Origin: Sphingopyxis sp. JAI108
GTDB lineage: Bacteria > Pseudomonadota > Alphaproteobacteria > Sphingomonadales > Sphingomonadaceae
Assembly: GCF_013410105.1 (NCBI RefSeq)
Contig: NZ_JACCCJ010000002.1
Coordinates: 1-64,000, forward strand
Direction of reading: 5' to 3'
DNA length: 64,000 nt
Positions 1-64,000 of the stretch are shown piece after piece. Each line of letters opens with the position of its first letter. Position 1 is the stretch's first letter. The translations under genes and the position numbers were made by a program. The notes beneath the pieces were generated by a model that was not told the DNA's origin, did not search any database, and worked only from the letters and a program-made list of their open reading frames with translations.

Positions 1-207
1 GGGTCTGCCTGCGGCAGCCCGCGTTCAATCAGGTGCGGCGATCGCTGGGCCGCTTTACATCGAGGCTAGCACCAATCCGCGCAGCGGTTCGTGCAACGGC
101 CAGTCCCTGCGGCGAGAGCGGGCCAGGTCTCCTCTGTCACCCACTCTAGGGAACATTGGCGGCATTCAATGGTTGGCTTTGCATGATCACCGACAAGGGA
201 ACTCAAG

Positions 208-786
208 ATGAAGAAGCTATGTTGGACCGCGACCGCCATTCCTTTCCTCTTGGCTGGCTGCAATGCGCCGGACGCATCGACGCCGCCAGCCGATGAGAAT
301 GCGCCAGCCGCCGAAGCGGTAACCAATGCAGGGGAGACGCCGGCAGCAGAGAGGGCCGCAGCGGATCTCAAGACAGCGGACGGCGCGGCGGCAGGCAAGG
401 CCACAGCGGCCACCATCAATGGCCGCGTCATGTTGACTTTGCAGGTCCAAGGGCTTCCGCCCGGCCAGCATGGCGCGCATGTTCACATGACAGGCAAATG
501 TGATGCGCCCAAATTCGAGAGCGCCGGCGGCCATTGGAATCCCGCCGACGCCCAGCACGGGCTCGACGCGCCCGCCGGACAACATGCCGGCGACATGCCC
601 AATCTCGTTGTCGATGACAATGGCCGCGGGACCCTCGAATATGAACTAAAGGGTGCCACCTTCGCGGGTTTGATGGACGACGACGGATCGGCGATGGTTG
701 TTCATGCGTCCGCGGACGATCAAAAGACCGACCCTTCGGGCAATAGCGGCGACCGCATTGCTTGCGGAATATTCAAGTCAGGCTAG
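208..786 (+). CDS. sodC: Periplasmic Cu/Zn superoxide dismutase, predicted lipoprotein
   Basis: Converts superoxide to oxygen and hydrogen peroxide in the cell envelope. The 192-residue product starts with a lipoprotein signal peptide ending in the lipobox LLAGC, with Cys18 as the lipidated residue. An Ala/Pro/Glu-rich linker to about residue 60 precedes the SodC domain. The metal ligands expected for the family are present: His91 and His93 (HVH), bridging His109, His117, His126, Asp129 and His166. Cys98 and Cys186 can form the structural disulfide. The start is the ATG that places the signal peptide at the N terminus. The gene stands alone, left of the tRNA-Glu genes. Function is secure; membrane anchoring is inferred from the lipobox. 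Confidence 0.93.
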   Translation: MKKLCWTATAIPFLLAGCNAPDASTPPADENAPAAEAVTNAGETPAAERAAADLKTADGAAAGKATAATINGRVMLTLQVQGLPPGQHGAHVHMTGKCDAPKFESAGGHWNPADAQHGLDAPAGQHAGDMPNLVVDDNGRGTLEYELKGATFAGLMDDDGSAMVVHASADDQKTDPSGNSGDRIACGIFKSG

Positions 787-850
787 GCGCCGAGTGGTGG
801 GCCGACATGGCTCGGCGAGATAGGGCTATTTCGTTAGCGGTTCTCTCACT

Positions 851-991
851 CTAGAACAGGAAAAGAGCCAAGAGCATTGCACAACCCGATGCACCTAACC
901 CGCCGACAAACAACGGCGGGGGGACGGCGCGTGCAGAGAATGATTTCTCCGCCGCGCGAATCGTCCGCGGAATGCAGCCGACCTGTTTCAT
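851..991 (-). CDS. Possible small membrane protein, 46 residues
   Basis: A short frame on the minus strand in the gap between sodC and the tRNA genes. It starts MKQVGCIPRTIR and ends in a hydrophobic Gly/Leu/Ala-rich stretch (about residues 26-46) that could form one membrane helix. A purine-rich AAGAG lies about 7 bases before the ATG. An alternative 48-codon ATG frame overlaps it, and I recognise no family in either. Coding status is uncertain; the membrane-helix character is the only reason for listing it. Confidence 0.25.
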   Translation of the reverse strand: MKQVGCIPRTIRAAEKSFSARAVPPPLFVGGLGASGCAMLLALFLF

Positions 992-1066
992 CCATCTCTT
1001 GAGAGACGAAGTTTCGGTCCCCTGGGATATGTGATAGCCGGCCGGTGCACCTCTGAGAGAGGATTT

Positions 1067-1141
1067 TGGTGACCCCTACGGGAATCGAACCCGTGTTTCA
1101 GCCGTGAGAGGGCCGCGTCCTGACCGCTAGACGAAGGGGCC
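1067..1141 (-). tRNA. tRNA-Glu (anticodon CTC)
   Basis: On the minus strand the sequence folds as a complete cloverleaf of 75 nt with encoded CCA at 1067-1069. The acceptor 5' strand is GGCCCCT, the anticodon loop is CTCTCAC with anticodon CTC, and the T arm carries GGTTCGATTCC. The acceptor, D-arm start and T arm match the second tRNA-Glu at 1193-1268, so the two look like a duplicated pair covering GAG and GAA codons. Confidence 0.95.
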
Positions 1142-1192
1142 TTGAGGGTCGGATGTTCCGGGAAAGTGCGGGCCGACCGCCCGCTGAACCGA

Positions 1193-1268
1193 TGGTGACC
1201 CCTACGGGACTCGAACCCGTGTTTTCGCCGTGAAAGGGCGACGTCCTAGACCGCTAGACGAAGGGGCC
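1193..1268 (-). tRNA. tRNA-Glu (anticodon TTC)
   Basis: Minus-strand cloverleaf of 76 nt with encoded CCA at 1193-1195. The anticodon loop is CTTTCAC (anticodon TTC) in a GTCGCC/GGCGAA stem, and the T arm is GGTTCGAGTCC. It lies 51 bp upstream, in transcription direction, of the CTC isoacceptor and is probably co-transcribed with it. Confidence 0.96.
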
Positions 1269-1371
1269 GTCTGATCGGTGAGCGGGCGCCTTAGACGGGC
1301 GCTAGAGCGCGGTCAAGCGTGGGGCGCCCGCCCCGCGCAAAAATATTGCGCCGCACCCTGCGACCCGGTCG

Positions 1372-3138
1372 CTAGTCGGCCCACGCGGCATCCTCGAGAT
1401 GGAGTTCCGCGGCGGGGCGGCTGCCCCAATCATCGCGTTTTGCGCGGCCCGCGAGCCACAATTTGCGCCCGCGCGCGTGGAGCAGCGCCTGCCCCAGTTC
1501 GGTTTCGGCGCTGCGGAATGCGACCGCCTTGAAGCGCGCGCCATCGTCGCCCGCGACGATGAGGCGGACATGGTCGGTACCGACGATGCCCGATTCGACG
1601 ATTCGCACCGGCCCCGTCGCGACGCGCGGCGCGGGCCAGCCCGCGCCATAGGGCCCCGCGCTTTCGATCGCGTCGCACCACAGCGGATTGATGCCGCGCG
1701 GCGCGAGCACCGCGTCGATCAGCAGCGACTTGTCGCCGCTCGCCCGCTCGACATCGGCGGCGAGGCGGTCGTTGAGGAAGGCACCGAGCGCATCGACCTT
1801 GCCGGCGGCGACCGTGAGGCCCGCCGCCATCGCATGGCCCCCGCCCGCGACGAGCAGGCCGCTTTCCTTCGCGGCGAGGATCGCGGCGCCGAGATCGACC
1901 CCGCTGATCGAGCGCCCCGATCCCTTGCCGGTGCCATCCTCGTCCACCGCGATAACGATGGCCGGGCGATGCAGCCGTTCCTTGAGACGCCCGGCGACGA
2001 TACCAATCACGCCAGGGTGCCAACCCTGTCCGGCGACGATCGCGACCGGCGCATTGCCGCACGCCGCGCTCGCCTCGATCGCCTGTTCGAGAACCGCGGC
2101 CTCGATCGCGCGCCGCTCCTCGTTCAGCCGGTTGAGTTCGAGCGCGATTTCGGCGGCTTCCTGCGGGTCCGACGTGGTGAGCAGCCGCACGCCGAGGTCG
2201 GACTTTCCGACGCGCCCGCCGGCGTTGATCCGCGGACCCAATGCGAAACCCATGTCGCTCGCGCTCGGCGGCTTGGTCAGCCGCGCGGCGTCCATCAGCG
2301 CGGCGAGGCCGACATTGCCGCGCCGCGCCATCACCTTCAGACCTTGCGTCACCAGCGCGCGGTTGAAGCCGGTCAGCCGCGCGACGTCGGCGACGGTGCC
2401 GAGCGCGACGAGGTCGAGCAGCTCGATCAGCGCGGGCTCGTCGCGGTTCGCGAAAAAGCCGCGCATCCGCAAGGTGCGGAGCAGCGCGGCGCCGAGCAGG
2501 AAGGCGACCCCCACCGCGGCGAGATTGCCATGGATCGCCGCATCGGCGTCCTCGTCGAGCCGGTTGGGATTTACGAGCGCGAGCGCCGCGGGCAGCGTCG
2601 TCGCGCATTGGTGATGATCGACGACGATCACCTCGACCCCCGCCGCCTTGGCCTCGGCGATCGCGTCGAATGCCTGCGCGCCGCAGTCGACCGTGACAAC
2701 GAGCTTCGACCCCGCCTCGCCGATCTTGACGAGAGCCGCGCCCGAAGGGCCGTAGCCTTCCATCAGACGGTCGGGGATATAGGCGCCGACGGGCAGGCCG
2801 AGCCCGCGCAGCAGCCGCACGAGCAGCGCCGCCGAGGTTGCGCCGTCGACATCGTAATCGCCGAAGATCGTCACCGCTTCCTGCCGCTCGACCGCATCGG
2901 CGAGCCGCGCGGCGGCGGCGTCCATGTCGCGGAACAGCGACGGGTCGGGCATGAAGCCGCGCAGGGTCGGCGCGCGCTGGCGGTCGAGGTCGTCGCGCGT
3001 TACCCCGCGCGCGAGCAGCAATTGCGTAACGAGGTCGTCGGGGGCGAGGTTTTCGGCGGCCATGTCGGCGCTTGCGCGCCGCCAATGCCATGGTTGGCCG
3101 ATGATCGAACGCGTGATGCCGAGGGCTGCGTCGCTCAT
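1372..3138 (-). CDS. recJ: Single-stranded-DNA-specific exonuclease RecJ
   Basis: 5'-to-3' single-strand exonuclease used in RecF-pathway recombination, mismatch repair and base excision repair. The product is 588 residues, normal for RecJ. DHH-superfamily motif I is GDYDVDGA (Asp94-Asp98 region) and the DHH motif is VVDHHQ (174-176). A DHHA1-type domain with GGGHAMAAG follows, then the C-terminal OB-fold region. The start MSDAALG at 3138 is chosen because its ATG overlaps the stop of the upstream PH-domain gene by 4 bp; the frame stays open further upstream but that part reads as antisense of the neighbour. It is the last gene of a three-gene operon with two PH-domain membrane proteins. Confidence 0.95.
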   Translation of the reverse strand: MSDAALGITRSIIGQPWHWRRASADMAAENLAPDDLVTQLLLARGVTRDDLDRQRAPTLRGFMPDPSLFRDMDAAAARLADAVERQEAVTIFGDYDVDGATSAALLVRLLRGLGLPVGAYIPDRLMEGYGPSGAALVKIGEAGSKLVVTVDCGAQAFDAIAEAKAAGVEVIVVDHHQCATTLPAALALVNPNRLDEDADAAIHGNLAAVGVAFLLGAALLRTLRMRGFFANRDEPALIELLDLVALGTVADVARLTGFNRALVTQGLKVMARRGNVGLAALMDAARLTKPPSASDMGFALGPRINAGGRVGKSDLGVRLLTTSDPQEAAEIALELNRLNEERRAIEAAVLEQAIEASAACGNAPVAIVAGQGWHPGVIGIVAGRLKERLHRPAIVIAVDEDGTGKGSGRSISGVDLGAAILAAKESGLLVAGGGHAMAAGLTVAAGKVDALGAFLNDRLAADVERASGDKSLLIDAVLAPRGINPLWCDAIESAGPYGAGWPAPRVATGPVRIVESGIVGTDHVRLIVAGDDGARFKAVAFRSAETELGQALLHARGRKLWLAGRAKRDDWGSRPAAELHLEDAAWAD

Positions 3139-4649
3139 CGGCGTGCCTTCGCTGCGAGGATACGGTGCCGCAATTCGCGCGCGGTCGCCGCCGGGATCGC
3201 CGGGATTTCGTGCGTGGCAAGCGAGCTGCCGCCCGGCACGCCGAAAACGAGCGTCGCAAGGCCAAGCGGGCGGAGGATGAAGTCGCTCTTGAGATCGACG
3301 CTCTGCACCGATGCGTGCGGCAGCAGCGTCGTCTTGGGCTTCCACATGCCGCGGCGGATCACGACTTGCTCGCCGAGTTCGGTCCAGCGGTGGAAGCGCG
3401 CGCCCAGCAGCGACCCGGTTCCGATCAGGAACCCCGCGACCGGACCGAGCCAGCCAAGCGGCTGTCCGAACGACACCGCGACAAGGCCGCCCGCTGCGGC
3501 GCACACCGCGCCGACCAGCCCGCCGAGGGCGACGACTCGGTGGCTATGCTGCCATGTCGCGTCCATGCCCGGCCGCGCGATCAGTATCTCGTCCAGCACC
3601 GGGTCGATCTCGTCCAGCTTGCCGAAAGGGACGACCTGATGGTCGCGTTCTTTCTCGCCGTCGCTCGCGAGGCTCTGCAGCCGCAATTCGTGCCAGCCGA
3701 AGCGGCGGCGGAACCAGCCGGTGATGAGAATCGCCGCCTGCACGCGCTTGACCGGCACCGCCACGTCGGTTCGCGTCGTGAGGCCGCGGGTGCGGCGCAG
3801 CGCGCGCGGCTCGCGCGTCAGACGGAAATCCCAGTTGGCGAAAAACATGGTCGCGATCCCGCTCGCGAAACCGATGAGGAGCAGCGACAGGACGCCGCCG
3901 GCCGCGGCGACCCAGCGATGCGCGAGCAGCCATTGGTCGAGGCCATAATCCTCCGCAATGTCGATCCAGTCCATCGGGTTGAAGATGTTGAAATCGAACG
4001 GAAACAAACCGTCGAAAAACTGCATCGCGGCGCCGACCACGGCCAGCGCGGCGAGCGAGAAGTTGAACAGTCCCGCGGTCAGCAGCCGGCTCGGCCCCAT
4101 GGCGAAGAGCAACCGGTCCTCCTGCGCAGGCGCGGCGGCGGGCGCGCCGGCCGCCGCCTCCGCCATCATCTCGCCGCTGCGATGCGCGCGGATCGTCGTG
4201 CGCAGCACCTGTGCGGCATCGAGCGCGATCGCATTGAGGCTCGCGTCATTCTCCTTGCCTCCCGCGCCGGTTTCGAAACCGACCTTGGCGATGCCCAGCG
4301 CGCGCGAGACCAGCCCCTGTTCGATGCTGACGTCCTGGATCCGGTCGAAGGGAATGGTGCGGTGCTGGCGCGCAAGGACGCCGCTTTCGATCACCACTTC
4401 GTCGTCGCCGACGAGGAAGCGAAAGCGCAGCCATTGGAACCACGCGGCGAGTAGCGAGATCAGGAGGAAAGCGCCGACCGCCGGGACGATCCATATCCAG
4501 TTGCCCGTAAAGCCGAGCGCGGCGACCGCAGGCAGAACGTTGAGCGATTTCGGGCCGAGCGCCGCGACCGCGAGCGCCAGCGTCGCAGGGTGCAGCCGCT
4601 GCCAGCGGGCCTCGCCCTCCGGCGCGGCGATGGCGGCGGCGTCGTTCAC
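3135..4649 (-). CDS. PH domain-containing membrane protein, YdbT-like
   Basis: A 504-residue membrane protein with three bacterial PH (bPH2, DUF304) domains, at about residues 75-155, 275-345 and 430-495. They alternate with paired transmembrane segments (about 35-75, 190-270 and 375-415). The domains show the typical cores, for example TIPFDRIQDVSIEQG and HASVQSVDL. The pairing of a long YdbT-type with a short YdbS-type protein is widespread in bacteria. Homologs are implicated in membrane stress and in handling of exported products, but the biochemical role is unknown. Its ATG overlaps the stop of the upstream YdbS-like gene by 4 bp and its stop overlaps recJ by 4 bp, so the three are translationally coupled. 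Confidence 0.85.
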   Translation of the reverse strand: MNDAAAIAAPEGEARWQRLHPATLALAVAALGPKSLNVLPAVAALGFTGNWIWIVPAVGAFLLISLLAAWFQWLRFRFLVGDDEVVIESGVLARQHRTIPFDRIQDVSIEQGLVSRALGIAKVGFETGAGGKENDASLNAIALDAAQVLRTTIRAHRSGEMMAEAAAGAPAAAPAQEDRLLFAMGPSRLLTAGLFNFSLAALAVVGAAMQFFDGLFPFDFNIFNPMDWIDIAEDYGLDQWLLAHRWVAAAGGVLSLLLIGFASGIATMFFANWDFRLTREPRALRRTRGLTTRTDVAVPVKRVQAAILITGWFRRRFGWHELRLQSLASDGEKERDHQVVPFGKLDEIDPVLDEILIARPGMDATWQHSHRVVALGGLVGAVCAAAGGLVAVSFGQPLGWLGPVAGFLIGTGSLLGARFHRWTELGEQVVIRRGMWKPKTTLLPHASVQSVDLKSDFILRPLGLATLVFGVPGGSSLATHEIPAIPAATARELRHRILAAKARR

Positions 4650-5176
4650 GCGAAGTCGGTCTGGATATGGCGGCGGATCGTCTCGCGCATTGCCGCGGCG
4701 AGGTCGCTGGGCAATCCCGGCAGCGTGACCGTGCTGTTGTGCGTACCCGAGGTGTGGACGATCAGGTGTGACAGGCCGAACCAGCGTTCGATCGGGCCCT
4801 GTCCGACGTCGATATGCTGGACGCGCACGAAGGGCACGATCGTGTCGGTGCGGAACAGCCAGCCGCGCGCGACGCGCAGCTGCCCTTCGCCGATCTTGTA
4901 ACCCCAGCGCGACACACGCCTCGACGGGAAACTGACGATCGTGACGGCCGCAATCAGCCAGGCCAGCGCGGTGATCAACCCGTAGGGCCCCTCGATATGA
5001 CGGATCAGCAGCGCGTCGAAGACGCTCGCGCCGATTGCGAGGGGGATCAGGTTGAGCGCGGTCGCGATGCGCAGCACCTTTGCATAGGCCGGATCGACCG
5101 CGTGCAATCCCTCGACGGCGTTGATCGCCTCGGCGTCAAGGGGATCGGTCGGATGCGCAGCGGGCGTGTCGGTCAT
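4646..5176 (-). CDS. PH domain-containing membrane protein, YdbS-like
   Basis: A 176-residue protein with two transmembrane helices (about residues 40-85) followed by one bacterial PH domain. The domain carries the family pattern in TIVPFVRVQHIDVGQGPIER and ends near HTSGTHNSTVTLPGL. It is the short partner of the YdbS/YdbT pair and the first gene of the operon with the YdbT-like gene and recJ. Molecular function is not established for the family. The 25 bp gap to the alkyl sulfatase stop leaves little room for a separate promoter, so read-through from that gene is possible. Confidence 0.85.
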   Translation of the reverse strand: MTDTPAAHPTDPLDAEAINAVEGLHAVDPAYAKVLRIATALNLIPLAIGASVFDALLIRHIEGPYGLITALAWLIAAVTIVSFPSRRVSRWGYKIGEGQLRVARGWLFRTDTIVPFVRVQHIDVGQGPIERWFGLSHLIVHTSGTHNSTVTLPGLPSDLAAAMRETIRRHIQTDFA

Positions 5177-5201
5177 GTTACTCCGTTAGCGTCTTATATG
5201 A

Positions 5202-7163
5202 CTATGGCACAACCACATTGAAGCGCGGATCGGCCGGCGGATGGAGCGCGAACCACGACAGGAAAGCTTGTCTGTCGCCGTCGATACGAATCGCGCCCGA
5301 CTGGATCAGCGCGGGAAATTGCGCGCGCCCCATCATCGCCTCGTCGAGGATATTGCGGTCGATCGTGATCGTCGCGGTCGGGGCCGGGTCGGTGACGCCG
5401 TAACGCGGGAATTCGACCCCGCCGCCGACGACGACCGATACCGTCTCCTGGCTGTCGGGCAGGACGAACTGGAAAATGCCCTTGACCGCGCTCCCCTTCG
5501 CAGCGTCGAAGCGCGTCGCGAGCGCGTCGAAGAAGACGCCGGTGGGGATGGCGCTCACAAAGCTGCGGCTCTGGCCATTGCCGGTCGCTGCCTCGACCGC
5601 GTTGCCGCGCAGGCTGGCCGCCCCGGCGAGATAGTAATTCCGCCACGCCCCCGATTCGGCCTGATAGCCGAGCTGGTCATAGGCAGAGGCGAGCGCCGCG
5701 CGCGCGTCCCTGTTATCGGGCTCGGCAAAAACCAGCTTGTTCAAAAGCTCGGCCGCCCAGCGATAATCGCCCGCCTTCAGCGCCTCGCGCCCCGCCGCGA
5801 GCAGCTTGTCGGCTCCGCCCGCGAGCGCGACATATTTGGGCGCCGATTGCTCGGGCGGCAACGGGTTGAAGTTCGCCGGATTGCCGTCCCACCAGCCGAA
5901 ATAGCGCTGATAGGTCGCCTTCATGTCGTGGTTGAGTGTGCCATAATAGCCGCGCGTCGAAAAATCGGCCGCCTGCACCGGCGCCTCGGCGGTCTGGTCG
6001 GCGAGTTCGTGCAGCGTCGCACCGCGATTCGCGAGGAAAAGCGTGCGGTCGTGAACATAGCGATAGGCATCGCGCTGGTTCGCCAGCAGCGCGCTCACCT
6101 CGCCCGCGCCCCATGTGGGCCAATGGTGCGACGCCATCGCGACCTCGGCCTTGCCGCCCCATTTGAGCAGCATCGCGTCGATCACCTTCGACCAGCGCAG
6201 CGCGTCGCGCACCTGCGCCCCGCGCAAGGTCAGGATATTGTGCAGATTGTGGGTGACGACCTCGGTCGTGTGCAGCGCGGTATAGGCGGGGATGTAGAAA
6301 ACAAACTCCGACGGTGCCTCGGTGCCGCCCGCGTCGAGGAAGTCGAAGACCAGCCCGTCGATCGTCAGCGTGCCGCCCTTCTCATCGACGCTTTCGGTCG
6401 GTTCCATATAGCCGATCGTCCCCGACGACAGCTTCGGCCCCAGTCCGGTGTCGACCTGACCCTTCGGCCCCGGCGGCACGATGGCGCCGAACATATAGAG
6501 CGCGCGCCGCCCCATCGCGCCACCCGCGAGGACATTTTCCGACGTCGCTTCTTCCGAAAAGCCGTGCGGCGCGATGATGCGGATTTTCTCTGCCTCGACC
6601 TGCCCGGGCGTCACGACCCCTCCGACGCCGCCGAAATGATCGCTGTGGCTATGCGAAAAAATCACCGCCTTGATCGGCCGCTTGCCCGATTTCGCTTCGA
6701 TCGTGTCCGTGAACAACTTCCATCCGGCGGCCGCCGTCTCTTCGGACAAGAGCGGATCGACGACGATCCAGCCGGTCTTGCCGCGGATGATCGTCATGAC
6801 CGAGAGATCATAGCCGCGGATTTGCCAGATTTTGCCCGGCACCACCTCAAACAGCCCGTGGACCCTGTTGAGCCGCGCCTGCCGCCAGAGCGACGGATTG
6901 ACCGTATCGGGAGCCTCCTTGACGTCGAGGAAGGCATAGGGGCGCCGATCCCACACGACCTTGCCGTCGGCCGCCTGGATCAGTCCGCCGGGAATCTCGG
7001 CAATCTTGCCGCGCGTCGCATTGGCCTCGTCGCGCGGGTCATCAAGCGGCAGGCGCTTCGCCAGTTCGGCCTGCGCGGTCCGCGTAGCGTCGCTCGCGGC
7101 GTCCTGGGCGGTTACGGTAAAGGGCAGGCAGCCAGCAAGCAGCAGGGCGGTCAGTCGGCGCAT
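5202..7163 (-). CDS. Alkyl/aryl-sulfatase, metallo-beta-lactamase fold (SdsA/BDS1 family)
   Basis: Hydrolyses primary alkyl sulfates such as SDS to alcohol and sulfate. The 653-residue product has an N-terminal export signal. The zinc-binding motif FSHSHSDHFGG lies at about residues 165-175 and later ligand regions are THNLHN and ASHHWPTWG. A helical dimerisation region follows, and a C-terminal SCP2-like domain ends with the protein; this is the complete domain order of SdsA1. The start at 7163 is set by the signal peptide, although the frame continues open upstream. The signal contains LLAGC, so lipidation at Cys12 is possible, but a normal cleavage after TVTA also fits. It lies divergent from the flavodoxin-like gene, 66 bp away. 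Confidence 0.92.
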   Translation of the reverse strand: MRRLTALLLAGCLPFTVTAQDAASDATRTAQAELAKRLPLDDPRDEANATRGKIAEIPGGLIQAADGKVVWDRRPYAFLDVKEAPDTVNPSLWRQARLNRVHGLFEVVPGKIWQIRGYDLSVMTIIRGKTGWIVVDPLLSEETAAAGWKLFTDTIEAKSGKRPIKAVIFSHSHSDHFGGVGGVVTPGQVEAEKIRIIAPHGFSEEATSENVLAGGAMGRRALYMFGAIVPPGPKGQVDTGLGPKLSSGTIGYMEPTESVDEKGGTLTIDGLVFDFLDAGGTEAPSEFVFYIPAYTALHTTEVVTHNLHNILTLRGAQVRDALRWSKVIDAMLLKWGGKAEVAMASHHWPTWGAGEVSALLANQRDAYRYVHDRTLFLANRGATLHELADQTAEAPVQAADFSTRGYYGTLNHDMKATYQRYFGWWDGNPANFNPLPPEQSAPKYVALAGGADKLLAAGREALKAGDYRWAAELLNKLVFAEPDNRDARAALASAYDQLGYQAESGAWRNYYLAGAASLRGNAVEAATGNGQSRSFVSAIPTGVFFDALATRFDAAKGSAVKGIFQFVLPDSQETVSVVVGGGVEFPRYGVTDPAPTATITIDRNILDEAMMGRAQFPALIQSGAIRIDGDRQAFLSWFALHPPADPRFNVVVP

Positions 7164-7229
7164 CTTCTCTCTCCCCCAATGTTTCGGGGCAGCTTGCGCC
7201 GCACCCTTCTGCTTGGCAAGCATCGCCGC

Positions 7230-7715
7230 ATGACCGATGCACCGTTCCTGCTGATCGTCTGGCACAGCCGCACCGGCGGCAGCGAGGCGCTCGCCCGCGC
7301 CGCTGCCGAAGGCGCCGCGACGGCACGGCTGGTCGCGGCGAGCGACGTCACCCCGGGCGATCTGCTTGCGGCGGGCGGCTATCTCTTCATCGGTCCCGAA
7401 AATCTCGCCGCGCTGTCGGGCGCGATGAAGGAGATGTTCGACCGCTGCTATTACCCCTGCCTCGGCAAGCTCGAGGGCCGCCCCTATGCGACGATCATCT
7501 GCGCCGGGTCCGACGGCGAGAATGCCCAGCGCCAGCTCGACCGCGTCGCCACCGGCTGGCGGCTCAAGCGCGTCGCCGAGCCGGTGATCGTCAATACGGC
7601 GGCGCAGACCCCCGAAGCCATCCTCGCGCCGAAAACCATCGCGCCGGACCGCTTGGCCGAAGCGCGCGACATCGGCGCCGCGCTCGCGGAAGGGCTTGCC
7701 GCCGGCATCTTCTGA
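7230..7715 (+). CDS. Flavodoxin-like / NADPH-dependent FMN reductase family protein
   Basis: A 161-residue flavodoxin-fold protein. The N-terminal strand and phosphate-binding loop read LLIVWHSRTGGSEALA, where a flavodoxin would have a TGNT-type loop. LFIGPENLAALSGAMKEMFDR is the second flavin-contacting loop as in the FMN-reductase/WrbA branch. A redox role with FMN is inferred; the electron donor and partner are unknown. The start is the first ATG of the flavodoxin strand. The gene is divergent from the alkyl sulfatase and 69 bp upstream of the helicase gene. Confidence 0.75.
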   Translation: MTDAPFLLIVWHSRTGGSEALARAAAEGAATARLVAASDVTPGDLLAAGGYLFIGPENLAALSGAMKEMFDRCYYPCLGKLEGRPYATIICAGSDGENAQRQLDRVATGWRLKRVAEPVIVNTAAQTPEAILAPKTIAPDRLAEARDIGAALAEGLAAGIF

Positions 7716-7784
7716 AAATCCCGTCCGGCGCGGTAGGGGTCTGAAGCTCTTGCCCCCGTCCGCGCGCCGCGCCACATCTCTGTC

Positions 7785-10202
7785 ATGCCGCTCCCCGCTC
7801 CCTTCGCCGATTGGTTCGCCGCGCGCGGGTGGCGGCTGCGGCGGCATCAGGCCGATATGCTCGGCGCGGGCGAAAGGGGCGAGCATGCCCTGCTGGTCGC
7901 GGCGACGGGGGCGGGCAAGACATTGTCGGGGTTTCTGCCGAGCCTCGTCGACCTCGCGCAGCACCCGTCGGACCGGCTCCACACGCTCTATGTGTCGCCG
8001 CTGAAAGCCCTCGCCGCCGACGTCGAGCGCAACCTCCTCGGCCCGATCGCCGAAATGGAACTCGGCATCAGCGTCGAAAGCCGCAGCGGCGATACATCGT
8101 CGGACAGGAAGGCGCGCCAGCGCAGCCGGCCGCCGAACATCCTGCTGACGACGCCCGAATCGCTGTCGCTGCTGCTGTCCTATCCCGACAGCTTCACCAT
8201 GTTCGCGCATTTGAAGACGGTGGTGATCGACGAGATCCACGCCTTTGCGCCGGGCAAGCGCGGCGATTTGCTGAGCCTCGCGATGGCACGGCTCCAGACG
8301 ATTGCACCGGGGCTGCGCCGCGTCGGCCTGTCGGCGACGATCGCCGATCCGGTGCAATATGCCGGCTGGCTCGCGCCCGATGCCGATGCCGGCACGGTAA
8401 CGCTCGTCGAGGGCGAGGCGGGCGCCGAGCCCGACATTGAGATATTGCTCCCCGAAGGCGCGGTGCCGTGGGCGGGGCATTCGGGGCGGTGGGCGGTGCA
8501 TCAGGTGATGGAGGTCATCGCCAAGAACCGCACGACGATCATCTTCTGCAACACGCGCGGGCTTGCCGAGCTGATCTTTCAGGAATTGTGGAAGGTCAAC
8601 GACCTGTCGCTGCCGATCGCGATCCATCACGGCAGCCTCGATCGCGAGGCGCGCCAACGGGCCGAAGCGGCGATGGCCGAAGGGCGGCTGCGCGCGCTCG
8701 TCGCGACCGCGAGCCTCGACCTGGGGCTCGACTGGGGCGACGTCGACTGCGTGATCCAGATGGGGGCGCCCAAGGGAAGCTCACGGCTGCTGCAGCGTAT
8801 CGGGCGCGCCAACCACCGGCTCGACGAACCGAGCCGGGCGCTGATCGTGCCCGGAAACCGCTTCGAATATCTGGAAGCGCAGGCCGCATTGGACGCCGTG
8901 GGCGCGGGCGAGCGCGACGCCGACCGCTTCCGGCCCGGCGCGCTCGACGTGCTCGCGCAACATGTGATGGCGCTCGCCTGCGCGGCGCCGTTCGACGAGG
9001 GCGAGCTGCTCGCCGAGATCCGCACCGCGGCGTCCTACCGCTGGATCGACGCCCCGACCTTCGCGCGGCTTCTGGGTTTCGTGCGCGATGGTGGCTACGC
9101 ACTCAAAAGCTACGACCGTTTCCGCCGCCTCGCCCCTGACGGGCCGGGACGCTGGCGCATCGCACACCCCCGGTTGGCTGCCCAGCACCGGCTCAACGCC
9201 GGGATCATCGTCGAAGCGCCGATGGCCGACGTGCGCTTCAGGAACGGCCGGCGTCTCGGCAAGGTCGAGGAATATTTCGCGAGCACGCTGACCCCCGGCG
9301 ACACCTTCGCCTTCGCCGGCCTCAGCCTAGAGGTCGAGGCCATCCGCGACACCGATCTGATCGTGCGCGCGACGACGCGTCCCGCACGCATCCCGAGCTA
9401 TATGGGCGCACGGCTCGCGATATCGACTCGGCTGGCCGACCGGGTGCGGACCTTCCTCGCCGATCCCGCAAGCTGGCAGCGGTTTCCCGAAGATGTGCGC
9501 TTCTGGCTCGAGATGCAGGCGCTGCGCTCGGCGCTGCCGCGACCGGGCGAGCTGCTCGTCGAGACCTTCCCGCACGAAGGCCATCACTATCTCGTCTGCT
9601 ATCCGTTCGAGGGATGGAACGCGCACCAGTCGCTCGGCATGCTGATCACCAAGAGGATGGAACGCGCCGGGCTGCAGCCGCTCGGTTTCGTCGCTTCCGA
9701 CTATGCGATCGCGATCTGGTCGCTGCGTCCCGTCACGCACCCTCAAAATCTGTTCGACTCCGAGATATTGTCAGAAGAATTCGTCGAATGGGTCGAGCGA
9801 TCGCACCTGTTGAAACGCGCGTTCCGCGAGGTCGCGGTGATCGGCGGGCTGATCGAGCGCCAGCATCCGGGCAAACGCAAGACGGGCAAGCAGGTGACCT
9901 TTTCGACCGACCTGATCTTTGACGTCCTCCGCAAATATGAGCCCGACCACCTGCTCCTCGAAGCCGCCTGGGCCGACGCGCGCGAGCGGCTGACCGATGT
10001 CGCGCGGCTCGGCGACCTGCTCGACCGCGCCGCGGGGACGATGCTGCATCAAAAGCTCGACCGGATCAGCCCGCTCGCCATCCCCGTGCTGGTGCTGATC
10101 GGGCGCGAGAATGTCGCGGCGTCCGACCTCGACGACATGCTGCTCGGCGAACTGGCTGACGCATTGGCGGAACAGGCGATGCACGTTGACCCGCATCAAT
10201 AG
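7785..10202 (+). CDS. Ligase-associated DNA damage response DEXH-box helicase (Lhr-like)
   Basis: An 805-residue superfamily 2 helicase of the Lhr branch that occurs with ATP-dependent DNA ligases in bacterial repair operons. Motif I is AATGAGKT (39-46), motif II is VVIDEIHAF (DEIH 149-152), motif III is LSATIAD and motif VI is QRIGRANHR. An Lhr-type winged-helix and C-terminal region follows to the end. Family members translocate on single-stranded DNA and unwind nicked or damaged duplexes. Its usual partners are an exonuclease, a ligase and PdeM. Here only PdeM is nearby, after one intervening gene; the ligase and exonuclease are not in the window. Confidence 0.93.
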   Translation: MPLPAPFADWFAARGWRLRRHQADMLGAGERGEHALLVAATGAGKTLSGFLPSLVDLAQHPSDRLHTLYVSPLKALAADVERNLLGPIAEMELGISVESRSGDTSSDRKARQRSRPPNILLTTPESLSLLLSYPDSFTMFAHLKTVVIDEIHAFAPGKRGDLLSLAMARLQTIAPGLRRVGLSATIADPVQYAGWLAPDADAGTVTLVEGEAGAEPDIEILLPEGAVPWAGHSGRWAVHQVMEVIAKNRTTIIFCNTRGLAELIFQELWKVNDLSLPIAIHHGSLDREARQRAEAAMAEGRLRALVATASLDLGLDWGDVDCVIQMGAPKGSSRLLQRIGRANHRLDEPSRALIVPGNRFEYLEAQAALDAVGAGERDADRFRPGALDVLAQHVMALACAAPFDEGELLAEIRTAASYRWIDAPTFARLLGFVRDGGYALKSYDRFRRLAPDGPGRWRIAHPRLAAQHRLNAGIIVEAPMADVRFRNGRRLGKVEEYFASTLTPGDTFAFAGLSLEVEAIRDTDLIVRATTRPARIPSYMGARLAISTRLADRVRTFLADPASWQRFPEDVRFWLEMQALRSALPRPGELLVETFPHEGHHYLVCYPFEGWNAHQSLGMLITKRMERAGLQPLGFVASDYAIAIWSLRPVTHPQNLFDSEILSEEFVEWVERSHLLKRAFREVAVIGGLIERQHPGKRKTGKQVTFSTDLIFDVLRKYEPDHLLLEAAWADARERLTDVARLGDLLDRAAGTMLHQKLDRISPLAIPVLVLIGRENVAASDLDDMLLGELADALAEQAMHVDPHQ

Positions 10203-10279
10203 GACGTCCGGCGGCGCATCGCTTGCCGCAACGGCCGCACAGGCGTAGACTGGCGCAAGATATAATGAGGATGCCAGCG

Positions 10280-11317
10280 ATGACCCATGCAACCAGGTGG
10301 TCCGTCCCATTGACGCTGCTGCTCGCCGCTCCCGCGCTGACCGCCGCGACGCCCGCGCCGAACGATCCCGCACCCGCGCCTGCCGCGACGCCGGTGCCGC
10401 CGGGCGAGCTGATCGCCCCGCCGGTCACGGTCGTTCCCTTCGTCCAGCCTTTCGACCTCGACGCGACACGGCGCATGTCGGTGAAGGTCATGGTCGGCGG
10501 CGAAGGCCCTTTTTCCTTCCTCGTCGATACCGGCGCCGAGCGCACGGTGATCGCGCGCGAGCTTGCCGAACGGCTGGCCCTGGTCGAAGGCGGCAAGCTC
10601 AAGCTCGCGACGATCGGCGGATCGGCGGTGGTGCCAAGCTTCCGCGTCGCCGCGCTGCGGATGTCCGACCTGCACCTCGCACCGGTCGATGCCCCCGCCT
10701 TTTTCGGCCGGCACATCGGCGCTGCGGGGCTGATCGGCGTCGACATGCTCGAGGAGCGACGGGTGCTGATCGATTTCCGCAAGGAGACGATGGAGATATT
10801 GGAAACGCGCAAGCGCGCGCGCCCGATCATCCGCGACGATGATGCGATCGTCGTCACCGCGCGCAATTCGGCGGGGCGGCTGATCCTGTCCGACGCGCGG
10901 CTCGACGGCAAGCGCATCGATGTCATCGTCGATACCGGCGCCCAGACCAGCGTCGGCAATCTCGCGCTGCAGAAACTCGTCGCCGCGAAGCGCGCGAACC
11001 GCCTGCCCTTCCTGCCGACCACGCTCGGTGCGGTGACCGGCGAGGCGGTCCCGGCGGTGCGCACCGCGATCCGGCGCATCGTGATCAACGGCATGGACGT
11101 CAATGATCTGCCGGTGAGCTTTGCCGACAGCCAGGCGTTCCGCGCGCTGGGTCTTGTCGAGCGACCGGCGCTGCTGCTGGGCATGGACAGCCTGTCGCTG
11201 TTCGACCGCGTCGAAATCGATTTTCCGAACAAGCGTGTCGTTTTCGACCTGCCCGAAGGCGCCAGCCGCGACATGGGGCGGCGCTTTGCCGCCAATGGCC
11301 TCCGCGTCGGCGGTTAG
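10280..11317 (+). CDS. Secreted retropepsin-like aspartic protease with two domains
   Basis: A 345-residue protein with a Sec signal peptide (MTHATRWSVP then a Leu/Ala core, cleavage near residue 22) and a Pro/Ala-rich linker to about residue 50. Two retropepsin-like halves follow, each with the catalytic signature: FLVDTGAERTV (DTG 83-85) and VIVDTGAQTSVG (DTG 218-220). Later hydrophobic-Gly segments, GLIGVDML and LLLGMDSL, match the second conserved motif of clan AA proteases. A single polypeptide can therefore form a pseudo-dimer active site. The ATG at 10280 is preferred because GAGGA lies 8 bases upstream; an in-frame ATG at 10265 is the alternative. It sits between the repair helicase and pdeM. 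The substrate is unknown. Confidence 0.85.
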   Translation: MTHATRWSVPLTLLLAAPALTAATPAPNDPAPAPAATPVPPGELIAPPVTVVPFVQPFDLDATRRMSVKVMVGGEGPFSFLVDTGAERTVIARELAERLALVEGGKLKLATIGGSAVVPSFRVAALRMSDLHLAPVDAPAFFGRHIGAAGLIGVDMLEERRVLIDFRKETMEILETRKRARPIIRDDDAIVVTARNSAGRLILSDARLDGKRIDVIVDTGAQTSVGNLALQKLVAAKRANRLPFLPTTLGAVTGEAVPAVRTAIRRIVINGMDVNDLPVSFADSQAFRALGLVERPALLLGMDSLSLFDRVEIDFPNKRVVFDLPEGASRDMGRRFAANGLRVGG

Positions 11318-11372
11318 CGCCGGGACATGATGGGCGCTTGCGGCGGAGCGGCGGCGCCTCCATAGCAGCGCC

Positions 11373-12095
11373 ATGTCTGCCGCGCCGACCTTTGCCTTTG
11401 CGGACCAGCAGTTCGAGATGCTGGCCGACCGGGCGCTGTTCTGGCCGCGTCACGGCGCGCTGATCGTCGCCGACCTGCATCTGGAAAAGGCGAGCTGGTA
11501 TGCGGCATTAGGGCAACCGCTGCCCCCTTACGACAGCCATGACACGCTCGACCGGCTCGCCGCGCTCGTCGCCCAGACCGGCGCGCGCGCGATCTGGTGC
11601 CTTGGCGACAGCTTCCACGACCGCCGTGCCGCCGAACGTATAGTCCCCGCGGTGGCCGATCGATTGGCGCGGCAGGCGGCATCGGCACGGCTGCTGTGGA
11701 TCGCCGGCAATCACGACGGGCTCTCCGGCGGCGCGTGGGGCGGCGAGGTCGCCGACGAACTCGCCGTCGACGGCATCGTCTTTCGCCACCAGAGCCTGAC
11801 GAACGAGACGCGGCCCGAAATCTCGGGGCATTTCCACCCAAAATTGCGACTCAACGTGCGCGGCCGCCCGATTTCCCGCCCCTGCTTCGCGGGCGACGCG
11901 CGGCGGCTGATTCTGCCGGCTTTCGGCAGCCTGACCGGCGGATTGGCCGCCGATGACCCGGTCATCGCCGAAAATTTCGACGGTCCCTATCAGGCGATGC
12001 TCGTCGCAGGCGGACGACGGCTCGGCTTCCCCTGCCCCGGACCGGCGCGCGATGACGCTACGGCAAGCCGCCTCCTTCGGCAGGCGCGGACCTAA
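11373..12095 (+). CDS. pdeM: Ligase-associated DNA damage response endonuclease PdeM
   Basis: A 240-residue calcineurin-like metallophosphoesterase of the type found with the Lhr-like helicase. All family metal motifs are visible: DLHLEK (Asp34, His36), GDSFHD (Asp79), GNHD (112-115) and GHFHP (152-156). Family members act as DNA endonucleases or phosphoesterases in repair of damaged DNA. The gene begins 55 bp after the retropepsin-like gene on the same strand and could belong to the same transcript as the helicase. The assignment is by motif and context. Confidence 0.9.
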   Translation: MSAAPTFAFADQQFEMLADRALFWPRHGALIVADLHLEKASWYAALGQPLPPYDSHDTLDRLAALVAQTGARAIWCLGDSFHDRRAAERIVPAVADRLARQAASARLLWIAGNHDGLSGGAWGGEVADELAVDGIVFRHQSLTNETRPEISGHFHPKLRLNVRGRPISRPCFAGDARRLILPAFGSLTGGLAADDPVIAENFDGPYQAMLVAGGRRLGFPCPGPARDDATASRLLRQART

Positions 12096-12248
12096 GTCCC
12101 GCCGAACAGGCGCTTTTTCCGCCTGTGGCCGAAAAGCATCACCTCTTCAAAAACGACGCAAATACGCCCCTCCGGCTGGATCGGGGGCGCAATTGAGTTA
12201 TGCTCCCCCCGCAACAAAAATAATGAAATGTTGAGAGGAGTGCCCGAT

Positions 12249-15053
12249 ATGAAATCATCTTCCCTTCGTGCTGCCCGTTTTCTCCGCACCAGCGCGCTCG
12301 GCGTCTCGATCGCCATGGCGGCGGTCGCGGCCCCGGCCTTCGCGCAGGACGCACCGGCCGATGCGGCCGCGGATGCCGCGACCGACGACAGCGACGATAC
12401 GCCGATCATCGTCACCGCGCAGGGGCGTTCGCAGCTCTTGTCCGACGTGCCGGTCGCGATTTCGGCGGTGAGCGCCGAAACGCTGCAGAACAGCGGCGCG
12501 AACGACATTCGCCAGCTGAACCAGGTCGCGCCGTCGCTGCTCGTTTCGTCGACGGGTTCGGAAGCCAATGGCTCGGCACGCATCCGCGGCATCGGCACCG
12601 TCGGCGACAACCCCGGCCTCGAAAGCTCGGTTCCGGTCTTCATCGACGGCGTCTATCGTTCGCGTTCGGGCATCGGCCTCAACGAACTCGGCGAACTCGA
12701 CCGCATCGAAGTGCAGCGCGGCCCGCAGGGCACGCTCGGCGGCCGCAACTCGTCGGCGGGCCTGATCAGCATCTATTCGAAAAAGCCTGATTTCCAGTTC
12801 GGCGCCACCGGTGAAATCACCTATGGCAATTATGATTACTGGCGTCTGGGCGGCAGCGTCACCGGCCCGATCACCGACACGCTCGCCGCACGCCTCGACG
12901 GCGTGTGGGTCAAGCGCGACGGCTTTTATAACGACACCGCGAACAACCGCGACGTGAACAACCGCGATCGCTATTTTCTGCGCGGCCAATTGCTGTTCGA
13001 GCCGACTGACGCGCTGTCGGTCCGGCTGATTGCCGATTATACCTCTCGCGACGAGGAATGCTGCGCCGCCACCTATGTCGGCCCGTCGGTCAATCCCTAT
13101 ATCGGCAACCTCAACAACCCCGGGGTTCCCGCCAGCGATACCACGAACAACATCGTCCAGGTGCTGGCCGATCTCGGCCAGTCGCTTTCGGCGTTCGACC
13201 AGGGCTATAGCCGCGACATCTCGGTCACGCCGGGACGCAGCTTCGCCGGCAAGACGAAGGATTACGGCTTCTCGGGCCAGATCGACTATGATTTTGGCGG
13301 CGCGACGCTGACCTCGATCACCGCGTACCGCGAATATCGGTCGAGCCAGGCGGGCGACGTCGATTATGGCACCGTCGATATCCTCTATCGCGCGCCCGAC
13401 GCCGACGCTTATCGCCAGTTCCACACCTTCACGCAGGAATTGCGCCTGCAGGGCGAAGCGTTCGACGGCAAGCTCGACTGGCTCGTCGGCGGATTCTACG
13501 CCAATGAAAAGCTGCGCGTGCGCGACAACCTCCGCTTCGGAGAAGATTACGGCCGTTTCGCGACGTGCCGCATCATCTCCGGCGGCGGCCTTGCCGGTCT
13601 CTACTCGCCGGCCAGCCCCTTGTGCGTCTTCCCCGGCGTCGGGCCGGCGACGATCGCCGGCGCATCGGGTGCTTCGGGGCCCGACATCCTCGCGGCGTTC
13701 AATGCGCTCGACGGGCTCAGCGATCTTGGCAGCATCAACGACGTCTATCGTCAGGATGGCGAGAATTGGGCGTTGTTCACGCACAATATCTTCCACATCA
13801 CCGACAAGCTCGATTTCACCTTCGGGCTCCGCTACACCAACGACAAGAAGAAATTCTCGGCGAGCTTCACCAACGACAACACGGTCTGCACCACCGTGCA
13901 GGGGCTGGTGCTCGACGATCTTTCGAGCACGAACGCCACGGCGCGCGCGCTCGCGGGCGCGCTCATCGGCCTCAGCTGTCAGGGCAATTCGACCGCCGAA
14001 CTCAATGGTGTGTCGATCAACGACAAGCGGAGCGAGGACGAGTTCACCGGCACGGCGATCCTGTCGTACAAGCCGGTCGACGACCTGATGGTCTATGCGA
14101 GCTATTCGCGCGGCTACAAGGCGGGCGGCTTCAACCTCGACCGGTCGGCGCTGAAATCGCCGATCCTGCCCTTCGCGGCGGCGGGCGGGGCGCAGGCGCT
14201 GGTCGGCGCGCTGCAGTTCGACCCCGAAACGGTGAACAGCTATGAAATCGGCGCCAAATATTCGACCGGACCGTTCGGCCTCGGCCTGACGCTCTTCCGG
14301 TCGGATTTCTCGAGCTTCCAGCTCAACACGTTCAACGGCACGGTCTTCCTCGTCCAGAACATCAACGGCTGCGACAGCGACCTCGCCGGCGGCGACCGCG
14401 ACCAGAGCAAGTTCACCGGCGCGCCGAACTATAACGCCGCGGCGGCGACGACCGGCGCCTGCCCCACCGATGACGTCAGCCACGGCGTCCGGTCGCAGGG
14501 CTTCGAACTCGAAGCCTCGCTCGTTCCGGCGCGCAGCTTCCGCATGACCGCCGGCCTGACCTATGCGAAAACCAAATATCGCGGTCAGCTGGTCGGCAAT
14601 GATTCGGGCGCGCCGCTCGATCAGGCGCTGCGCCTGCTGCCTGGCAACAATCTGTCGAACGCGCCCGAACTGGTCGCGACCGGCAGCATTGCCTGGACCC
14701 CCGACATCGGCAGCAGCGGGCTGACCGGCCTCGTCTATGTCGATGGCCGCATGACCAGCGACTATAACACCGGGTCGGACCTGTTCCCGCAGAAGGGACA
14801 GGATGGTTATGCACTGTTCAACGCCCGCCTCGGCGTGCGCGGTCCCGACGAGAAATGGGGCATCGAACTCTGGGCGCAGAATATCTTCAACAAGCAATAT
14901 GCCCAGGTCGCCTTCAACTCGCCGTTCCAGGAAGGCGGCACCTCGGCCAGCGCCGCCTTTGCCGACCCGCAATATCCGGGCGGCCGCCAGATTTTCTCGC
15001 AGTTCCTTGCCGAACCGCGGACCTATGGCGTGACACTGCGCGGCAAGTTCTGA
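12249..15053 (+). CDS. TonB-dependent receptor, first of a tandem pair
   Basis: A 934-residue outer-membrane active transporter energised by TonB-ExbBD. A signal peptide is cleaved after PAFAQ near residue 34. A TonB-box-like segment DTPIIVTAQ follows, then the plug domain with RIRGIGTVGDNPGLESSV, FIDGVY and VQRGPQGTLGGRNS. The 22-strand barrel ends in GVTLRGKF with the C-terminal Phe needed for BAM assembly. The start ATG has GAGGAG 8 bases upstream; ATG codons further upstream lack the signal. The protein is of the large sphingomonad type whose substrates are mostly unknown. It is strongly similar in layout and many loops to the next gene, so the pair arose by duplication. Confidence 0.93.
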   Translation: MKSSSLRAARFLRTSALGVSIAMAAVAAPAFAQDAPADAAADAATDDSDDTPIIVTAQGRSQLLSDVPVAISAVSAETLQNSGANDIRQLNQVAPSLLVSSTGSEANGSARIRGIGTVGDNPGLESSVPVFIDGVYRSRSGIGLNELGELDRIEVQRGPQGTLGGRNSSAGLISIYSKKPDFQFGATGEITYGNYDYWRLGGSVTGPITDTLAARLDGVWVKRDGFYNDTANNRDVNNRDRYFLRGQLLFEPTDALSVRLIADYTSRDEECCAATYVGPSVNPYIGNLNNPGVPASDTTNNIVQVLADLGQSLSAFDQGYSRDISVTPGRSFAGKTKDYGFSGQIDYDFGGATLTSITAYREYRSSQAGDVDYGTVDILYRAPDADAYRQFHTFTQELRLQGEAFDGKLDWLVGGFYANEKLRVRDNLRFGEDYGRFATCRIISGGGLAGLYSPASPLCVFPGVGPATIAGASGASGPDILAAFNALDGLSDLGSINDVYRQDGENWALFTHNIFHITDKLDFTFGLRYTNDKKKFSASFTNDNTVCTTVQGLVLDDLSSTNATARALAGALIGLSCQGNSTAELNGVSINDKRSEDEFTGTAILSYKPVDDLMVYASYSRGYKAGGFNLDRSALKSPILPFAAAGGAQALVGALQFDPETVNSYEIGAKYSTGPFGLGLTLFRSDFSSFQLNTFNGTVFLVQNINGCDSDLAGGDRDQSKFTGAPNYNAAAATTGACPTDDVSHGVRSQGFELEASLVPARSFRMTAGLTYAKTKYRGQLVGNDSGAPLDQALRLLPGNNLSNAPELVATGSIAWTPDIGSSGLTGLVYVDGRMTSDYNTGSDLFPQKGQDGYALFNARLGVRGPDEKWGIELWAQNIFNKQYAQVAFNSPFQEGGTSASAAFADPQYPGGRQIFSQFLAEPRTYGVTLRGKF

Positions 15054-15078
15054 TCGCGCACGATCACCTGAATTTCCC

Positions 15079-15113
15079 GGGGGCGGAGCCGATGGCTTCG
15101 CCCCCTTTTCTTT
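15079..15113 (+). terminator. Rho-independent terminator after the first TonB receptor
   Basis: A 12 bp stem (15079-15090 with 15094-15105, one G-T pair) with a GAT loop is followed by TTTTCTTT. It is 25 bp beyond the stop of the first receptor and should uncouple it from the second. Confidence 0.88.
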
Positions 15114-15293
15114 ATCCAGACCCGTCAACCCGTCATATCTGACAGCTGTGGCACAAAAGCCGCGCGTTTCGCAGAATGACGTTACGGCAGAGGTCACGCG
15201 CTGGCATGGCGCGCGCAAGTCGTGATACGCCTGCGCCATAAACAAAACCGCTCTCCCCGCGCCGACGACAGATTGCGAGAGGAGGGTCATTTC

Positions 15294-18023
15294 ATGAAAA
15301 AACGTCGCCGCCTTACCACCGGCTTGCTGCGCGCCAGCGCCGTCGGCCTGCCGCTTTCGCTCGGCCTCGCCGCCGCGCCCGCCATGGCGCAGGATGCCGC
15401 GGGCGCCGAACCCGACGACAGCATGATCATCGTCACCGCGACGCGCCGCAGCGAGGCGCTGTCCGACGTGCCCATCGCGGTCTCCGCGGTCACCGGCGAT
15501 ACGCTCGAAAAAACGGGCGCGACCGACGTGCGTGCGCTGGGGCAGGTCGCGCCGTCGCTGCTCGTGTCGGGCGCGACGAGCGAGGTCAATTTCACCGCGC
15601 GCATCCGCGGCATCGGCACGGTCGGCGAGAATCCGGGCCTCGAATCCTCGGTCGGCCTGTTCATCGACGGCGTCTATCGCAGCCGGACGGGGGTCGGCCT
15701 GTCCGAACTCGGCGATATCGAACGCGTCGAGGTGCTGCGCGGTCCGCAGGGCACACTCTTCGGCCGCAACTCGACCGCGGGGTTGATCAACATCGTCACC
15801 AAGGGGCCCGAACTCGGCCGGTTCGCCGGCAAGGGGTCGCTATCATATGGCAATTATGATTATTGGCGTGTCGACGGCATGATCAACGCGCCGCTGGGCG
15901 ACAAGGCGGCGGTGCGCGTCGACGGCGTCTGGCAGCGGCGCGACGGCTTCATCGACAATGCGACCGCCGGCGAGCCCGACATCAACGACCGCGATCGCTG
16001 GCTGGCCAAGGGCCAGCTGCTGCTCGAGCCCGCCGAGAATATCACGCTGCGGCTGATTGCCGACTATTCGAAGCGCAACGAGAATTGCTGCGGCGGCGTG
16101 CTGCTGAACCCCGTGCGCAACCTGACGCGCGGTCCCGACGGCTTCCCGGTGGCGTCGCCCAACACGCTGCTGCCGCTGCTCCAGTTCCTCGGCGCCAACC
16201 ATCAGGTTCCACCCGCGGGCGACAGTTTCGTCCGCCGCCAGTCGACGACCCCGGGCGTCACCTATCGGTCGGACACCAAGGATTGGGGTGTGTCGGGCGA
16301 ACTCGACTGGGATTTCGGCGGCGCGACGCTGACCTCGATCACCGCCTATCGCGACTACAGGAATGCACAGGGCCAGGACGCCGATTTCAACACGCTCGAC
16401 ATATTGCGGCGCACCGACCTCGACCGCCGGTTCCGGCTGTTCACGCAGGAACTCAGGCTTCAGGGCGAAGCGTTCGACGGGCGGCTCGACTGGCTCGTCG
16501 GCGGCTATTATGCGAACGAGAAACTCGATGTCGACGATGATATCGTCTATGGCGCCGACTATCAGCGCTATGCCAATTGCCTTGCGGCGGCGGCGCTCGC
16601 GCCTGCCCTCATCAACCCCGCCTCGGCGACCTGTTCGAACCTGCCCGCGGCGAGCTTTCCCGGCTTTCAGGGCATCGCCGCGCTACTCGGTGCCGCACCG
16701 CTGAATGGCACGGGCAACAATGACTCGACCTTTGCGCAGCGCAGCACCAACTATGCGATCTTTACGCATAACAGCTTCGATATCGTCGAGGATACGCTGA
16801 CGTTCACCGTCGGCGCGCGCTACACCCACGAAAAGAAGACCCTGGCGGGGGACGCCAATTTCACCAACACCTTGTGCCCCGCGATCGTCAACTCGCCGCT
16901 ACAGGCGCTCGCGAGCCTCGCCTGCGTGATCAACGGCACCGCGCCGGACATCGTCCGCGGCGCGCCGGGGACGAAGTTCAGCGAGGGCCAGTGGACGGGG
17001 ACCGCGGTGCTGAGCTGGAAGCCCGCGCCCGAATGGCTGATCTATGCCTCGGCATCGAAGGGTTACAAGGCCGGCGGCTTCAACCTCGACTATTCGGCGC
17101 TCGACCGGCCGTGCAGCACCACTGCGGGGTCCGACGCGCAGGATGCGGCCTGCGTCGCGGCGCTCGCGCGGCCCGCGAACACGTCCGGCAACGCGCGGCC
17201 CGAAGCGAGCGACCTGCAATTCGCGAGCGAAAAGGTCGACGCCTATGAACTTGGGCTGAAATGGGACGGTCCGGGGATCGACGTCAATCTCGCGGCCTTT
17301 TATCAGGGCTATAGTAATTACCAGCTCAACACCTTCAACGGCGTCAATTTCGAGGTCACCAATATCCAGGCGTGCAAGGACGACCTGGGGACCGGGCCGA
17401 CCGACAACAGCGCCGCGACCGGCGCCTGCGCATCCGACCGGCTGAAACCCGGCGTCGTCGCCAAGGGGTTCGAGATCGAGACCTTCCTGCGTCCCGCGCG
17501 CCATCTGTCGGTCAACATGGGGCTCACCTATGTCGACACCCTCTATCGCCGCAACCTTGTCGGCACCGGCGGGCGGGCGCTGTCGCCCGTCCTGTTCCAG
17601 CTACCCGGCCGCGGCGTGTCGAACGCCGCCAAATATGTGGCGACCGCTGGGATCAGCTGGACGCCGCCGATCGGCGGCAGCGGGCTGAGCGCGCTCGTCT
17701 ATTTCGACACGCGCCTCCAGAGCGACACCAACACCGGGTCGGATCTCGACGTCGAAAAGGTCCAGGACGGCTTCGCGGTCTTCAACGGCCGGATCGGCCT
17801 CTATGGCCGCGATCGCCGCTGGGGAATCGAGCTGTGGGGGCAGAATCTGTTCAACAAGCAATATTATCAGATCGGCGCCGACATGCCGTTGCAGGGCAGC
17901 GGCTCGTTCCGCTCGGTCGCCGCGCCCGCAGCGCTGGGCTTCCCGGCGACCGCAAACCAGTTGTTCGTCGGCTTCCCCGGCGAACCGCGCACCTATGGCG
18001 TGACCTTGCGCGGCCAGTTCTGA
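15294..18023 (+). CDS. TonB-dependent receptor, second of a tandem pair
   Basis: A 909-residue paralog of the preceding receptor. It has a signal peptide ending APAMAQ, a TonB-box-like DSMIIVTATR, the plug segments RIRGIGTVGENPGLESSV and VLRGPQGTLFGRNS, and a barrel ending GVTLRGQF. The start ATG is preceded by GAGGAGGG (15279-15286). Both paralogs share a plug-proximal double-cysteine element (EECCAAT in the first, ENCCGGV here) in the barrel near residue 265-275. It has its own promoter region after the first receptor's terminator and its own terminator downstream. The substrate is unknown; no sigma/anti-sigma or degradative enzyme lies next to it to suggest one. Confidence 0.93.
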   Translation: MKKRRRLTTGLLRASAVGLPLSLGLAAAPAMAQDAAGAEPDDSMIIVTATRRSEALSDVPIAVSAVTGDTLEKTGATDVRALGQVAPSLLVSGATSEVNFTARIRGIGTVGENPGLESSVGLFIDGVYRSRTGVGLSELGDIERVEVLRGPQGTLFGRNSTAGLINIVTKGPELGRFAGKGSLSYGNYDYWRVDGMINAPLGDKAAVRVDGVWQRRDGFIDNATAGEPDINDRDRWLAKGQLLLEPAENITLRLIADYSKRNENCCGGVLLNPVRNLTRGPDGFPVASPNTLLPLLQFLGANHQVPPAGDSFVRRQSTTPGVTYRSDTKDWGVSGELDWDFGGATLTSITAYRDYRNAQGQDADFNTLDILRRTDLDRRFRLFTQELRLQGEAFDGRLDWLVGGYYANEKLDVDDDIVYGADYQRYANCLAAAALAPALINPASATCSNLPAASFPGFQGIAALLGAAPLNGTGNNDSTFAQRSTNYAIFTHNSFDIVEDTLTFTVGARYTHEKKTLAGDANFTNTLCPAIVNSPLQALASLACVINGTAPDIVRGAPGTKFSEGQWTGTAVLSWKPAPEWLIYASASKGYKAGGFNLDYSALDRPCSTTAGSDAQDAACVAALARPANTSGNARPEASDLQFASEKVDAYELGLKWDGPGIDVNLAAFYQGYSNYQLNTFNGVNFEVTNIQACKDDLGTGPTDNSAATGACASDRLKPGVVAKGFEIETFLRPARHLSVNMGLTYVDTLYRRNLVGTGGRALSPVLFQLPGRGVSNAAKYVATAGISWTPPIGGSGLSALVYFDTRLQSDTNTGSDLDVEKVQDGFAVFNGRIGLYGRDRRWGIELWGQNLFNKQYYQIGADMPLQGSGSFRSVAAPAALGFPATANQLFVGFPGEPRTYGVTLRGQF

Positions 18024-18061
18024 CGGGCTCTCCCCCTCCCCGAAGGCGGGAGGGCGTAGGG

Positions 18062-18106
18062 AGGGCCTGCCGCGGCCGGGCACTGTCGCGACAGGCCCTT
18101 TCCTTT
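18062..18106 (+). terminator. Rho-independent terminator after the second TonB receptor
   Basis: An 8 bp stem AGGGCCTG/CAGGCCCT is extended, past one mismatch, by a CGCG/CGCG stem, and is followed by TTTCCTTTTT. It lies 38 bp after the receptor stop. Confidence 0.82.
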
Positions 18107-18154
18107 TTAGGGGACAGGGGAAGGCATTGGGGTGGGAAGCGGGCACACCAAATA

Positions 18155-18239
18155 TTCGTCATTCCCGCGAAAGCGGGAACCCGGTGTGGGATCAACTTAC
18201 GCACGCGATGGGTCCCCGCTTTCGCGGGGTTGACGACGT
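18155..18239. repeat. Palindromic intergenic repeat (GCGAAAGC type)
   Basis: Two hairpin-forming arms face each other: 18162-18179 (TTCCCGCGAAAGCGGGAA, itself a palindrome) and 18213-18228 (CCCCGCTTTCGCGGGG). They are bounded by CGTCA at the left and TGACGACG at the right, so the whole unit is also an imperfect inverted repeat. This is the form of REP-like or miniature elements scattered between genes in sphingomonads. It lies between the convergent TonB receptor and divK genes. Confidence 0.75.
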
Positions 18240-18264
18240 AGGAACTATGCGTCCGAAACCGGCG

Positions 18265-18627
18265 CTAGGCGAACGCGCCGACGCTTTCGATGAATTTGAT
18301 CACCGAAATCGGTTTCGAGACATAGGCTTCGGCGCCCGCAGTGCGGATCTGCTCCTCGTCGCCTTTGCCCGCATAGGCGGTCACCGCCATGATCGGCACC
18401 GCGCGCAGCGTCAGGTCGGCCTTCATCTGCCCGATCAGTTCGAGCCCGCTGACATGCGGCAACTGGATATCCATGATGATCAGGTCAGGCGAAATCTCGC
18501 GCGCCTTTGCCAGCGCGTCGCGCCCGTCGCGCACCGGATGCGCGCTATAGCCGTGGGCGTTCAGGAGATCGCAGAAGAGGCGCAGGTTGAGTTCATTATC
18601 CTCGACGACCAGGATGGTCTTGCCCAT
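18265..18627 (-). CDS. divK: Single-domain response regulator DivK
   Basis: A CheY-like receiver of 120 residues with no output domain. The acidic pocket is VVEDN (Glu9, Asp10), the phosphorylation site is Asp53 in IIMDIQLP, and the switch and signalling residues are in MAVTAYAG and VSKPI. In alphaproteobacteria DivK is phosphorylated by DivJ/PleC-type kinases and controls CtrA through DivL/CckA, setting cell polarity and cell-cycle timing. The start MGKTILVVED is chosen because the receiver fold begins there; an ATG at 18645 would add six residues. It is divergent from the DUF3572 gene, and one GANTC site (18670-18674) lies in the 87 bp between them. Confidence 0.9.
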   Translation of the reverse strand: MGKTILVVEDNELNLRLFCDLLNAHGYSAHPVRDGRDALAKAREISPDLIIMDIQLPHVSGLELIGQMKADLTLRAVPIMAVTAYAGKGDEEQIRTAGAEAYVSKPISVIKFIESVGAFA

Positions 18628-18714
18628 GTGCGTTCCGTTCCCCACCTTGCGTGCGCGGCCCGTTTAGGCGAATCGGCCGCACGACACAATTGCATCGCGA
18701 CGAAGGGATCGGGC

Positions 18715-18978
18715 TTGCTTGAGGATGATGCGGCGCTGGCGCTCCATGCGCTCGGCTGGATATTGAGCGACGAGCCGCGCGCCGAGCGGCTGCTCGCGCT
18801 CACCGGGCTCGCGCCCGCCGAGCTGCGCGCTTCACTCGGCGAACGGGCGACGCTCGCGGCGATCCTCTCATTCCTCACCGCCCACGAAAACGACCTTGTC
18901 GCCTGCGCCGATGCGTTGCAGGTGCCGCCTGCCCGCCTTGCCGCTGCGGCCCAACGACTTGAAGGAACGACTGCATGA
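18715..18978 (+). CDS. DUF3572 domain-containing protein
   Basis: An 87-residue helical protein matching the alphaproteobacterial DUF3572 family, with LEDDAALALHALGWILSDE near the N terminus followed by a LTGLAPAELR repeat-like helix. Function is unknown. No ATG is available at the right place; TTG at 18715 preceded by GAAGGGA (6 base spacing) is the best start. The stop overlaps the ATG of the next HAD gene by 4 bp, so it is translationally coupled and is the first gene of a four-gene run. It is divergent from divK, a neighbourhood seen in related genomes as far as I recall. Confidence 0.7.
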   Translation: MLEDDAALALHALGWILSDEPRAERLLALTGLAPAELRASLGERATLAAILSFLTAHENDLVACADALQVPPARLAAAAQRLEGTTA

Positions 18979-19616
18979 ACCGCCCGCTCGTCATCACCGA
19001 TTGCGACGAGGTGCTGATGCACATGGTCGTGCCCTTTGCCGAATGGGTCGATGCCGAACATGGCGTGATCTTCCGCATCGAGGATGCGAGCTTTGCCAAT
19101 GCACTCAAGCGCAAGGAGTGCGGCACGCCGCTCGAAGCGGCTGAAGTGTGGCCGCTGCTCGACGGCTTCTTCCGCACCGAAATGACGCGGCAATATCCGA
19201 TCGCGGGTGCCTTGACGGCAATGGCGGCGATCGGCGCCGAGGCCGATATCGTCGTCCTCACCAATGTCGGCCCCGAGCATCAGCAGGCGCGGATCGACCA
19301 GCTCGCACTCCACGATTTCCGCGCGCCCGTCATCGGCAGCCGCGGCGGCAAGGGTGGGCCGGTGCGTCGCCTGATCGACGAGTATCGGCCTTCGGTTGCG
19401 GTTTTCATCGACGACCTTGCCGGCCATCACCAGTCGGTTGCGGAGACCGCGCCCGACGTGTGGCGGCTCCACCTGGTCGGCGAGCCAGCGATCGCGGGCC
19501 AGATCGCACCGGCGCAATACGCCCATGCGCGAATCGACGATTGGAAAGAGGCGCAGCGCTGGATATTGGCGCGCCTCGCCGAAAATATCCCCGCCCCGGC
19601 CTCCGAGCCGGTTTAA
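18975..19616 (+). CDS. HAD-family hydrolase
   Basis: A 213-residue haloacid-dehalogenase-fold protein. Motif I is ITDCDEVLM (Asp9, Asp11), motif II is the threonine in VVLTNVG, and motif IV is FIDDLAGHH. It is a probable phosphatase of small molecules; the substrate cannot be read from the sequence. It is coupled to the upstream DUF3572 gene by a 4 bp overlap and is 13 bp from the RidA gene, indicating one operon. Confidence 0.8.
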   Translation: MNRPLVITDCDEVLMHMVVPFAEWVDAEHGVIFRIEDASFANALKRKECGTPLEAAEVWPLLDGFFRTEMTRQYPIAGALTAMAAIGAEADIVVLTNVGPEHQQARIDQLALHDFRAPVIGSRGGKGGPVRRLIDEYRPSVAVFIDDLAGHHQSVAETAPDVWRLHLVGEPAIAGQIAPAQYAHARIDDWKEAQRWILARLAENIPAPASEPV

Positions 19617-19629
19617 GAAGGAACCTCCC

Positions 19630-20094
19630 ATGGATATCGCCGCCAAGATCGCCGAACTCGGCCTCGAGCTGCCCAAGCCCGCCGCCCCGGTCGCCGCCTA
19701 TGTACCCGTCGTCGAGCAGGGCGGGATGCTTTATGTCAGCGGCCAATTGCCCTTCCGTGATGGGCAGGTGGTCACCGGCCGCCTCGGCGACGATATGGAC
19801 ATTGCCGGCGGGCAGGATGCAGCGCAGCGCGTCGCACTGATGCTCGTCGCGCAGATCGGGCAGGCGCTCGGCGGCGATTGGTCGCGCGTCGAGCGCGTCG
19901 TCAAGCTCGGCGTTTTCGTCAACAGCGCGCCAAGCTTCACCGATCAGGCGAAGGTCGCGAACGGCGCATCGGAACTTTTCGAAACGCTGTTCGGCGACGC
20001 GGGCCGCCATGCGCGCGCCGCAGTCGGCGTCGCGGTGCTACCGCTCGGCGCGGCGGTCGAGGCCGACGCGATCGTTGCGGTGAAGCCAGCTTAA
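19630..20094 (+). CDS. RidA family protein
   Basis: A 154-residue member of the YjgF/YER057c/UK114 family, of the longer subgroup. Canonical RidA hydrolyses reactive enamine/imine intermediates released by PLP enzymes. Visible features are MLYVSGQLPFRDGQ, WSRVERVVKLGVFVNSAPSF and the C-terminal RAAVGVAVLPLGAAVEADAI. The conserved RidA arginine (in HARAAVGV) and the downstream glutamate are present, compatible with imine deaminase activity. An AGAAGGA ribosome site precedes the ATG. It sits in an operon with the HAD and GNAT genes. Confidence 0.87.
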   Translation: MDIAAKIAELGLELPKPAAPVAAYVPVVEQGGMLYVSGQLPFRDGQVVTGRLGDDMDIAGGQDAAQRVALMLVAQIGQALGGDWSRVERVVKLGVFVNSAPSFTDQAKVANGASELFETLFGDAGRHARAAVGVAVLPLGAAVEADAIVAVKPA

Positions 20095-20102
20095 GGACGC
20101 CG

Positions 20103-21254
20103 GTGGCCGAAGCCGACCCACCCTCACGGACGATTTCGCTCGGTACGGGCGTCGCCGCAATCGATGCGGCGACGTGGGACGCGCTACACGACGGCCGCAA
20201 TCCCTTCGTCGGCCATGCCTTCCTTTCGTTGCTCGAGGAATCGGGCAGCGTGGGGCCGGGCACCGGCTGGCAGGCCGCACCCTTGCTGATCGAGGATGCG
20301 GCCGGCGCGCTCGTCGCCGCCGCGCCCGCCTATCTGAAATCGCACAGCCAGGGCGAATATGTCTTCGACCATGCGTGGGCCGATGCGTGGGCGCGCGCCG
20401 GGGGCGATTATTATCCGAAGCTTCAGATTGCGGCACCCTTCACCCCCGTCCCGGGGCCGCGCTTGCTGGCGAAAGACAGCGCCGACGCGCTGCTGCTGCT
20501 CCGCGCGGCCGAGGCGGTGGTGCGGCAGAACGGCTTGTCATCGGCGCATGCGACCTTCGTCGCCCCCGAACAGATGCCGCTGTTCGAGGAGGCCGGCTGG
20601 CTCGTCCGCCGCGATATCCAGTTCCATTTCGCGAATAGCGGCTATGCCAGCTTCGACGATTTCCTTGGCACGTTGAATTCGCAGAAGCGCAAGCAATTGC
20701 GCAAGGAAAGGCTCCGTGCCGTCGAAGGTTTGCGCATCGAGGAACTGACGGGAGCGGCGATCCGTCCCGAGCATTGGGACGCGATGTGGCTATTCTATCA
20801 GGATACCGGCGCGCGCAAATGGGGGCATCCGTACCTCACGCGCGACGCTTTCGACCTGATGGGCGCGGCGATGGCGGAGAAGATCATCCTGCTCATCGCC
20901 TATGATGCGGAGGAGCGGCCGGTCGCCGGCGCGTTGCACTTCCTGGGCGCCGACACACTTTATGGCCGCTATTGGGGATGCTTGGCCGAGATCCCGTATC
21001 TGCATTTCGAGCTATGCTATTATCGCGCGATCGACATCGCGATCGCACGCGGGCTTTCGCGGGTCGAAGCGGGTGCACAGGGCGGGCACAAGCTTGCCCG
21101 CGGCTATGGCCCGGTCGCGACCTGGTCGGCGCATTTCATCGCCGATCCCGGCTTTCGCCGCGCGGTCGCGGACTATCTGCAACAGGAGCGACAGGCCGAG
21201 GCGGTCGAGATGGAATGGCTGGAGGGACACACACCCTTCAAGCGGAAGGGCTGA
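20103..21254 (+). CDS. GNAT/FemAB-like N-acyltransferase (DUF482)
   Basis: A 383-residue protein of the PF04339 (FemAB-like, formerly DUF482) family. Characteristic blocks are GRNPFVGHAFLSLLEESGSV near the N terminus, FDHAWADAWARAG, the central FLGTLNSQKRKQLRKER, and a C-terminal GAQGGHKLARGYGP motif. The family is predicted to transfer an acyl or aminoacyl group; the substrate is unknown. The start is GTG at 20103, just after the ridA stop with AAGGA upstream; an internal ATG start would lose conserved N-terminal sequence. It is the last gene of the operon. Confidence 0.82.
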   Translation: MAEADPPSRTISLGTGVAAIDAATWDALHDGRNPFVGHAFLSLLEESGSVGPGTGWQAAPLLIEDAAGALVAAAPAYLKSHSQGEYVFDHAWADAWARAGGDYYPKLQIAAPFTPVPGPRLLAKDSADALLLLRAAEAVVRQNGLSSAHATFVAPEQMPLFEEAGWLVRRDIQFHFANSGYASFDDFLGTLNSQKRKQLRKERLRAVEGLRIEELTGAAIRPEHWDAMWLFYQDTGARKWGHPYLTRDAFDLMGAAMAEKIILLIAYDAEERPVAGALHFLGADTLYGRYWGCLAEIPYLHFELCYYRAIDIAIARGLSRVEAGAQGGHKLARGYGPVATWSAHFIADPGFRRAVADYLQQERQAEAVEMEWLEGHTPFKRKG

Positions 21255-21264
21255 CTTTGCCCTT

Positions 21265-21339
21265 GTCGTCGCCCCGGACTTGATCCGGGGTCGAGGCTTT
21301 GTAGCCGGATGGATGCCGGATCAAGTCCGGCATGACGAG
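21265..21339. repeat. Intergenic inverted repeat (GGACTTGATCC type), copy 1
   Basis: The left arm CCCCGGACTTGATCCGGGG (from 21272) and the right arm GGATGCCGGATCAAGTCCGG (from 21311) form a long cruciform bounded by GTCGTC and ATGACGAG. The same family occurs at 27361-27435. It lies in the gap after the GNAT gene. Confidence 0.85.
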
Positions 21340-21356
21340 GTCGAAGCGCAGAAAAC

Positions 21357-21671
21357 TTACGCCGCGAACCGCCGGGCGGCGGGACGGCGGGCCGTCTCGT
21401 CGAGCCAGGCGCGCGCCTGGCGCTGCGCTTCGGCGATTTCGCCCTGCGACATTTCGCCCGACACATCGGCGCGGCACTGCTGGCCTTCGATATTGCCGCC
21501 GAGCGCGGCAAGGTTGAACCATTTATGCGCCTGGATCAGGTCGACATCGACCCCGCCCGATCCGGTCGAAAACGCGATACCCAGATCGAAATAGGCATTG
21601 GCATCGCCGCGCGCGGCGTCGAGCAAGCGGCTCTCGATCAGATATTGGGCAGACTTCAGACTGTTCGCCAT
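21357..21671 (-). CDS. Sel1-like repeat (SEL1/TPR) protein
   Basis: A 104-residue helical protein with one clear Sel1-like unit (NAYFDLGIAFSTGSGGVDVD followed by LIQAHKWFNLAALGG). Such repeats mediate protein contacts. Residues after about 75 form a basic amphipathic tail. The start MANSLKSAQY is preceded by an unusually strong GGAGGTAAAGGGGG. Downstream of panC on the same strand with about 140 bp between, so it is probably transcribed on its own. Partner and function are unknown. Confidence 0.75.
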   Translation of the reverse strand: MANSLKSAQYLIESRLLDAARGDANAYFDLGIAFSTGSGGVDVDLIQAHKWFNLAALGGNIEGQQCRADVSGEMSQGEIAEAQRQARAWLDETARRPAARRFAA

Positions 21672-21810
21672 GATAACCCCCTTTACCTCCACCCCACATG
21701 GAGACCTCGGGGTCAAATTTGCGGTTTATGGTCAACAAAGCGTTAACGGTGACGTCGTTTTTTGTGGGCATCGTCCAAGATCGTCGGAAACCTCGGGGTT
21801 TCCACGTTGT

Positions 21811-22650
21811 TCAGCCTACCGGCAGATTGTCGATGAGCCGCGTTTTTCCGATCCGTGCCGCCGCGAGCAGGCGTGCGGGCCTGCGGAAAGCGCTCAATCT
21901 TTCAAGGCTGTCGGCCTCGGCGAGCGCGACATAATCGACGCTTTCGAAACCGCGCCCGACGATCACCGCCTCGGCCTTGGCGAGCGTCTCGGCGACGTCG
22001 GCGCCGCCCGCGATCGCCTTTGCCGCCGCGTTCAGCGCGCCCGGAAAGGCGGCCGCCGCCGCGCGCTGTTCGTTCGACAGATAGGCGTTGCGCGAAGACA
22101 GCGCGAGGCCGTCGGTATCGCGCGCGATCGGCGCGCCCAATATGTCGATCGCGAAATCGAGGTCGCGCGCCATGCGGCGGATGATCGCGAGCTGCTGCCA
22201 GTCCTTTTCGCCGAAGATCGCAACGTCGGGGCGGACCTGGTTGAACAATTTGGCGACGACGGTCGCGACGCCGTCGAAATGGCCGGGGCGCGCGGCGCCG
22301 CAATAATCGGCGCCAAGTTCGGCGACCTCGATACGCGTGCTGTGACCGGCGGGGTACATCGTCGCGACGTCGGGCGCCCAGAGCAGGCTGGTGCCTTCCT
22401 CGACGAGCATCGCGGCGTCGCGCGCCTCGTCGCGCGGATAGGCGTCGAAATCCTCGTTCGGGCCGAACTGGGTCGGATTGACGAAGATCGACACGACGGC
22501 GTGGTCGGCGACGCGCTTCGCCATGCGGACGAGCGAGAGGTGGCCGTCGTGCAGCGACCCCATGGTGGGCACGAGTGCGACGCTCTTCCCCCCCTGCTTC
22601 AGTGCCGTAACGGCACGGTGCAGCATCGCGATGTCACGGATGATTTGCAC
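21811..22650 (-). CDS. panC: Pantoate--beta-alanine ligase
   Basis: Condenses pantoate with beta-alanine using ATP to give pantothenate, the last step of vitamin B5 synthesis. The length of 279 residues is normal. Motifs: LVPTMGSLHDGHLSLV (HIGH-like nucleotide site, near residue 30), VSIFVNPTQFGPNEDF, FGEKDWQQL and LSSRNAYLS. The start is the ATG before QIIRDIAMLHRAV. It is divergent from mipZ with 86 bp between. panB is not in the window. Confidence 0.96.
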   Translation of the reverse strand: MQIIRDIAMLHRAVTALKQGGKSVALVPTMGSLHDGHLSLVRMAKRVADHAVVSIFVNPTQFGPNEDFDAYPRDEARDAAMLVEEGTSLLWAPDVATMYPAGHSTRIEVAELGADYCGAARPGHFDGVATVVAKLFNQVRPDVAIFGEKDWQQLAIIRRMARDLDFAIDILGAPIARDTDGLALSSRNAYLSNEQRAAAAAFPGALNAAAKAIAGGADVAETLAKAEAVIVGRGFESVDYVALAEADSLERLSAFRRPARLLAAARIGKTRLIDNLPVG

Positions 22651-22736
22651 GGCTCGTCGCCCTCCGATATTGGCGCGACTATATCACTTCGCGCGACGGC
22701 CGCCCATGCCGTGCCAACAGGAAAATCGCAACGCCC

Positions 22737-23546
22737 ATGACGACGCCCGCACCGCACCGCATCATCTTTGCCAATGAAAAGGGCGGGACCGGCAAATCGA
22801 CCTGCGCCGTGCATTTCGCGGTCGCGCTGGCGAGCCAGGGATGGCGCGTCGCGGGGATCGACCTCGACCCGCGCCAGCGCACCTTTCATCGCTACCTCGA
22901 AAACCGCGAAAATACCGCGAAGCGCCGCGAGATTGCGCTACCGACGCCGCGCTTCGAGGTGTTCACCGGATCGACGATCGAGGAACTCGACGAGCAGGTG
23001 GCGCGACTCTCCGAAGACGCCGACTATCTGATCGCCGACACACCGGGCCGCGACGATGTCTTCGCGCGCCACCTGGCAACAACCGCCGACACGCTGGTGA
23101 CGCCGATCAACGACAGCTTCATCGACTTCGACCTGATCGGACAGGTCGATCCCGAGACGTTCCAGGTCACCCGCCCCAGCTTCTATTCCGAACTCATCTG
23201 GGACACGCGAAAGGCGCGCGCCAAGAGCGACGGGCGGACGATCGACTGGATCATCCTCAGGAACCGCCTCCAGCATGTCGATGCACATAATATGCGCCGC
23301 GTCGGCGAGGCGCTGACCCAGTTGTCGCGCCGCGTCGGCTTTCGCGTCATCCCGGGGCTCGGCGAGCGCGTCATCTATCGCGAACTTTTCCCCGCCGGCC
23401 TCACCCTGCTCGACAAGGCGCATCTCGGCGGCATGGGTATCGGCCACGTCGTCGCGCGGCAGGAACTCCGCGAGGCGATGGGCGGACTGAACCTTCCGGC
23501 GCGCGAGCGGTTGCATCCGGACGGGGATTTGTTCGCCGCCGCCTGA
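22737..23546 (+). CDS. mipZ: Division-plane positioning ATPase MipZ
   Basis: A 269-residue ParA/MinD-superfamily ATPase that forms a bipolar gradient through ParB and inhibits FtsZ assembly away from midcell. The deviant Walker A motif is [10 protein letters not shown] (13-22), Walker A' is [10 protein letters not shown] and Walker B is [10 protein letters not shown]. The sequence [14 protein letters not shown] and the extended C-terminal region distinguish MipZ from ParA. Presence of MipZ instead of MinCDE supports an alphaproteobacterial source. It is followed 26 bp later by pgmG. Confidence 0.95.
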
Positions 23547-23572
23547 TCCCTTCTCTCCCCAAGAGGTTCAAG

Positions 23573-24955
23573 ATGACGCACCAATTTCACCCGACGATGC
23601 TCCGCGAATATGACATTCGCGGAGTCGTCGGCGACACGCTTTCGGACAAGGACGCCTATGCCATCGGCCGCAGCTTCGCGACGTTGATCCGCCGCGCGGG
23701 CGGCAAGCGCGTCGCGGTCGGCTATGACGGGCGGCTGTCGTCGCCGATGCTCGCCGACGCGCTGATCGCGGGAATCAACGCCGCCGGCGTCGATGCGCTC
23801 AATGTCGGGCTCGGTCCGACGCCGATGCTCTATTATGCCGCGTCAACCGAGGATGTGGACGGCGGTATACAGATAACCGGCAGCCACAATCCCCCCGACT
23901 ATAATGGTTTCAAGATGGTGTTTCAGGGGCGTCCCTTCTTCGGCGCCGACATTCTGGCGATCGGCGAAATGGCCGCCGCGGGCGACTGGGAGGCTGGCGA
24001 AGGCACGTCGCAGAGCATCGATATCGTCGACGCCTATGTCGACCGGTTGGTCGAGGGGTTCGCGGGCGGCGCTTTCCGCATTGGCTGGGACGCCGGCAAC
24101 GGCGCCGCGGGCACCGTCATCGAGAAACTTACCGCGCGCCTTCCGGGCGAGCATCACTTGCTGTTCACCGACATCGACGGCCATTTTCCGAACCACCATC
24201 CCGATCCGACCGAAGAAAAGAATCTGGCCGACCTCAGGAAACTCGTCGCGGAGAAGAGCCTCGATTTCGGCGTCGCTTTCGATGGAGACGGCGACCGCAT
24301 CGGCGCGATCGACGGCGAGGGCCGCGTCATCTGGGGCGACCAGTTGCTGCAAATCTATGCCGCCGCGGTGCTGAAGGACTTGCCCGGCGCGACGGTCATC
24401 GCCGATGTGAAGGCGAGCCAGGCGCTGTTCGACCGGGTCGCGCAGCTCGGCGGCCAGCCGCTGATGTGGAAGACCGGCCACAGCCTGATCAAGGCGAAGA
24501 TGAAAGAAACCGCGAGCCCGCTGGCGGGCGAGATGAGCGGGCATATCTTTTTCGCCGACCGCTATTATGGTTATGACGATGCGCCTTACGCCGCGATACG
24601 GTTGATCGAGGCGGCGACCAAATTGGGGCAGAGCGTCACCGATCTGCGCGGCGCCATGGCGCCGATGGTCAACACCCCCGAAATGCGCTTCCAGGTCGAT
24701 GAGAGCCGCAAATTCGCCATTGTGGAGGAGGTTCTCGACCGGCTCGGCGCATCGGGTGCGCAGGTCGACCGGACCGACGGCGCGCGCGTGCTGACCGACG
24801 ATGGCTGGTGGCTGCTGCGCGCCTCGAATACACAGGACGTGCTCGTCGCGCGTGCCGAGGCGAAGGACGAGACGGCGCTCGCGCGCCTGCTCGCCGCGAT
24901 CGACGATCAGCTTGCCCTCTCAGGGATCGTGCGCGGTCCGCAGGCCGCGCATTAG
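23573..24955 (+). CDS. pgmG: Phosphomannomutase/phosphoglucomutase PgmG
   Basis: Interconverts hexose 1- and 6-phosphates, supplying GDP-mannose and UDP-glucose precursors for exopolysaccharide and glycosphingolipid. The 460 residues hold the four domains of the alpha-D-phosphohexomutase family. The phosphoserine loop is [11 protein letters not shown] (Ser104), the metal loop is DGDGDR (237-242), the sugar loop is GEMSGH and the phosphate-binding loop is RASNTQ near the C terminus. It resembles the bispecific PgmG of sphingan producers. The start is the ATG 26 bp after mipZ. Confidence 0.93.
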
Positions 24956-25068
24956 GCGCCGTTGCCGGCGGCCTCCCCCGCGCATCCTGCAAAAATCTTG
25001 CCAGATTGACCTTGGCCGCGTCGCTGGGGTAACGCCGCACGGGGGCTAGAAACGGAACCGACCAACCT

Positions 25069-25884
25069 ATGACCGACGACGAATCCACCGTGGCGACGCT
25101 TTCCGATGACGATCATGGCGTCACCGAGCACAGAGCGCATGTCCGCGAGGATGCCGCCGCGGGCAACGGACTGGCGGTCATTTCGATCGCCAAAAGCTAT
25201 GACAAACGCGTCGTGCTGTCGGACGTCTCGCTGTCGGTCGGCAAGGGCGAGGTCGTCGGCCTGCTTGGCCCCAACGGCGCCGGCAAGACGACCTGTTTCT
25301 ATTCGATCATGGGGCTGGTGAAGCCCGACGCGGGGCGCATCATGCTCGACGGCGCCGACATCACCGCGCTGCCGATGTACCGCCGCTCGATCCTCGGCCT
25401 CGGCTATCTACCTCAGGAAACCTCGATCTTTCGCGGGATGACAGTGGCGCAGAATATCGAGGCGGTGCTTGAACTCGCCGAACCCGACAAGATTGCGCGC
25501 GAACGCCGGCTCGAGGAACTGCTCGACGAATTCGGGCTCACGCGGCTGCGCGACGCCGCGGCGATGGCGCTGTCGGGGGGCGAACGGCGCCGCGCCGAAA
25601 TCGCGCGCGCGCTTGCCGCCAATCCGTCGATCATCCTGCTCGACGAACCCTTCGCGGGCATCGACCCGCTGTCGATCAGCGACATTCGCGACCTTGTTGC
25701 CGATTTGAAGACGCGCGGCATCGGCGTGCTGATCACCGACCATAATGTGCGCGAAACGCTCGACCTCGTCGATCGTGCCTGCATCATCTATGACGGCAAG
25801 GTGTTGCTTGCCGGCTCGCCGGCCGAACTCGTCGCCGATCCCGAGGTGCGCCGCCTCTACCTCGGCGAGGGTTTCTCCCTGTGA
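25069..25884 (+). CDS. lptB: LPS export ABC transporter ATP-binding protein LptB
   Basis: Cytoplasmic ATPase of the LptB2FGC complex that extracts lipopolysaccharide, or the equivalent glycolipid, from the inner membrane. The 271-residue product has an acidic extension of about 35 residues, then a standard ABC core: Walker A LLGPNGAGKTT, Q-loop YLPQETSIF, signature LSGGERRRAEIARAL, Walker B IILLDEPFAGIDPLS and the H-loop ITDHN. The gene is followed after 15 bp by rpoN, the common lptB-rpoN arrangement. The lptC and lptA genes that usually precede it are absent here; pgmG lies upstream with a 113 bp gap. Confidence 0.95.
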   Translation: MTDDESTVATLSDDDHGVTEHRAHVREDAAAGNGLAVISIAKSYDKRVVLSDVSLSVGKGEVVGLLGPNGAGKTTCFYSIMGLVKPDAGRIMLDGADITALPMYRRSILGLGYLPQETSIFRGMTVAQNIEAVLELAEPDKIARERRLEELLDEFGLTRLRDAAAMALSGGERRRAEIARALAANPSIILLDEPFAGIDPLSISDIRDLVADLKTRGIGVLITDHNVRETLDLVDRACIIYDGKVLLAGSPAELVADPEVRRLYLGEGFSL

Positions 25885-25899
25885 TGCGGTGACGCGCTG

Positions 25900-27354
25900 A
25901 TGGCGTTGGGTCCACGCCTCGATCTCCGCCAGTCGCAATCGCTGGTGATGACGCCGCAGCTGCAACAGGCGATCAAGCTGCTGGCGCTGTCGAACCTCGA
26001 ACTCGAGGCCTATCTGGCCGAGGCGCTCGAGGGCAATCCGTTGCTCGACACGGCTTCGCCCGACAGCGAGGGCGGCGGAGGCGACGAAGTCGGCGGCGAT
26101 GCGCCCGCGGCCGAAGCCGCGTCGCTCGAAGCCGATCAGGCGCTGTCGGCCAATGGGGGAAGCGAAAACGACCTCGACGTCGACCTCACCGAAAGCTTCC
26201 ACCACGACAGCGCAAGCGACAATGTCGGGCTGTCGGGCGCGGGCGAGGATATCGATTTCGACAGCTTTGCCGAACATGAAGGCACGCTCCACGACTATCT
26301 GCTCGCGCAGGTCGGCGAACGTTTCGGCGGGATCGAGGCAATCGTCGCGGGGCAGCTCGTCGCACTGATCGACGAGACGGGATACCTGCGCGCCGACCTA
26401 GCCGAGCTCGCCGCGCAGCTCGGCGTGCCACTGGCACTGGTCGAGGCGGTGCTGGCCGGCATCCAGTGTTTTGATCCGTCGGGCGTCGGCGCGCGCGACC
26501 TTGCCGAATGTATCGCGATCCAGGCGCGCGAGGCCGACCGCTACGACCCCGCGATGGCGACGATGATCGCGCATCTCGATCTGGTCGCAAAAGGGGCGTT
26601 CCCGCAACTGAAACGTATCTGCGGCGTCGACGACGAGGATCTTGCCGACATGATCCGCGAACTGCGCGGCTATGACCCGCGGCCCGGCCTCCGATTCGGC
26701 GGCGACGGCGCGCCTGCGGTCGTTCCCGACCTCTATATCCGCCAGACCGCAAAGGGCTGGGCGGTCGAGATCAATAGCGGCACCCTGCCCCGCCTGCTCG
26801 TCAACCGCCGCTATTACACCGAACTGGCGCAAGGCGCCGCGGCGAAGAGCAAGGCGTGGCTTTCCGAACAGCTCGCCGGCGCCAACTGGCTCGTGCGCGC
26901 GCTTGACCAGCGCCAGCGCACGATCGTCAAGGTCGCGAGCGAGATCGTGAAGCAGCAGGAGGGCTTTTTCCTGAACGGGGTCGCGCATATGCGCCCGCTG
27001 ACCTTGCGCCAGGTCGCCGAAGCGATCGGCATGCACGAATCGACCGTCAGCCGCGTCACCAGCAACAAATATCTGAGCTGCGCGCGCGGCCTGTTCGAAC
27101 TCAAATATTTCTTCTCGTCCGGCATTTCCGCGACCGAGGGCGACGGCGCGGTGTCGGCCGAGGCGGTAAAGAGCCGGATCAAGGCGATGATCGAGGGCGA
27201 GGACGCGAAGGCGATTCTTTCCGACGAGACGATCGCGCAGAGACTGTCGACCGAAGGCCACGACATCGCGCGGCGTACCGTGGTCAAATATCGCGAGGCG
27301 ATGGGCTATGGTTCGTCGGTGCAAAGGCGGCGTCAAAAGGCGCTGGCGGGATGA
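25900..27354 (+). CDS. rpoN: RNA polymerase sigma-54 factor
   Basis: A 484-residue alternative sigma factor that recognises -24/-12 promoters and needs an enhancer-binding ATPase. Region I is visible at the N terminus (LRQSQSLVMTPQLQQAIKLL), an acidic region II follows, then the core-binding domain. The helix-turn-helix reads LRQVAEAIGMHESTVSRVTSNK and the RpoN box ARRTVVKYRE is at about residue 457-466. It is 15 bp downstream of lptB and probably co-transcribed. Confidence 0.96.
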   Translation: MALGPRLDLRQSQSLVMTPQLQQAIKLLALSNLELEAYLAEALEGNPLLDTASPDSEGGGGDEVGGDAPAAEAASLEADQALSANGGSENDLDVDLTESFHHDSASDNVGLSGAGEDIDFDSFAEHEGTLHDYLLAQVGERFGGIEAIVAGQLVALIDETGYLRADLAELAAQLGVPLALVEAVLAGIQCFDPSGVGARDLAECIAIQAREADRYDPAMATMIAHLDLVAKGAFPQLKRICGVDDEDLADMIRELRGYDPRPGLRFGGDGAPAVVPDLYIRQTAKGWAVEINSGTLPRLLVNRRYYTELAQGAAAKSKAWLSEQLAGANWLVRALDQRQRTIVKVASEIVKQQEGFFLNGVAHMRPLTLRQVAEAIGMHESTVSRVTSNKYLSCARGLFELKYFFSSGISATEGDGAVSAEAVKSRIKAMIEGEDAKAILSDETIAQRLSTEGHDIARRTVVKYREAMGYGSSVQRRRQKALAG

Positions 27355-27360
27355 TCCTCC

Positions 27361-27435
27361 TCGTCACCCCGGACTTGATCCCGCGTCCATAACGTCGCCG
27401 CGGCTATGGATGCGGGATCAAGTCCGGCATGACGA
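27361..27435. repeat. Intergenic inverted repeat (GGACTTGATCC type), copy 2
   Basis: The left arm CCGGACTTGATCCCGC-TCCATA and the right arm TATGGA-GCGGGATCAAGTCCGG are bounded by TCGTCA and TGACGA, giving a near-perfect 75 bp inverted repeat. It is the same family as 21265-21339. It lies just after the rpoN stop. Confidence 0.87.
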
Positions 27436-27525
27436 AATTAGGGGAGTGAACCGGTTGACTTTTTACCCGCTTCCCCATAGTTGCGCCGCTTCGCGTCAAT
27501 ACGCCAAGATTTACGGACAGAGATC

Positions 27526-27651
27526 ATGAAGATTCGCAACAGCCTGAAGTCGCTGAAGGACCGCCACCGGGATAACCGCGTTATTCGCCGCCGTGGCCGC
27601 ACCTATGTGATCAACAAGACCAACCGCCGCTTCAAGGCGCGCCAGGGCTGA
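27526..27651 (+). CDS. rpmJ: 50S ribosomal protein L36
   Basis: A 41-residue, very basic protein beginning [11 protein letters not shown] and ending RRFKARQG. This is the L36 form without the zinc cysteines (the C-minus, YkgO-like form), standard in many alphaproteobacteria. The gene is alone, not in the spc operon. The start is the only ATG in frame, in the context AGATC-ATG. A repeat element lies 90 bp upstream and a terminator-like hairpin follows 52 bp downstream. Confidence 0.93.
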
Positions 27652-27702
27652 TGGCCCTGCCGGGGCGTTGCTCGCCCCGCGCGTATAGCGAAGTTAGCGT
27701 AA

Positions 27703-27730
27703 CGCCGTCGGATGCTTCCGGCGGCGCTTT
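27703..27730 (+). terminator. Probable terminator of rpmJ
   Basis: A 10 bp stem CGCCGTCGGA/TCCGGCGGCG (one T-G pair) with a TGCT loop is followed by CTTT. The short U-run makes it a weak candidate. Confidence 0.45.
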
Positions 27731-27748
27731 CGCGTGTCTGGAGCAAGC

Positions 27749-28360
27749 ATGATTCGCCAAAGCGTGATCTTCGACGTCGGCAGGGTGCTGTTCGACTGGG
27801 ATTTGCGTCACCTGTTCGCCAAGCTGATCGCTGACCGGCAGGAGCTTGAATGGTTCGTGACGAATGTCGTCACGCCCGAATGGCATTTCCAGCACGATGC
27901 CGGCCGCCCGCTCGCCGAGATGGTACCCGAACTGAAAGCCGAGTTTCCGGGGCACGACTTGCTGATCGACGCCTATGCGGCGCGCTTCAACGAGACGATC
28001 CCCGGCCCGGTGCCCGGCAGCCTCGAACTTGTCGAGCGCCTCGACGATGCGAGCGTGCCGCTCTTCGCGATCACCAACTTCGGACATGAATTCTGGGAAG
28101 GCTTTCGCCCGACCCAGCCCGTCTTCGACCGCTTCCGCGACATCGTCGTATCGGGCACCGAGAAAATGATGAAGCCCGACCCCGCGATCTATGCCCTTGC
28201 GATCGAGCGATTCGGCATCGATCCGGCGGGCGCGCTGTTCATCGACGATGTCGCGGCGAATGTCGCGGGCGCCGAATCGGTCGGGATTGCAGGGCACCAA
28301 TTCGTCGATGCGGAGACGCTGGAGCGCGAGCTGGTGGAGCGGGGTTATCTGGCTACTTGA
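27749..28360 (+). CDS. HAD-family phosphatase, YihX-like
   Basis: A 203-residue HAD hydrolase of the subfamily IA group containing sugar-phosphatase YihX. Motif I is VIFDVGRVLFDWD, which has the D-x-G form of this group; motif II is FAITNFG, motif III is the lysine in KMMKPDPAIY, and motif IV is FIDDVAANV. It is a likely phosphatase of sugar phosphates. The ATG at 27749 is preceded by GGAG. The substrate is not determinable. Confidence 0.85.
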   Translation: MIRQSVIFDVGRVLFDWDLRHLFAKLIADRQELEWFVTNVVTPEWHFQHDAGRPLAEMVPELKAEFPGHDLLIDAYAARFNETIPGPVPGSLELVERLDDASVPLFAITNFGHEFWEGFRPTQPVFDRFRDIVVSGTEKMMKPDPAIYALAIERFGIDPAGALFIDDVAANVAGAESVGIAGHQFVDAETLERELVERGYLAT

Positions 28361-28920
28361 CGTAGATGCCGATCGATCTGACGCTTCAATTTGAAGCCGA
28401 CATAGTCTTTTTTCCGCGTGGAGCGCCGGTAGTAGACATTCCAATAGCTGGAAACGCGTTGCTTCGTCAGAAACCAGTAAGCCGGATTTTCTCTCAGAAA
28501 CTCAATGATCGGCTCCGGAACCGATTCGCCGAACACGCCAGCGATATCGTCCAAAATCTCGACCAGATATTCGCCGATCAGTGCAACAATGAACGGTGCA
28601 GCCCAAGGCTGAATATCCCGCAAGAGGTCACGGACCGCGCGCTGTCGTTCAAACCCGTCGCTACTGCGTGATCGCAGGCACCGCACCATCAAGCGAATAT
28701 CGCCGTTCAATGCCTCATCAGCGTGATTGTTGCGGAAACGCAATCGCGCGGGAATTCGAATTGTCTCGCCACCGAGCGAGACTTCAAATTGCTCGGTCCA
28801 TTGGCTAGCCTGAAGTTGAACAGAGGCATATGTCGCGGCCTCAGTCGCGAGCGTATCTAGCGACTCAGGGAATGCTTCGCTGAGCAAGTCTGCGCTCAAG
28901 CTGGTATGCATTTCTCCCAT
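28345..28920 (-). CDS. Hypothetical protein in low-GC segment
   Basis: A 191-residue protein that I do not recognise. The N-terminal half is acidic; a segment around residues 100-130 (WAAPFIVALIGEYLVEILDDI) is hydrophobic and could be one amphipathic or membrane helix. The C terminus is strongly basic (RRSTRKKDY, KLKRQIDRHLRQ). Base composition of the first sampled stretch is about 50 percent GC, against about 65 percent for the neighbours, and codon use is correspondingly different, suggesting recent acquisition. The start may be 28920 (MGEMHTS) or 28911. Its C terminus overlaps the convergent HAD gene by 16 bp, and it lies 17 bp downstream of the oligopeptidase stop. Confidence 0.6.
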   Translation of the reverse strand: MGEMHTSLSADLLSEAFPESLDTLATEAATYASVQLQASQWTEQFEVSLGGETIRIPARLRFRNNHADEALNGDIRLMVRCLRSRSSDGFERQRAVRDLLRDIQPWAAPFIVALIGEYLVEILDDIAGVFGESVPEPIIEFLRENPAYWFLTKQRVSSYWNVYYRRSTRKKDYVGFKLKRQIDRHLRQVAR

Positions 28921-28937
28921 AGTGCCCGGTTGGCGCC

Positions 28938-31103
28938 CTACTTCTCCACCCCCAGCTGCGTTAGCACGAAGGCAAACTCCTCGGCATCCTCGCGCAGCGC
29001 GCCCCAGCGGCCCGATTTGCCGGCGTGACCCGCGCCGATGTTGGTGCGTAGCAGCAGCGCCGCGTCGTTGGTGCGCGTTGCGCGGAGCTTGGCGACCCAT
29101 TTGGCGGGCTCCCAATAGGTCACGCGCGGGTCGTTGAGCCCCGCAGATACGAGCATCGGCGGATAGGCCTTGGCGGTCACATTGTCATAAGGGCTGTAGC
29201 TCAGCATATAGTCGAACGCCGCCTTGTCGGTGATCGGATTGCCCCATTCGGGCCATTCGCCGGGGGTCAGCGGTAGCGTCTCGTCGACCATAGTGTTGAT
29301 CACGTCGACGAAGGGCACGCCCGCGAGCACCGCGCCCCACAGTTCGGGCGCCTGATTATAGACCGCGCCCATCACCTGTCCGCCGGCCGAGCGGCCCTCG
29401 ATCGAAATCTTGCCCGCGCTCGTATATTTCGCGGCGATCAGCCCCTTGGCGACGTCGATGAAATCGTTGAACGTGTTCTTGCGCTTGTCGGTCTTGCCCG
29501 CGAGATACCAGCCGCGACCGAGGTCGTCGCCGCCGCGGACATGGGCGATGGCGTAAATCATGCCGCGGTCGACGAGGCTGAGGCGCGTCGTGGAGAAACC
29601 CGGCGGGACGCGATAGCCATAGCTGCCATAGACATAGAGGTGCATCGGCGCGCTTCCGTCGCGCGGCGTGCCCTTTTTATAGACGAGCGACACGGGGACC
29701 GGGGTACCGTCGCGCGCCGGCATGTTTACCAATTCGGTTACATAATTGTCATGATTATAACCGGACGGAATTTCCTGCACCTTCAGCGTCTTGAGCTTGC
29801 CGCTCGCAAGGTCGTAATCGAACACCGTGTCGGGGGTGACCATCGATTCATAATCGAGCCGCAGCTTGTCCTGGTGATATTCGGGATTGTCGCCGAGTCC
29901 CGCGACATAAGTGGCTTCGGGGAACTGGATCCGGCCGGGCGTCAGCGGTGTATCATATTGGCGGACATCGACCTGATCGACGCCCTTCTCGCGCGATTCG
30001 AGGACAAAATAGTCGCGGAAGACCGACAGGCCCGTAATGTAATTCGTGTCCGATCCGGGGATCAGCGTCTTCCAATCGTCCGGCGCCTTGAGGCTCGCAG
30101 TGGCGACGCGGAAATTGGGATGCTCGTCGTTGGTGTGGATATAGAGCGTCCCGTCGCGTTCATCGACGCTATATTCGCGGCCCTTCTGACGCGCCGACAC
30201 CAGCTGCATCGGGGCCTCGGGATTGTCGACGGGGAGCAGGTAGACTTCGCTCGTCTCGTTATCGCCCGTCGCGATGACGATATAATTGTCGGCCGCGGTC
30301 TTGCCGATGCCGACGCCGAAGCCGATGTCGGGCTCCTTGTAGAGCAATTTGTCTTCGCTCACCGGCGTACCGAGCTTGTGCAGCCGGACATTGTCGGTGC
30401 GCCAATTCTCGTTCGCGAGGCCATAGAGGATCGCGTCGTTGCCCGAGGTCCAGACGAGCGACGACAAGGTGCCGGGGATCGTATCGGGCAACAATTCGCC
30501 CGTCTCGAGGTTACGGATGCGCGCCTCGAACCGTTCGGAGCCATTGTCGTCGAACGAATAGGCCATCAGCTTGCCGTTCGGGCTCACCGACACCTCGGCG
30601 AGGCGGAAATAATCCTTGCCCGCGGCCATCGCGACCTCATCGAGGATCAGCTGCGCGTCGCCGGAGCCTGACGCCGGCCTCCGGTACCATTTCTTATATT
30701 CGGCACCTTCTTCGAACTCGACCCAGTAGACCCAGTCGCCATCCTTCTGCGGCACGCTCGAATCGGCCTCCTTGATGCGGCCCTTCATCTCCTGAAACAG
30801 CGTTTCGACCAATGCAGCGTGCGGCTTCATCGCGGCGTCGAACCAGGCGTTCTCGGCCTTCACATAGTCGAGCACATCCTTGTCATCGATCACCGGATAG
30901 CTCTCGTCCTTCAGCCAGTGGTACGGGTCGGACAGCGTCTTGCCGTGCAGCGTCATTTCGTGCGGGCGCTTTTCCGCGACGGGGGCGGCGGGCAGGGCGG
31001 GCGTGGGGTTGGTCAATGCGGCATCTTTCTCTTTGGCGAACAGGGGCGGCGATACGACAAGCGGGGTGGCAATTGCTGCCAGAAACATCCAAATAGCGCG
31101 CAT
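28938..31103 (-). CDS. S9 family peptidase, oligopeptidase B-like, exported
   Basis: A 721-residue serine peptidase of the prolyl oligopeptidase family. A signal peptide (MRAIWMFLAA to about residue 23) targets it to the periplasm. A seven-bladed propeller covers about residues 80-440, then the alpha/beta hydrolase domain. The nucleophile is Ser572 in GRSAGGQ. The acid is in SAGLNDPRVTYWEP and the histidine is in GAGHAGKSGR. Oligopeptidase B cleaves after basic residues in short peptides. The start at 31103 is set by the signal peptide. It is divergent from the aminopeptidase P gene, 66 bp away, so two peptidases share one promoter region. Confidence 0.92.
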   Translation of the reverse strand: MRAIWMFLAAIATPLVVSPPLFAKEKDAALTNPTPALPAAPVAEKRPHEMTLHGKTLSDPYHWLKDESYPVIDDKDVLDYVKAENAWFDAAMKPHAALVETLFQEMKGRIKEADSSVPQKDGDWVYWVEFEEGAEYKKWYRRPASGSGDAQLILDEVAMAAGKDYFRLAEVSVSPNGKLMAYSFDDNGSERFEARIRNLETGELLPDTIPGTLSSLVWTSGNDAILYGLANENWRTDNVRLHKLGTPVSEDKLLYKEPDIGFGVGIGKTAADNYIVIATGDNETSEVYLLPVDNPEAPMQLVSARQKGREYSVDERDGTLYIHTNDEHPNFRVATASLKAPDDWKTLIPGSDTNYITGLSVFRDYFVLESREKGVDQVDVRQYDTPLTPGRIQFPEATYVAGLGDNPEYHQDKLRLDYESMVTPDTVFDYDLASGKLKTLKVQEIPSGYNHDNYVTELVNMPARDGTPVPVSLVYKKGTPRDGSAPMHLYVYGSYGYRVPPGFSTTRLSLVDRGMIYAIAHVRGGDDLGRGWYLAGKTDKRKNTFNDFIDVAKGLIAAKYTSAGKISIEGRSAGGQVMGAVYNQAPELWGAVLAGVPFVDVINTMVDETLPLTPGEWPEWGNPITDKAAFDYMLSYSPYDNVTAKAYPPMLVSAGLNDPRVTYWEPAKWVAKLRATRTNDAALLLRTNIGAGHAGKSGRWGALREDAEEFAFVLTQLGVEK

Positions 31104-31169
31104 CACAAAATCCCCCGCGGTGCCGCCCCTATGGGCGGGATCAGCCGATGTAGGAACAAGGAAGCGACC

Positions 31170-33008
31170 ATGTCCAGCCCCGTCCCCGCAACCATTTACG
31201 CCGAACGTCTCGCCCGCGTCCGCGCCGAACTCGAGCGCCAAGGCCTCGACGGCTTCGTCGTGCCGATCAGCGACGAGCATATGAGCGAATATGTCGGCGA
31301 ATATGCGCAGCGCATGGCGTGGCTGACGGGCTTCGGCGGCTCGGCGGGGACCGCTGCGGTGCTGCCCCAAAAGGCAGCAGTGTTCGTCGACGGGCGCTAT
31401 ACGGTGCAGGTACGCGACCAGGTCGATGGTTCGCTTTTCGACTATGTCGGCGTGCCGCAGTCGAGCGTCGCCGAATGGATGGGCGCGAACGTCAGCGCGG
31501 GGCAGAAGATCGGTTACGACCCGTGGCTCCACGGCATCGACTGGGCGCGCGGGCTCGAAAAGGCGCTGGCGGAGAAGGGCGCGAGCCTCGTCGCGGTGGC
31601 AAGCAACCCGATCGACGCGGCATGGAACGACCAGCCCGCGCCGAGCGACGCGGTGGTGACGGTCCACGACGCCGCGCTGGCGGGGCAGGGCGCCGTCGAG
31701 AAGCGCGCGATCATCGCCGACTGGCTCAAGGCGCAGGGGCTCGACACGACGGTGATGACCGCACTCGATTCGATCGCCTGGACCTTCAACCTGCGCGGCA
31801 CCGACGTCAGCCACACGCCGGTCGGGCTCGCTTTCGCGCTGCTTCACGCCGACGCGACCGCCGACCTGTTCATCGCCCCCGAAAAGATCACCGACGCGGT
31901 GCGCGCGCATCTTGGCAACAGCGTGCGTATCCACGACCGTCACGCTTTCGAAGCCGCGCTCGCCGATCTCGCGGGCAAGAAGGTCGCGGTCGATCCCGAC
32001 CGCGCGGTGGCGGCGATCTTTGCCGCGCTCGAAGGCGCGGGCGCGAAGGTCGCGCGTCACCGCGATCCCGCGGTGCTGCCCAAGGCGATCAAGAACGATG
32101 TCGAGCTGAACGGCACCCGCGCCGCGCATGTCCGCGATGGCGTCGCGGTGTCGCGCTTCCTAAAATGGATGGAAGAGGTGGCGCCCCAGGGCCTGCTCGA
32201 CGAGCTCGGCGCCGCCGCGAAGCTGCGCGAATATCGCGACGAAAGCGGCGTCCTCAGGGATCTGTCGTTCGACACCATCTCGGCCGCCGGCCCCAACGGC
32301 GCGCTGCCGCATTACAAGGTCGACGCGACCACCAATCGAGCGATCGAGACCGGCACGCTCTACCTCGTCGATTCGGGCGGGCAATATGCCGACGGCACGA
32401 CCGACATCACCCGCACGATCGCGATCGGCACGCCGACCGCCGAGATGCGCCGCCGCTTCACGCAAGTCTTGAAGGGCCATATCGCGCTCGCGACCGCGCG
32501 CTTCCCCAAGGGAACGCGCGGCAGCCAGCTCGACATTCTCGCGCGCCAGTATCTGTGGGCCGACGGGGTCGATTATGCGCATGGCACCGGGCATGGCGTC
32601 GGCACGTACCTGGCGGTCCACGAAGGGCCGCAGCGCATCGCCAAACCGGCGGGCGGGCAGGCGGGGACCGAGGAGCCGCTGCACGCCGGCATGATCCTCT
32701 CGAACGAGCCCGGCTATTACAAGGCGGGCGCTTTCGGCATCCGCATCGAGAATCTGGTCGTCGTCACCCCGGTCCGCATCGACGGCGCCGAAGAGGATAT
32801 GCTGGGGTTCGAGACGATCACCTTTGCGCCGATCGCACAAAATCTTGTCGATGTGTCGCTGCTGTCGGCGGCCGAGGCAGACTGGCTGGACGCCTATCAT
32901 GCCGAGGTGTTGGAAAAGCTCGGCGCGGGAATGGCGGGCGAGGAGCGCGACTGGCTCGAAGCGGCCTGCGCGCCGCTCGACCGCGCGCCCGCCGCACTCG
33001 CTGCCTGA
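31170..33008 (+). CDS. Aminopeptidase P family protein (M24)
   Basis: A 612-residue metallopeptidase removing N-terminal residues before proline. Two creatinase-type N-terminal domains (about 1-310) are followed by the pita-bread catalytic domain. Metal ligands appear in DSGGQYADGTTDITRT (two Asp), HGTGHGVGTYLAVHEGP (His) and ILSNEPGYY plus GIRIENL (two Glu). This is the three-domain form also seen in eukaryotic XPNPEP1. It has no signal peptide, so it is cytoplasmic, unlike the divergent oligopeptidase; the two may act in sequence on proline-containing peptides. Confidence 0.93.
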   Translation: MSSPVPATIYAERLARVRAELERQGLDGFVVPISDEHMSEYVGEYAQRMAWLTGFGGSAGTAAVLPQKAAVFVDGRYTVQVRDQVDGSLFDYVGVPQSSVAEWMGANVSAGQKIGYDPWLHGIDWARGLEKALAEKGASLVAVASNPIDAAWNDQPAPSDAVVTVHDAALAGQGAVEKRAIIADWLKAQGLDTTVMTALDSIAWTFNLRGTDVSHTPVGLAFALLHADATADLFIAPEKITDAVRAHLGNSVRIHDRHAFEAALADLAGKKVAVDPDRAVAAIFAALEGAGAKVARHRDPAVLPKAIKNDVELNGTRAAHVRDGVAVSRFLKWMEEVAPQGLLDELGAAAKLREYRDESGVLRDLSFDTISAAGPNGALPHYKVDATTNRAIETGTLYLVDSGGQYADGTTDITRTIAIGTPTAEMRRRFTQVLKGHIALATARFPKGTRGSQLDILARQYLWADGVDYAHGTGHGVGTYLAVHEGPQRIAKPAGGQAGTEEPLHAGMILSNEPGYYKAGAFGIRIENLVVVTPVRIDGAEEDMLGFETITFAPIAQNLVDVSLLSAAEADWLDAYHAEVLEKLGAGMAGEERDWLEAACAPLDRAPAALAA

Positions 33009-33016
33009 GCGCCCGC

Positions 33017-33478
33017 ATGACCGAGCATCGCAGCAACGTGCCGCTCGCCGATTTCCGCGTGCAGGAGCGCGTGCGCGTGCGCTTCAACGAGATCGACGGG
33101 CAGAATATCGTCTTCAACGCCAATTATCTCGTCTACGCCGACATCGGCGTGACCGAATATTTCCGCGCGATCGGCGAAGGGCAGCCCGGTCCATATTTTA
33201 ACCAATATGGTACGGACATTCGCGAAACGCATTGCGAGATCGACTATCACGCCCCCGCGCGGCTCGACGAACTGATCACGATAGCTGCGCGAATCAGCCG
33301 CTTCGGCCGGACCAGTTTCACGCTTCATTGCGGGATTTTTCGCGGAAACGAGAGGCTGACCGACATCGAGATTAGCTATGCCCATCTCGATACCGATAGC
33401 GGAAAGCCAACCCCGCTGCCGGGAAGCTTTATCGCCGAAGTGCGGCGATTCGAAGCGCGGATGCCAGTCCAGGACTGA
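33017..33478 (+). CDS. Acyl-CoA thioesterase, 4HBT hotdog fold
   Basis: A 153-residue single hotdog domain. The 4-hydroxybenzoyl-CoA thioesterase signature is RVRFNEIDGQNIVFNANYLVYADIG split by the catalytic acid position (canonical Asp is replaced by N/D variants in the family); CEIDYHAPARLDE is the dimer strand. It probably hydrolyses acyl-CoA; chain specificity is unknown. It starts 8 bp after the aminopeptidase stop and is likely co-transcribed. No plus-strand terminator follows; the strong hairpin 50 bp downstream points the other way. Confidence 0.8.
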   Translation: MTEHRSNVPLADFRVQERVRVRFNEIDGQNIVFNANYLVYADIGVTEYFRAIGEGQPGPYFNQYGTDIRETHCEIDYHAPARLDELITIAARISRFGRTSFTLHCGIFRGNERLTDIEISYAHLDTDSGKPTPLPGSFIAEVRRFEARMPVQD

Positions 33479-33517
33479 TTCAGATGTGCCGAATCGGCCC
33501 TCTCAACCAAAAAAGTC

Positions 33518-33547
33518 GAAAAAAAAAGGGCCACCCGAGGGTGGCCC
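33518..33547 (-). terminator. Strong minus-strand Rho-independent terminator with no gene upstream
   Basis: A perfect 8 bp stem GGGCCACC/GGTGGCCC with a four-base loop is followed, on the minus strand, by a run of nine T. On the plus strand no T-run follows. No minus-strand coding gene is recognisable between here and 36.3 kb, so it should end an untranslated RNA. Confidence 0.8.
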
Positions 33548-33735
33548 GTGAAAGTTTTGGGAGAGGATGCCTAAAAGGCAAGTGTGATATTGCAGTGCAC
33601 AATGAATGTTGCAACTGCGAAAAGAGCATCCGCACTTGCATTTTTTGCAATCGAGAACGTTCCCAGCCGCCATTCGGCGCAATCCACGCGTGTTGCCGCT
33701 TCCTCTCGCAAATCAGCACGACATCGCCTAAATTG
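33548..33735 (-). ncRNA. Candidate small RNA upstream of orphan terminator
   Basis: The AT-richer 190 bp between the thioesterase and the next gene ends, on the minus strand, in a strong intrinsic terminator and has no convincing coding frame. It contains several TTGCA/TGCAA motifs, among them a TTGCA-TTTTT-TGCAA palindrome at about 33637-33651. The 5' end is unknown, and the coordinates give only the interval in which the RNA would lie. This is inference from the terminator. Confidence 0.35.
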
Positions 33736-33740
33736 GGCCG

Positions 33741-34208
33741 ATGGGAATGTTCAACAAAGTCGATCTCGGCGGCGGCCTGTCCGATTTCTGGTCCTATATT
33801 CGCGAACCGCGCCCGCATCGCTGGGCGATCTGGGGCGTCGCGCTTGCGCTGACCTGGCTCATTTTCCACGGGATCGAGCAATATTTGATCCCCTATGAGA
33901 AGCCGAAAGCGCAGATCATCTATTTCGAGAACTGGACGGCGAACCGAAGCGCCGACGAGATTCGCGCCGACTGGGTGGCGCGCGCGAAGGAGACGACGCG
34001 CCGCAACGCTGAAAAGCGCGCCGAATATCAGCGTTTCGCCGACAGCCTCGGCATCGAATATGATTCGAGCGAGGCCGACGAGGTGACGCGCGAAACGCTG
34101 GGCGAAGAAGCAGCGGCAGCGGCGAAGGAAAAGCCCGAACCGGCGCAGCTGCGCTCGACGCTCGCCGAGCGCGCGGCGCGCGGCGCGCGACCCCAAGCCG
34201 CCGACTGA
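33741..34208 (+). CDS. Conserved hypothetical single-pass membrane protein
   Basis: A 155-residue protein with a short cytoplasmic N terminus, one transmembrane helix (about residues 28-47, WAIWGVALALTWLIFHGI) and a charged helical periplasmic part rich in Ala, Glu and Arg that ends in disordered sequence. No catalytic motif is seen. It starts ATG GGA ATG, and the second ATG at 33747 is equally possible. It is 4 bp upstream of ribD and likely in the same transcript, but nothing ties it to riboflavin synthesis. I do not recognise the family. Confidence 0.75.
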   Translation: MGMFNKVDLGGGLSDFWSYIREPRPHRWAIWGVALALTWLIFHGIEQYLIPYEKPKAQIIYFENWTANRSADEIRADWVARAKETTRRNAEKRAEYQRFADSLGIEYDSSEADEVTRETLGEEAAAAAKEKPEPAQLRSTLAERAARGARPQAAD

Positions 34209-34212
34209 CCCG

Positions 34213-35205
34213 ATGCAGCGGCCGCCCGCCGACGCCGACTGGATGGCGGCTGCCATCGCGCTGTCGCGGCGCGGTCAACCGGCGTCTGCACCCAATCCCA
34301 ACGTCGGTTGCCTGATCGTCCAGCCTTCCCCCGCGGAGGCGAGGGGCAGGCTGATCGGACGCGGCTGGACGCAGGCCGGAGGCCGCCCGCATGCCGAGGC
34401 GATGGCGCTTGCCGCGGCGAAAGAGGCCGCGCGCGGCGCGACCGCTTATGTCACGCTCGAACCATGCGCGCACGCGAGCGCGCGCGGACCTGCGTGCAGC
34501 GACCTGCTGATCGCGGCGGGCGTCGCGCGTGTCGTGATCGCGGCGGAGGACCCCGACCCGCGCACCGACGGCAAAGGCATTGCGCGGTTGCAGGCGGCGG
34601 GGGTCGAGGTCATCTTCAACGTCCTTCCCGCCGAAGCGCGCGCCGCGATGGCGCCCTGGTGGACGCGGCGGGCCGAGGGGCGACCGTTCGTCACGCTCAA
34701 GCTCGCGACCTCGCTCGACGGCTGCATCGCAATGGCCGACGGGGCGAGCCGCTGGATTACCGGCGACCGCGCGCGTGCGCACGGCCATCTTGAACGTACG
34801 CGGCATCAGGCGATCCTCGTCGGACGCGGCACGTTCGACGCCGACGCACCAAAGCTCGACGTCCGCCTGCCCGGACTCGAGGATCGCGGCCCCGCAAAAC
34901 TCCTGCTGACCCGCGGCCTCGCACCCGAAGGCTGGACGGGCGTCGCGTCACCCGAATCGATCGATCATGCCGACTCGCTGCTGGTCGAGGGCGGCGCGGG
35001 CGCTGCGTCGGCCTTCCTCGCCGCCGACCGTGTCGACCGGCTTCTGCTCTACCGTGCACCGATCCTGATCGGCGGCGGCAAAGCCGCGCTCGGCGATATC
35101 GGCCTTGCCGATCTTGCCGATGCCCACGGCCGCTGGCGCCTCGCCGACAGCCGGATGCTTGGCAGCGACCGGCTCGACGTCTACGAGCGCATCAGGATTA
35201 TTTGA
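34213..35205 (+). CDS. ribD: Bifunctional pyrimidine deaminase/reductase RibD
   Basis: Catalyses the deamination and side-chain reduction steps of riboflavin synthesis. The 330 residues contain an N-terminal cytidine-deaminase-like domain with zinc ligands HAEA and EPCAHASARGPACSD, and a C-terminal reductase domain with FVTLKLATSLDGCIA, GASRWITG, ILVGRGTFDAD and VEGGAGAASAFL. The zinc motif differs a little from the canonical PCSHxGRTPPC but keeps both cysteines. The ribE gene follows after 8 bp; ribB and ribH lie 7 kb away. Confidence 0.95.
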   Translation: MQRPPADADWMAAAIALSRRGQPASAPNPNVGCLIVQPSPAEARGRLIGRGWTQAGGRPHAEAMALAAAKEAARGATAYVTLEPCAHASARGPACSDLLIAAGVARVVIAAEDPDPRTDGKGIARLQAAGVEVIFNVLPAEARAAMAPWWTRRAEGRPFVTLKLATSLDGCIAMADGASRWITGDRARAHGHLERTRHQAILVGRGTFDADAPKLDVRLPGLEDRGPAKLLLTRGLAPEGWTGVASPESIDHADSLLVEGGAGAASAFLAADRVDRLLLYRAPILIGGGKAALGDIGLADLADAHGRWRLADSRMLGSDRLDVYERIRII

Positions 35206-35213
35206 GGACGCAT

Positions 35214-35840
35214 ATGTTCACCGGCATCATCACCGACATCGGCACCATCCGCAGCCGCGAGGACCGCGGCGACGCGCGGCTCGTCATCGGCACCGCCTAT
35301 GACGTCGGCAGCATCGACATCGGGGCATCGATCGCCTGCTCGGGCGCATGTTTGACCGTCGTGGACAAGGGCATCGACGCGGACAGCAACGGGCCCGGCG
35401 GCTGGTTCGCGATCGACGCGAGCACCGAAACGCTCGCGCGCACGGCGCCCGGCATGTGGGACGCGGGGCGCCGCCTGAACCTCGAACGCGCGCTCAAGAT
35501 CGGCGACGAACTCGGCGGGCATATCGTCACCGGCCATGTCGACGATATCGGCCGCATCGTGTCGGTCGAGCCAGTGGGTGACAGCGTGACGGTGACCGTT
35601 GTCGCCCCCGCGTCGCTCGCGCCGCATATCGCCCCTAAAGGCTCGATCACCGTCGACGGCGTGTCGCTCACCGTCAACGAAGTGACCGATCAGCCGAACG
35701 GCGAGGCGCATTTCACGCTCAACATCATCCCGCACACGCAGGAGATGACGACGCTGGGCGAAGCTGCGGAGGGCCGCCCGGTCAATCTGGAGATCGATAT
35801 CCTCGCGCGCTATCTTGCGCGAATGCAGGCGCGGGGATGA
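35214..35840 (+). CDS. ribE: Riboflavin synthase (alpha subunit)
   Basis: Dismutates two 6,7-dimethyl-8-ribityllumazine molecules to riboflavin. The 208 residues carry two lumazine-binding repeats: MFTGIITDIGTI at the N terminus with IACSGACLTV, and the second repeat with GHIVTGHVDDIG and ITVDGVSLTVNEV. The start MFTGII is the family start and lies 8 bp after ribD; a GTG-type extension upstream is not needed. Confidence 0.96.
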   Translation: MFTGIITDIGTIRSREDRGDARLVIGTAYDVGSIDIGASIACSGACLTVVDKGIDADSNGPGGWFAIDASTETLARTAPGMWDAGRRLNLERALKIGDELGGHIVTGHVDDIGRIVSVEPVGDSVTVTVVAPASLAPHIAPKGSITVDGVSLTVNEVTDQPNGEAHFTLNIIPHTQEMTTLGEAAEGRPVNLEIDILARYLARMQARG

Positions 35841-36313
35841 ACCCGATCCCCGAAAGCGCGGCGGAGCGGACGGCGCCGAAGACGGGTCCAATACGGGGAT
35901 CGTGCCTTTGCGGCGGGATTCGATTCGAAATCGACGGAAAAACCGGACCGGCAGGGCAGTGTCATTGCTCGAAATGCCGCAAAGTATCGGGCACCGACGG
36001 AAACGCCGTTTTCTATACGTCGGCTGCCAGCTTTCGCTGGCTGGACGGCGAGCAGCTTATCGAGCGGTTCCCTGTCCCGGGTGACACGAGTTGGTCGGCC
36101 TTTTTTTGTCGAACATGTGGCAGCCCGACGCCGCATAGCGACGCAAACGGGAAATTCTTCTTTGTGCCGGCGGGCCTGCTCGACGACGATCCGGGCTTCC
36201 GGGGTTATGCGGCGCATATTTTCGTCGGCTCGAAAGCGCCTTGGGTCTGCATCGCCGATTCGGCGCCGCAATATGAAGCAGGCTTTGATTCAGCTCGGAT
36301 AGATAGCGACTAA
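35837..36313 (+). CDS. GFA-family (CENP-V/GFA domain) zinc protein
   Basis: A 158-residue protein of the glutathione-dependent formaldehyde-activating enzyme fold. Zinc ligand clusters are GSCLCGGIRF, CHCSKCRK and CRTCGS, the full family set. Enzymatic role is uncertain, since many GFA-like proteins do not act on S-hydroxymethylglutathione. Its ATG overlaps the ribE stop by 4 bp, and its end overlaps the convergent mmcB stop by 4 bp. Confidence 0.85.
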   Translation: MNPIPESAAERTAPKTGPIRGSCLCGGIRFEIDGKTGPAGQCHCSKCRKVSGTDGNAVFYTSAASFRWLDGEQLIERFPVPGDTSWSAFFCRTCGSPTPHSDANGKFFFVPAGLLDDDPGFRGYAAHIFVGSKAPWVCIADSAPQYEAGFDSARIDSD

Positions 36314-36780
36314 CCTTCGTTCCACCCCATCGCCAGTTCGGGGTCGGCTGCCACCATTGACCGCCGCATCGCGAGGCGCCCGATGCGCAGCAGCTCGGCC
36401 TTGCGCCGCGCGGGGGCGAGATTGCAGCTTGCGGCTTCGCGCACGACGGCGGCGCCGTAGCGGTCGGCGATAATCAGCCCCGACGTTTCCGGGCGATAGC
36501 CCTCGGTTTCAAGAATTGCTGGGTCGAGCCCCGCCGCGAGCGCCCAGTAGAAACGGTCGCACCAGTCGCAATAGTCGGGCCATTTGCCGTCGCCGTGGAG
36601 GTCGGCGCGGCTGACCTTGATCTCGACGATCGTGATCTGGCCCTTGGCGTCGATCGCGGTGAGGTCGGTGCGCCGCCCATTGGGGAGCGGCACTTCGGGG
36701 ATCGCGACCAGCCCCGCCTGCGCGAACAGCCGGCATACCCCGCGCGCGACGTCCGCGGCGGTCAGCAGGTCGGTTGCCAT
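36310..36780 (-). CDS. mmcB: DNA repair putative endonuclease MmcB
   Basis: A 156-residue protein of the MmcB family (formerly DUF1052), a PD-(D/E)XK-type nuclease fold. Characteristic features are RRTDLTAIDAKGQITIVEIK with the catalytic D-ExK pattern, then DYCDWCDRFYWAL. In Caulobacter mmcB is part of the SOS and mitomycin C response. A LexA-type operator was not evident. It lies 13 bp downstream of ssb on the same strand, which suggests a repair-linked transcript. Confidence 0.92.
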   Translation of the reverse strand: MATDLLTAADVARGVCRLFAQAGLVAIPEVPLPNGRRTDLTAIDAKGQITIVEIKVSRADLHGDGKWPDYCDWCDRFYWALAAGLDPAILETEGYRPETSGLIIADRYGAAVVREAASCNLAPARRKAELLRIGRLAMRRSMVAADPELAMGWNEG

Positions 36781-36793
36781 CGCTCAAAAAGCC

Positions 36794-37336
36794 TCAGAAC
36801 GGGACGTCGTCGTCCAGATCGTCGTCGAACGGCGGGCGCCCGCCGCCCGCGCTGCCGCCGCCCTGGTTCCAGCCGCCGCCCGAGCCGCCCCCGGAGGCGC
36901 TGCCGCCCTGATCCCAACTGCCGCCGCTCGACGAAGCGCCGCCGCCCCAGTCGCCGCCGCTGCGTGCGCCACCACCGCCGCCCGGCGCGCCGTCGAGCAT
37001 CGTCAGCGTGCCGCCCATGCCCGCGATCACGATTTCGGTCGTGTAACGGTCGTTGCCGTCGCGATCCTGCCATTTGCGGGTGCGCAGGCTGCCTTCGATG
37101 TAGACTTTCGAGCCTTTCTTCAGGAAACGCTCGACCACGCCGACCAGCCCTTCGCCGTTGATTACGACATTATGCCATTCGGTGCGCTCCTTGCGCTCGC
37201 CGGTCATCCGGTCCTTCCACTGCTCGCTGGTCGCGATGCGGATGTTGGCGATCTTGCCGCCATTCTGGAATGACTTGATTTCGGGGTCGGCGCCGAGGTT
37301 GCCGATGAGAATTACCTTGTTGACGCTGCCAGCCAT
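36794..37336 (-). CDS. ssb: Single-stranded DNA-binding protein
   Basis: A 180-residue SSB. The OB fold is at residues 1-110, starting [19 protein letters not shown] and containing [20 protein letters not shown] Gly/Ser-rich linker follows (about 115-165), and the acidic tip [10 protein letters not shown] recruits partner proteins. It is upstream of mmcB with a 13 bp gap. A uvrA gene, common beside ssb in proteobacteria, is not nearby. Confidence 0.96.
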
Positions 37337-37369
37337 CCGCCGCTCCGCTCCGCTTGAAAGTTGGAAGGA

Positions 37370-39232
37370 TCAGCCGAGTCCGAAGGCGACGGCCGTCCAG
37401 TAAGTGATACCAGCAGCGGCATAGGCGAGCAGGAACAAATAGCCAACCATGAACATCGGCCATTTCCATCCATTGGTCTCGCGGCGCGTGATCGCGATCG
37501 TCGAAATGCATTGCGGCGCAAAGACGAACCAGGCGAGGAAAGCGAGCGCGGTGGCAAGGCTCCACTTGCCCTGCAGCCGTTCGCCCAGCGATTGCGCCAT
37601 CGCATCCTCGTCGCCATCGGCATCGATCGCGTTCGCGGTCGCCATCGCCGACACCGCGACCTCGCGCGCCGCCATCGCGGGGATCAGCGCGAGCGCGATG
37701 TCGTGGTTGAAACCGATCGGCGCGACGACGACCTCGAGCCCGCTCGCGACGCGGCCCGCGACGCTATATTCGACCTGGCTCTCGCCCTCGGGCGCCTGCG
37801 GGAAGGTCAGCAGCAGCCACAGGACGACCGTGGTCATCGCGATGATCGTGCCGGCGCGGCGCAGGAATATCCACGCGCGCTGCCACAGGCCGAGGAGGAC
37901 GTCGCGCAACTGCGGCATCTGGTAACGCGGCATTTCCATCATGAAGCCGGCACCCGCGCCCTTCGCCACCGTGCGGCGCAGCGCCCAGGCGACGACGAGC
38001 GCGCCGACGATGCCCGCGAGATAGAGGCCGAACAGCACCAGCCCCTGGAGCCCGACGCCCGTGCCGCCGACGCCGCGGTCGGGAATGAAGGCGGCGATGA
38101 TCAGCGCATAGACGGGAAGCCGCGCCGAACAGGTCATCAGCGGCGCGATCAGGATCGTCGTCAGCCGGTCCTTTTCATCGGGGATCGCGCGCGTCGCCAT
38201 GATGCCCGGCACCGCGCAGGCGAAACTCGACAAGAGCGGGATGAAACCGCGCCCCGACAGGCCGACCTTGCCCATCAGCCCGTCCATCAGGAAGGCGGCG
38301 CGCGTCATATAGCCCGACGCTTCCAAAAGCAGGATGAAGAGGAAGAGGATGAGAATCTGCGGCAGGAAGACCACGACCGCGCCGACGCCGGCAAGCAGCC
38401 CTTCGACGACGAGGTCGCGCAGGAAATTCTGCGGAATATTATCGACCACCCACGCCTGCATTGTCCCGACCAGCGCTTCGAGCGCGTCGGCGGGAGGCCC
38501 GGCCCAGGCATAGACCGCCTGGAACATCACGAACATCAGCGCGAGCAGGATGATCATGCCGGCCACCGGGTGCAGCACCACATTGTCGACGCGCTGCGTC
38601 CAGCGGCGCACCGGGGTTTCGCTGACGATCGCGGCCTTCGCGATCGCGCGGGCGCGCTGGTGGAGCGACGCGTCATTGGCTTCGGCCGGAGGGGCCGTGC
38701 GACCGGCCGCATGCGACCGGATCGCGCCGTCGACCGCGGCGAGCAGGTCGGTCAGCCCGCGCTTGCGCACCGCCACCGTCGGAACGACCGGCACGCCCAA
38801 TTCCTTCGACAGGCGGTCGGCGTCGAGCGTGAGCCCGTCGCGCGCCGCAAGGTCGACCATGTTGAGCGCGACGACGGTCGGCAGGTTCAGCGCGAGCAGT
38901 TCGAGCGCGAAGCAGAGATGATTGTCGAGATTCGCGGCATCGAGCACGACGATCAGCGCGTCGGGGCGCGTCTCGCCTTCCTGTTTGCCGAGCACGACGT
39001 CGCGCGTCACCGCCTCGTCGAGGCTCGCAGGGGTGAGGCTGTAGGTGCCGGGAAGGTCGATCAGCGACAGCGGTCGGCCGTCGGCGAAGCTGGCATGGCC
39101 CGCCTTCCGCTCGACGGTGACACCGGGATAATTGGCTATCTTCTGCCGCGCGCCGGTCAGTGCGTTGAACAGGCTCGACTTACCCGCATTGGGATTGCCG
39201 ACGAGTGCGATCGAAGGAATGGCGCCGGTCAT
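37370..39232 (-). CDS. feoB: Ferrous iron transporter FeoB
   Basis: Inner-membrane Fe(II) permease with an N-terminal G domain. The product is 620 residues, shorter than the roughly 770 of E. coli but typical of alphaproteobacteria. G1 is VGNPNAGKSS (11-20), G3 is DLPGTYSL and G4 is NMVD. Gate helices and a transmembrane core follow, including GFMMEMPRYQMP and a C-terminal membrane region. The start at 39232 follows the 4 bp overlap with feoA; sequence upstream in this frame is antisense of feoA. No feoC is present. Confidence 0.94.
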   Translation of the reverse strand: MTGAIPSIALVGNPNAGKSSLFNALTGARQKIANYPGVTVERKAGHASFADGRPLSLIDLPGTYSLTPASLDEAVTRDVVLGKQEGETRPDALIVVLDAANLDNHLCFALELLALNLPTVVALNMVDLAARDGLTLDADRLSKELGVPVVPTVAVRKRGLTDLLAAVDGAIRSHAAGRTAPPAEANDASLHQRARAIAKAAIVSETPVRRWTQRVDNVVLHPVAGMIILLALMFVMFQAVYAWAGPPADALEALVGTMQAWVVDNIPQNFLRDLVVEGLLAGVGAVVVFLPQILILFLFILLLEASGYMTRAAFLMDGLMGKVGLSGRGFIPLLSSFACAVPGIMATRAIPDEKDRLTTILIAPLMTCSARLPVYALIIAAFIPDRGVGGTGVGLQGLVLFGLYLAGIVGALVVAWALRRTVAKGAGAGFMMEMPRYQMPQLRDVLLGLWQRAWIFLRRAGTIIAMTTVVLWLLLTFPQAPEGESQVEYSVAGRVASGLEVVVAPIGFNHDIALALIPAMAAREVAVSAMATANAIDADGDEDAMAQSLGERLQGKWSLATALAFLAWFVFAPQCISTIAITRRETNGWKWPMFMVGYLFLLAYAAAGITYWTAVAFGLG

Positions 39233-39504
39233 GCCGCGGGCTCGACGGTGATAGCCGCCGCCTGCCTGGCCCGGATGATCACCTTCATGCGACCGACGGT
39301 GAGCGCGAGCGGATCGCGCGAGAAGATGCTGCCGCGATGGTGCGGGGTGACTTCGCATCCTTCCATCAGGCCGAATTCGCGTAACCGCCGCCCCTCGTCG
39401 TCGGACATTGCATTCCAGTCGATACGGGCGATCCGCACCATCACGCCCAAAGGCGATTTGTCGAGCAAAGCAGTCATTTGCGAGCGATTATCAATAACAC
39501 TCAC
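39229..39504 (-). CDS. feoA: Ferrous iron transport protein FeoA
   Basis: A 91-residue SH3-like FeoA protein that supports FeoB. Family features are RRLREFGLMEGCEVTP and a C-terminal beta strand region RMKVIIRARQAAAI. A GTG start at 39504 has AAAGGA 10 bases upstream. ATG at 39477 (MTALLDKS) is the alternative, without a clear ribosome site but with a Fur-like sequence placed properly upstream. The stop overlaps feoB by 4 bp. Confidence 0.87.
   Translation of the reverse strand: MSVIDNRSQMTALLDKSPLGVMVRIARIDWNAMSDDEGRRLREFGLMEGCEVTPHHRGSIFSRDPLALTVGRMKVIIRARQAAAITVEPAA
39488..39497 (-). promoter_or_regulatory. Possible Fur-type site before feoAB
   Basis: The core TTATCAATAA is a perfect 10 bp palindrome within an AT-rich patch that is unusual for this genome. 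On the minus strand it reads GTGTTATTGATAATCG, resembling the GATAAT units of Fur boxes. It would fall just downstream of the GTG start and upstream of the alternative ATG start. This is a candidate only. Confidence 0.35.
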
Positions 39505-39531
39505 CCAGCGCCAGTCCTTTATCTTGGGCGC

Positions 39532-40278
39532 TCAGCGTCCCGGATAGCGCAATCGTCCGACGAAACGCGCGAGGCTGGGCCGTTCGACGCCGCGCGCCGC
39601 GCGGCGATGCTTCCAGCTTTCGAAGCGCATGACCTGATCGATGCGGCGCGCGAGGAAGGCGCGCGTGTCGGCGAAACCCTCGCTCTCGTCGTTGAGGAAC
39701 ACCGCCATCGTCGAACCATAGACCGCGCCGAGGATCGCGCGCTTGCTGTAATGATTATAGTCGGTCGCGGTGTCGCCCGCGAGGCGCCACATATGGTCGG
39801 CGGCGCGCCAGCCGAGCTTCGCGGCCTGCGGCACGTTTGTCGGCAGCGCGAGCAACGCCAATGCCCGGCGCAGCGATTCGCGGTGCGGCGCCAAGAGGTC
39901 GATGCGCGTTTCAACCAGCGTCGTGATCCGCTCGCGAATCTTCAGCTTCGCGAGTTTTTCGGCAGGCCAGCGTGCCTCCATCGCCGCGTCGATATCGGCG
40001 AACCAGGCATCGACCATGTCGCGTGCCCCGCCCGGAAAGGCGAGCCGTGCAACGTCGGTATCGATCCCGACGCGTGCCGCAGCGTCGGCCAGCGCGGCGT
40101 CGCCGAATCCGTCGAAGGCCGCCGATGCGGCAATCAGCGGCGCGAGCGCGGCGCGAATTTCTTCGAGGGTCGGGTCGGCGGGAAGGATCGAAGCCATAGG
40201 CACCAGATAGGCCGGACCGCGCGGTTCGGCAACCGGATCGCCATCGGGTGCGTCGAGGCGCGCCTTCTTGGCTGTCAT
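39532..40278 (-). CDS. COQ9 family protein
   Basis: A 248-residue TetR-fold protein of the COQ9 family, a lipid-binding accessory of ubiquinone synthesis. The C-terminal COQ9 segment LGWRAADHMWRLAGDTATDYNHYSKR is characteristic (split across the Trp-Asp motif), and the helix-turn-helix-like N-terminal region is present. The first 27 residues look unstructured and the true start may be MASILPADP at 40197. In many alphaproteobacteria COQ9 is divergent from rpsU; rpsU is not adjacent here. Confidence 0.87.
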   Translation of the reverse strand: MTAKKARLDAPDGDPVAEPRGPAYLVPMASILPADPTLEEIRAALAPLIAASAAFDGFGDAALADAAARVGIDTDVARLAFPGGARDMVDAWFADIDAAMEARWPAEKLAKLKIRERITTLVETRIDLLAPHRESLRRALALLALPTNVPQAAKLGWRAADHMWRLAGDTATDYNHYSKRAILGAVYGSTMAVFLNDESEGFADTRAFLARRIDQVMRFESWKHRRAARGVERPSLARFVGRLRYPGR

Positions 40279-40392
40279 TTAGATTTTCTTTTGCTACTCA
40301 CCATTGTGCCGGCCCCGCTGCGTCCATAGCTTCGCGGGTCAGGGCGGCGGCCGCAGGGGTCGTCGCTGACAAAAGTGAAACGTGGAGGAACC

Positions 40393-41478
40393 ATGGCCGT
40401 ATCACTGTTCGATCCGATCAAACTGGGCGCGATCGATGCGCCGAACCGCATCATCATGGCGCCGCTGACGCGCGGCCGCGCCGGACCCGGCTTTGTGCCC
40501 AACGAGCTCGCGCGCGAATATTATCGCCAGCGCGCCTCGGCGGGGCTGATCATTTCCGAGGCCACCGGCATTTCGCAGGAAGGGCTCGGTTGGCCCAGTG
40601 CGCCGGGCCTGTGGACCGACGCACAGGTCGAAGGCTGGAAGCCGGTGACCGATGCGGTGCACGAGGCGGGCGGACGCATCGTTGCGCAGCTCTGGCATAT
40701 GGGCCGCGTCGTCCATTCGGTGTTCAACGACGGCAAGCCGCCGGTCTCGGCTTCGGCAACGCAGGCACCCGGCAAGGCGCACACCCCCGTCGGCCGGCTT
40801 GAATATGAAGTCGCGCGCCCGCTCGAGCTCGGCGAAATCCCGCGCGTCATCGCCGATTATGCCAAGGCCGCCGAAAATGCGAAGCGCGCCGGTTTCGACG
40901 GCGTCCAGCTGCACGGCGCCAACGGCTATCTGATCGACCAGTTCCTGCGCGATGGGTCGAACCTGCGCGATGACGATTATGGCGGTCCGGTCGAAAACCG
41001 CATCCGCCTGCTCCGCGAGGTAACCGAGGCGCTGATCGCGGTCTGGGGCGCTGACCGCGTCGGCGTGCGCCTCTCGCCCAATGGCGACACGCAGGGCGTC
41101 GACGACAGCGCGCCCGAAGAGCTGTTCCCGGCGGCGGCGGCGGCGCTGAACGAGCTGGACATCGCCTTCCTCGAACTGCGCGAACCCGGCCCCGACGGCA
41201 CGTTCGGCAGGACGGATGTGCCCAAACAATCGCCCGCGATCCGTCAGGCCTTCAAGGGCCCGCTGATCCTCAACAGCGATTATACGGTGGCGCTGGCCGA
41301 AGACGCCCTTGCAAACGGCGCCGCCGATGCGATCGCCTTCGGCCGCCCCTTCATCGGCAATCCCGACCTCGTCGAGCGCATTCGCACGGGCGCCGACTGG
41401 GCGGCGGACGATCCGCAGACCTGGTATGCGCCGGGGCCGGTGGGCTACATCGACTATCCGGTGTTGCAGCCGGCGTAA
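40393..41478 (+). CDS. Alkene reductase, old yellow enzyme family
   Basis: A 361-residue FMN-dependent NADPH:alkene oxidoreductase of the NemA/xenobiotic reductase group. The barrel begins LFDPIKLGAIDAPNRIIMAPLTRGRA. The substrate pair is in GFDGVQLHGANGYLIDQFL (His and Asn), and phosphate binding is in NGAADAIAFGRPFIGNPDL. The ATG at 40393 is preceded by GGAGGA. It is likely to reduce activated C=C bonds of electrophilic compounds; the natural substrate is unknown. Confidence 0.92.
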   Translation: MAVSLFDPIKLGAIDAPNRIIMAPLTRGRAGPGFVPNELAREYYRQRASAGLIISEATGISQEGLGWPSAPGLWTDAQVEGWKPVTDAVHEAGGRIVAQLWHMGRVVHSVFNDGKPPVSASATQAPGKAHTPVGRLEYEVARPLELGEIPRVIADYAKAAENAKRAGFDGVQLHGANGYLIDQFLRDGSNLRDDDYGGPVENRIRLLREVTEALIAVWGADRVGVRLSPNGDTQGVDDSAPEELFPAAAAALNELDIAFLELREPGPDGTFGRTDVPKQSPAIRQAFKGPLILNSDYTVALAEDALANGAADAIAFGRPFIGNPDLVERIRTGADWAADDPQTWYAPGPVGYIDYPVLQPA

Positions 41479-41513
41479 GAGGTTGACGATCCGGGCGGCT
41501 CCCGCCGTCCGGA

Positions 41514-42182
41514 TCATCCCTTTTCCGCGAGCGCCTTGTCGACGATCCTCGCCCCGACCGGGCCGACGAGGTTACCGCCGAAGCGAAACAGCACGAAGGC
41601 GCCGACGAACAGCAGCAGCGGCTCTATGAAGAGCGCGATGATCGCCGCGATGACGAGTCCGAAAAAGACGGCCATGAAACCGCCGGTGAGTTCGGTCTGA
41701 CCCTTGGGGCCCAGTTCGATCGTCCGCGGTCCCTTCGCGTCCCACCATTTGCTGGTCACGATCGACTTGCGGGCGCCACCGCCTGCGAGCGGGGGGTTGC
41801 TCGCGATTCGCGCGGGGGCAGCTTGCGGCGCGGAGCGATCGGTCGGTTGCCGGCTCCATGGCTTGTTGCGCCCGGTGGTCGCGACGTCGGCGCGCTCTTT
41901 CCTGTCATGCGCCGCGGTCGGCCGCGCCGCCGGCTTGGGCACCGGCGCCGGCCGGGCGGTCAATCCCGATTCGGCACGCGCCGCGGCGGACATGTCGGGG
42001 GACGCGCTCGTTTTGGGTGGCGTCTTGGCGGGCCGGATCGGTTCGATGCCGAGATTGCGGTCATGGGCATCCATCCGCTCGGCCGCCGTCGGCGGCGTCT
42101 GACCGGTTTCCCGGTCGATCACCACCAGCCGCCCGCCGCGTTCGACGACGAAGAGGCGGCTGGGGGGCGGGCGATCAACCAA
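41514..42182 (-). CDS. Hypothetical protein with C-terminal membrane hairpin
   Basis: A protein of about 222 residues with a Pro/Ala/Arg-rich disordered middle (residues 30-140) and a C-terminal hydrophobic pair (about 160-205) ending DKALAEKG. No ATG is in a suitable place. TTG at 42182 overlaps the end of ribH by 8 bp and has AAGGAA 10 bases upstream, so translation coupled to ribH is likely. Function is not recognised. The overlap places it in the ribB-ribH transcript. Confidence 0.55.
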
Positions 42183-42600
42183 TACCGAATTGTTCCTTGA
42201 GGGCCAGCATCGCGAGCGCGGCTTTGGCCGCTTCGCCGCCCTTATCCTTGCGCGTCTTGTCGGCGCGCGCAAGCGCCTGTTCCTCATTCTCGACCGTCAG
42301 GATGCCGTTGCCGATCGCCAGCCCGTCGAGCGTCAGCGCCATGATGCCGCGCGCGCTTTCGTTTGACACGACCTCGAAATGATAGGTCTCGCCGCGGATC
42401 ACGACGCCGAGCGCGACATAGGCGTCAAAGCGTCCGGCGTCGGCTGCGAGCGAGATCGCGGCGGGCACTTCCAATGCGCCGGGAACGGTTACCGTCTCGT
42501 GGCTGTGCCCCTCGGCCTCGAGCGCGCTGCGCACGCCGTCGAGGAGCATGTCGTTCAAACGGCTGTAGAAACGGGCTTCGACGATCAGGACGTGCGCCAT
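42175..42600 (-). CDS. ribH: 6,7-dimethyl-8-ribityllumazine synthase
   Basis: Condenses the RibB product with the aminouracil to give the lumazine precursor of riboflavin. The 141 residues show the family motifs [40 protein letters not shown] and NGILTVEN. The ATG overlaps the ribB stop in TGATG, so the two are translationally coupled. Its length is typical of the alphaproteobacterial type. Confidence 0.95.
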
Positions 42601-43874
42601 CAGGCTTCTCCGGGAATGGGGCGTTCGCCGACGACCGACAGGCCATAGCCCTCGAGCCCGACGATATTGCTGTGGGTGGGGGTGAGCAGTTCCATCGCGT
42701 GGACGCCGAGGTCGGCGAGGATCTGCGCGCCGATCCCGTAAGTGCGAAGATCCATGCCGCCCGTGGGCGGTGGAAGCGCGTCGGCATCGGCAGAACCGGG
42801 GAGCGGGCGCATCAGCATGACGATCACGCCGGCGCCCGCTTCGCCGATCGCGTCCATCGAGCGTTGCAGGCGGCGCTTCTTGGGGCCCGGCCGGCCCATG
42901 ATATCGTCGAAGATCGAGACGGGATGCATGCGCACCAGGGTCACGCCCTCGGGATCGACCGGTCCTTTCTGCAGCACCAGATTGACCGTGCCGTCGATCT
43001 TGTTGCGATAGGATTTGAGCCGCCAGTCGCCGCCATAATCCGATTCGAACGGTTCGTCGGACACGCATTCGACCAGCCGGTCGCTGCGGTTGCGATAGGC
43101 GATCAGGTCGGCGATCGTACCAATCTTCAGCCCGTGGCGCCGCGCGAAGGGGATGAGGTCGTCGAGGCGCGCCATCGTCCCGTCGTCGTTCATGATCTCG
43201 CAGATCACTCCCGAGGGGTTCAGCCCGGCGAGCCGCGCGATATCGACCGATGCCTCGGTGTGGCCGGCGCGCACGAGCACGCCGCCGTCACGCGCGATCA
43301 GCGGAAAGATATGGCCCGGCGTGACAATGTCGTCGCGCGTCTTGCCAGCGTCGATCGCGACCGCGACAGTGCGCGCGCGGTCGCCCGCCGAAATCCCGGT
43401 GGTGACGCCCTCGCGCGCCTCGATCGAGGTCGTAAAGGCGGTTTCGTGCCGCGTACCGTTCTGGCGGCTCATCAGTTCGAGCCCGAGCGTATCGACGCGC
43501 GCTTTCGTCAGCGTCAGGCAGATAAGGCCGCGGCCGTGCGTCGCCATGAAGTTGATCGCGTCGGGGGTCGCCATCTGCGCGGGAATGACGAGGTCGCCCT
43601 CATTCTCGCGGTCCTCGTCGTCGACGAGGATGAACATGCGGCCGTTGCGCGCCTCGGCGATAATTTCCTCGGGGCTGGCCATCGGCGACAGGTCGCTGCC
43701 GTTCGCCAGCCAGTTTTCGAGCTTGCGCAGCGTTTCGGCGGTGGGGTTCCAGCCGGGCGAATCGAGGTCGCGCAGGCTGTTGGCGTGAAGACCGGCGGCG
43801 CGCGCGAGGCCCGAGCGGGACATCGTCCCGTCCTCGACGATAGAGCGGATCCGATCGATGAGCTGTGTAGACAT
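42600..43874 (-). CDS. ribB: DHBP synthase RibB with N-terminal HTH and degenerate RibA domain
   Basis: Converts ribulose 5-phosphate to 3,4-dihydroxy-2-butanone 4-phosphate for riboflavin. Three parts are visible in 424 residues. Residues 1-62 look like an XRE-type helix-turn-helix ([19 protein letters not shown], then [15 protein letters not shown]). Residues about 68-270 are RibB with [31 protein letters not shown] and [13 protein letters not shown]. Residues 275-415 are the GTP cyclohydrolase II fold, but the zinc site with its CDCG-type cysteines is gone, as are most catalytic motifs, so it should be inactive (the RibBX type). A separate RibA is needed. The gene starts an operon with ribH. 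A palindrome lies just upstream of the ATG, and no clear ribosome site is visible. Confidence 0.9.
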
Positions 43875-43886
43875 AATGCCGATGTC

Positions 43887-43923
43887 TCACATCATAATGT
43901 GATTGTCAATTCATACATCACAT
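43887..43923 (-). promoter_or_regulatory. Candidate operator of ribB
   Basis: A perfect inverted repeat TCACAT-N4-ATGTGA (43887-43902) lies 12 bp upstream of the ribB ATG. A third half-site, ATCACAT (43917-43923), makes a second inverted repeat with ATGTGAT (43897-43903) across 13 bp. On the minus strand TTGACA (43909-43904) could be a -35 box; the palindrome then occupies the 16-17 bp spacer before a weak -10 (43886-43881). No FMN riboswitch is visible. Confidence 0.5.
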
Positions 43924-43931
43924 TCCACTGG

Positions 43932-44546
43932 TCATTGCGGGCCGAAGGTCGGACCGAACTCGCGCGCTGGCGCATCGGCCTTGGCTTCGAGCAAGGCGAC
44001 AATTCGTCCGCTGCGATCGTCACGTTTGGCGTAATCGCGTGCCGACATGCCCGCGATATGGTCGGCCTTGTCGGGATTCGCCCCGCGCTTGACGAGCAGG
44101 CGCACCATCGCGGCATTTTTTGCCTGCACCGCGAGGATCAGCGCGGTTTCGCCGCGCCGGTTGGTCTGGTCGACGGGCGCCTTCCTGTCGAGGAGCTCTT
44201 CGGCGCCGTCGGTGAAGTTGATAAGCGCGGTGTGCATCAAGGGAGTCACGTCCTGGCGATCGCCGATCGACGGATCAGCGCCCTTGGCGAGCAGGAAACG
44301 CAGCCAGCTGATATCGCGCCGCTTGGCGACGATGATCAGCGCGGTCTCGCCCGTGTCGGGGTTGCGCGTGTTGACGAACGAGGGATCGTCCTTCAGCGCT
44401 TCGGTCGCCTTGGTTCCATCGCGGTTGTCGACCGCCTGCAAAAAGGCATAGCCGCCGCGGAACTGCGCCTGCGCCGGGTGGACGAGCCCCGCAACCGCGA
44501 GCAGCATGAGGGAAGAGGCGAGGCGGAACTCCGCGCGTCGAAACAT
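43932..44546 (-). CDS. Exported ankyrin repeat protein
   Basis: A 204-residue protein with a signal peptide (MFRRAEFRLA to about residue 28, ending AQA) and four to five ankyrin repeats, for example TGETALIIVAKRRDISWLRFLL and RRGETALILAVQAKNAAMVRLLV. Ankyrin proteins in the periplasm are thought to mediate protein contacts; the partner is unknown. The start at 44546 is set by the signal. The downstream end lies 9 bp from the ribB upstream region on the same strand, and the sco gene is divergent upstream. Confidence 0.83.
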   Translation of the reverse strand: MFRRAEFRLASSLMLLAVAGLVHPAQAQFRGGYAFLQAVDNRDGTKATEALKDDPSFVNTRNPDTGETALIIVAKRRDISWLRFLLAKGADPSIGDRQDVTPLMHTALINFTDGAEELLDRKAPVDQTNRRGETALILAVQAKNAAMVRLLVKRGANPDKADHIAGMSARDYAKRDDRSGRIVALLEAKADAPAREFGPTFGPQ

Positions 44547-44635
44547 GATCGGGCAACCCCCTGGGGCAATTTGTCCGCCGCGCACCGCGACGACAATGGT
44601 TGATTTTCGGCGGCTAGCCGACCAAGGCTGGCCGC

Positions 44636-45280
44636 ATGATGAATATCGCAAATATGGGACAAAGGCTTGTTCGTGCAAGTCTGATCCTCGCTTTCGGCGC
44701 GGCGCTCGCAGGATGCAATGGCACGGCGGATAACGCGCCCGCCAAGCCTCCGCTCGAGGGTGCGCGGATCGGCGGCCCGTTCACGCTCATCGACCAGAAT
44801 GGAAATACCGTCCGCGATACCGATTTCGCGGGCCAATATCGGCTCGTCTATTTCGGCTACAGCTTCTGCCCCGACATCTGCCCGGTCGACCTGCAAAAGC
44901 TGATGCGCGGCCTGTCGCAGTTCGAAAAAGCCGACGCGACGCGCGGCGCCAAGGTCGTGCCGCTCTTCATCACCGTCGATCCCGAACGCGACACGCCCGA
45001 GGCGCTGAAGCCCTTCGTCGCGCGCTACCACCCGCACCTGCTCGGCCTGACCGGCGCGCCCGAACAGATCGCCGCGGCCGCCAAGGCCTATGTCGTCACA
45101 TATAACAAGGTGCCGGGCTCGGCACCCGACCGCTATCTGATGGCGCACAGCCAGCTCGCTTTCCTGATGGATCCCGACGGCAAGCCGCTCGCCCTGCTGC
45201 CCCTCGACGACCCTTCGACCGATGTCGACGAGGGCGCGCCCGACAAGGTCGCTGCCGAGCTGGCGAAATGGGTCAAATAG
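44636..45280 (+). CDS. SCO family copper chaperone, lipoprotein
   Basis: A 214-residue thioredoxin-fold protein of the Sco1/SenC family, which delivers copper to the CuA site of cytochrome c oxidase. The lipobox ALAGC places Cys27 as the lipidated residue. The copper site is Cys78 and Cys82 in FCPDIC, with His171 in YLMAHSQLAF. The start is ATG ATG AAT; a later ATG (44654) would still leave the signal peptide. It is followed by the cysteine-cluster gene whose start lies 3 bp after the stop. Confidence 0.93.
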   Translation: MMNIANMGQRLVRASLILAFGAALAGCNGTADNAPAKPPLEGARIGGPFTLIDQNGNTVRDTDFAGQYRLVYFGYSFCPDICPVDLQKLMRGLSQFEKADATRGAKVVPLFITVDPERDTPEALKPFVARYHPHLLGLTGAPEQIAAAAKAYVVTYNKVPGSAPDRYLMAHSQLAFLMDPDGKPLALLPLDDPSTDVDEGAPDKVAAELAKWVK

Positions 45281-45282
45281 CG

Positions 45283-45729
45283 ATGACGGGGGCGACATCG
45301 GAGCGCCCCTTCTGGGAAGCGCCGCTAGCCAGCCTCGACGCCGGGCAATGGGAGGCCTTGTGCGACGGCTGCGGCAAATGCTGCCTGCACAAGCTGGAAG
45401 ACGAGGATACGGGGCGCATCTATCCCACCAATGTCGCGTGCCGCCTACTCGATCTTTCGTCCGCGCGCTGCGGCGATTACAAGCATCGCCGCCGGCACGT
45501 TCCGGACTGTTTGACGCTGACCAAAGCGAAGGTCGATGACCTCGAATGGCTGCCGCAGAGTTGCGCCTATCGCTTGCGCGCGGAGGGTGAACCCTTGCCC
45601 GACTGGCATTATCTCGTCTGCGGCGATCGCGAAGCGGTGCATCGCGCGGGACAGTCGATCGTCGGCTGGACGGTCGGCGAGGATGTCGCGGGGCCGCTCG
45701 AGAATCATCTTGTCGAACGCATCATTTGA
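45283..45729 (+). CDS. YcgN family cysteine cluster protein
   Basis: A 148-residue protein of the UPF0260/YcgN family. The cluster is CDGCGKCC near residue 27-34, and additional cysteines lie in DYKHRRRHVPDCL and LPQSCAYRL. The motifs suggest metal or iron-sulfur binding; function is unknown. The start is the ATG at 45283, two bases after the sco stop; a further ATG upstream overlaps sco. It shares the same operon direction as sco and the metallopeptidase. Confidence 0.85.
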   Translation: MTGATSERPFWEAPLASLDAGQWEALCDGCGKCCLHKLEDEDTGRIYPTNVACRLLDLSSARCGDYKHRRRHVPDCLTLTKAKVDDLEWLPQSCAYRLRAEGEPLPDWHYLVCGDREAVHRAGQSIVGWTVGEDVAGPLENHLVERII

Positions 45730-46441
45730 TCCGTCGACCGACCGGCCGCACATCCGGGTCGGGGACGACGCCTGGCCGGTGCGCGTCGTCCGCCATGCGC
45801 AGTCGCGCCGTTATCGCCTGGTTTTCGATGGCGCGCGCGGCGAACTGCGGCTGACGGTGCCGTATCGCGCCAGTGAGCGCGCTGCGCTCAAATGGGCCAA
45901 CGAACAGCAGGCCTGGCTCGCCGAACAGGCGGGCAAGGCGGTGGTGCCGATCATGGTCGGACCAGGCTCAGTGCTGCCGTTCCGCGGGATCGAACGCCAT
46001 ATTGACTGGGCGCCGGCCGCACCGCGCGCGATCCGCATGGAGGACGACAGGCTGCACGTCGGCGGCCCGGTCGAAACGCTCGGGCGGCGCCTCGAACGCT
46101 GGTTGAAGGCGCAGGCTCTCGAACTGATGGAACGCGAGAGCCGCGAAATCGCAGCCGTCGCGGGGCTTGCGGTTGGGCGCGTAGGCGTCGGCGATCCGCG
46201 CAGCCGCTGGGGAAGCTGCACCCACGACGGCGACCTGCGCTACAGCTGGCGGCTGGTGATGGCGCCGAACCATGTCCGCCGCGCAACCGTCGCGCACGAG
46301 GTCGCGCACCTGCGGCACATGGACCATGGCGCGGGATTCCACGCGCTTGTCGACGAACTGCACGACGGCGACGTCGCGGCGGCGCGCGGCTGGCTGCGCC
46401 GCGAAGGGCGTATGCTCCACCGCTATCGCTTCACAGCCTGA
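45683..46441 (+). CDS. M48-like metallopeptidase, YgjP family
   Basis: A zinc peptidase-like protein of the YgjP (DUF45, SprT-related) family. The C-terminal domain has RWGSCTHDGDLRYSWRL, then HEVAHLRHMDHG containing the HExxH metal site. The N-terminal half is a beta-rich region. Substrate is unknown. The start is uncertain: ATG at 45683 overlaps the cysteine-cluster gene by 47 bp, and TTG at 45710 gives a shorter overlap. The product is 252 residues with the ATG. Confidence 0.85.
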   Translation: MSRGRSRIILSNASFDPSTDRPHIRVGDDAWPVRVVRHAQSRRYRLVFDGARGELRLTVPYRASERAALKWANEQQAWLAEQAGKAVVPIMVGPGSVLPFRGIERHIDWAPAAPRAIRMEDDRLHVGGPVETLGRRLERWLKAQALELMERESREIAAVAGLAVGRVGVGDPRSRWGSCTHDGDLRYSWRLVMAPNHVRRATVAHEVAHLRHMDHGAGFHALVDELHDGDVAAARGWLRREGRMLHRYRFTA

Positions 46442-46472
46442 GCGGTTCGGGACGCGACCCTAGGGTCAGGAG

Positions 46473-48689
46473 CTATTCGGAAGGCTCCGACGACGGTCGC
46501 TGTGGCGGCGGTCTCGTCGTCGGTGGCGGGACGATTTTCGGCACCGTGATGATCTTGGGCTGGCCGCCGTTCCTGGGGGCCGCGCCATTGTCGGCGGGCG
46601 GGCGCCGTCCGGTCTGCTCCTCGATCCATTGCTGGTCGAGCACGGGCCCTTCGTCGGCGGGCGGCGGTATCGGTCCCGTCGGTTCGGGCGGCCGGCTATC
46701 ATAGGGCAGCTCGATCGGCATGCCATTTTCATCGACGAATCCTTCTTCGCCGGGCTCTCCCATATAGGCTTCGCCCTCGTCCTCGAGCTGCCATTCGGGC
46801 AACACGACTTCGGTATCGAACTGTTCGACCGGTCGCCGCGCGACCGCGACGCGCATATAATCGGCGAAGGCCTGTGCCGGGGCGCGTCCCCCCTGCAGAC
46901 CGCCGACGGGCTTCGCATCATCGCGGCCCATCCACACGCCGGTGGTGATGCCGCTCGAAAAGCCCAGAAACCAGCCGTCCTTGTTGCTCGACGTCGTTCC
47001 CGTCTTGCCCGCGACGGGACGGCCGATCTGCGCCGCCCGACCGGTGCCGGTGTTCACCGCGGTTTGCAAAAGGTCGGTGATCCCCGCGGCGACCCAATGG
47101 TCGACCAGCGTGGCTCCGCGCTCGGCAGGGCGCTGATAGAGCAGTTCGCCGCTCGCCGTGGTCACCTTGGTGATGCCATAGGGTTGTACCGACACGCCGC
47201 CGCGCGATACCGCGGCAAAGGCCGCAGTCATGTCGATGACGCGGACTTCGGCGCTGCCGAGCACCATCGAGGGGTGCGTGTTGACGGGGGTGGTGATGCC
47301 GAAGCGGCGCGCCATGTTCGCGACCGCCGAAAATCCGACTTCGTCGCCCAGTTTCGCCGCGACGGTGTTGACCGAATAGGCAAAGGCGCTGCGCAGATCC
47401 ATCGTGCCCGCGAAACGGCCCGACGAATTGCGCGGGCTCCAGCCGTTGATCGTGACGGGCTCGTCGACGACCGGGTCATTGACCTTATACCCCGCCTCGA
47501 GCGCCGCCATATAGACGAACAATTTCCACGCCGATCCCGGCTGACGCAGCGCCTGCGTCGCGCGGTTATAGTTTGAGGTGACATAGTCGGTGCCGCCGAC
47601 CATCGCGCGCACCGCGCCGTCGCGGTCGAGCGACACCAGCGCGCCCTGCACGCCCTTCGGCGTGTCGGCCTGGATCGCCGCGGTCGCCGCGCGCTGCATG
47701 CCGAGGTCGATCGTCGTGTAGACGTCCAATGCCTCGCTGCCTTCGTCGATCAGCATGTCGAGCTGCGGCAAGGCCCAGTCGCTGAAATAGCGCGCGCTGT
47801 TCTGCCCGGTTTCCTTGGCGAGCTGGACATTGGCCGGTTCGGCGGCGTCGGCCTGTGCGCGGGTGATCACGCCCGCGTCAACCATCACGTCGAGCACCAC
47901 GCCGGCGCGACCCAAAGCGGCCTGCGCGTCGGCGGTCGGCGAATAGCGCGACGGCGCCTTGACGAGCCCGGCGACGACGGCGGCCTCCGACAGCGACATT
48001 TCGGTGGCGCTATGGCCGAAGAAGCTGTTCGACGCGGCGTCGATGCCATAGCTGCCGCCGCCGAAATAGACCTTGTTCAGATAGAGTTCGAGGATCTGGT
48101 CCTTCGAGAATTTCCATTCGAGCGCGAGCGACAGGATCATCTCGCGCATCTTGCGCGCCCAAGTATAGCTGTTCGACAAGAAGATGTTGCGCGCGAGCTG
48201 CTGCGTGATCGTCGACGCGCCCTGCATCCGGCGCCCGGTGCCGTAATTTTCGACGGCAAACGCCGCGGCGCGCGCCATGCCGACGGGATCGACGCCCGGA
48301 TGATAACGAAAACGCCGGTCCTCGACCGCCACCATCGCGTCCTGCATCACCTGCGGCGTTTCGCGCAGGGTCAACCAGCGGCCGTAATTGGGTCCGAGCG
48401 ACAGGAAGACCGTGCCGTCGGCGGCGCGGACGCGGATCGTCTGCCCCGCGGGCGATTTCTTGAGCTCCTCGAAGCTCGGCATCCGCTGCACCGCGATGCC
48501 GACCGCGACGCCCAGCGCGACGAGGCCGACGACCGCGAGGCCGAGGCCCCAGCGGAAGGCGCGGCGCAGCCAAAGGCGCCAGCGCGGCGGCGCGCCGCGT
48601 GCCGGGCCGCGGCCTTTGCTGGACGATGACGATTTATTCGACGAAGCCTGCTGTCTCTCGCGGCGCAAAGCCCGTATTCCTTCCCTCAC
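46473..48689 (-). CDS. Penicillin-binding protein 1A-type transglycosylase/transpeptidase
   Basis: A bifunctional class A PBP of 738 residues that polymerises and cross-links peptidoglycan. A basic cytoplasmic N terminus (1-45) precedes a transmembrane helix (about 46-68). The GT51 domain has the catalytic Glu in VEDRRFRYH (Glu123) and QGASTITQQ (156-164). The transpeptidase has SxxK at Ser386-Lys389, SVN (439-441) and KTGT (561-564). A C-terminal tail of about 90 residues is acidic and proline-rich. It lacks the OB-like insertion of E. coli PBP1A. Downstream genes are convergent, so the gene is probably monocistronic. Confidence 0.94.
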   Translation of the reverse strand: MREGIRALRRERQQASSNKSSSSSKGRGPARGAPPRWRLWLRRAFRWGLGLAVVGLVALGVAVGIAVQRMPSFEELKKSPAGQTIRVRAADGTVFLSLGPNYGRWLTLRETPQVMQDAMVAVEDRRFRYHPGVDPVGMARAAAFAVENYGTGRRMQGASTITQQLARNIFLSNSYTWARKMREMILSLALEWKFSKDQILELYLNKVYFGGGSYGIDAASNSFFGHSATEMSLSEAAVVAGLVKAPSRYSPTADAQAALGRAGVVLDVMVDAGVITRAQADAAEPANVQLAKETGQNSARYFSDWALPQLDMLIDEGSEALDVYTTIDLGMQRAATAAIQADTPKGVQGALVSLDRDGAVRAMVGGTDYVTSNYNRATQALRQPGSAWKLFVYMAALEAGYKVNDPVVDEPVTINGWSPRNSSGRFAGTMDLRSAFAYSVNTVAAKLGDEVGFSAVANMARRFGITTPVNTHPSMVLGSAEVRVIDMTAAFAAVSRGGVSVQPYGITKVTTASGELLYQRPAERGATLVDHWVAAGITDLLQTAVNTGTGRAAQIGRPVAGKTGTTSSNKDGWFLGFSSGITTGVWMGRDDAKPVGGLQGGRAPAQAFADYMRVAVARRPVEQFDTEVVLPEWQLEDEGEAYMGEPGEEGFVDENGMPIELPYDSRPPEPTGPIPPPADEGPVLDQQWIEEQTGRRPPADNGAAPRNGGQPKIITVPKIVPPPTTRPPPQRPSSEPSE

Positions 48690-48721
48690 TGCGCCCCAGA
48701 TGCGTCAGTCCGGGAAGGGGT

Positions 48722-49129
48722 TCAATCTTCGCCGGTTGACGCCTCATCCTGCCCACGGTCCGCGAAGTCAAGCGCCGCGCTGTTGATGCAATAGCGCAGC
48801 CCTTCGGGCCCGGGGCCGTCGGGAAAGACATGACCGAGGTGGCCTTCGCACTTCGCGCAGCGCACTTCGGTGCGGATCATGCCGTGGCTCATGTCATGAT
48901 GCTCGCTGACCGCGGCCTCGCCGGCAGGAGCGGTATAGCTCGGCCATCCCGACCCGCTGTCATATTTGGTGCGGCTGTCGAACAGCGGCGTGCCGCATCC
49001 CGCGCAGCGATAAACGCCGTCGCCCTTGTGGTCGGTATATTTGCCAGTAAACGCCCGTTCGGTGCCGCCTTCGCGCAGCACATGATGCGCCATCGGGTCG
49101 AGGGTCTTTTCGGTTTTCGGGTCGGTCAT
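48722..49129 (-). CDS. msrB: Peptide-methionine (R)-S-oxide reductase MsrB
   Basis: Reduces methionine R-sulfoxide in proteins. The 135 residues carry the zinc cysteines CAGCG and CAKCEG, the substrate loop GWPSY and the catalytic Cys in [11 protein letters not shown]. It lies 32 bp upstream of the PBP gene on the same strand. No signal peptide is present, so it should act in the cytoplasm. Confidence 0.96.
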
Positions 49130-49217
49130 AGAGGATCTCCTTCGGACGGCTCGTGTCCGGCCATCGCCATTGTCGCCAATATCGGTGACGCGCGGCCCGA
49201 CCGCAAGGGGGTGGCGA

Positions 49218-50321
49218 TCAGCGCGAGCCGATGCGCGTCGCTTGCGATGTCATTCGCACCAGCGACGGGAAAAGTGACGCCAGGCTCGTCACGACCCCGG
49301 CCGTGTTCCGGTTTTCGCCGAGCCGCCAGACGATGTCGGCGAGCGCGAACGGCCGTTTCATCGCTGCGGCGAGACGCCGCTGGAACAGGGGCGCGGCATC
49401 GACGGCGCCGTGACGCCACGCCGCCACCGCGGCATCGGCGCTGGCCAGGGCGAGCCCCATGCCCTCGCCCGCGAGGCTGGGGATCACGCCCGCCTGGTCG
49501 CCGAGCCGAAACAGGCCGCGCGCCGTCTCCCCGGTCCGCCAGCCATAGGGGACATGGCCGATCGCATCGATGTCTTGCGACCAGTCGGCGTGCGCCAGCC
49601 GCTCGCCAAGCTGCGGGAGCGTATCGCCCAGCGCCCGGAGCAAGCCGGCCGGATCGCCGCCGGCCTGATCGAGCCGCGATTTGTGGACCGCGAGGCACAG
49701 ATTGCCGCTGCCGTCCTCCTGCCGTACCAGCCCTGCATAACCGCGGTCGAACAGATGCAGCTCGACCGCATCGCCGACCAGCCGCTCGAGCCCGGGATGC
49801 GCGGGCAACCGCAGCCGCAACCCCATCACGGGGTCGCCTCGCTGCCATTGGGCGGGCTCGCGCGGAAAGCTCCGAAAGCCGTGCTTGCCGGTCGCGAGGA
49901 AGATTGACGGCGCCGCCAGCATCCCGCCGTCGCGCGTCTGCACGGCGCCTTCGCCAATCGCCGTCGCATGAACTCCGCGTTCGAGCCCCGCGCCCGCGGC
50001 CACCGCGGCGGTCTGCAACAGACTATCGAGCCGATGACGCGACACCCCAAGCGCCGCGCCCGGCAGCATCGTTTCGCTCCGCCGCTGGCCTGCGAACAGG
50101 CGAACGCGCCGAACCGCCTGCCCGCCCAGCGATACCCCGCCGATCCCGAGCGCATCGAGCCGCGCCAGCGTCTGCCAGCTCAGGAAACCGCCGCACAGCG
50201 CATCGCCCGTTTCGCGCGCGCGTTCGATCAGCAGCGCCTTGGCGCCGCTGCGCGCCAGCCCGATTGCCGCCGCCGACCCGGCGGGGCCTGCGCCGATGAT
50301 GATCGCGTCGGTCCCGGTCAC
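49218..50321 (-). CDS. FAD-dependent oxidoreductase, geranylgeranyl-reductase-like
   Basis: A 367-residue flavoprotein related to geranylgeranyl reductases and aromatic monooxygenases. The dinucleotide site GAGPAG (10-15) opens the protein, and [23 protein letters not shown] is the C-terminal flavin motif typical of this group. The middle holds the substrate domain. GTG at 50321 is the start because it overlaps the methyltransferase stop by 4 bp; sequence upstream in frame is antisense. In the operon with a type III PKS and a methyltransferase it most likely hydroxylates or reduces the polyketide. Confidence 0.85.
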
Positions 50322-51031
50322 CGGATGCGCTCGACGCAGAGGCGCCAGGGAAAGCTGCGGAAGATGCGGCATTCGCCTGCAACGTCAGGCAGCGCGCCGG
50401 CGAGCATCGCCGCCCATTCGGCGCGGCGAAAACCGCGGCCGACCGACAATTGCCCGTCGCGCCGCACGATCGGATCAACCCGCGCCAGCGTCGCGAGCAA
50501 AGGATAGCCGGCAAAGGGCAGGCGGTGGCGGTGAAGGTCGTTGACCAACCAGCCGCATGCCGCCTCGCTTTCCATGAAGCGCAGAAATTCGGCCCGCTGC
50601 ACGGGTGTCATATGATGGCTGACGAGGCTCGACATGATCATGTCCCATCCCTGTCCGGCCAGATCGCGATAGTCGCCGGAGATGAGCCGCGCCCGCCGGC
50701 CAAGCCGCGCCCGGGCGACGGCCTCGCTTTTCGGGTTGAGGTCGACCCCGGCGAGATCGAGGCCAATGCCCCGGCGTTCGCCCCAGCGCGCGATCCGCGC
50801 GAGCATGTCGCCCGCACCGAAGCCGACGTCGAGGATTCGCCATGGCCGGGCGCCGATGCCGCGCGCGCGGACCCGTTCGAGGAAGCCCAGCGTCGGGCGC
50901 GGCGCCAGCGTCAGGGCGTTGATCCGCGACAGGTCGGCAAGCACCTTCGCATAGCGTTCGGACGACAGCTCGGCCGCGTCCATCTCCTCCTCGCGCGCGA
51001 TCGGCTGCACGAGGCTGGCGAAGGGGTTCAT
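50318..51031 (-). CDS. Class I SAM-dependent methyltransferase of the PKS operon
   Basis: A 237-residue methyltransferase with motif I LDVGFGAGD (67-75), then GVDLNPKSEA and SGDYRDLAGQGWDMI with the SAM-binding acids. An additional N-terminal helix precedes the Rossmann fold. The start overlaps the polyketide synthase stop by 4 bp and its stop overlaps the flavoprotein start by 4 bp, so the three proteins are translated together. It probably methylates an O or C of the polyketide; acceptor unknown. Confidence 0.86.
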   Translation of the reverse strand: MNPFASLVQPIAREEEMDAAELSSERYAKVLADLSRINALTLAPRPTLGFLERVRARGIGARPWRILDVGFGAGDMLARIARWGERRGIGLDLAGVDLNPKSEAVARARLGRRARLISGDYRDLAGQGWDMIMSSLVSHHMTPVQRAEFLRFMESEAACGWLVNDLHRHRLPFAGYPLLATLARVDPIVRRDGQLSVGRGFRRAEWAAMLAGALPDVAGECRIFRSFPWRLCVERIR

Positions 51032-52107
51032 GCCCGGAACCGGATCGCCTCGGCGGCGAGGCCAGGGCCGAAAGCGATCGCAAGTCCGTCGCCGCGCGCG
51101 CCGCGCGCCATCATGTCGGTGAGCACGAACAAGATCGTCGCCGACGACATATTGCCGAAACGCGCGAGCACCGCGCGGCTATCGCCGAGCGCCTCCGGCG
51201 CGACCGCCAGCGCATGTTCGACCGCATCGAGCACCGACCGGCCGCCGGCGTGGACCGCGAGCAACGGCGGCGCGCCGGCATCGCCGAACAATTCGCGCTG
51301 GACGTCCGGACGGGCGAGCGTTTCGCGCAGCCGTCCCGGCACTTCACCCGACAGCGTCATCTCGAAACCCTTGTCGCCGATGTCCCAGCGGATCAGCTCT
51401 TCGCTATCATCCAGCGCAAGGCTGCGGCCTTCGCCCAGTTCGAGACCACTCGCCGCCGCCGATACGATTCCCGCCGCCGCGCCGTCGCTGAACTGCAGCA
51501 TCGCAAGCAGCGGTTCGGGCGCGTCGGCCAGGCTGAGGTGCAGCGTCGACAATTCGACGCTTACGACCAGAACGACCGCGTCCGGCTCCGATCGCACGAT
51601 ATGCCGTGCGGTGCGCAGCGCGGTGACCCCGGCATAACAACCCATGAAGCCGATCAGAACGCGCTCGACCGTCGCGGAAAGCCCCAGCCGCCGCGCGAGG
51701 ATCTGGTCGATGCCGGGGGCAACGAAGCCGGTGCAGCTCGCGACGACCAGATGTGTGACGCGCGCCGGATCGAGCGCATCGCCGAGGCCCGCGATCGCCC
51801 GCATCGCGAGGTCGGGCGCATGTTCGGCATAGGCGGCCATACGGACCGATGTGGGCGGCAGGCCGGGAACGTCGTAGAAACCGCCTGCCGCGACAGGCGA
51901 CCCGCCCGCTCCGGTGGGCGGCAGCACCGACCAACGATGGTCGATCCCCGACCGCGCCGCCATCCGGATAAAGATCGCGCGCACACGCTCGTCGCCCAGC
52001 CGCGACGTCGCCCATTCGATAAAGGCTTGATGGATGTCATGCCCCGGAACCGCGGTGGCGAGGGCGTTCAGCCGGGGGCACGGCAGGGGTGTGATCATCG
52101 CGCACAT
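51028..52107 (-). CDS. Type III polyketide synthase
   Basis: A 359-residue chalcone/stilbene synthase family enzyme. The triad is complete: Cys157 in IGFMGCYAG, His286 in AVHAGGRSV and Asn319 in RFGNMSSAT. The sequence AFGPGLAAEAIRF at the C terminus corresponds to the family GPGLT motif. Bacterial relatives extend acyl-CoA with malonyl-CoA to alkylpyrones or alkylresorcinols. The start is the first ATG, and the next ATG (MITPLP) is possible. It heads the three-gene operon and is divergent from the DUF4402-like gene, 80 bp away. Confidence 0.93.
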   Translation of the reverse strand: MCAMITPLPCPRLNALATAVPGHDIHQAFIEWATSRLGDERVRAIFIRMAARSGIDHRWSVLPPTGAGGSPVAAGGFYDVPGLPPTSVRMAAYAEHAPDLAMRAIAGLGDALDPARVTHLVVASCTGFVAPGIDQILARRLGLSATVERVLIGFMGCYAGVTALRTARHIVRSEPDAVVLVVSVELSTLHLSLADAPEPLLAMLQFSDGAAAGIVSAAASGLELGEGRSLALDDSEELIRWDIGDKGFEMTLSGEVPGRLRETLARPDVQRELFGDAGAPPLLAVHAGGRSVLDAVEHALAVAPEALGDSRAVLARFGNMSSATILFVLTDMMARGARGDGLAIAFGPGLAAEAIRFRA

Positions 52108-52187
52108 GTGGCCGAAAAGCGGGAAACAGGCCAGCGATTAGCGCCGCCTTCGCTTTACCGCCGCTTAACCATGTCGAGGCTATCCTG

Positions 52188-52706
52188 ATGGATGTGAAAT
52201 TGCGTCTTTTCTTTGGCTTTGCACTGGCTTTCGGCATTGCGCCCTCCGCGGGCGCGCAATGCCTGCTCTGCACACAGGACAAGGCGGCGAGCGGCGGGGC
52301 GGCCAAGACCGAAGCGCTGCTGCGTATCGAAGTCGAAACCCGGCTCGACATGGGCCGCCTCGCCGTCGGCGCGATGGGCGGCGAGGTCGAGCTCGATCCG
52401 GTGTCTGGCGCGCGGCGCGTGCGCGGCGATGTCGTCGATCTGGGCGGGTTGGCGCTGACCGGTGTCGTGACCGTGCGCGGCGAACCCGGCGCCGAGGTGC
52501 GCGTGATCCTGCCCGCGAGCGTCGACCTCGAAGGCGGCCACGGCCGCACCGCGCGCGTCACCGGCCTTGTCACCGACCTGTCGGCCGCGCCACGCCTTGG
52601 CGCCGACGGCCGGTTGCGGTTTCGCTTCGGTGGCCGGTTGCAAGTCGCGGCGCTCGACGACGGTGATTATCGGGGCCGGATCCCGGTGACGGTGGAGTAT
52701 CAGTAG
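52188..52706 (+). CDS. Secreted DUF4402-like protein
   Basis: A 172-residue protein with a signal peptide ending SAGAQ near residue 24. The mature part starts with a CLLC pair and is a beta-strand-rich domain resembling the DUF4402 family (LRIEVETRLDMGRL, GGEVELDP, VRVILPASVDLEG). DUF4402 proteins are thought to be surface or fimbrial-like; the role here is unknown. It stands alone, divergent from the polyketide synthase operon. Confidence 0.7.
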   Translation: MDVKLRLFFGFALAFGIAPSAGAQCLLCTQDKAASGGAAKTEALLRIEVETRLDMGRLAVGAMGGEVELDPVSGARRVRGDVVDLGGLALTGVVTVRGEPGAEVRVILPASVDLEGGHGRTARVTGLVTDLSAAPRLGADGRLRFRFGGRLQVAALDDGDYRGRIPVTVEYQ

Positions 52707-52803
52707 GGAGGAAACGCTTTGGAGTCAGAAGCGCCCTCTAGTGCACCCCGCCGAAAGCCCGGGCACACATCTTTGCGGGTAACCGCCGGTCGCTAGCGGC
52801 CCC

Positions 52804-53466
52804 TCAACCCCGCGCCCCGAACAGCGCCGTGCCGACGCGCACATGCGTCGCGCCGAGTATCACGGCCGTCTCGTAATCGCCGCTCATCCCCATCGAGCGG
52901 AGCGGCAGGCCGTTGCGCATGGCGAGTTCGTCGAGCAGCGCGAAAAAGGGGGCAGGCTCGATGTCGGCGGGGGGGATCGCCATCAGGCCGTCGATCGTCA
53001 GCCCGGCTTCCCTCGCCTCGGCGAGCAGCGCGGGCAGGTCGGCGACCGCGCAGCCGCCCTTCTGCTCCTCATCGCCAATATTGACCTGGACGAACAGCTG
53101 CGGTTGCCTGCCAGCCTTTTCGCAGGCCTTGGCGAGCGCCTGCACGAGCGACGAACGGTCGACCGAATGGATGGCGTCGAACAATGCCACCGCTTCCTCG
53201 GCCTTGTTCGATTGCAGTTGGCCGATCAGATGCAGCGTAATGCCCGGCGTTTCGGCGCGCAGCTCGGGCCATTTGGCGGCGGCCTCCTGCACGCGATTCT
53301 CGCCGAAATGGCGCTGACCCGCCGCGATCAGCGGGCGGATCGCTTGCGCGTCGTGCATCTTCGACACCGCGATCAGGCGGATTTCGCGGGCCTCGCGCTG
53401 CGCGCGCTTCGCCGCATCGGCGATATGTTCCTGCACTTCGGCCAACCGGTCGGCTGCTTCGCTCAT
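52804..53466 (-). CDS. YggS family PLP homeostasis protein
   Basis: A 220-residue single-domain alanine-racemase-like barrel that binds pyridoxal phosphate and buffers B6 vitamers. PLP-contact segments are LIAVSKMHDAQAI (Schiff-base Lys), FGENRVQEAAAKW, HLIGQLQSNKA and LRSMGMSGDYETAV. The barrel ends GTALFGARG. It is divergent from the ThiE-like gene (53523). Function in amino- and keto-acid balance is known for the family. Confidence 0.93.
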   Translation of the reverse strand: MSEAADRLAEVQEHIADAAKRAQREAREIRLIAVSKMHDAQAIRPLIAAGQRHFGENRVQEAAAKWPELRAETPGITLHLIGQLQSNKAEEAVALFDAIHSVDRSSLVQALAKACEKAGRQPQLFVQVNIGDEEQKGGCAVADLPALLAEAREAGLTIDGLMAIPPADIEPAPFFALLDELAMRNGLPLRSMGMSGDYETAVILGATHVRVGTALFGARG

Positions 53467-53522
53467 CGTCTCATTCCATCCCGCGCGTTGCGCGCGCTCG
53501 CGACGCGCCTATAGAAAGCGTG

Positions 53523-54149
53523 ATGCGCCCGCGCCACCCCCTGCCCCGCAAATTGCCGAAGCAATGGCTGTTCAGTGACGAACGGGCGCAGACGGGTCTG
53601 GCCGAACTGGCTGCGTTGATTCCTCCTGGCAGCGGCGTCGTTTTCCGGCACGACGGGCTGGCGTCCGGGCCGCGCTGGCGCCTGCTCCGGCGGCTGATGT
53701 ACACCGCGCGGGCGCGAAAGCTTGTCGTCTTGCTTGCCGGAACACCCGACAGGGCGTGGCGCTGGGGTGCCGGGGGCGTCCACCTCCGCCAGAATGAGGC
53801 TCGGCTTGCGGCAAGGGCACGCCGCCTAGGGCTTCGGGTGACGATGCCCGTCCACGATTCCCGCGAGGCGCGCGGCGCACGCCGGGCCGGGGCCGACGCC
53901 GTCTTCATTTCGCCGCTGCATTCGACCCGCTCGCATCCCGGCGCGCCGGCCCTTGGCCGGGCGGCGTGGCTGCGGCTGGCGCGCCTGTCCGGGGCGCGAG
54001 CGATCGCGCTCGGGGGCATGACCGCGCCGCGCGGCCGCGCGCTGAATCGCGCAAGCAACATGGCAACCGGCTGGGCGGCGATCGATGCCTGGGATGAGAA
54101 GGCGGCGAAGCGCCGGGTGCGTCAGAAGCGGAACGCGGTTCCGATATAG
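53523..54149 (+). CDS. Thiamine phosphate synthase-like protein (ThiE/TenI fold)
   Basis: A 208-residue TIM-barrel protein of the ThiE/TenI superfamily. Recognisable pieces are GVHLRQNEARL, TMPVHDSREARGARRAGADAVFISPLHSTRSHPG and a C-terminal AIALGGMT. ThiE normally has GVHLGQxD, a conserved S-x-H pair and GPVFPT, which are altered here, so it may not be a true thiamine phosphate synthase. The start ATG at 53523 is one of two adjacent ATG codons (also 53520). Its end overlaps the convergent outer-membrane-protein gene by 28 bp. Confidence 0.75.
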   Translation: MRPRHPLPRKLPKQWLFSDERAQTGLAELAALIPPGSGVVFRHDGLASGPRWRLLRRLMYTARARKLVVLLAGTPDRAWRWGAGGVHLRQNEARLAARARRLGLRVTMPVHDSREARGARRAGADAVFISPLHSTRSHPGAPALGRAAWLRLARLSGARAIALGGMTAPRGRALNRASNMATGWAAIDAWDEKAAKRRVRQKRNAVPI

Positions 54150-54835
54150 ACCGCCTGGCTGTCGCGCCGCGAATCGGTGAGCGGTTCGACGCGGTCGTCG
54201 CTCCTGTAGCGCACGCCCGCCGTGACATCGATATTCTTGGTCAGGCGATAGCTGCTGACGACATCGACCGCGGACGCCTCGCCGGGAGCGGTGACGCGAT
54301 CGGTTGCCCCGCTCGGGTCGCTTGGGCGGTTCACCATACGCGTGGCGAAGCGTGACTTTTTCTCGTCCTGTTCGGGCGCCTTGGCGACCGGCAGGTTGCG
54401 CAGATCGGTGCCGCGCGGCAGCGACGGCGTGACGAACTTCTCGAAGCCGACCGACGCGCCGAGATTATATTTGACCGGGGCGATCGCGACGGGCGCGGTA
54501 CGTCCCGCCGCCAGCGCCGAGGTTCGCGCGGCGCTCGAGGCATCGTCGCGGGCGCGAATCACGACGGTGATCGCGCGGTTCTCGCGGGCCCGATCGGGCA
54601 GCGCGGGCGTAAAGCTGAAATTGCCGCGCTGTTCGGCCGACATCTTGTTGTAGCGCGCGATCAACCGCTCGTCGCCCGACGCCGGGGTGAACTGGCCCAA
54701 CAATGTTTCCGAAAGCGCAGTGTCGCGAATGCGGTCGGCGTTCGACATCGCGGCAAGGGCCGGCGGAAGCGCAAGCGAAACCACCGCCAAAGCGGTGAGA
54801 CCTGCTTTCCAAAAATGTCGCGACGTCCGCGCCAT
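54122..54835 (-). CDS. Predicted outer membrane protein with C-terminal barrel signature
   Basis: A 237-residue exported protein. A signal peptide (MARTSRHFWK to about residue 28, ALA-type cleavage) leads into a low-complexity region. The C-terminal part has beta-barrel-like strands, for example DVVSSYRLTKNIDVTAGVRY, and ends AVYIGTAFRF with the terminal Phe of outer membrane proteins. No database family is recognised. Its 5' region holds six GANTC sites. The gene overlaps the convergent ThiE-like gene by 28 bp. Confidence 0.65.
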   Translation of the reverse strand: MARTSRHFWKAGLTALAVVSLALPPALAAMSNADRIRDTALSETLLGQFTPASGDERLIARYNKMSAEQRGNFSFTPALPDRARENRAITVVIRARDDASSAARTSALAAGRTAPVAIAPVKYNLGASVGFEKFVTPSLPRGTDLRNLPVAKAPEQDEKKSRFATRMVNRPSDPSGATDRVTAPGEASAVDVVSSYRLTKNIDVTAGVRYRSDDRVEPLTDSRRDSQAVYIGTAFRF

Positions 54836-54843
54836 TGCTCTGC

Positions 54844-54984
54844 GACTCCAACCCCAATCGACTCGTCAAATAGGACCGCCGACCCGATAATGCCAGCGAA
54901 TCCCGCCAAATCTTTGCAACGATTCCGCTTTTTGCCGAAATTGTTGCGCGATCGTCACAGTGCGTTTCGAATCTGACCAGAATC
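54844..54984. promoter_or_regulatory. Cluster of six GANTC (CcrM) methylation sites
   Basis: GANTC occurs at 54844, 54860, 54898, 54921, 54969 and 54980, six times in 141 bp, all in the intergenic gap of a divergent gene pair. At a GC content near 60-65 percent fewer than one site is expected. Such clusters mark promoters controlled by CcrM methylation and GcrA in alphaproteobacteria. Confidence 0.6.
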
Positions 54985-55116
54985 TGAACGGCGGAGCGGC
55001 CGAAATTGCCGCGCTTGCAGGGTGGCGGCAAGGGCGATAGAGACGCTGGCAATTCCGTTATGCGCGGCCGATTTTCCTGTATTCGGACGAGCTCAAAGAG
55101 ATAAGGTGTTATCCGC

Positions 55117-55590
55117 ATGTCCCAGCTTTCCGTCCCTGCCAAGCTCGGCGTCACGATCGGTCGCCGTCCGGCCACGCTCGCGCTGCTCGGACTTGCGGCG
55201 CTCGGCCTTTCGGCGTGCGCGAACAAGGACCGGCCGCGCGCCGACCTCGCCGCCAGCCAGGTGACGACGATCGGCGTGAACAGCTATTTGTGGCGCGCTT
55301 CGCTCGACGCGCTGTCGTTCATGCCGCTGCTCCAGGCCGATAGCTCGGGCGGCGTGGTCATCACCGACTGGTACGCCAACCCGTCGAATCCGGGCGAGCG
55401 GATGAAGGTCACCGTGTCGATCCTCGACCAGGACCTGCGCGCCGACGCGCTTCGCGTCGCGGCGTCGCGGCAGGTGTCGCAGGGCGGCGCCTGGGTCGAT
55501 GCGCCGGTGCAGGCGGCGACGGTGCAGAAGCTTGAGGAAATCATCCTCACCCGCGCCCGCGACCTGCGTCGCAGCGCCTTCAGGGACTAA
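55117..55590 (+). CDS. DUF3576 domain-containing lipoprotein
   Basis: A 157-residue lipoprotein with a lipobox LSAC (Cys at about residue 31) after a hydrophobic signal, and the DUF3576 domain with ITTIGVNSYLWRASLDAL-like and SNPGERMKVTVSILDQDLRADAL segments. The family is alphaproteobacterial and uncharacterised. The start ATG is in the GC-rich region after a low-GC promoter stretch. It is 53 bp upstream of leuS on the same strand and may share its transcript. Confidence 0.83.
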   Translation: MSQLSVPAKLGVTIGRRPATLALLGLAALGLSACANKDRPRADLAASQVTTIGVNSYLWRASLDALSFMPLLQADSSGGVVITDWYANPSNPGERMKVTVSILDQDLRADALRVAASRQVSQGGAWVDAPVQAATVQKLEEIILTRARDLRRSAFRD

Positions 55591-55643
55591 TCCGGCGGCG
55601 CGGACGCGCGCTCGCCCAGACAGACTAACGGGGTAACCGACGA

Positions 55644-58205
55644 ATGACCCGCGAACCGCGCTTTGGCGCCCTCGCCGCCGACGCCCGCTGGCAACAGGCG
55701 TGGGAGGCGGCGAACAGCTTTGCCACGACCGACAGCGTCGCCAAGGATTCTGGCAGGCCCAAGGCCTATATCCTCGAGATGTTCCCCTATCCCTCGGGGC
55801 GCATCCATATGGGTCATGTCCGCAACTATGCGATGGGCGACGTGCTGGCCCGGTTCAAAAGGATGACCGGGCACGACGTCCTCCACCCGATGGGATGGGA
55901 CGCCTTCGGTATGCCGGCGGAAAACGCGGCGATGGAAAAGGGCGTCCACCCCGGCGGCTGGACGCGCGACAATATCGCGTCGATGCGCGGCCAGCTCAAG
56001 CGCCTCGGCCTCGCGATCGACTGGAGCCGCGAACTCGCGACATGCGAGCCCGATTATTACGGGCAGGAACAGTCGCTGTTCCTCGACCTGTTCGCCGCGG
56101 GGCTCGTCGCGCGCAAGGAAAGCTACGTCAATTGGGACCCCGTCGACATGACGGTGCTGGCGAACGAGCAGGTGATCGACGGTCGCGGCTGGCGTTCGGG
56201 CGCACTGGTCGAAAAGAAGAAATTGTCGCAGTGGTTCTTGAAGATCACCGACTTCGCCGACGAACTGCTCGAAGGGCTCGAAAGCCTCGACAAATGGCCC
56301 GACAAGGTGCGGCTGATGCAGGAAAACTGGATCGGCAAGTCGCAGGGACTCGAATTCTCGTTCAGGCTGGCCGGCGGCGCGCCGGGGTTCGACGTGTTCA
56401 CGACGCGCCCCGACACGCTCTATGGCGCGAGCTTCGCCGCGATTTCGCCCGATCATCCGCTGGCGGAGAAGCTCGCCAAGGATTCGCCCGAACTCGCGGC
56501 GTTCATCGAAGAGTGCCGGCGGCAGGGCACGGCCGCCGAACAGCTCGACACCGCCGAGAAGCTCGGCTTCGACACCGGCCTGTCGGTCGAGCATCCGCTC
56601 GACCCGGCGCTGCATCTGCCCGTCTGGGTCGTCAATTATGTGCTGATGGACTATGGTACCGGCGCCATCTTCGGCTGCCCGGCGCACGATCAGCGCGATC
56701 TCGATTTCGCGCACAAATATGAGCTGCCCGTCCATCGCGTGATCGCCGATGGCGACGAGACCGCGCCGCATTTCACCGGAACCGAGGCCTATACCGGCCC
56801 GGGCCGCCTCGTGAACAGCCATTTCCTCGACGGCATGAGCATCGACGAGGCCAAGGCCGCGATCATCGCGCGCGCCGAGCATGAGGGCTGGGGCAAGGGC
56901 ACGACCGTGTGGCGCCTGCGCGACTGGGGTGTCTCGCGCCAGCGCTATTGGGGCACCCCGATCCCCTTCGTCCACTGTCCGGCGTGCGGCATGGTGCCGG
57001 TGCCGAAGAGCCAGCTCCCCGTCGTGCTGCCCGAGGACGCCGATTTCTCGGTCCCCGGCAATCCGCTCGACCGCCATCCGACATGGAAGCATGTCGCGTG
57101 CCCGTCGTGCGGCGGCGAGGCGGTGCGCGAGACCGACACGCTCGACACCTTCGTCGATTCCTCCTGGTATTTCCTGCGCTTCGCGTCGGCGCCGGCGGAC
57201 AAGCCCTTCGATCCGGAGGTCATCCGCCGCTGGCTGCCCGTCGATCAATATATCGGCGGCATCGAGCATGCGATCCTCCACCTGCTCTACGCGCGCTTCT
57301 GGACGCGCGCGCTGAACAAGCTGGGCATGATCGACATCAAGGAGCCCTTCGCCAGCCTGTTCACGCAGGGCATGGTGACGCACGAAACCTACAGCCGCGC
57401 CCAGGGCGAAGGCCTGCCGTCGCTCTTCTTTACTCCCGACGAGGTCGAGCGCGGCGCCGACCGCGCGACGCTGATCGCCGACGGCGCGCCGGTCGATATC
57501 GGCCGCGTGATCAAGATGTCGAAGTCGAAGAAGAATGTCGTCGATCCCGACGCCATCCTCGACCAATATGGCGCCGATGCCGCGCGCTGGTTCATGCTGT
57601 CCGACAGCCCGCCCGAGCGCGACCTGCCATGGAGCGAGGCGGGCATCGAGGGCGCGTGGCGCTTCGTCCAGCGCTTGTGGCGGCTGTTCGGCGACACCGA
57701 GAATGTCGGTGACGGCGGCGAAGACAAGGGCCTCGCGCGCAGGCTGCACCAGGCGATCGCTGGCGTCGCCGCCGACATCGAATCGCTGGGCTTCAACAAG
57801 GCGGTGGCAAAGATTCACGCGCTCGCGAACGAGATCGAAAAGGCAAAGCCCTCGGCGACGCGCGCCGAGGCGTGCCGCACCTTGATCCTGCTCGTCGCGC
57901 CGATGATGCCGCACCTCGCCGAAGAGGCGTGGGCGGCGCTTCCGGCAAGCCAGCGCACGGCCGCGATGATCGCCGATGCCGCATGGCCCGTCGCCGATCC
58001 GGCACTGCTCGTCGATGACGAGGTGACAATCGCGATCCAGATGGCGGGTAAGCTCCGCGATACGATGACGATCGCCAAGGGGCTCGACAGGCAGGCGACC
58101 GAAGCTGCGGCGCTCTCGCGCCCGCGCATCGTCGAGCTGCTCGCGGGAGCGGCGCCGAAGAAGGTGATTGTGGTGCCCGACCGTTTGGTGAATATCGTAC
58201 CCTGA
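55644..58205 (+). CDS. leuS: Leucyl-tRNA synthetase
   Basis: Charges tRNA-Leu with leucine. The 853 residues hold HIGH-type [10 protein letters not shown] (49-58), the CP1 editing domain with [21 protein letters not shown] at 624-630 and the C-terminal anticodon-binding domain with [13 protein letters not shown]. Start after the GC-rich AACGGGGTAACCGACGA leader. Its stop overlaps the lptE ATG in TGATG. Confidence 0.97.
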
Positions 58206-58762
58206 TGCGCTTGCTTCTCGTCTCCTGCCTCGCGGCCGCTTCGCTCACCATCGGCGGTTGCGGGCTGCGTCCGTTATACGCGAACGGCAGCAAGGGCGCG
58301 GTGGCGCAGATTCTCGCCGACGTCGATGTCGCGCCGATCGAGGGGCATGAAGGCTGGCTCGTCCGCAACGCGCTGCGCGACCGGCTGCAGGCGACGCAGG
58401 GCGGCGAGGGCGCGGGCAAGCGCCTCCGCCTTGATGTCCGGCTCGAGGATTCGATCACCGGCTTCGGCGTCCGCGCCGACGATACGGTGACGCGCGAACG
58501 GCGCACCTTGCGCGCGCGCTATCAGCTCGTCGATTCGGCATCGGGCCAGGTGATGCTCGATGCCACCGCCTTTTCGGACGCGGGAATCGACGTGGTCGGC
58601 AGCGAATATGCGACGATCGCCGCCGAATCGACCGCGCTCGAACGACTCGCCTCGGGCGTCGCCGACCAGATCGTCGCGCGCCTCGCAGTCTATGCGAACC
58701 GCGGTGGCGGCCAGCCGGGGGCCGAGCCAGCCGCGCCGACACCCGCACCCGCCGGGCAATGA
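58205..58762 (+). CDS. lptE: LPS assembly lipoprotein LptE
   Basis: Outer-membrane partner of LptD in lipopolysaccharide insertion. The 185 residues begin with a signal peptide and lipobox-like GGCGLRPLY (Cys at about residue 19), which is the conserved LptE start GCGFxLRP. A C-terminal Ala/Pro-rich tail is extra. The leuS-lptE-holA order is the standard proteobacterial arrangement and supports the call. Its stop overlaps holA by 4 bp. Confidence 0.92.
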   Translation: MRLLLVSCLAAASLTIGGCGLRPLYANGSKGAVAQILADVDVAPIEGHEGWLVRNALRDRLQATQGGEGAGKRLRLDVRLEDSITGFGVRADDTVTRERRTLRARYQLVDSASGQVMLDATAFSDAGIDVVGSEYATIAAESTALERLASGVADQIVARLAVYANRGGGQPGAEPAAPTPAPAGQ

Positions 58763-59790
58763 AAAGCGTCAAGCCCGCCGAACTCGAACGCCAGACGCGC
58801 CTCGACCCCGCGGTCCGCTTCGCGCTCCTTACCGGCCCGGACGAAGCCACGATGGAAGCCGTCGCAAGCCGCCTCATCGGTCTTGCGGGCAAGGATGCCG
58901 AACGGCTCGACCTGACCGGATCGCAGCTCGCGCAAGATCCCTCGCTACTTGCTGCCGAAGCGGCGTCGATGTCGCTCTTTTCGCCCGCACGTATCATCAA
59001 GCTCGAACTTTTGGGCAGCGGCGACGACAGCCTCGCCGCAGTCGAGGCGCTGCTCGCTGCCGAAACCGCGATCAACCCGGTCGTCGCGACGGGCGCGTCG
59101 GTCACCGCCAAGTCCAAACTCGTCAAGCTGGTCGAGGGGTCGGACCATGCCGTCGCGGCGATCTGCTACCAGCCCGACCGGCGCGCGCTCATCGGCATCG
59201 CGATGGCGGCGGCGCAGGAGCAGGGGCTCCGGATCGCGAACGGCGAGGTGCAACTGCTCGTCGACCTCGTTTCGGGCGACCAGGCCCTGATGCGGCGCGA
59301 GATCGAGAAGATCGCGCTTTATCTCGACGCCGGACCCGACCGCCAGCGGCAGGTCACACCCGCCGACATCGCTGCGCTGGGCGCCGCGACGCACGAGGAG
59401 GATGTCAGCGAATGCATCAACGTCGCGCTCGGCGGGAAGCTGCGCGACCTGCCCGAAATGCTCGCCAAGGCGGCGGCGGTCGGCGTCGCCGAAATCCGCA
59501 TCATCCGCGCATTGGCGATCCGTGCGCTCGCACTGGCACGCCTGCGCGCTGAAGTCGACGGCGGCGCGCACCCCGCGACCGTTGTCTCGGCGCGGTCGAG
59601 CGGCATTTTCTGGAAGGAGCGCGACGCGGTAACCGCGCAGCTTCATATCTGGGATTCGGTGCGCATCGCGCGGCTGATGAGCCGCCTGCTCGACTGCGAG
59701 CGCGCGCTGAAGACCTCGGGCACCGCAGGCGGCGTGCTGTTCCGCAAGCTGATGACCGATATTGCGCACCAGGCGGCGCGAGCGCGCTAG
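58759..59790 (+). CDS. holA: DNA polymerase III subunit delta
   Basis: Clamp-loader subunit that opens the beta clamp. The 343-residue protein has the family RFALLTGPDEATMEAV start region, the AAA+ like fold with LFSPARIIKLELLG and the C-terminal helical domain LMSRLLDCERALKTSGT. The context between lptE and the pheST operon confirms the identity. The start overlaps lptE by 4 bp, so it is translationally coupled. Confidence 0.93.
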   Translation: MKSVKPAELERQTRLDPAVRFALLTGPDEATMEAVASRLIGLAGKDAERLDLTGSQLAQDPSLLAAEAASMSLFSPARIIKLELLGSGDDSLAAVEALLAAETAINPVVATGASVTAKSKLVKLVEGSDHAVAAICYQPDRRALIGIAMAAAQEQGLRIANGEVQLLVDLVSGDQALMRREIEKIALYLDAGPDRQRQVTPADIAALGAATHEEDVSECINVALGGKLRDLPEMLAKAAAVGVAEIRIIRALAIRALALARLRAEVDGGAHPATVVSARSSGIFWKERDAVTAQLHIWDSVRIARLMSRLLDCERALKTSGTAGGVLFRKLMTDIAHQAARAR

Positions 59791-59940
59791 CGCGGGCCGC
59801 TTTTCCGCCAACGGGCTTGACCCGCGCGGCGCCTTCGGTGCAAGCGGCGGACGACGGACGCGCGGCCAGCCGCCTATCCACCGAATCCAGGGAAAGACAA
59901 GGCCGGCAGCGGCAGCGCCGCCGGAACAGGACGAATGACG

Positions 59941-61035
59941 ATGAGCGATATCGAGGCCATCCAGACCCAATTGCTGGGCGACATCGAAGCCGCGGCCGAC
60001 GTGGGCGCGGTCGAGGCGCTGCGCGTCGCCGCGCTCGGCAAGGCGGGGAGCATCACCGGACTGCTCAAGACGCTCGGCGGCATGAGCCCCGAGGAACGGC
60101 AGGTGCAGGGGCCGGCGATCCATGGCCTGCGCGAGAGCGTCACCGCCGCGCTCGCCGCGCGCAAAGCAGTGCTCGACGCCGAGGCGCTCGACGTCAAGCT
60201 CGCCGCCGAAGCGATCGACATGACGCTCCCCGCCGAGGCGGGCCCGCGCGGCAGCGTCCATCCGGTTTCGCAGGTCATGGACGAACTCGCCGAAATCTTC
60301 GCCGACATGGGTTTCGCCGTCGCCACCGGCCCCGAAATCGAGGACGACTGGCACAATTTCACCGCACTCAATATCCCCGAGACGCATCCGGCGCGGGCGA
60401 TGCACGACACCTTCTATTTCCCCGACAAGGACGCCGAAGGCCGCGCGATGCTGCTGCGCACGCACACCTCGCCGGTGCAGATCCGCACGATGATGTCGCA
60501 GGAGCCGCCGATCCGCATCATCGCGCCCGGCCGCGTCTATCGCAGCGACAGCGATGCGACGCACACGCCGATGTTCCATCAGGTCGAAGGTCTCGTCATC
60601 GATCGCGGCATCCATATGGGGCACCTCAAATACACGCTTGAGACGTTCCTGAAGGCCTATTTCGAGCGCGACGACATCGTGCTGCGGCTGCGCCCGAGCT
60701 ATTTCCCCTTCACCGAACCGTCGGCAGAGGTCGATGTCGGCTATAAACAGGAAAAGGGCCGCCGCATCGTCGGCGGCAATGGCGACGACGAGGGCCATGC
60801 GTGGATGGAGCTGCTTGGCAGCGGTATGGTCAACCGCCGCGTGATTGCCAATTGCGGGCTCGATCCCGACGAATGGCAGGGCTTCGCCTTCGGTGTCGGC
60901 GTCGATCGGCTCGCGATGCTCAAATATGGCATGGATGACCTGCGCGCCTTCTTCGACGGCGATCTCCGCTGGCTCGCGCACTACGGGTTCGGCGCGCTGA
61001 ATGTCCCCACGCTCAGCGGGGGGATTTCGGCATGA
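59941..61035 (+). CDS. pheS: Phenylalanyl-tRNA synthetase alpha subunit
   Basis: The 364-residue catalytic subunit. The coiled-coil N terminus reads [15 protein letters not shown]. Class II motif 1 is near [14 protein letters not shown], motif 2 is in [12 protein letters not shown] and [17 protein letters not shown], and motif 3 is [21 protein letters not shown]. The ATG at 59941 is preferred because AGGA is 9 bases upstream; ATG at 59935 is also in frame. Its stop overlaps pheT by 4 bp. Confidence 0.96.
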
Positions 61036-63416
61036 AGATCACCCTCGACTGGCTCCGCGAACATCTGGACGGCGACTATTCGGTCGCCGACGTCGTCGCG
61101 ACGCTCAATCGCATCGGCCACGAGGTCGAAGGCGTCGAGAATCCGGCCGAGAAGCTGGCCGGCTTCCGCGTCGCGAAGGTGCTGACCGCCGAGAAGCATC
61201 CGCAGGCCGACAAGCTGCAGGTGCTGACCGTCGATAGCGGCGACGGCGTGCCGCTCACCGTCGTCTGCGGGGCCCCCAATGCGCGCGCAGGCCTGATCGG
61301 CGTGCTCGGCCTGCCCGGCGCGGTCGTGCCGGCGAACGGCATGGAGTTGGAGGTCGCCGCCGTGCGCGGTGTCGAATCGAACGGCATGATGTGCTCGACG
61401 CGCGAGCTTGAGCTCGGCGACGACCATGACGGGATCATCGAGCTGCCGGACGACGCGCCGGTCGGCACGCCCTTCGCCGATTATGCGGGCGCGAGCGATC
61501 CGGTGGTCGACATCTCGATCACGCCGAACCGGCAGGACTGCATGGGCGTGCGCGGGATCGCGCGCGACCTCGCCGCCGCCGGGCTCGGCGCGCTGAAACC
61601 GCTCGAGGTCCCGACGATCATCGGGACAAGCGCCCCCGCGACCGAAATCCGGACCGACGATGTCGAAGCCTGCCCCGCCTTCTTCGGCCGCACGATCGGC
61701 GGCGTCACCAACGGCACCGCGCCCGAATGGATGCGCCGCCGTCTGGAAGCGGTCGGCCAGCGCTCGATCTCGGCGCTCGTCGATATCAGCAATTATGTGA
61801 TGTTCGACCTCGGCCGCCCGAACCATATCTATGATCGCGCCAAGCTGACCGGCGCGCTCGTCGCCCGGCGCGCGAGGGACGGCGAGACCGTCACCGCGCT
61901 GAACGGCAAGGATTATGTGCTCACCGACACGATGACGGTGATCGCCGACGAGCGCGAGGTCCACGACATCGCCGGCATCATGGGCGGCGAACATTCGGGA
62001 TGCAGCGAGACGACGACCGACGTCCTCATCGAGATTGCCTATTTCACCCCCGAGCGCATCGCGCTGACGGGCCAGGCGCTCGGCCTGACCAGCGACGCGC
62101 GCAGCCGTTTCGAACGCGGGGTCGATCCGGCCTTCCTCGACGATGCGACCGCGATCGTCACGGCGCATATCCTGAATATCTGCGGCGGCAATCCGTCGAC
62201 GGTGACGCGCGCGGGCACCCCGCCGGCCGAAGTCAGGACGATCGATTACGACCCCGCGCTGTCGGCGACTTTGGGCGGCATCGCCATCGCGCCCGAGCGG
62301 CAGAAGGACATCCTCGCCGCGCTCGGCTTCGGCGTGATCGAGCAGGGCGGCCGCTGGCTGGTGTCGGTGCCGAGCTGGCGCCGCGACATGGACGGTGCGC
62401 CCGACGTTGTCGAGGAAGTCACACGCATCACGGGCTTCGACGCGATTGCGTCGGTGCCGCTGTCGCGCGCCGACGGGGTGGCAAAGCCGACCGCGACCCC
62501 GGAACAGCTGACCGAACGCCGCCTGCGCCGCGGCGCCGCCGCCGCGGGCTTCCACGAAGCCGTCACCTGGTCGTTCATCAGCGAGGCCGATGCGGCGCCC
62601 TTCGGCGGCGGCGCGTGGAGCCTCGCCAACCCGATCAGTGAAGATCTGAAAGTCATGCGCCCGTCGCTGCTGCCCGGCCTGCTCGGCGCGGCGGCGCGCA
62701 ACCAGAACCGCGGCGCGGAGAGCATCCGCCTGTTCGAGATCGGGCGGCGCTACCTGACGGGCGCCGAACATCCCACGCTGGCGATCCTGATGGCGGGCAA
62801 CAAGCGCGCGCGCGGCTGGCAGGCGGGCAAGGCCGCGCCGTTCGACGCGTTCGACGCCAAGACCGCAGCGCTGGCGCTGCTCGAAGCCGCGGGCGCGCCC
62901 GCCGACCGGCTGCAGGTGATGGAAGCCGTCGCGATCGGCAACATCTGGCACCCCGGCCAGTCGGCGACGCTGCGGCTCGGTCCCAAGGCGGTGCTCGCCG
63001 AATTCGGCGCGCTCCACCCCGCGCTGACTCGCGCCTTCGACGTCGACGGCCCGGTGATTGCGGTGCAGATTTTCCTCGATGCGCTTCCCGCGAAGCGCGC
63101 GAGCGGCCCCGCCCGCGCCGCCTTCGCACCCCCGGCATTGCAATCGGTGCGCCGCGACTTCGCCTTCCTCGCGCCGACGGGCCTGACCGCCGCCGAGCTG
63201 GTGCGCGCGATCCGCGGCGCCGACAAGGCAGCGATCGTCGATGCGCGGCTGTTCGACCGTTTTGCCGGGTCAGGCGTGCCCGAGGGGCAGGTGAGCCTGG
63301 CGGTCGAGGTCGAATTGCAACCGGCCGAGAAAAGCTTCACCGATGCCGAATTGAAGGCGATCGCCGACAAGCTGGTCGCCGCGGCGGCGAAGGTGGGAGC
63401 AACGCTGCGAGGATGA
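61032..63416 (+). CDS. pheT: Phenylalanyl-tRNA synthetase beta subunit
   Basis: A 794-residue beta subunit. The N-terminal tRNA-binding OB domain (about residues 40-150) has [18 protein letters not shown]; the B3/B4 editing domain (about 210-380) and the B5 domain follow. The class II-like core has RVTGF-type motifs, and the C-terminal anticodon-binding (FDX-ACB) domain begins [14 protein letters not shown]. It overlaps pheS by 4 bp as the second gene of the operon. Confidence 0.96.
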
Positions 63417-63452
63417 TCCGCCCGCTCGGCAGGATGAAAGGGAGCATTTGAT

Positions 63453-64000
63453 ATGGACACCCGCCACCTTGTCGATCGCGAGATCGCGTCGATCATTGAC
63501 CTGTTTCCACGGGTCGACCTCGACGCGGCGCCGATCGCGCAGATTCGCGCCAAGGCGGCGGAGACCTATTCGATCCTGCCCCCGCCGGTGATCTCCCCTG
63601 AACGACTGACCGTGCCGTCGATTCACGGCGGACCCGACATCCCGGTATTCCTCTACCGTCCCGCCCAAACACGCCCCGGCGGCGGCGCGATCCTGCACAT
63701 CCATGGCGGAGGCATGGTGATGGGGTCGGTCGAACAGATGCAGGCCGGACCCGCGCTGCTCGCGGCCTCCGCGGGTGTGCCGGTCGCGTCGGTCGAATAT
63801 CGCCTCGCCCCCGAACATCCCTTTCCCGCGCCGCAGGAAGATTGCCATTCGGCGCTCGCATGGCTTGCAGGACAGGCGCGGGGGTTGGGTTTCGACGCGG
63901 GCCGGATCGTCGTCGCCGGCGAAAGCGCGGGCGGGGGGCTCGCGGCGGCGCTCGCGATCATGGCGCGCGACCTTGGCGGACCGGCTATCGCGGGCCAGCT
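63453..64000 (+). CDS. HSL-family alpha/beta hydrolase, truncated by the window edge
   Basis: A partial esterase or lipase of the hormone-sensitive-lipase family with 182 residues visible. The oxyanion hole motif HGGGMVMG and the nucleophile motif GESAGGG (Ser about residue 157) are present; the acid and histidine lie beyond the edge. The start ATG has GGGAG upstream. The substrate is unknown; the family hydrolyses short acyl esters. Confidence 0.88.
   Translation, partial: MDTRHLVDREIASIIDLFPRVDLDAAPIAQIRAKAAETYSILPPPVISPERLTVPSIHGGPDIPVFLYRPAQTRPGGGAILHIHGGGMVMGSVEQMQAGPALLAASAGVPVASVEYRLAPEHPFPAPQEDCHSALAWLAGQARGLGFDAGRIVVAGESAGGGLAAALAIMARDLGGPAIAGQ

Follow-up and report, generated by a model that had tools for sequence, protein, structure and literature searches.

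The ribB gene of Sphingopyxis sp. JAI108 raises the question of why an enzyme of riboflavin synthesis should begin with a helix-turn-helix (HTH) domain, and whether this domain reads the palindrome that lies in the promoter of its own gene. The window analyzed here is a stretch of 64,000 nucleotides (contig NZ_JACCCJ010000002.1, positions 1 to 64,000 of the forward strand), in which ribB is read from the minus strand and is surrounded by the following features:

43918..43923, unstranded: putative distal operator half-site TCACAT, at a distance of 31 bp from the corresponding arm of the main operator
43904..43909, minus strand: TTGACA, a −35-like hexamer by its sequence
43887..43902, unstranded: putative main operator TCACAT-N4-ATGTGA (TCACATCATAATGTGA), just past the −35-like hexamer
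42600..43874, minus strand: ribB, encoding HTH-RibBX (424 aa), the sole self-match found in the 4.05-Mb genome
43692..43874, minus strand: N-terminal Cro/C1-type (XRE) HTH, residues 1–61, with the recognition region GLHANSLR, assigned from the matches of relatives, profiles, and a predicted fold
43095..43670, minus strand: DHBP synthase (RibB) catalytic domain, residues 69–260 (Pfam PF00926, E 1.2e-83)
42621..43058, minus strand: RibA-like (RibX) half without the zinc-binding motif, residues 273–418 (Pfam GTP_cyclohydro2 and motif check)
42175..42600, minus strand: ribH (lumazine synthase), named from a reading of the sequence; its ATG overlaps the ribB stop codon (TGATG)

With its PF00926 domain and conserved motifs the product belongs to the DHBP synthases: the RENEGD, GH, and TE positions, which we take to be the catalytic ones, are invariant among 30 aligned relatives. 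As ribB has no other match to itself in the genome, its catalytic function is presumably required. The C-x(10)-C-x-C zinc motif of GTP cyclohydrolase II is missing from the RibA-like half, the only cysteines of the protein being residues 119, 225, and 270, while a separate RibA encoded elsewhere in the same genome has the motif (CLTGDVLGSLKCDC); these two traits place the protein in the RibBX subtype. Pfam and the cysteine and motif check thus bear out an earlier sequence-only reading, which had described a RibB domain followed by a RibA half devoid of zinc cysteines. The best solved relative is 6mnz (E 2e-92), whose alignment starts at residue 63.

The same reading had proposed an XRE-type HTH ahead of the catalytic domain. 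In a single-sequence search against Pfam, residues 1–70 alone gave HTH_26 with an E value of 0.23, below the cut-off. The assignment is supported by the relatives: among 18 aligned members of the domain, 14 match HTH_3 at E ≤ 1 (best 1.7e-5), 14 match HTH_26 at the same threshold, and a profile of the domain matches HipB and SinR (E 7e-4 to 1e-3). The fold prediction that the reading had suggested gave a lambda-repressor-like model of four helices, with moderate confidence, which is consistent with an HTH. The top matches in a fold search, none at E ≤ 0.001 and mostly with Z below 8, are HipB, SinR, the MuB N-domain, and restriction-modification controller (C) proteins.

Between ribB and the ORF that comes next, whose end is at 43932, lie 57 bp, and these contain the perfect palindrome, the TTGACA hexamer, and the additional half-site. 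The palindrome starts 28 bp before the ATG and ends 12 bp from it, the distance that the sequence-only reading had given. Its exact form, TCACAT-N4-ATGTGA, occurs once in the window and once in the whole 4.05-Mb genome. With up to two mismatches allowed, the window holds two matches, a number reached in 16 of 100 shuffles, so that the relaxed motif by itself is not special. A clear −10 element could not be made out in the window promoter. A CRP-type site was considered and not adopted, the arms of the CRP consensus having the orientation opposite to those of the ribB palindrome. Of 29 places in the genome with at most two mismatches we inspected 15, namely ribB and 14 others. Twelve of these 14 fall inside some ORF of at least 120 aa, which is a weak test as the ribB site does too, in an opposite-strand ORF; no riboflavin gene was recognized by eye near any of the 14.

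Comparison with relatives ties the palindrome to the HTH domain. After removal of one false HTH match (L021) from a pooled set of 132, all 131 distinct HTH-bearing promoters have the site with at most two mismatches in 12 positions (74 exact, 45 with one, 12 with two), close relatives being included so that these are not 131 independent events; only one of 132 shuffled upstream regions reaches this level. The conservation of the palindrome, which the earlier reading had named as a check, therefore holds in every HTH-bearing promoter examined, and the recognition region G-L-H-x-N-[ST]-L-R is likewise present in 131/131 domains. In the first comparison all 54 HTH-bearing loci had at most two mismatches and all 67 HTH-less loci at least three, as had 30/30 HTH-less RibBX genes examined from the same family. 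Fifty further HTH-bearing regions, mostly from added genera and a few from already-sampled genomes, gave 24 exact sites, 20 with one mismatch, and six with two.

The same contrast is found within single genomes and within a single gene neighborhood. In each of eight genomes examined, drawn from 19 that have both kinds of ribB, the site stands before the HTH-bearing copy and is missing from the HTH-less paralogue, with at least three mismatches upstream of all ten HTH-less genes in this comparison. Where ribE lies directly upstream, the site is present in 33/33 HTH-bearing and 0/43 HTH-less loci; in other contexts the counts are 65/65 and 0/13 (98 of the 131 HTH-bearing loci with enough gene sequence, and 56 HTH-less ones). 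The site thus follows the HTH domain and not the neighborhood. Many genomes have, besides, another RibBX gene that lacks both the HTH and the operator, and in none of nine such loci (L204–L212) is ribE directly upstream. Downstream, ribH follows in at least 73 of the 98 HTH-bearing loci, a set that includes incomplete ones.

The window's promoter layout is also widespread. A TTG stands 5–9 nt before the proximal site in 102/131 promoters (about 7% expected), and the second-best site lies 29–33 bp from the best one in 91/132 upstream regions. The ribB message is likely to be leaderless, since a Shine-Dalgarno-like sequence is seen in just 13/131 HTH-bearing promoters and a start about 35 bp past TTGACA would fall on the ATG.

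In family genomes the exact motif is nearly always found at this gene. It is present in 34/99, one copy each, with none for the backward-read control, and 33 of the 34 copies lie 22–96 bp upstream of the start of an HTH-ribB gene (30/30 fetched copies placed by aligned starts; G000, G047, and G068 by coordinates). The remaining copy belongs to genome G017, whose RibBs lack the HTH, and is found in a prophage-like region that is also represented by a viral contig (L275). There, at L272:2373–2419 and in L275 from position 1162, the exact ribB-type operator and a near-copy stand 31 bp apart. It is possible that HTH-RibB and this element are incompatible with each other.

A full-protein relative at E ≤ 1e-80 is encoded in 288/298 family genomes, and the HTH alone has a match at E ≤ 1e-3 in 239/298, of which at least one (G017) is a stand-alone protein and not a fusion. 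Among the 80 named full-protein loci listed, 13 carry the HTH, all from Sphingomonadales; the other 67, among which are three Sphingomonas loci and all those from outside the order, do not, and gave just two further HTH matches, at chance level and elsewhere in the loci. Among the other families of the order, an HTH match was obtained in three genomes (G308, G326, G362), and the RibBs of all three are HTH-less. On a tree of the catalytic domain, which took in 60 of 98 HTH-bearing rows, the HTH label requires at least three changes on supported branches and seven on the best tree; the three supported contrasts all agree, with a p value of 0.25 that could not have reached significance. An HTH alignment (A2) matched in 65/385 genomes of the class outside the family (E ≤ 1e-4), and those read of nine A2 matches include no RibB fusion, the closest being small stand-alone proteins. 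In genome G276 (L260/L261), the ribB matches are split in two pieces around residue 181, and the HTH-bearing piece is open.

Small proteins of about 65–100 aa made up of the same domain were found in four genomes of the order, in class genomes (L336 and L337), in eight viral contigs, and in phage Pan3; L266 and L275 are one element seen twice, as are L270 and L280. A first viral scan gave no match, and a tblastn search of phages with the window HTH returned weak matches only; the eight viral-contig loci came from a profile scan, and a second profile scan returned four, all already known. An S24-peptidase repressor adjoins the stand-alone gene in five of six neighbors scanned, the sixth having an HTH only. 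Upstream of five of 13 stand-alone loci, a perfect 6-N4-6 palindrome starts exactly 29 bp before the ATG (at most 6/300 shuffles each), and L336 has a palindrome with one mismatch (20/300 shuffles). The sites of L275, L267, L279, and L282 were read from the sequence and not singled out by the palindrome scan; L277, L281, and L337 have none. Several stand-alone homologues hence combine a small HTH gene, an operator at fixed distance, and a CI-type neighbor, as a Cro-like cassette does. For ribB, the HTH and the promoter layout are present, and no CI-type neighbor appears in the ORF list of the window.

The element shared by G017 and L275 resembles ribB in its promoter. TCCCAT-N4-ATGTGA is followed 31 bp on by TCACAT-N4-ATGTGT, with TTG between them, and then by the ATG, which by its sequence is the plan of the ribB promoter with the ribB operator; elsewhere in L275 another pair of such sites is found, with the same 31-bp spacing. 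The window HTH is 33–41% identical to the stand-alone domains, and L275 (40–41%) is no closer overall than several others, but it shares with the window HTH the recognition region LHxN[ST]LRD and the operator TCACAT. Across the stand-alone homologues, the operator sequence indeed tends to track the recognition helix. LH[AP]N[ST]LR regions pair with TCACAT operators, [IL]H[HR]NTLxG with GCATAT in three loci (IHHNTLLG, LHRNTLYG, IHRNTLNG), and M-x-DTTLR with CGCAT in three (MNDTTLRN, MHDTTLRH, MSDTTLRD); a misfit is L281 (LHRNSLYG), which has ATATGC half-sites and no palindrome. Few loci are covered, but of all the sequence evidence this pairing speaks most strongly for a reading of the palindrome by the domain.

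In phage Pan3 (ON968454.1), whose stated host is Pseudanabaena, the HTH gene at L367:2501–2680 has the operator GCATAT-N4-ATATGC and is read from the strand that does not carry the annotated hypothetical genes. Despite that host, its product shares 67% identity with the protein of the L280 prophage, found in a Sphingomonadaceae genome. An HTH of the same kind forms a fusion with CoaBC (DFP and Flavoprotein domains), an FMN enzyme of coenzyme A synthesis, at L268:211–1686 (G326) and L269:217–1701 (G362), in another family of the order; no clear palindrome lies upstream of either. The capture of such HTH domains by enzymes may thus be recurrent.

The domain, the sites, their co-occurrence, and stand-alone homologues with the same promoter layout are direct observations, and negative autoregulation is the simplest reading that we can give of them. 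We consider it likely that HTH-RibBX is both an active DHBP synthase and a Cro-like negative autoregulator, whose promoter-operator-HTH cassette was captured from a phage-type switch. The HTH domains of an enzyme dimer would bind TCACAT-N4-ATGTGA in the promoter of their own gene, where the main site would fill the spacer between the −35 and −10 elements and the second site or half-site would lie three helical turns upstream. From the position of the proximal site, the bound dimer would block RNA polymerase, and once enough enzyme is present, binding would shut off ribB-ribH transcription. The cassette, about 60 bp and 60 codons, would have been taken as a whole, with domain, operator pair, and promoter together, from the early switch of some temperate phage or comparable element, and inserted upstream of ribB, in many cases directly after ribE, where it probably turned the enzyme into a Cro-like autorepressor. 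As the domain and the promoter site look captured from a virus-type switch, the enzyme probably controls its own production. The link between HTH and operator and the self-regulation, both put forward in the sequence-only reading, are strongly supported by the co-occurrence, the within-genome controls, and the stand-alone homologues; the viral origin of the cassette, absent from that reading, appears likely.

Autoregulation could in addition be gated by a ligand or by the catalytic state, with ribulose 5-phosphate, DHBP, FMN, riboflavin, or GTP acting on RibB or on the dead RibA half, so that the protein would be a pathway sensor similar to BirA or PutA. This addition, which does not deny autoregulation, is conceivable but doubtful; for a sensing of flavin or intermediates through the RibA half, as the sequence-only reading had proposed, the evidence speaks neither for nor against. 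The loop does sit on an enzyme of the riboflavin pathway, and, as had been noted from the letters alone, no FMN riboswitch (RF00050) is found in the window at the Rfam gathering threshold, nor in 60 related loci scanned. These 60 comprise 20 HTH-bearing, 20 HTH-less family, and 20 outgroup loci, however, so that the absence of riboswitches is not tied to the HTH; moreover, the RibX half is equally present in HTH-less relatives that lack the operator, and phage Cro proteins autoregulate without a ligand. The Rfam scan of the window also matched RF00519 (suhB, mmgR small RNA) at 33513–33586 on the minus strand, with 54 bits. In a more speculative form, which we hold to be rather unlikely, HTH-RibBX would be a domesticated phage Cro module that responds to its substrate, to its product, or to the flavin state by adjusting transcription of ribB-ribH, as a riboswitch does; having retained an operator that a phage group still uses, it might also cross-talk with incoming prophages.

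An activator or two-way switch of the restriction-modification controller type, activating from the distal site and repressing from the proximal one, would fit three findings: in most promoters the −35 region stands between two sites spaced by about 31 bp, in 24/131 it is the distal one of the two that fits the motif better, and C.Esp1396I and C.AhdI are among the fold matches of the HTH model. The proximal site, however, lies directly past the −35 hexamer, in a repressing position, and the distal site of the window is just a half-site, which makes such a switch improbable. That some other regulator binds the palindrome, the RibB HTH being a relic or serving elsewhere, is most improbable: binding by this HTH is a prediction and any other XRE-type regulators of the genome would be candidates, but in all loci examined, same-genome paralogues included, the site is present where the HTH is and absent where it is not, operators of the stand-alone homologues tend to vary along with the recognition residues, and the recognition motif is kept in all 131 ribB domains.

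The autorepressor reading sets HTH-RibBX beside several known systems. Temperate-phage Cro, a small HTH protein with a fixed-distance operator in its own promoter and an S24/CI-type neighbor, is matched in these respects by the stand-alone homologues; in HTH-RibBX the domain is instead fused to a housekeeping enzyme, with no CI partner adjoining. BirA and PutA are self-regulating enzymes whose DNA-binding domain controls a gene of their own pathway, and HTH-RibBX resembles them in being fused to a putative DNA-binding domain and in having a conserved site in its own promoter. BirA and PutA are ligand-gated by known effectors, whereas an effector of HTH-RibBX would be hypothetical. RibBX proteins of Shewanella, Aeromonas, and Bradyrhizobium are described that, like HTH-RibBX, join RibB to a RibA-like half without zinc residues, which in the Shewanella protein is reported to affect RibB activity (PMC10012899); outside Sphingomonadales, the RibBX proteins among the named loci listed lack the HTH that HTH-RibBX carries. 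Archaeal RbkR, a riboflavin kinase fused to an HTH, is likewise an enzyme and regulator of flavin synthesis (PMC8305020). It differs in the enzyme and in the domain of life, and HTH-RibBX has a phage-switch-like HTH and an exact operator found just at the promoter of its own gene. On Wolbachia ribA, separate regulators act (PMC3518464). Within the literature searched, by titles, abstracts, and selected passages, we found no description of HTH-RibB or of such an operator, in agreement with the sequence-only reading, which had called the link between HTH and operator undescribed, and no bacterial riboflavin precedent for a self-regulating DNA-binding enzyme. HTH-RibBX is probably a self-regulating enzyme with an unusual, phage-switch origin.

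This would be a case, at the sequence level, in which a complete regulatory cassette of promoter, paired operators, and DNA-binding domain passed from a phage-type switch to a housekeeping enzyme and was kept across most of Sphingomonadaceae (HTH match in 239 of 298 genomes). The gene is annotated as plain ribB in the single annotated record checked, so that such regulation is not visible there. The putative operator is short and open to direct testing, and the arrangement points to a way in which Sphingomonadaceae could regulate their riboflavin synthesis with no FMN riboswitch.
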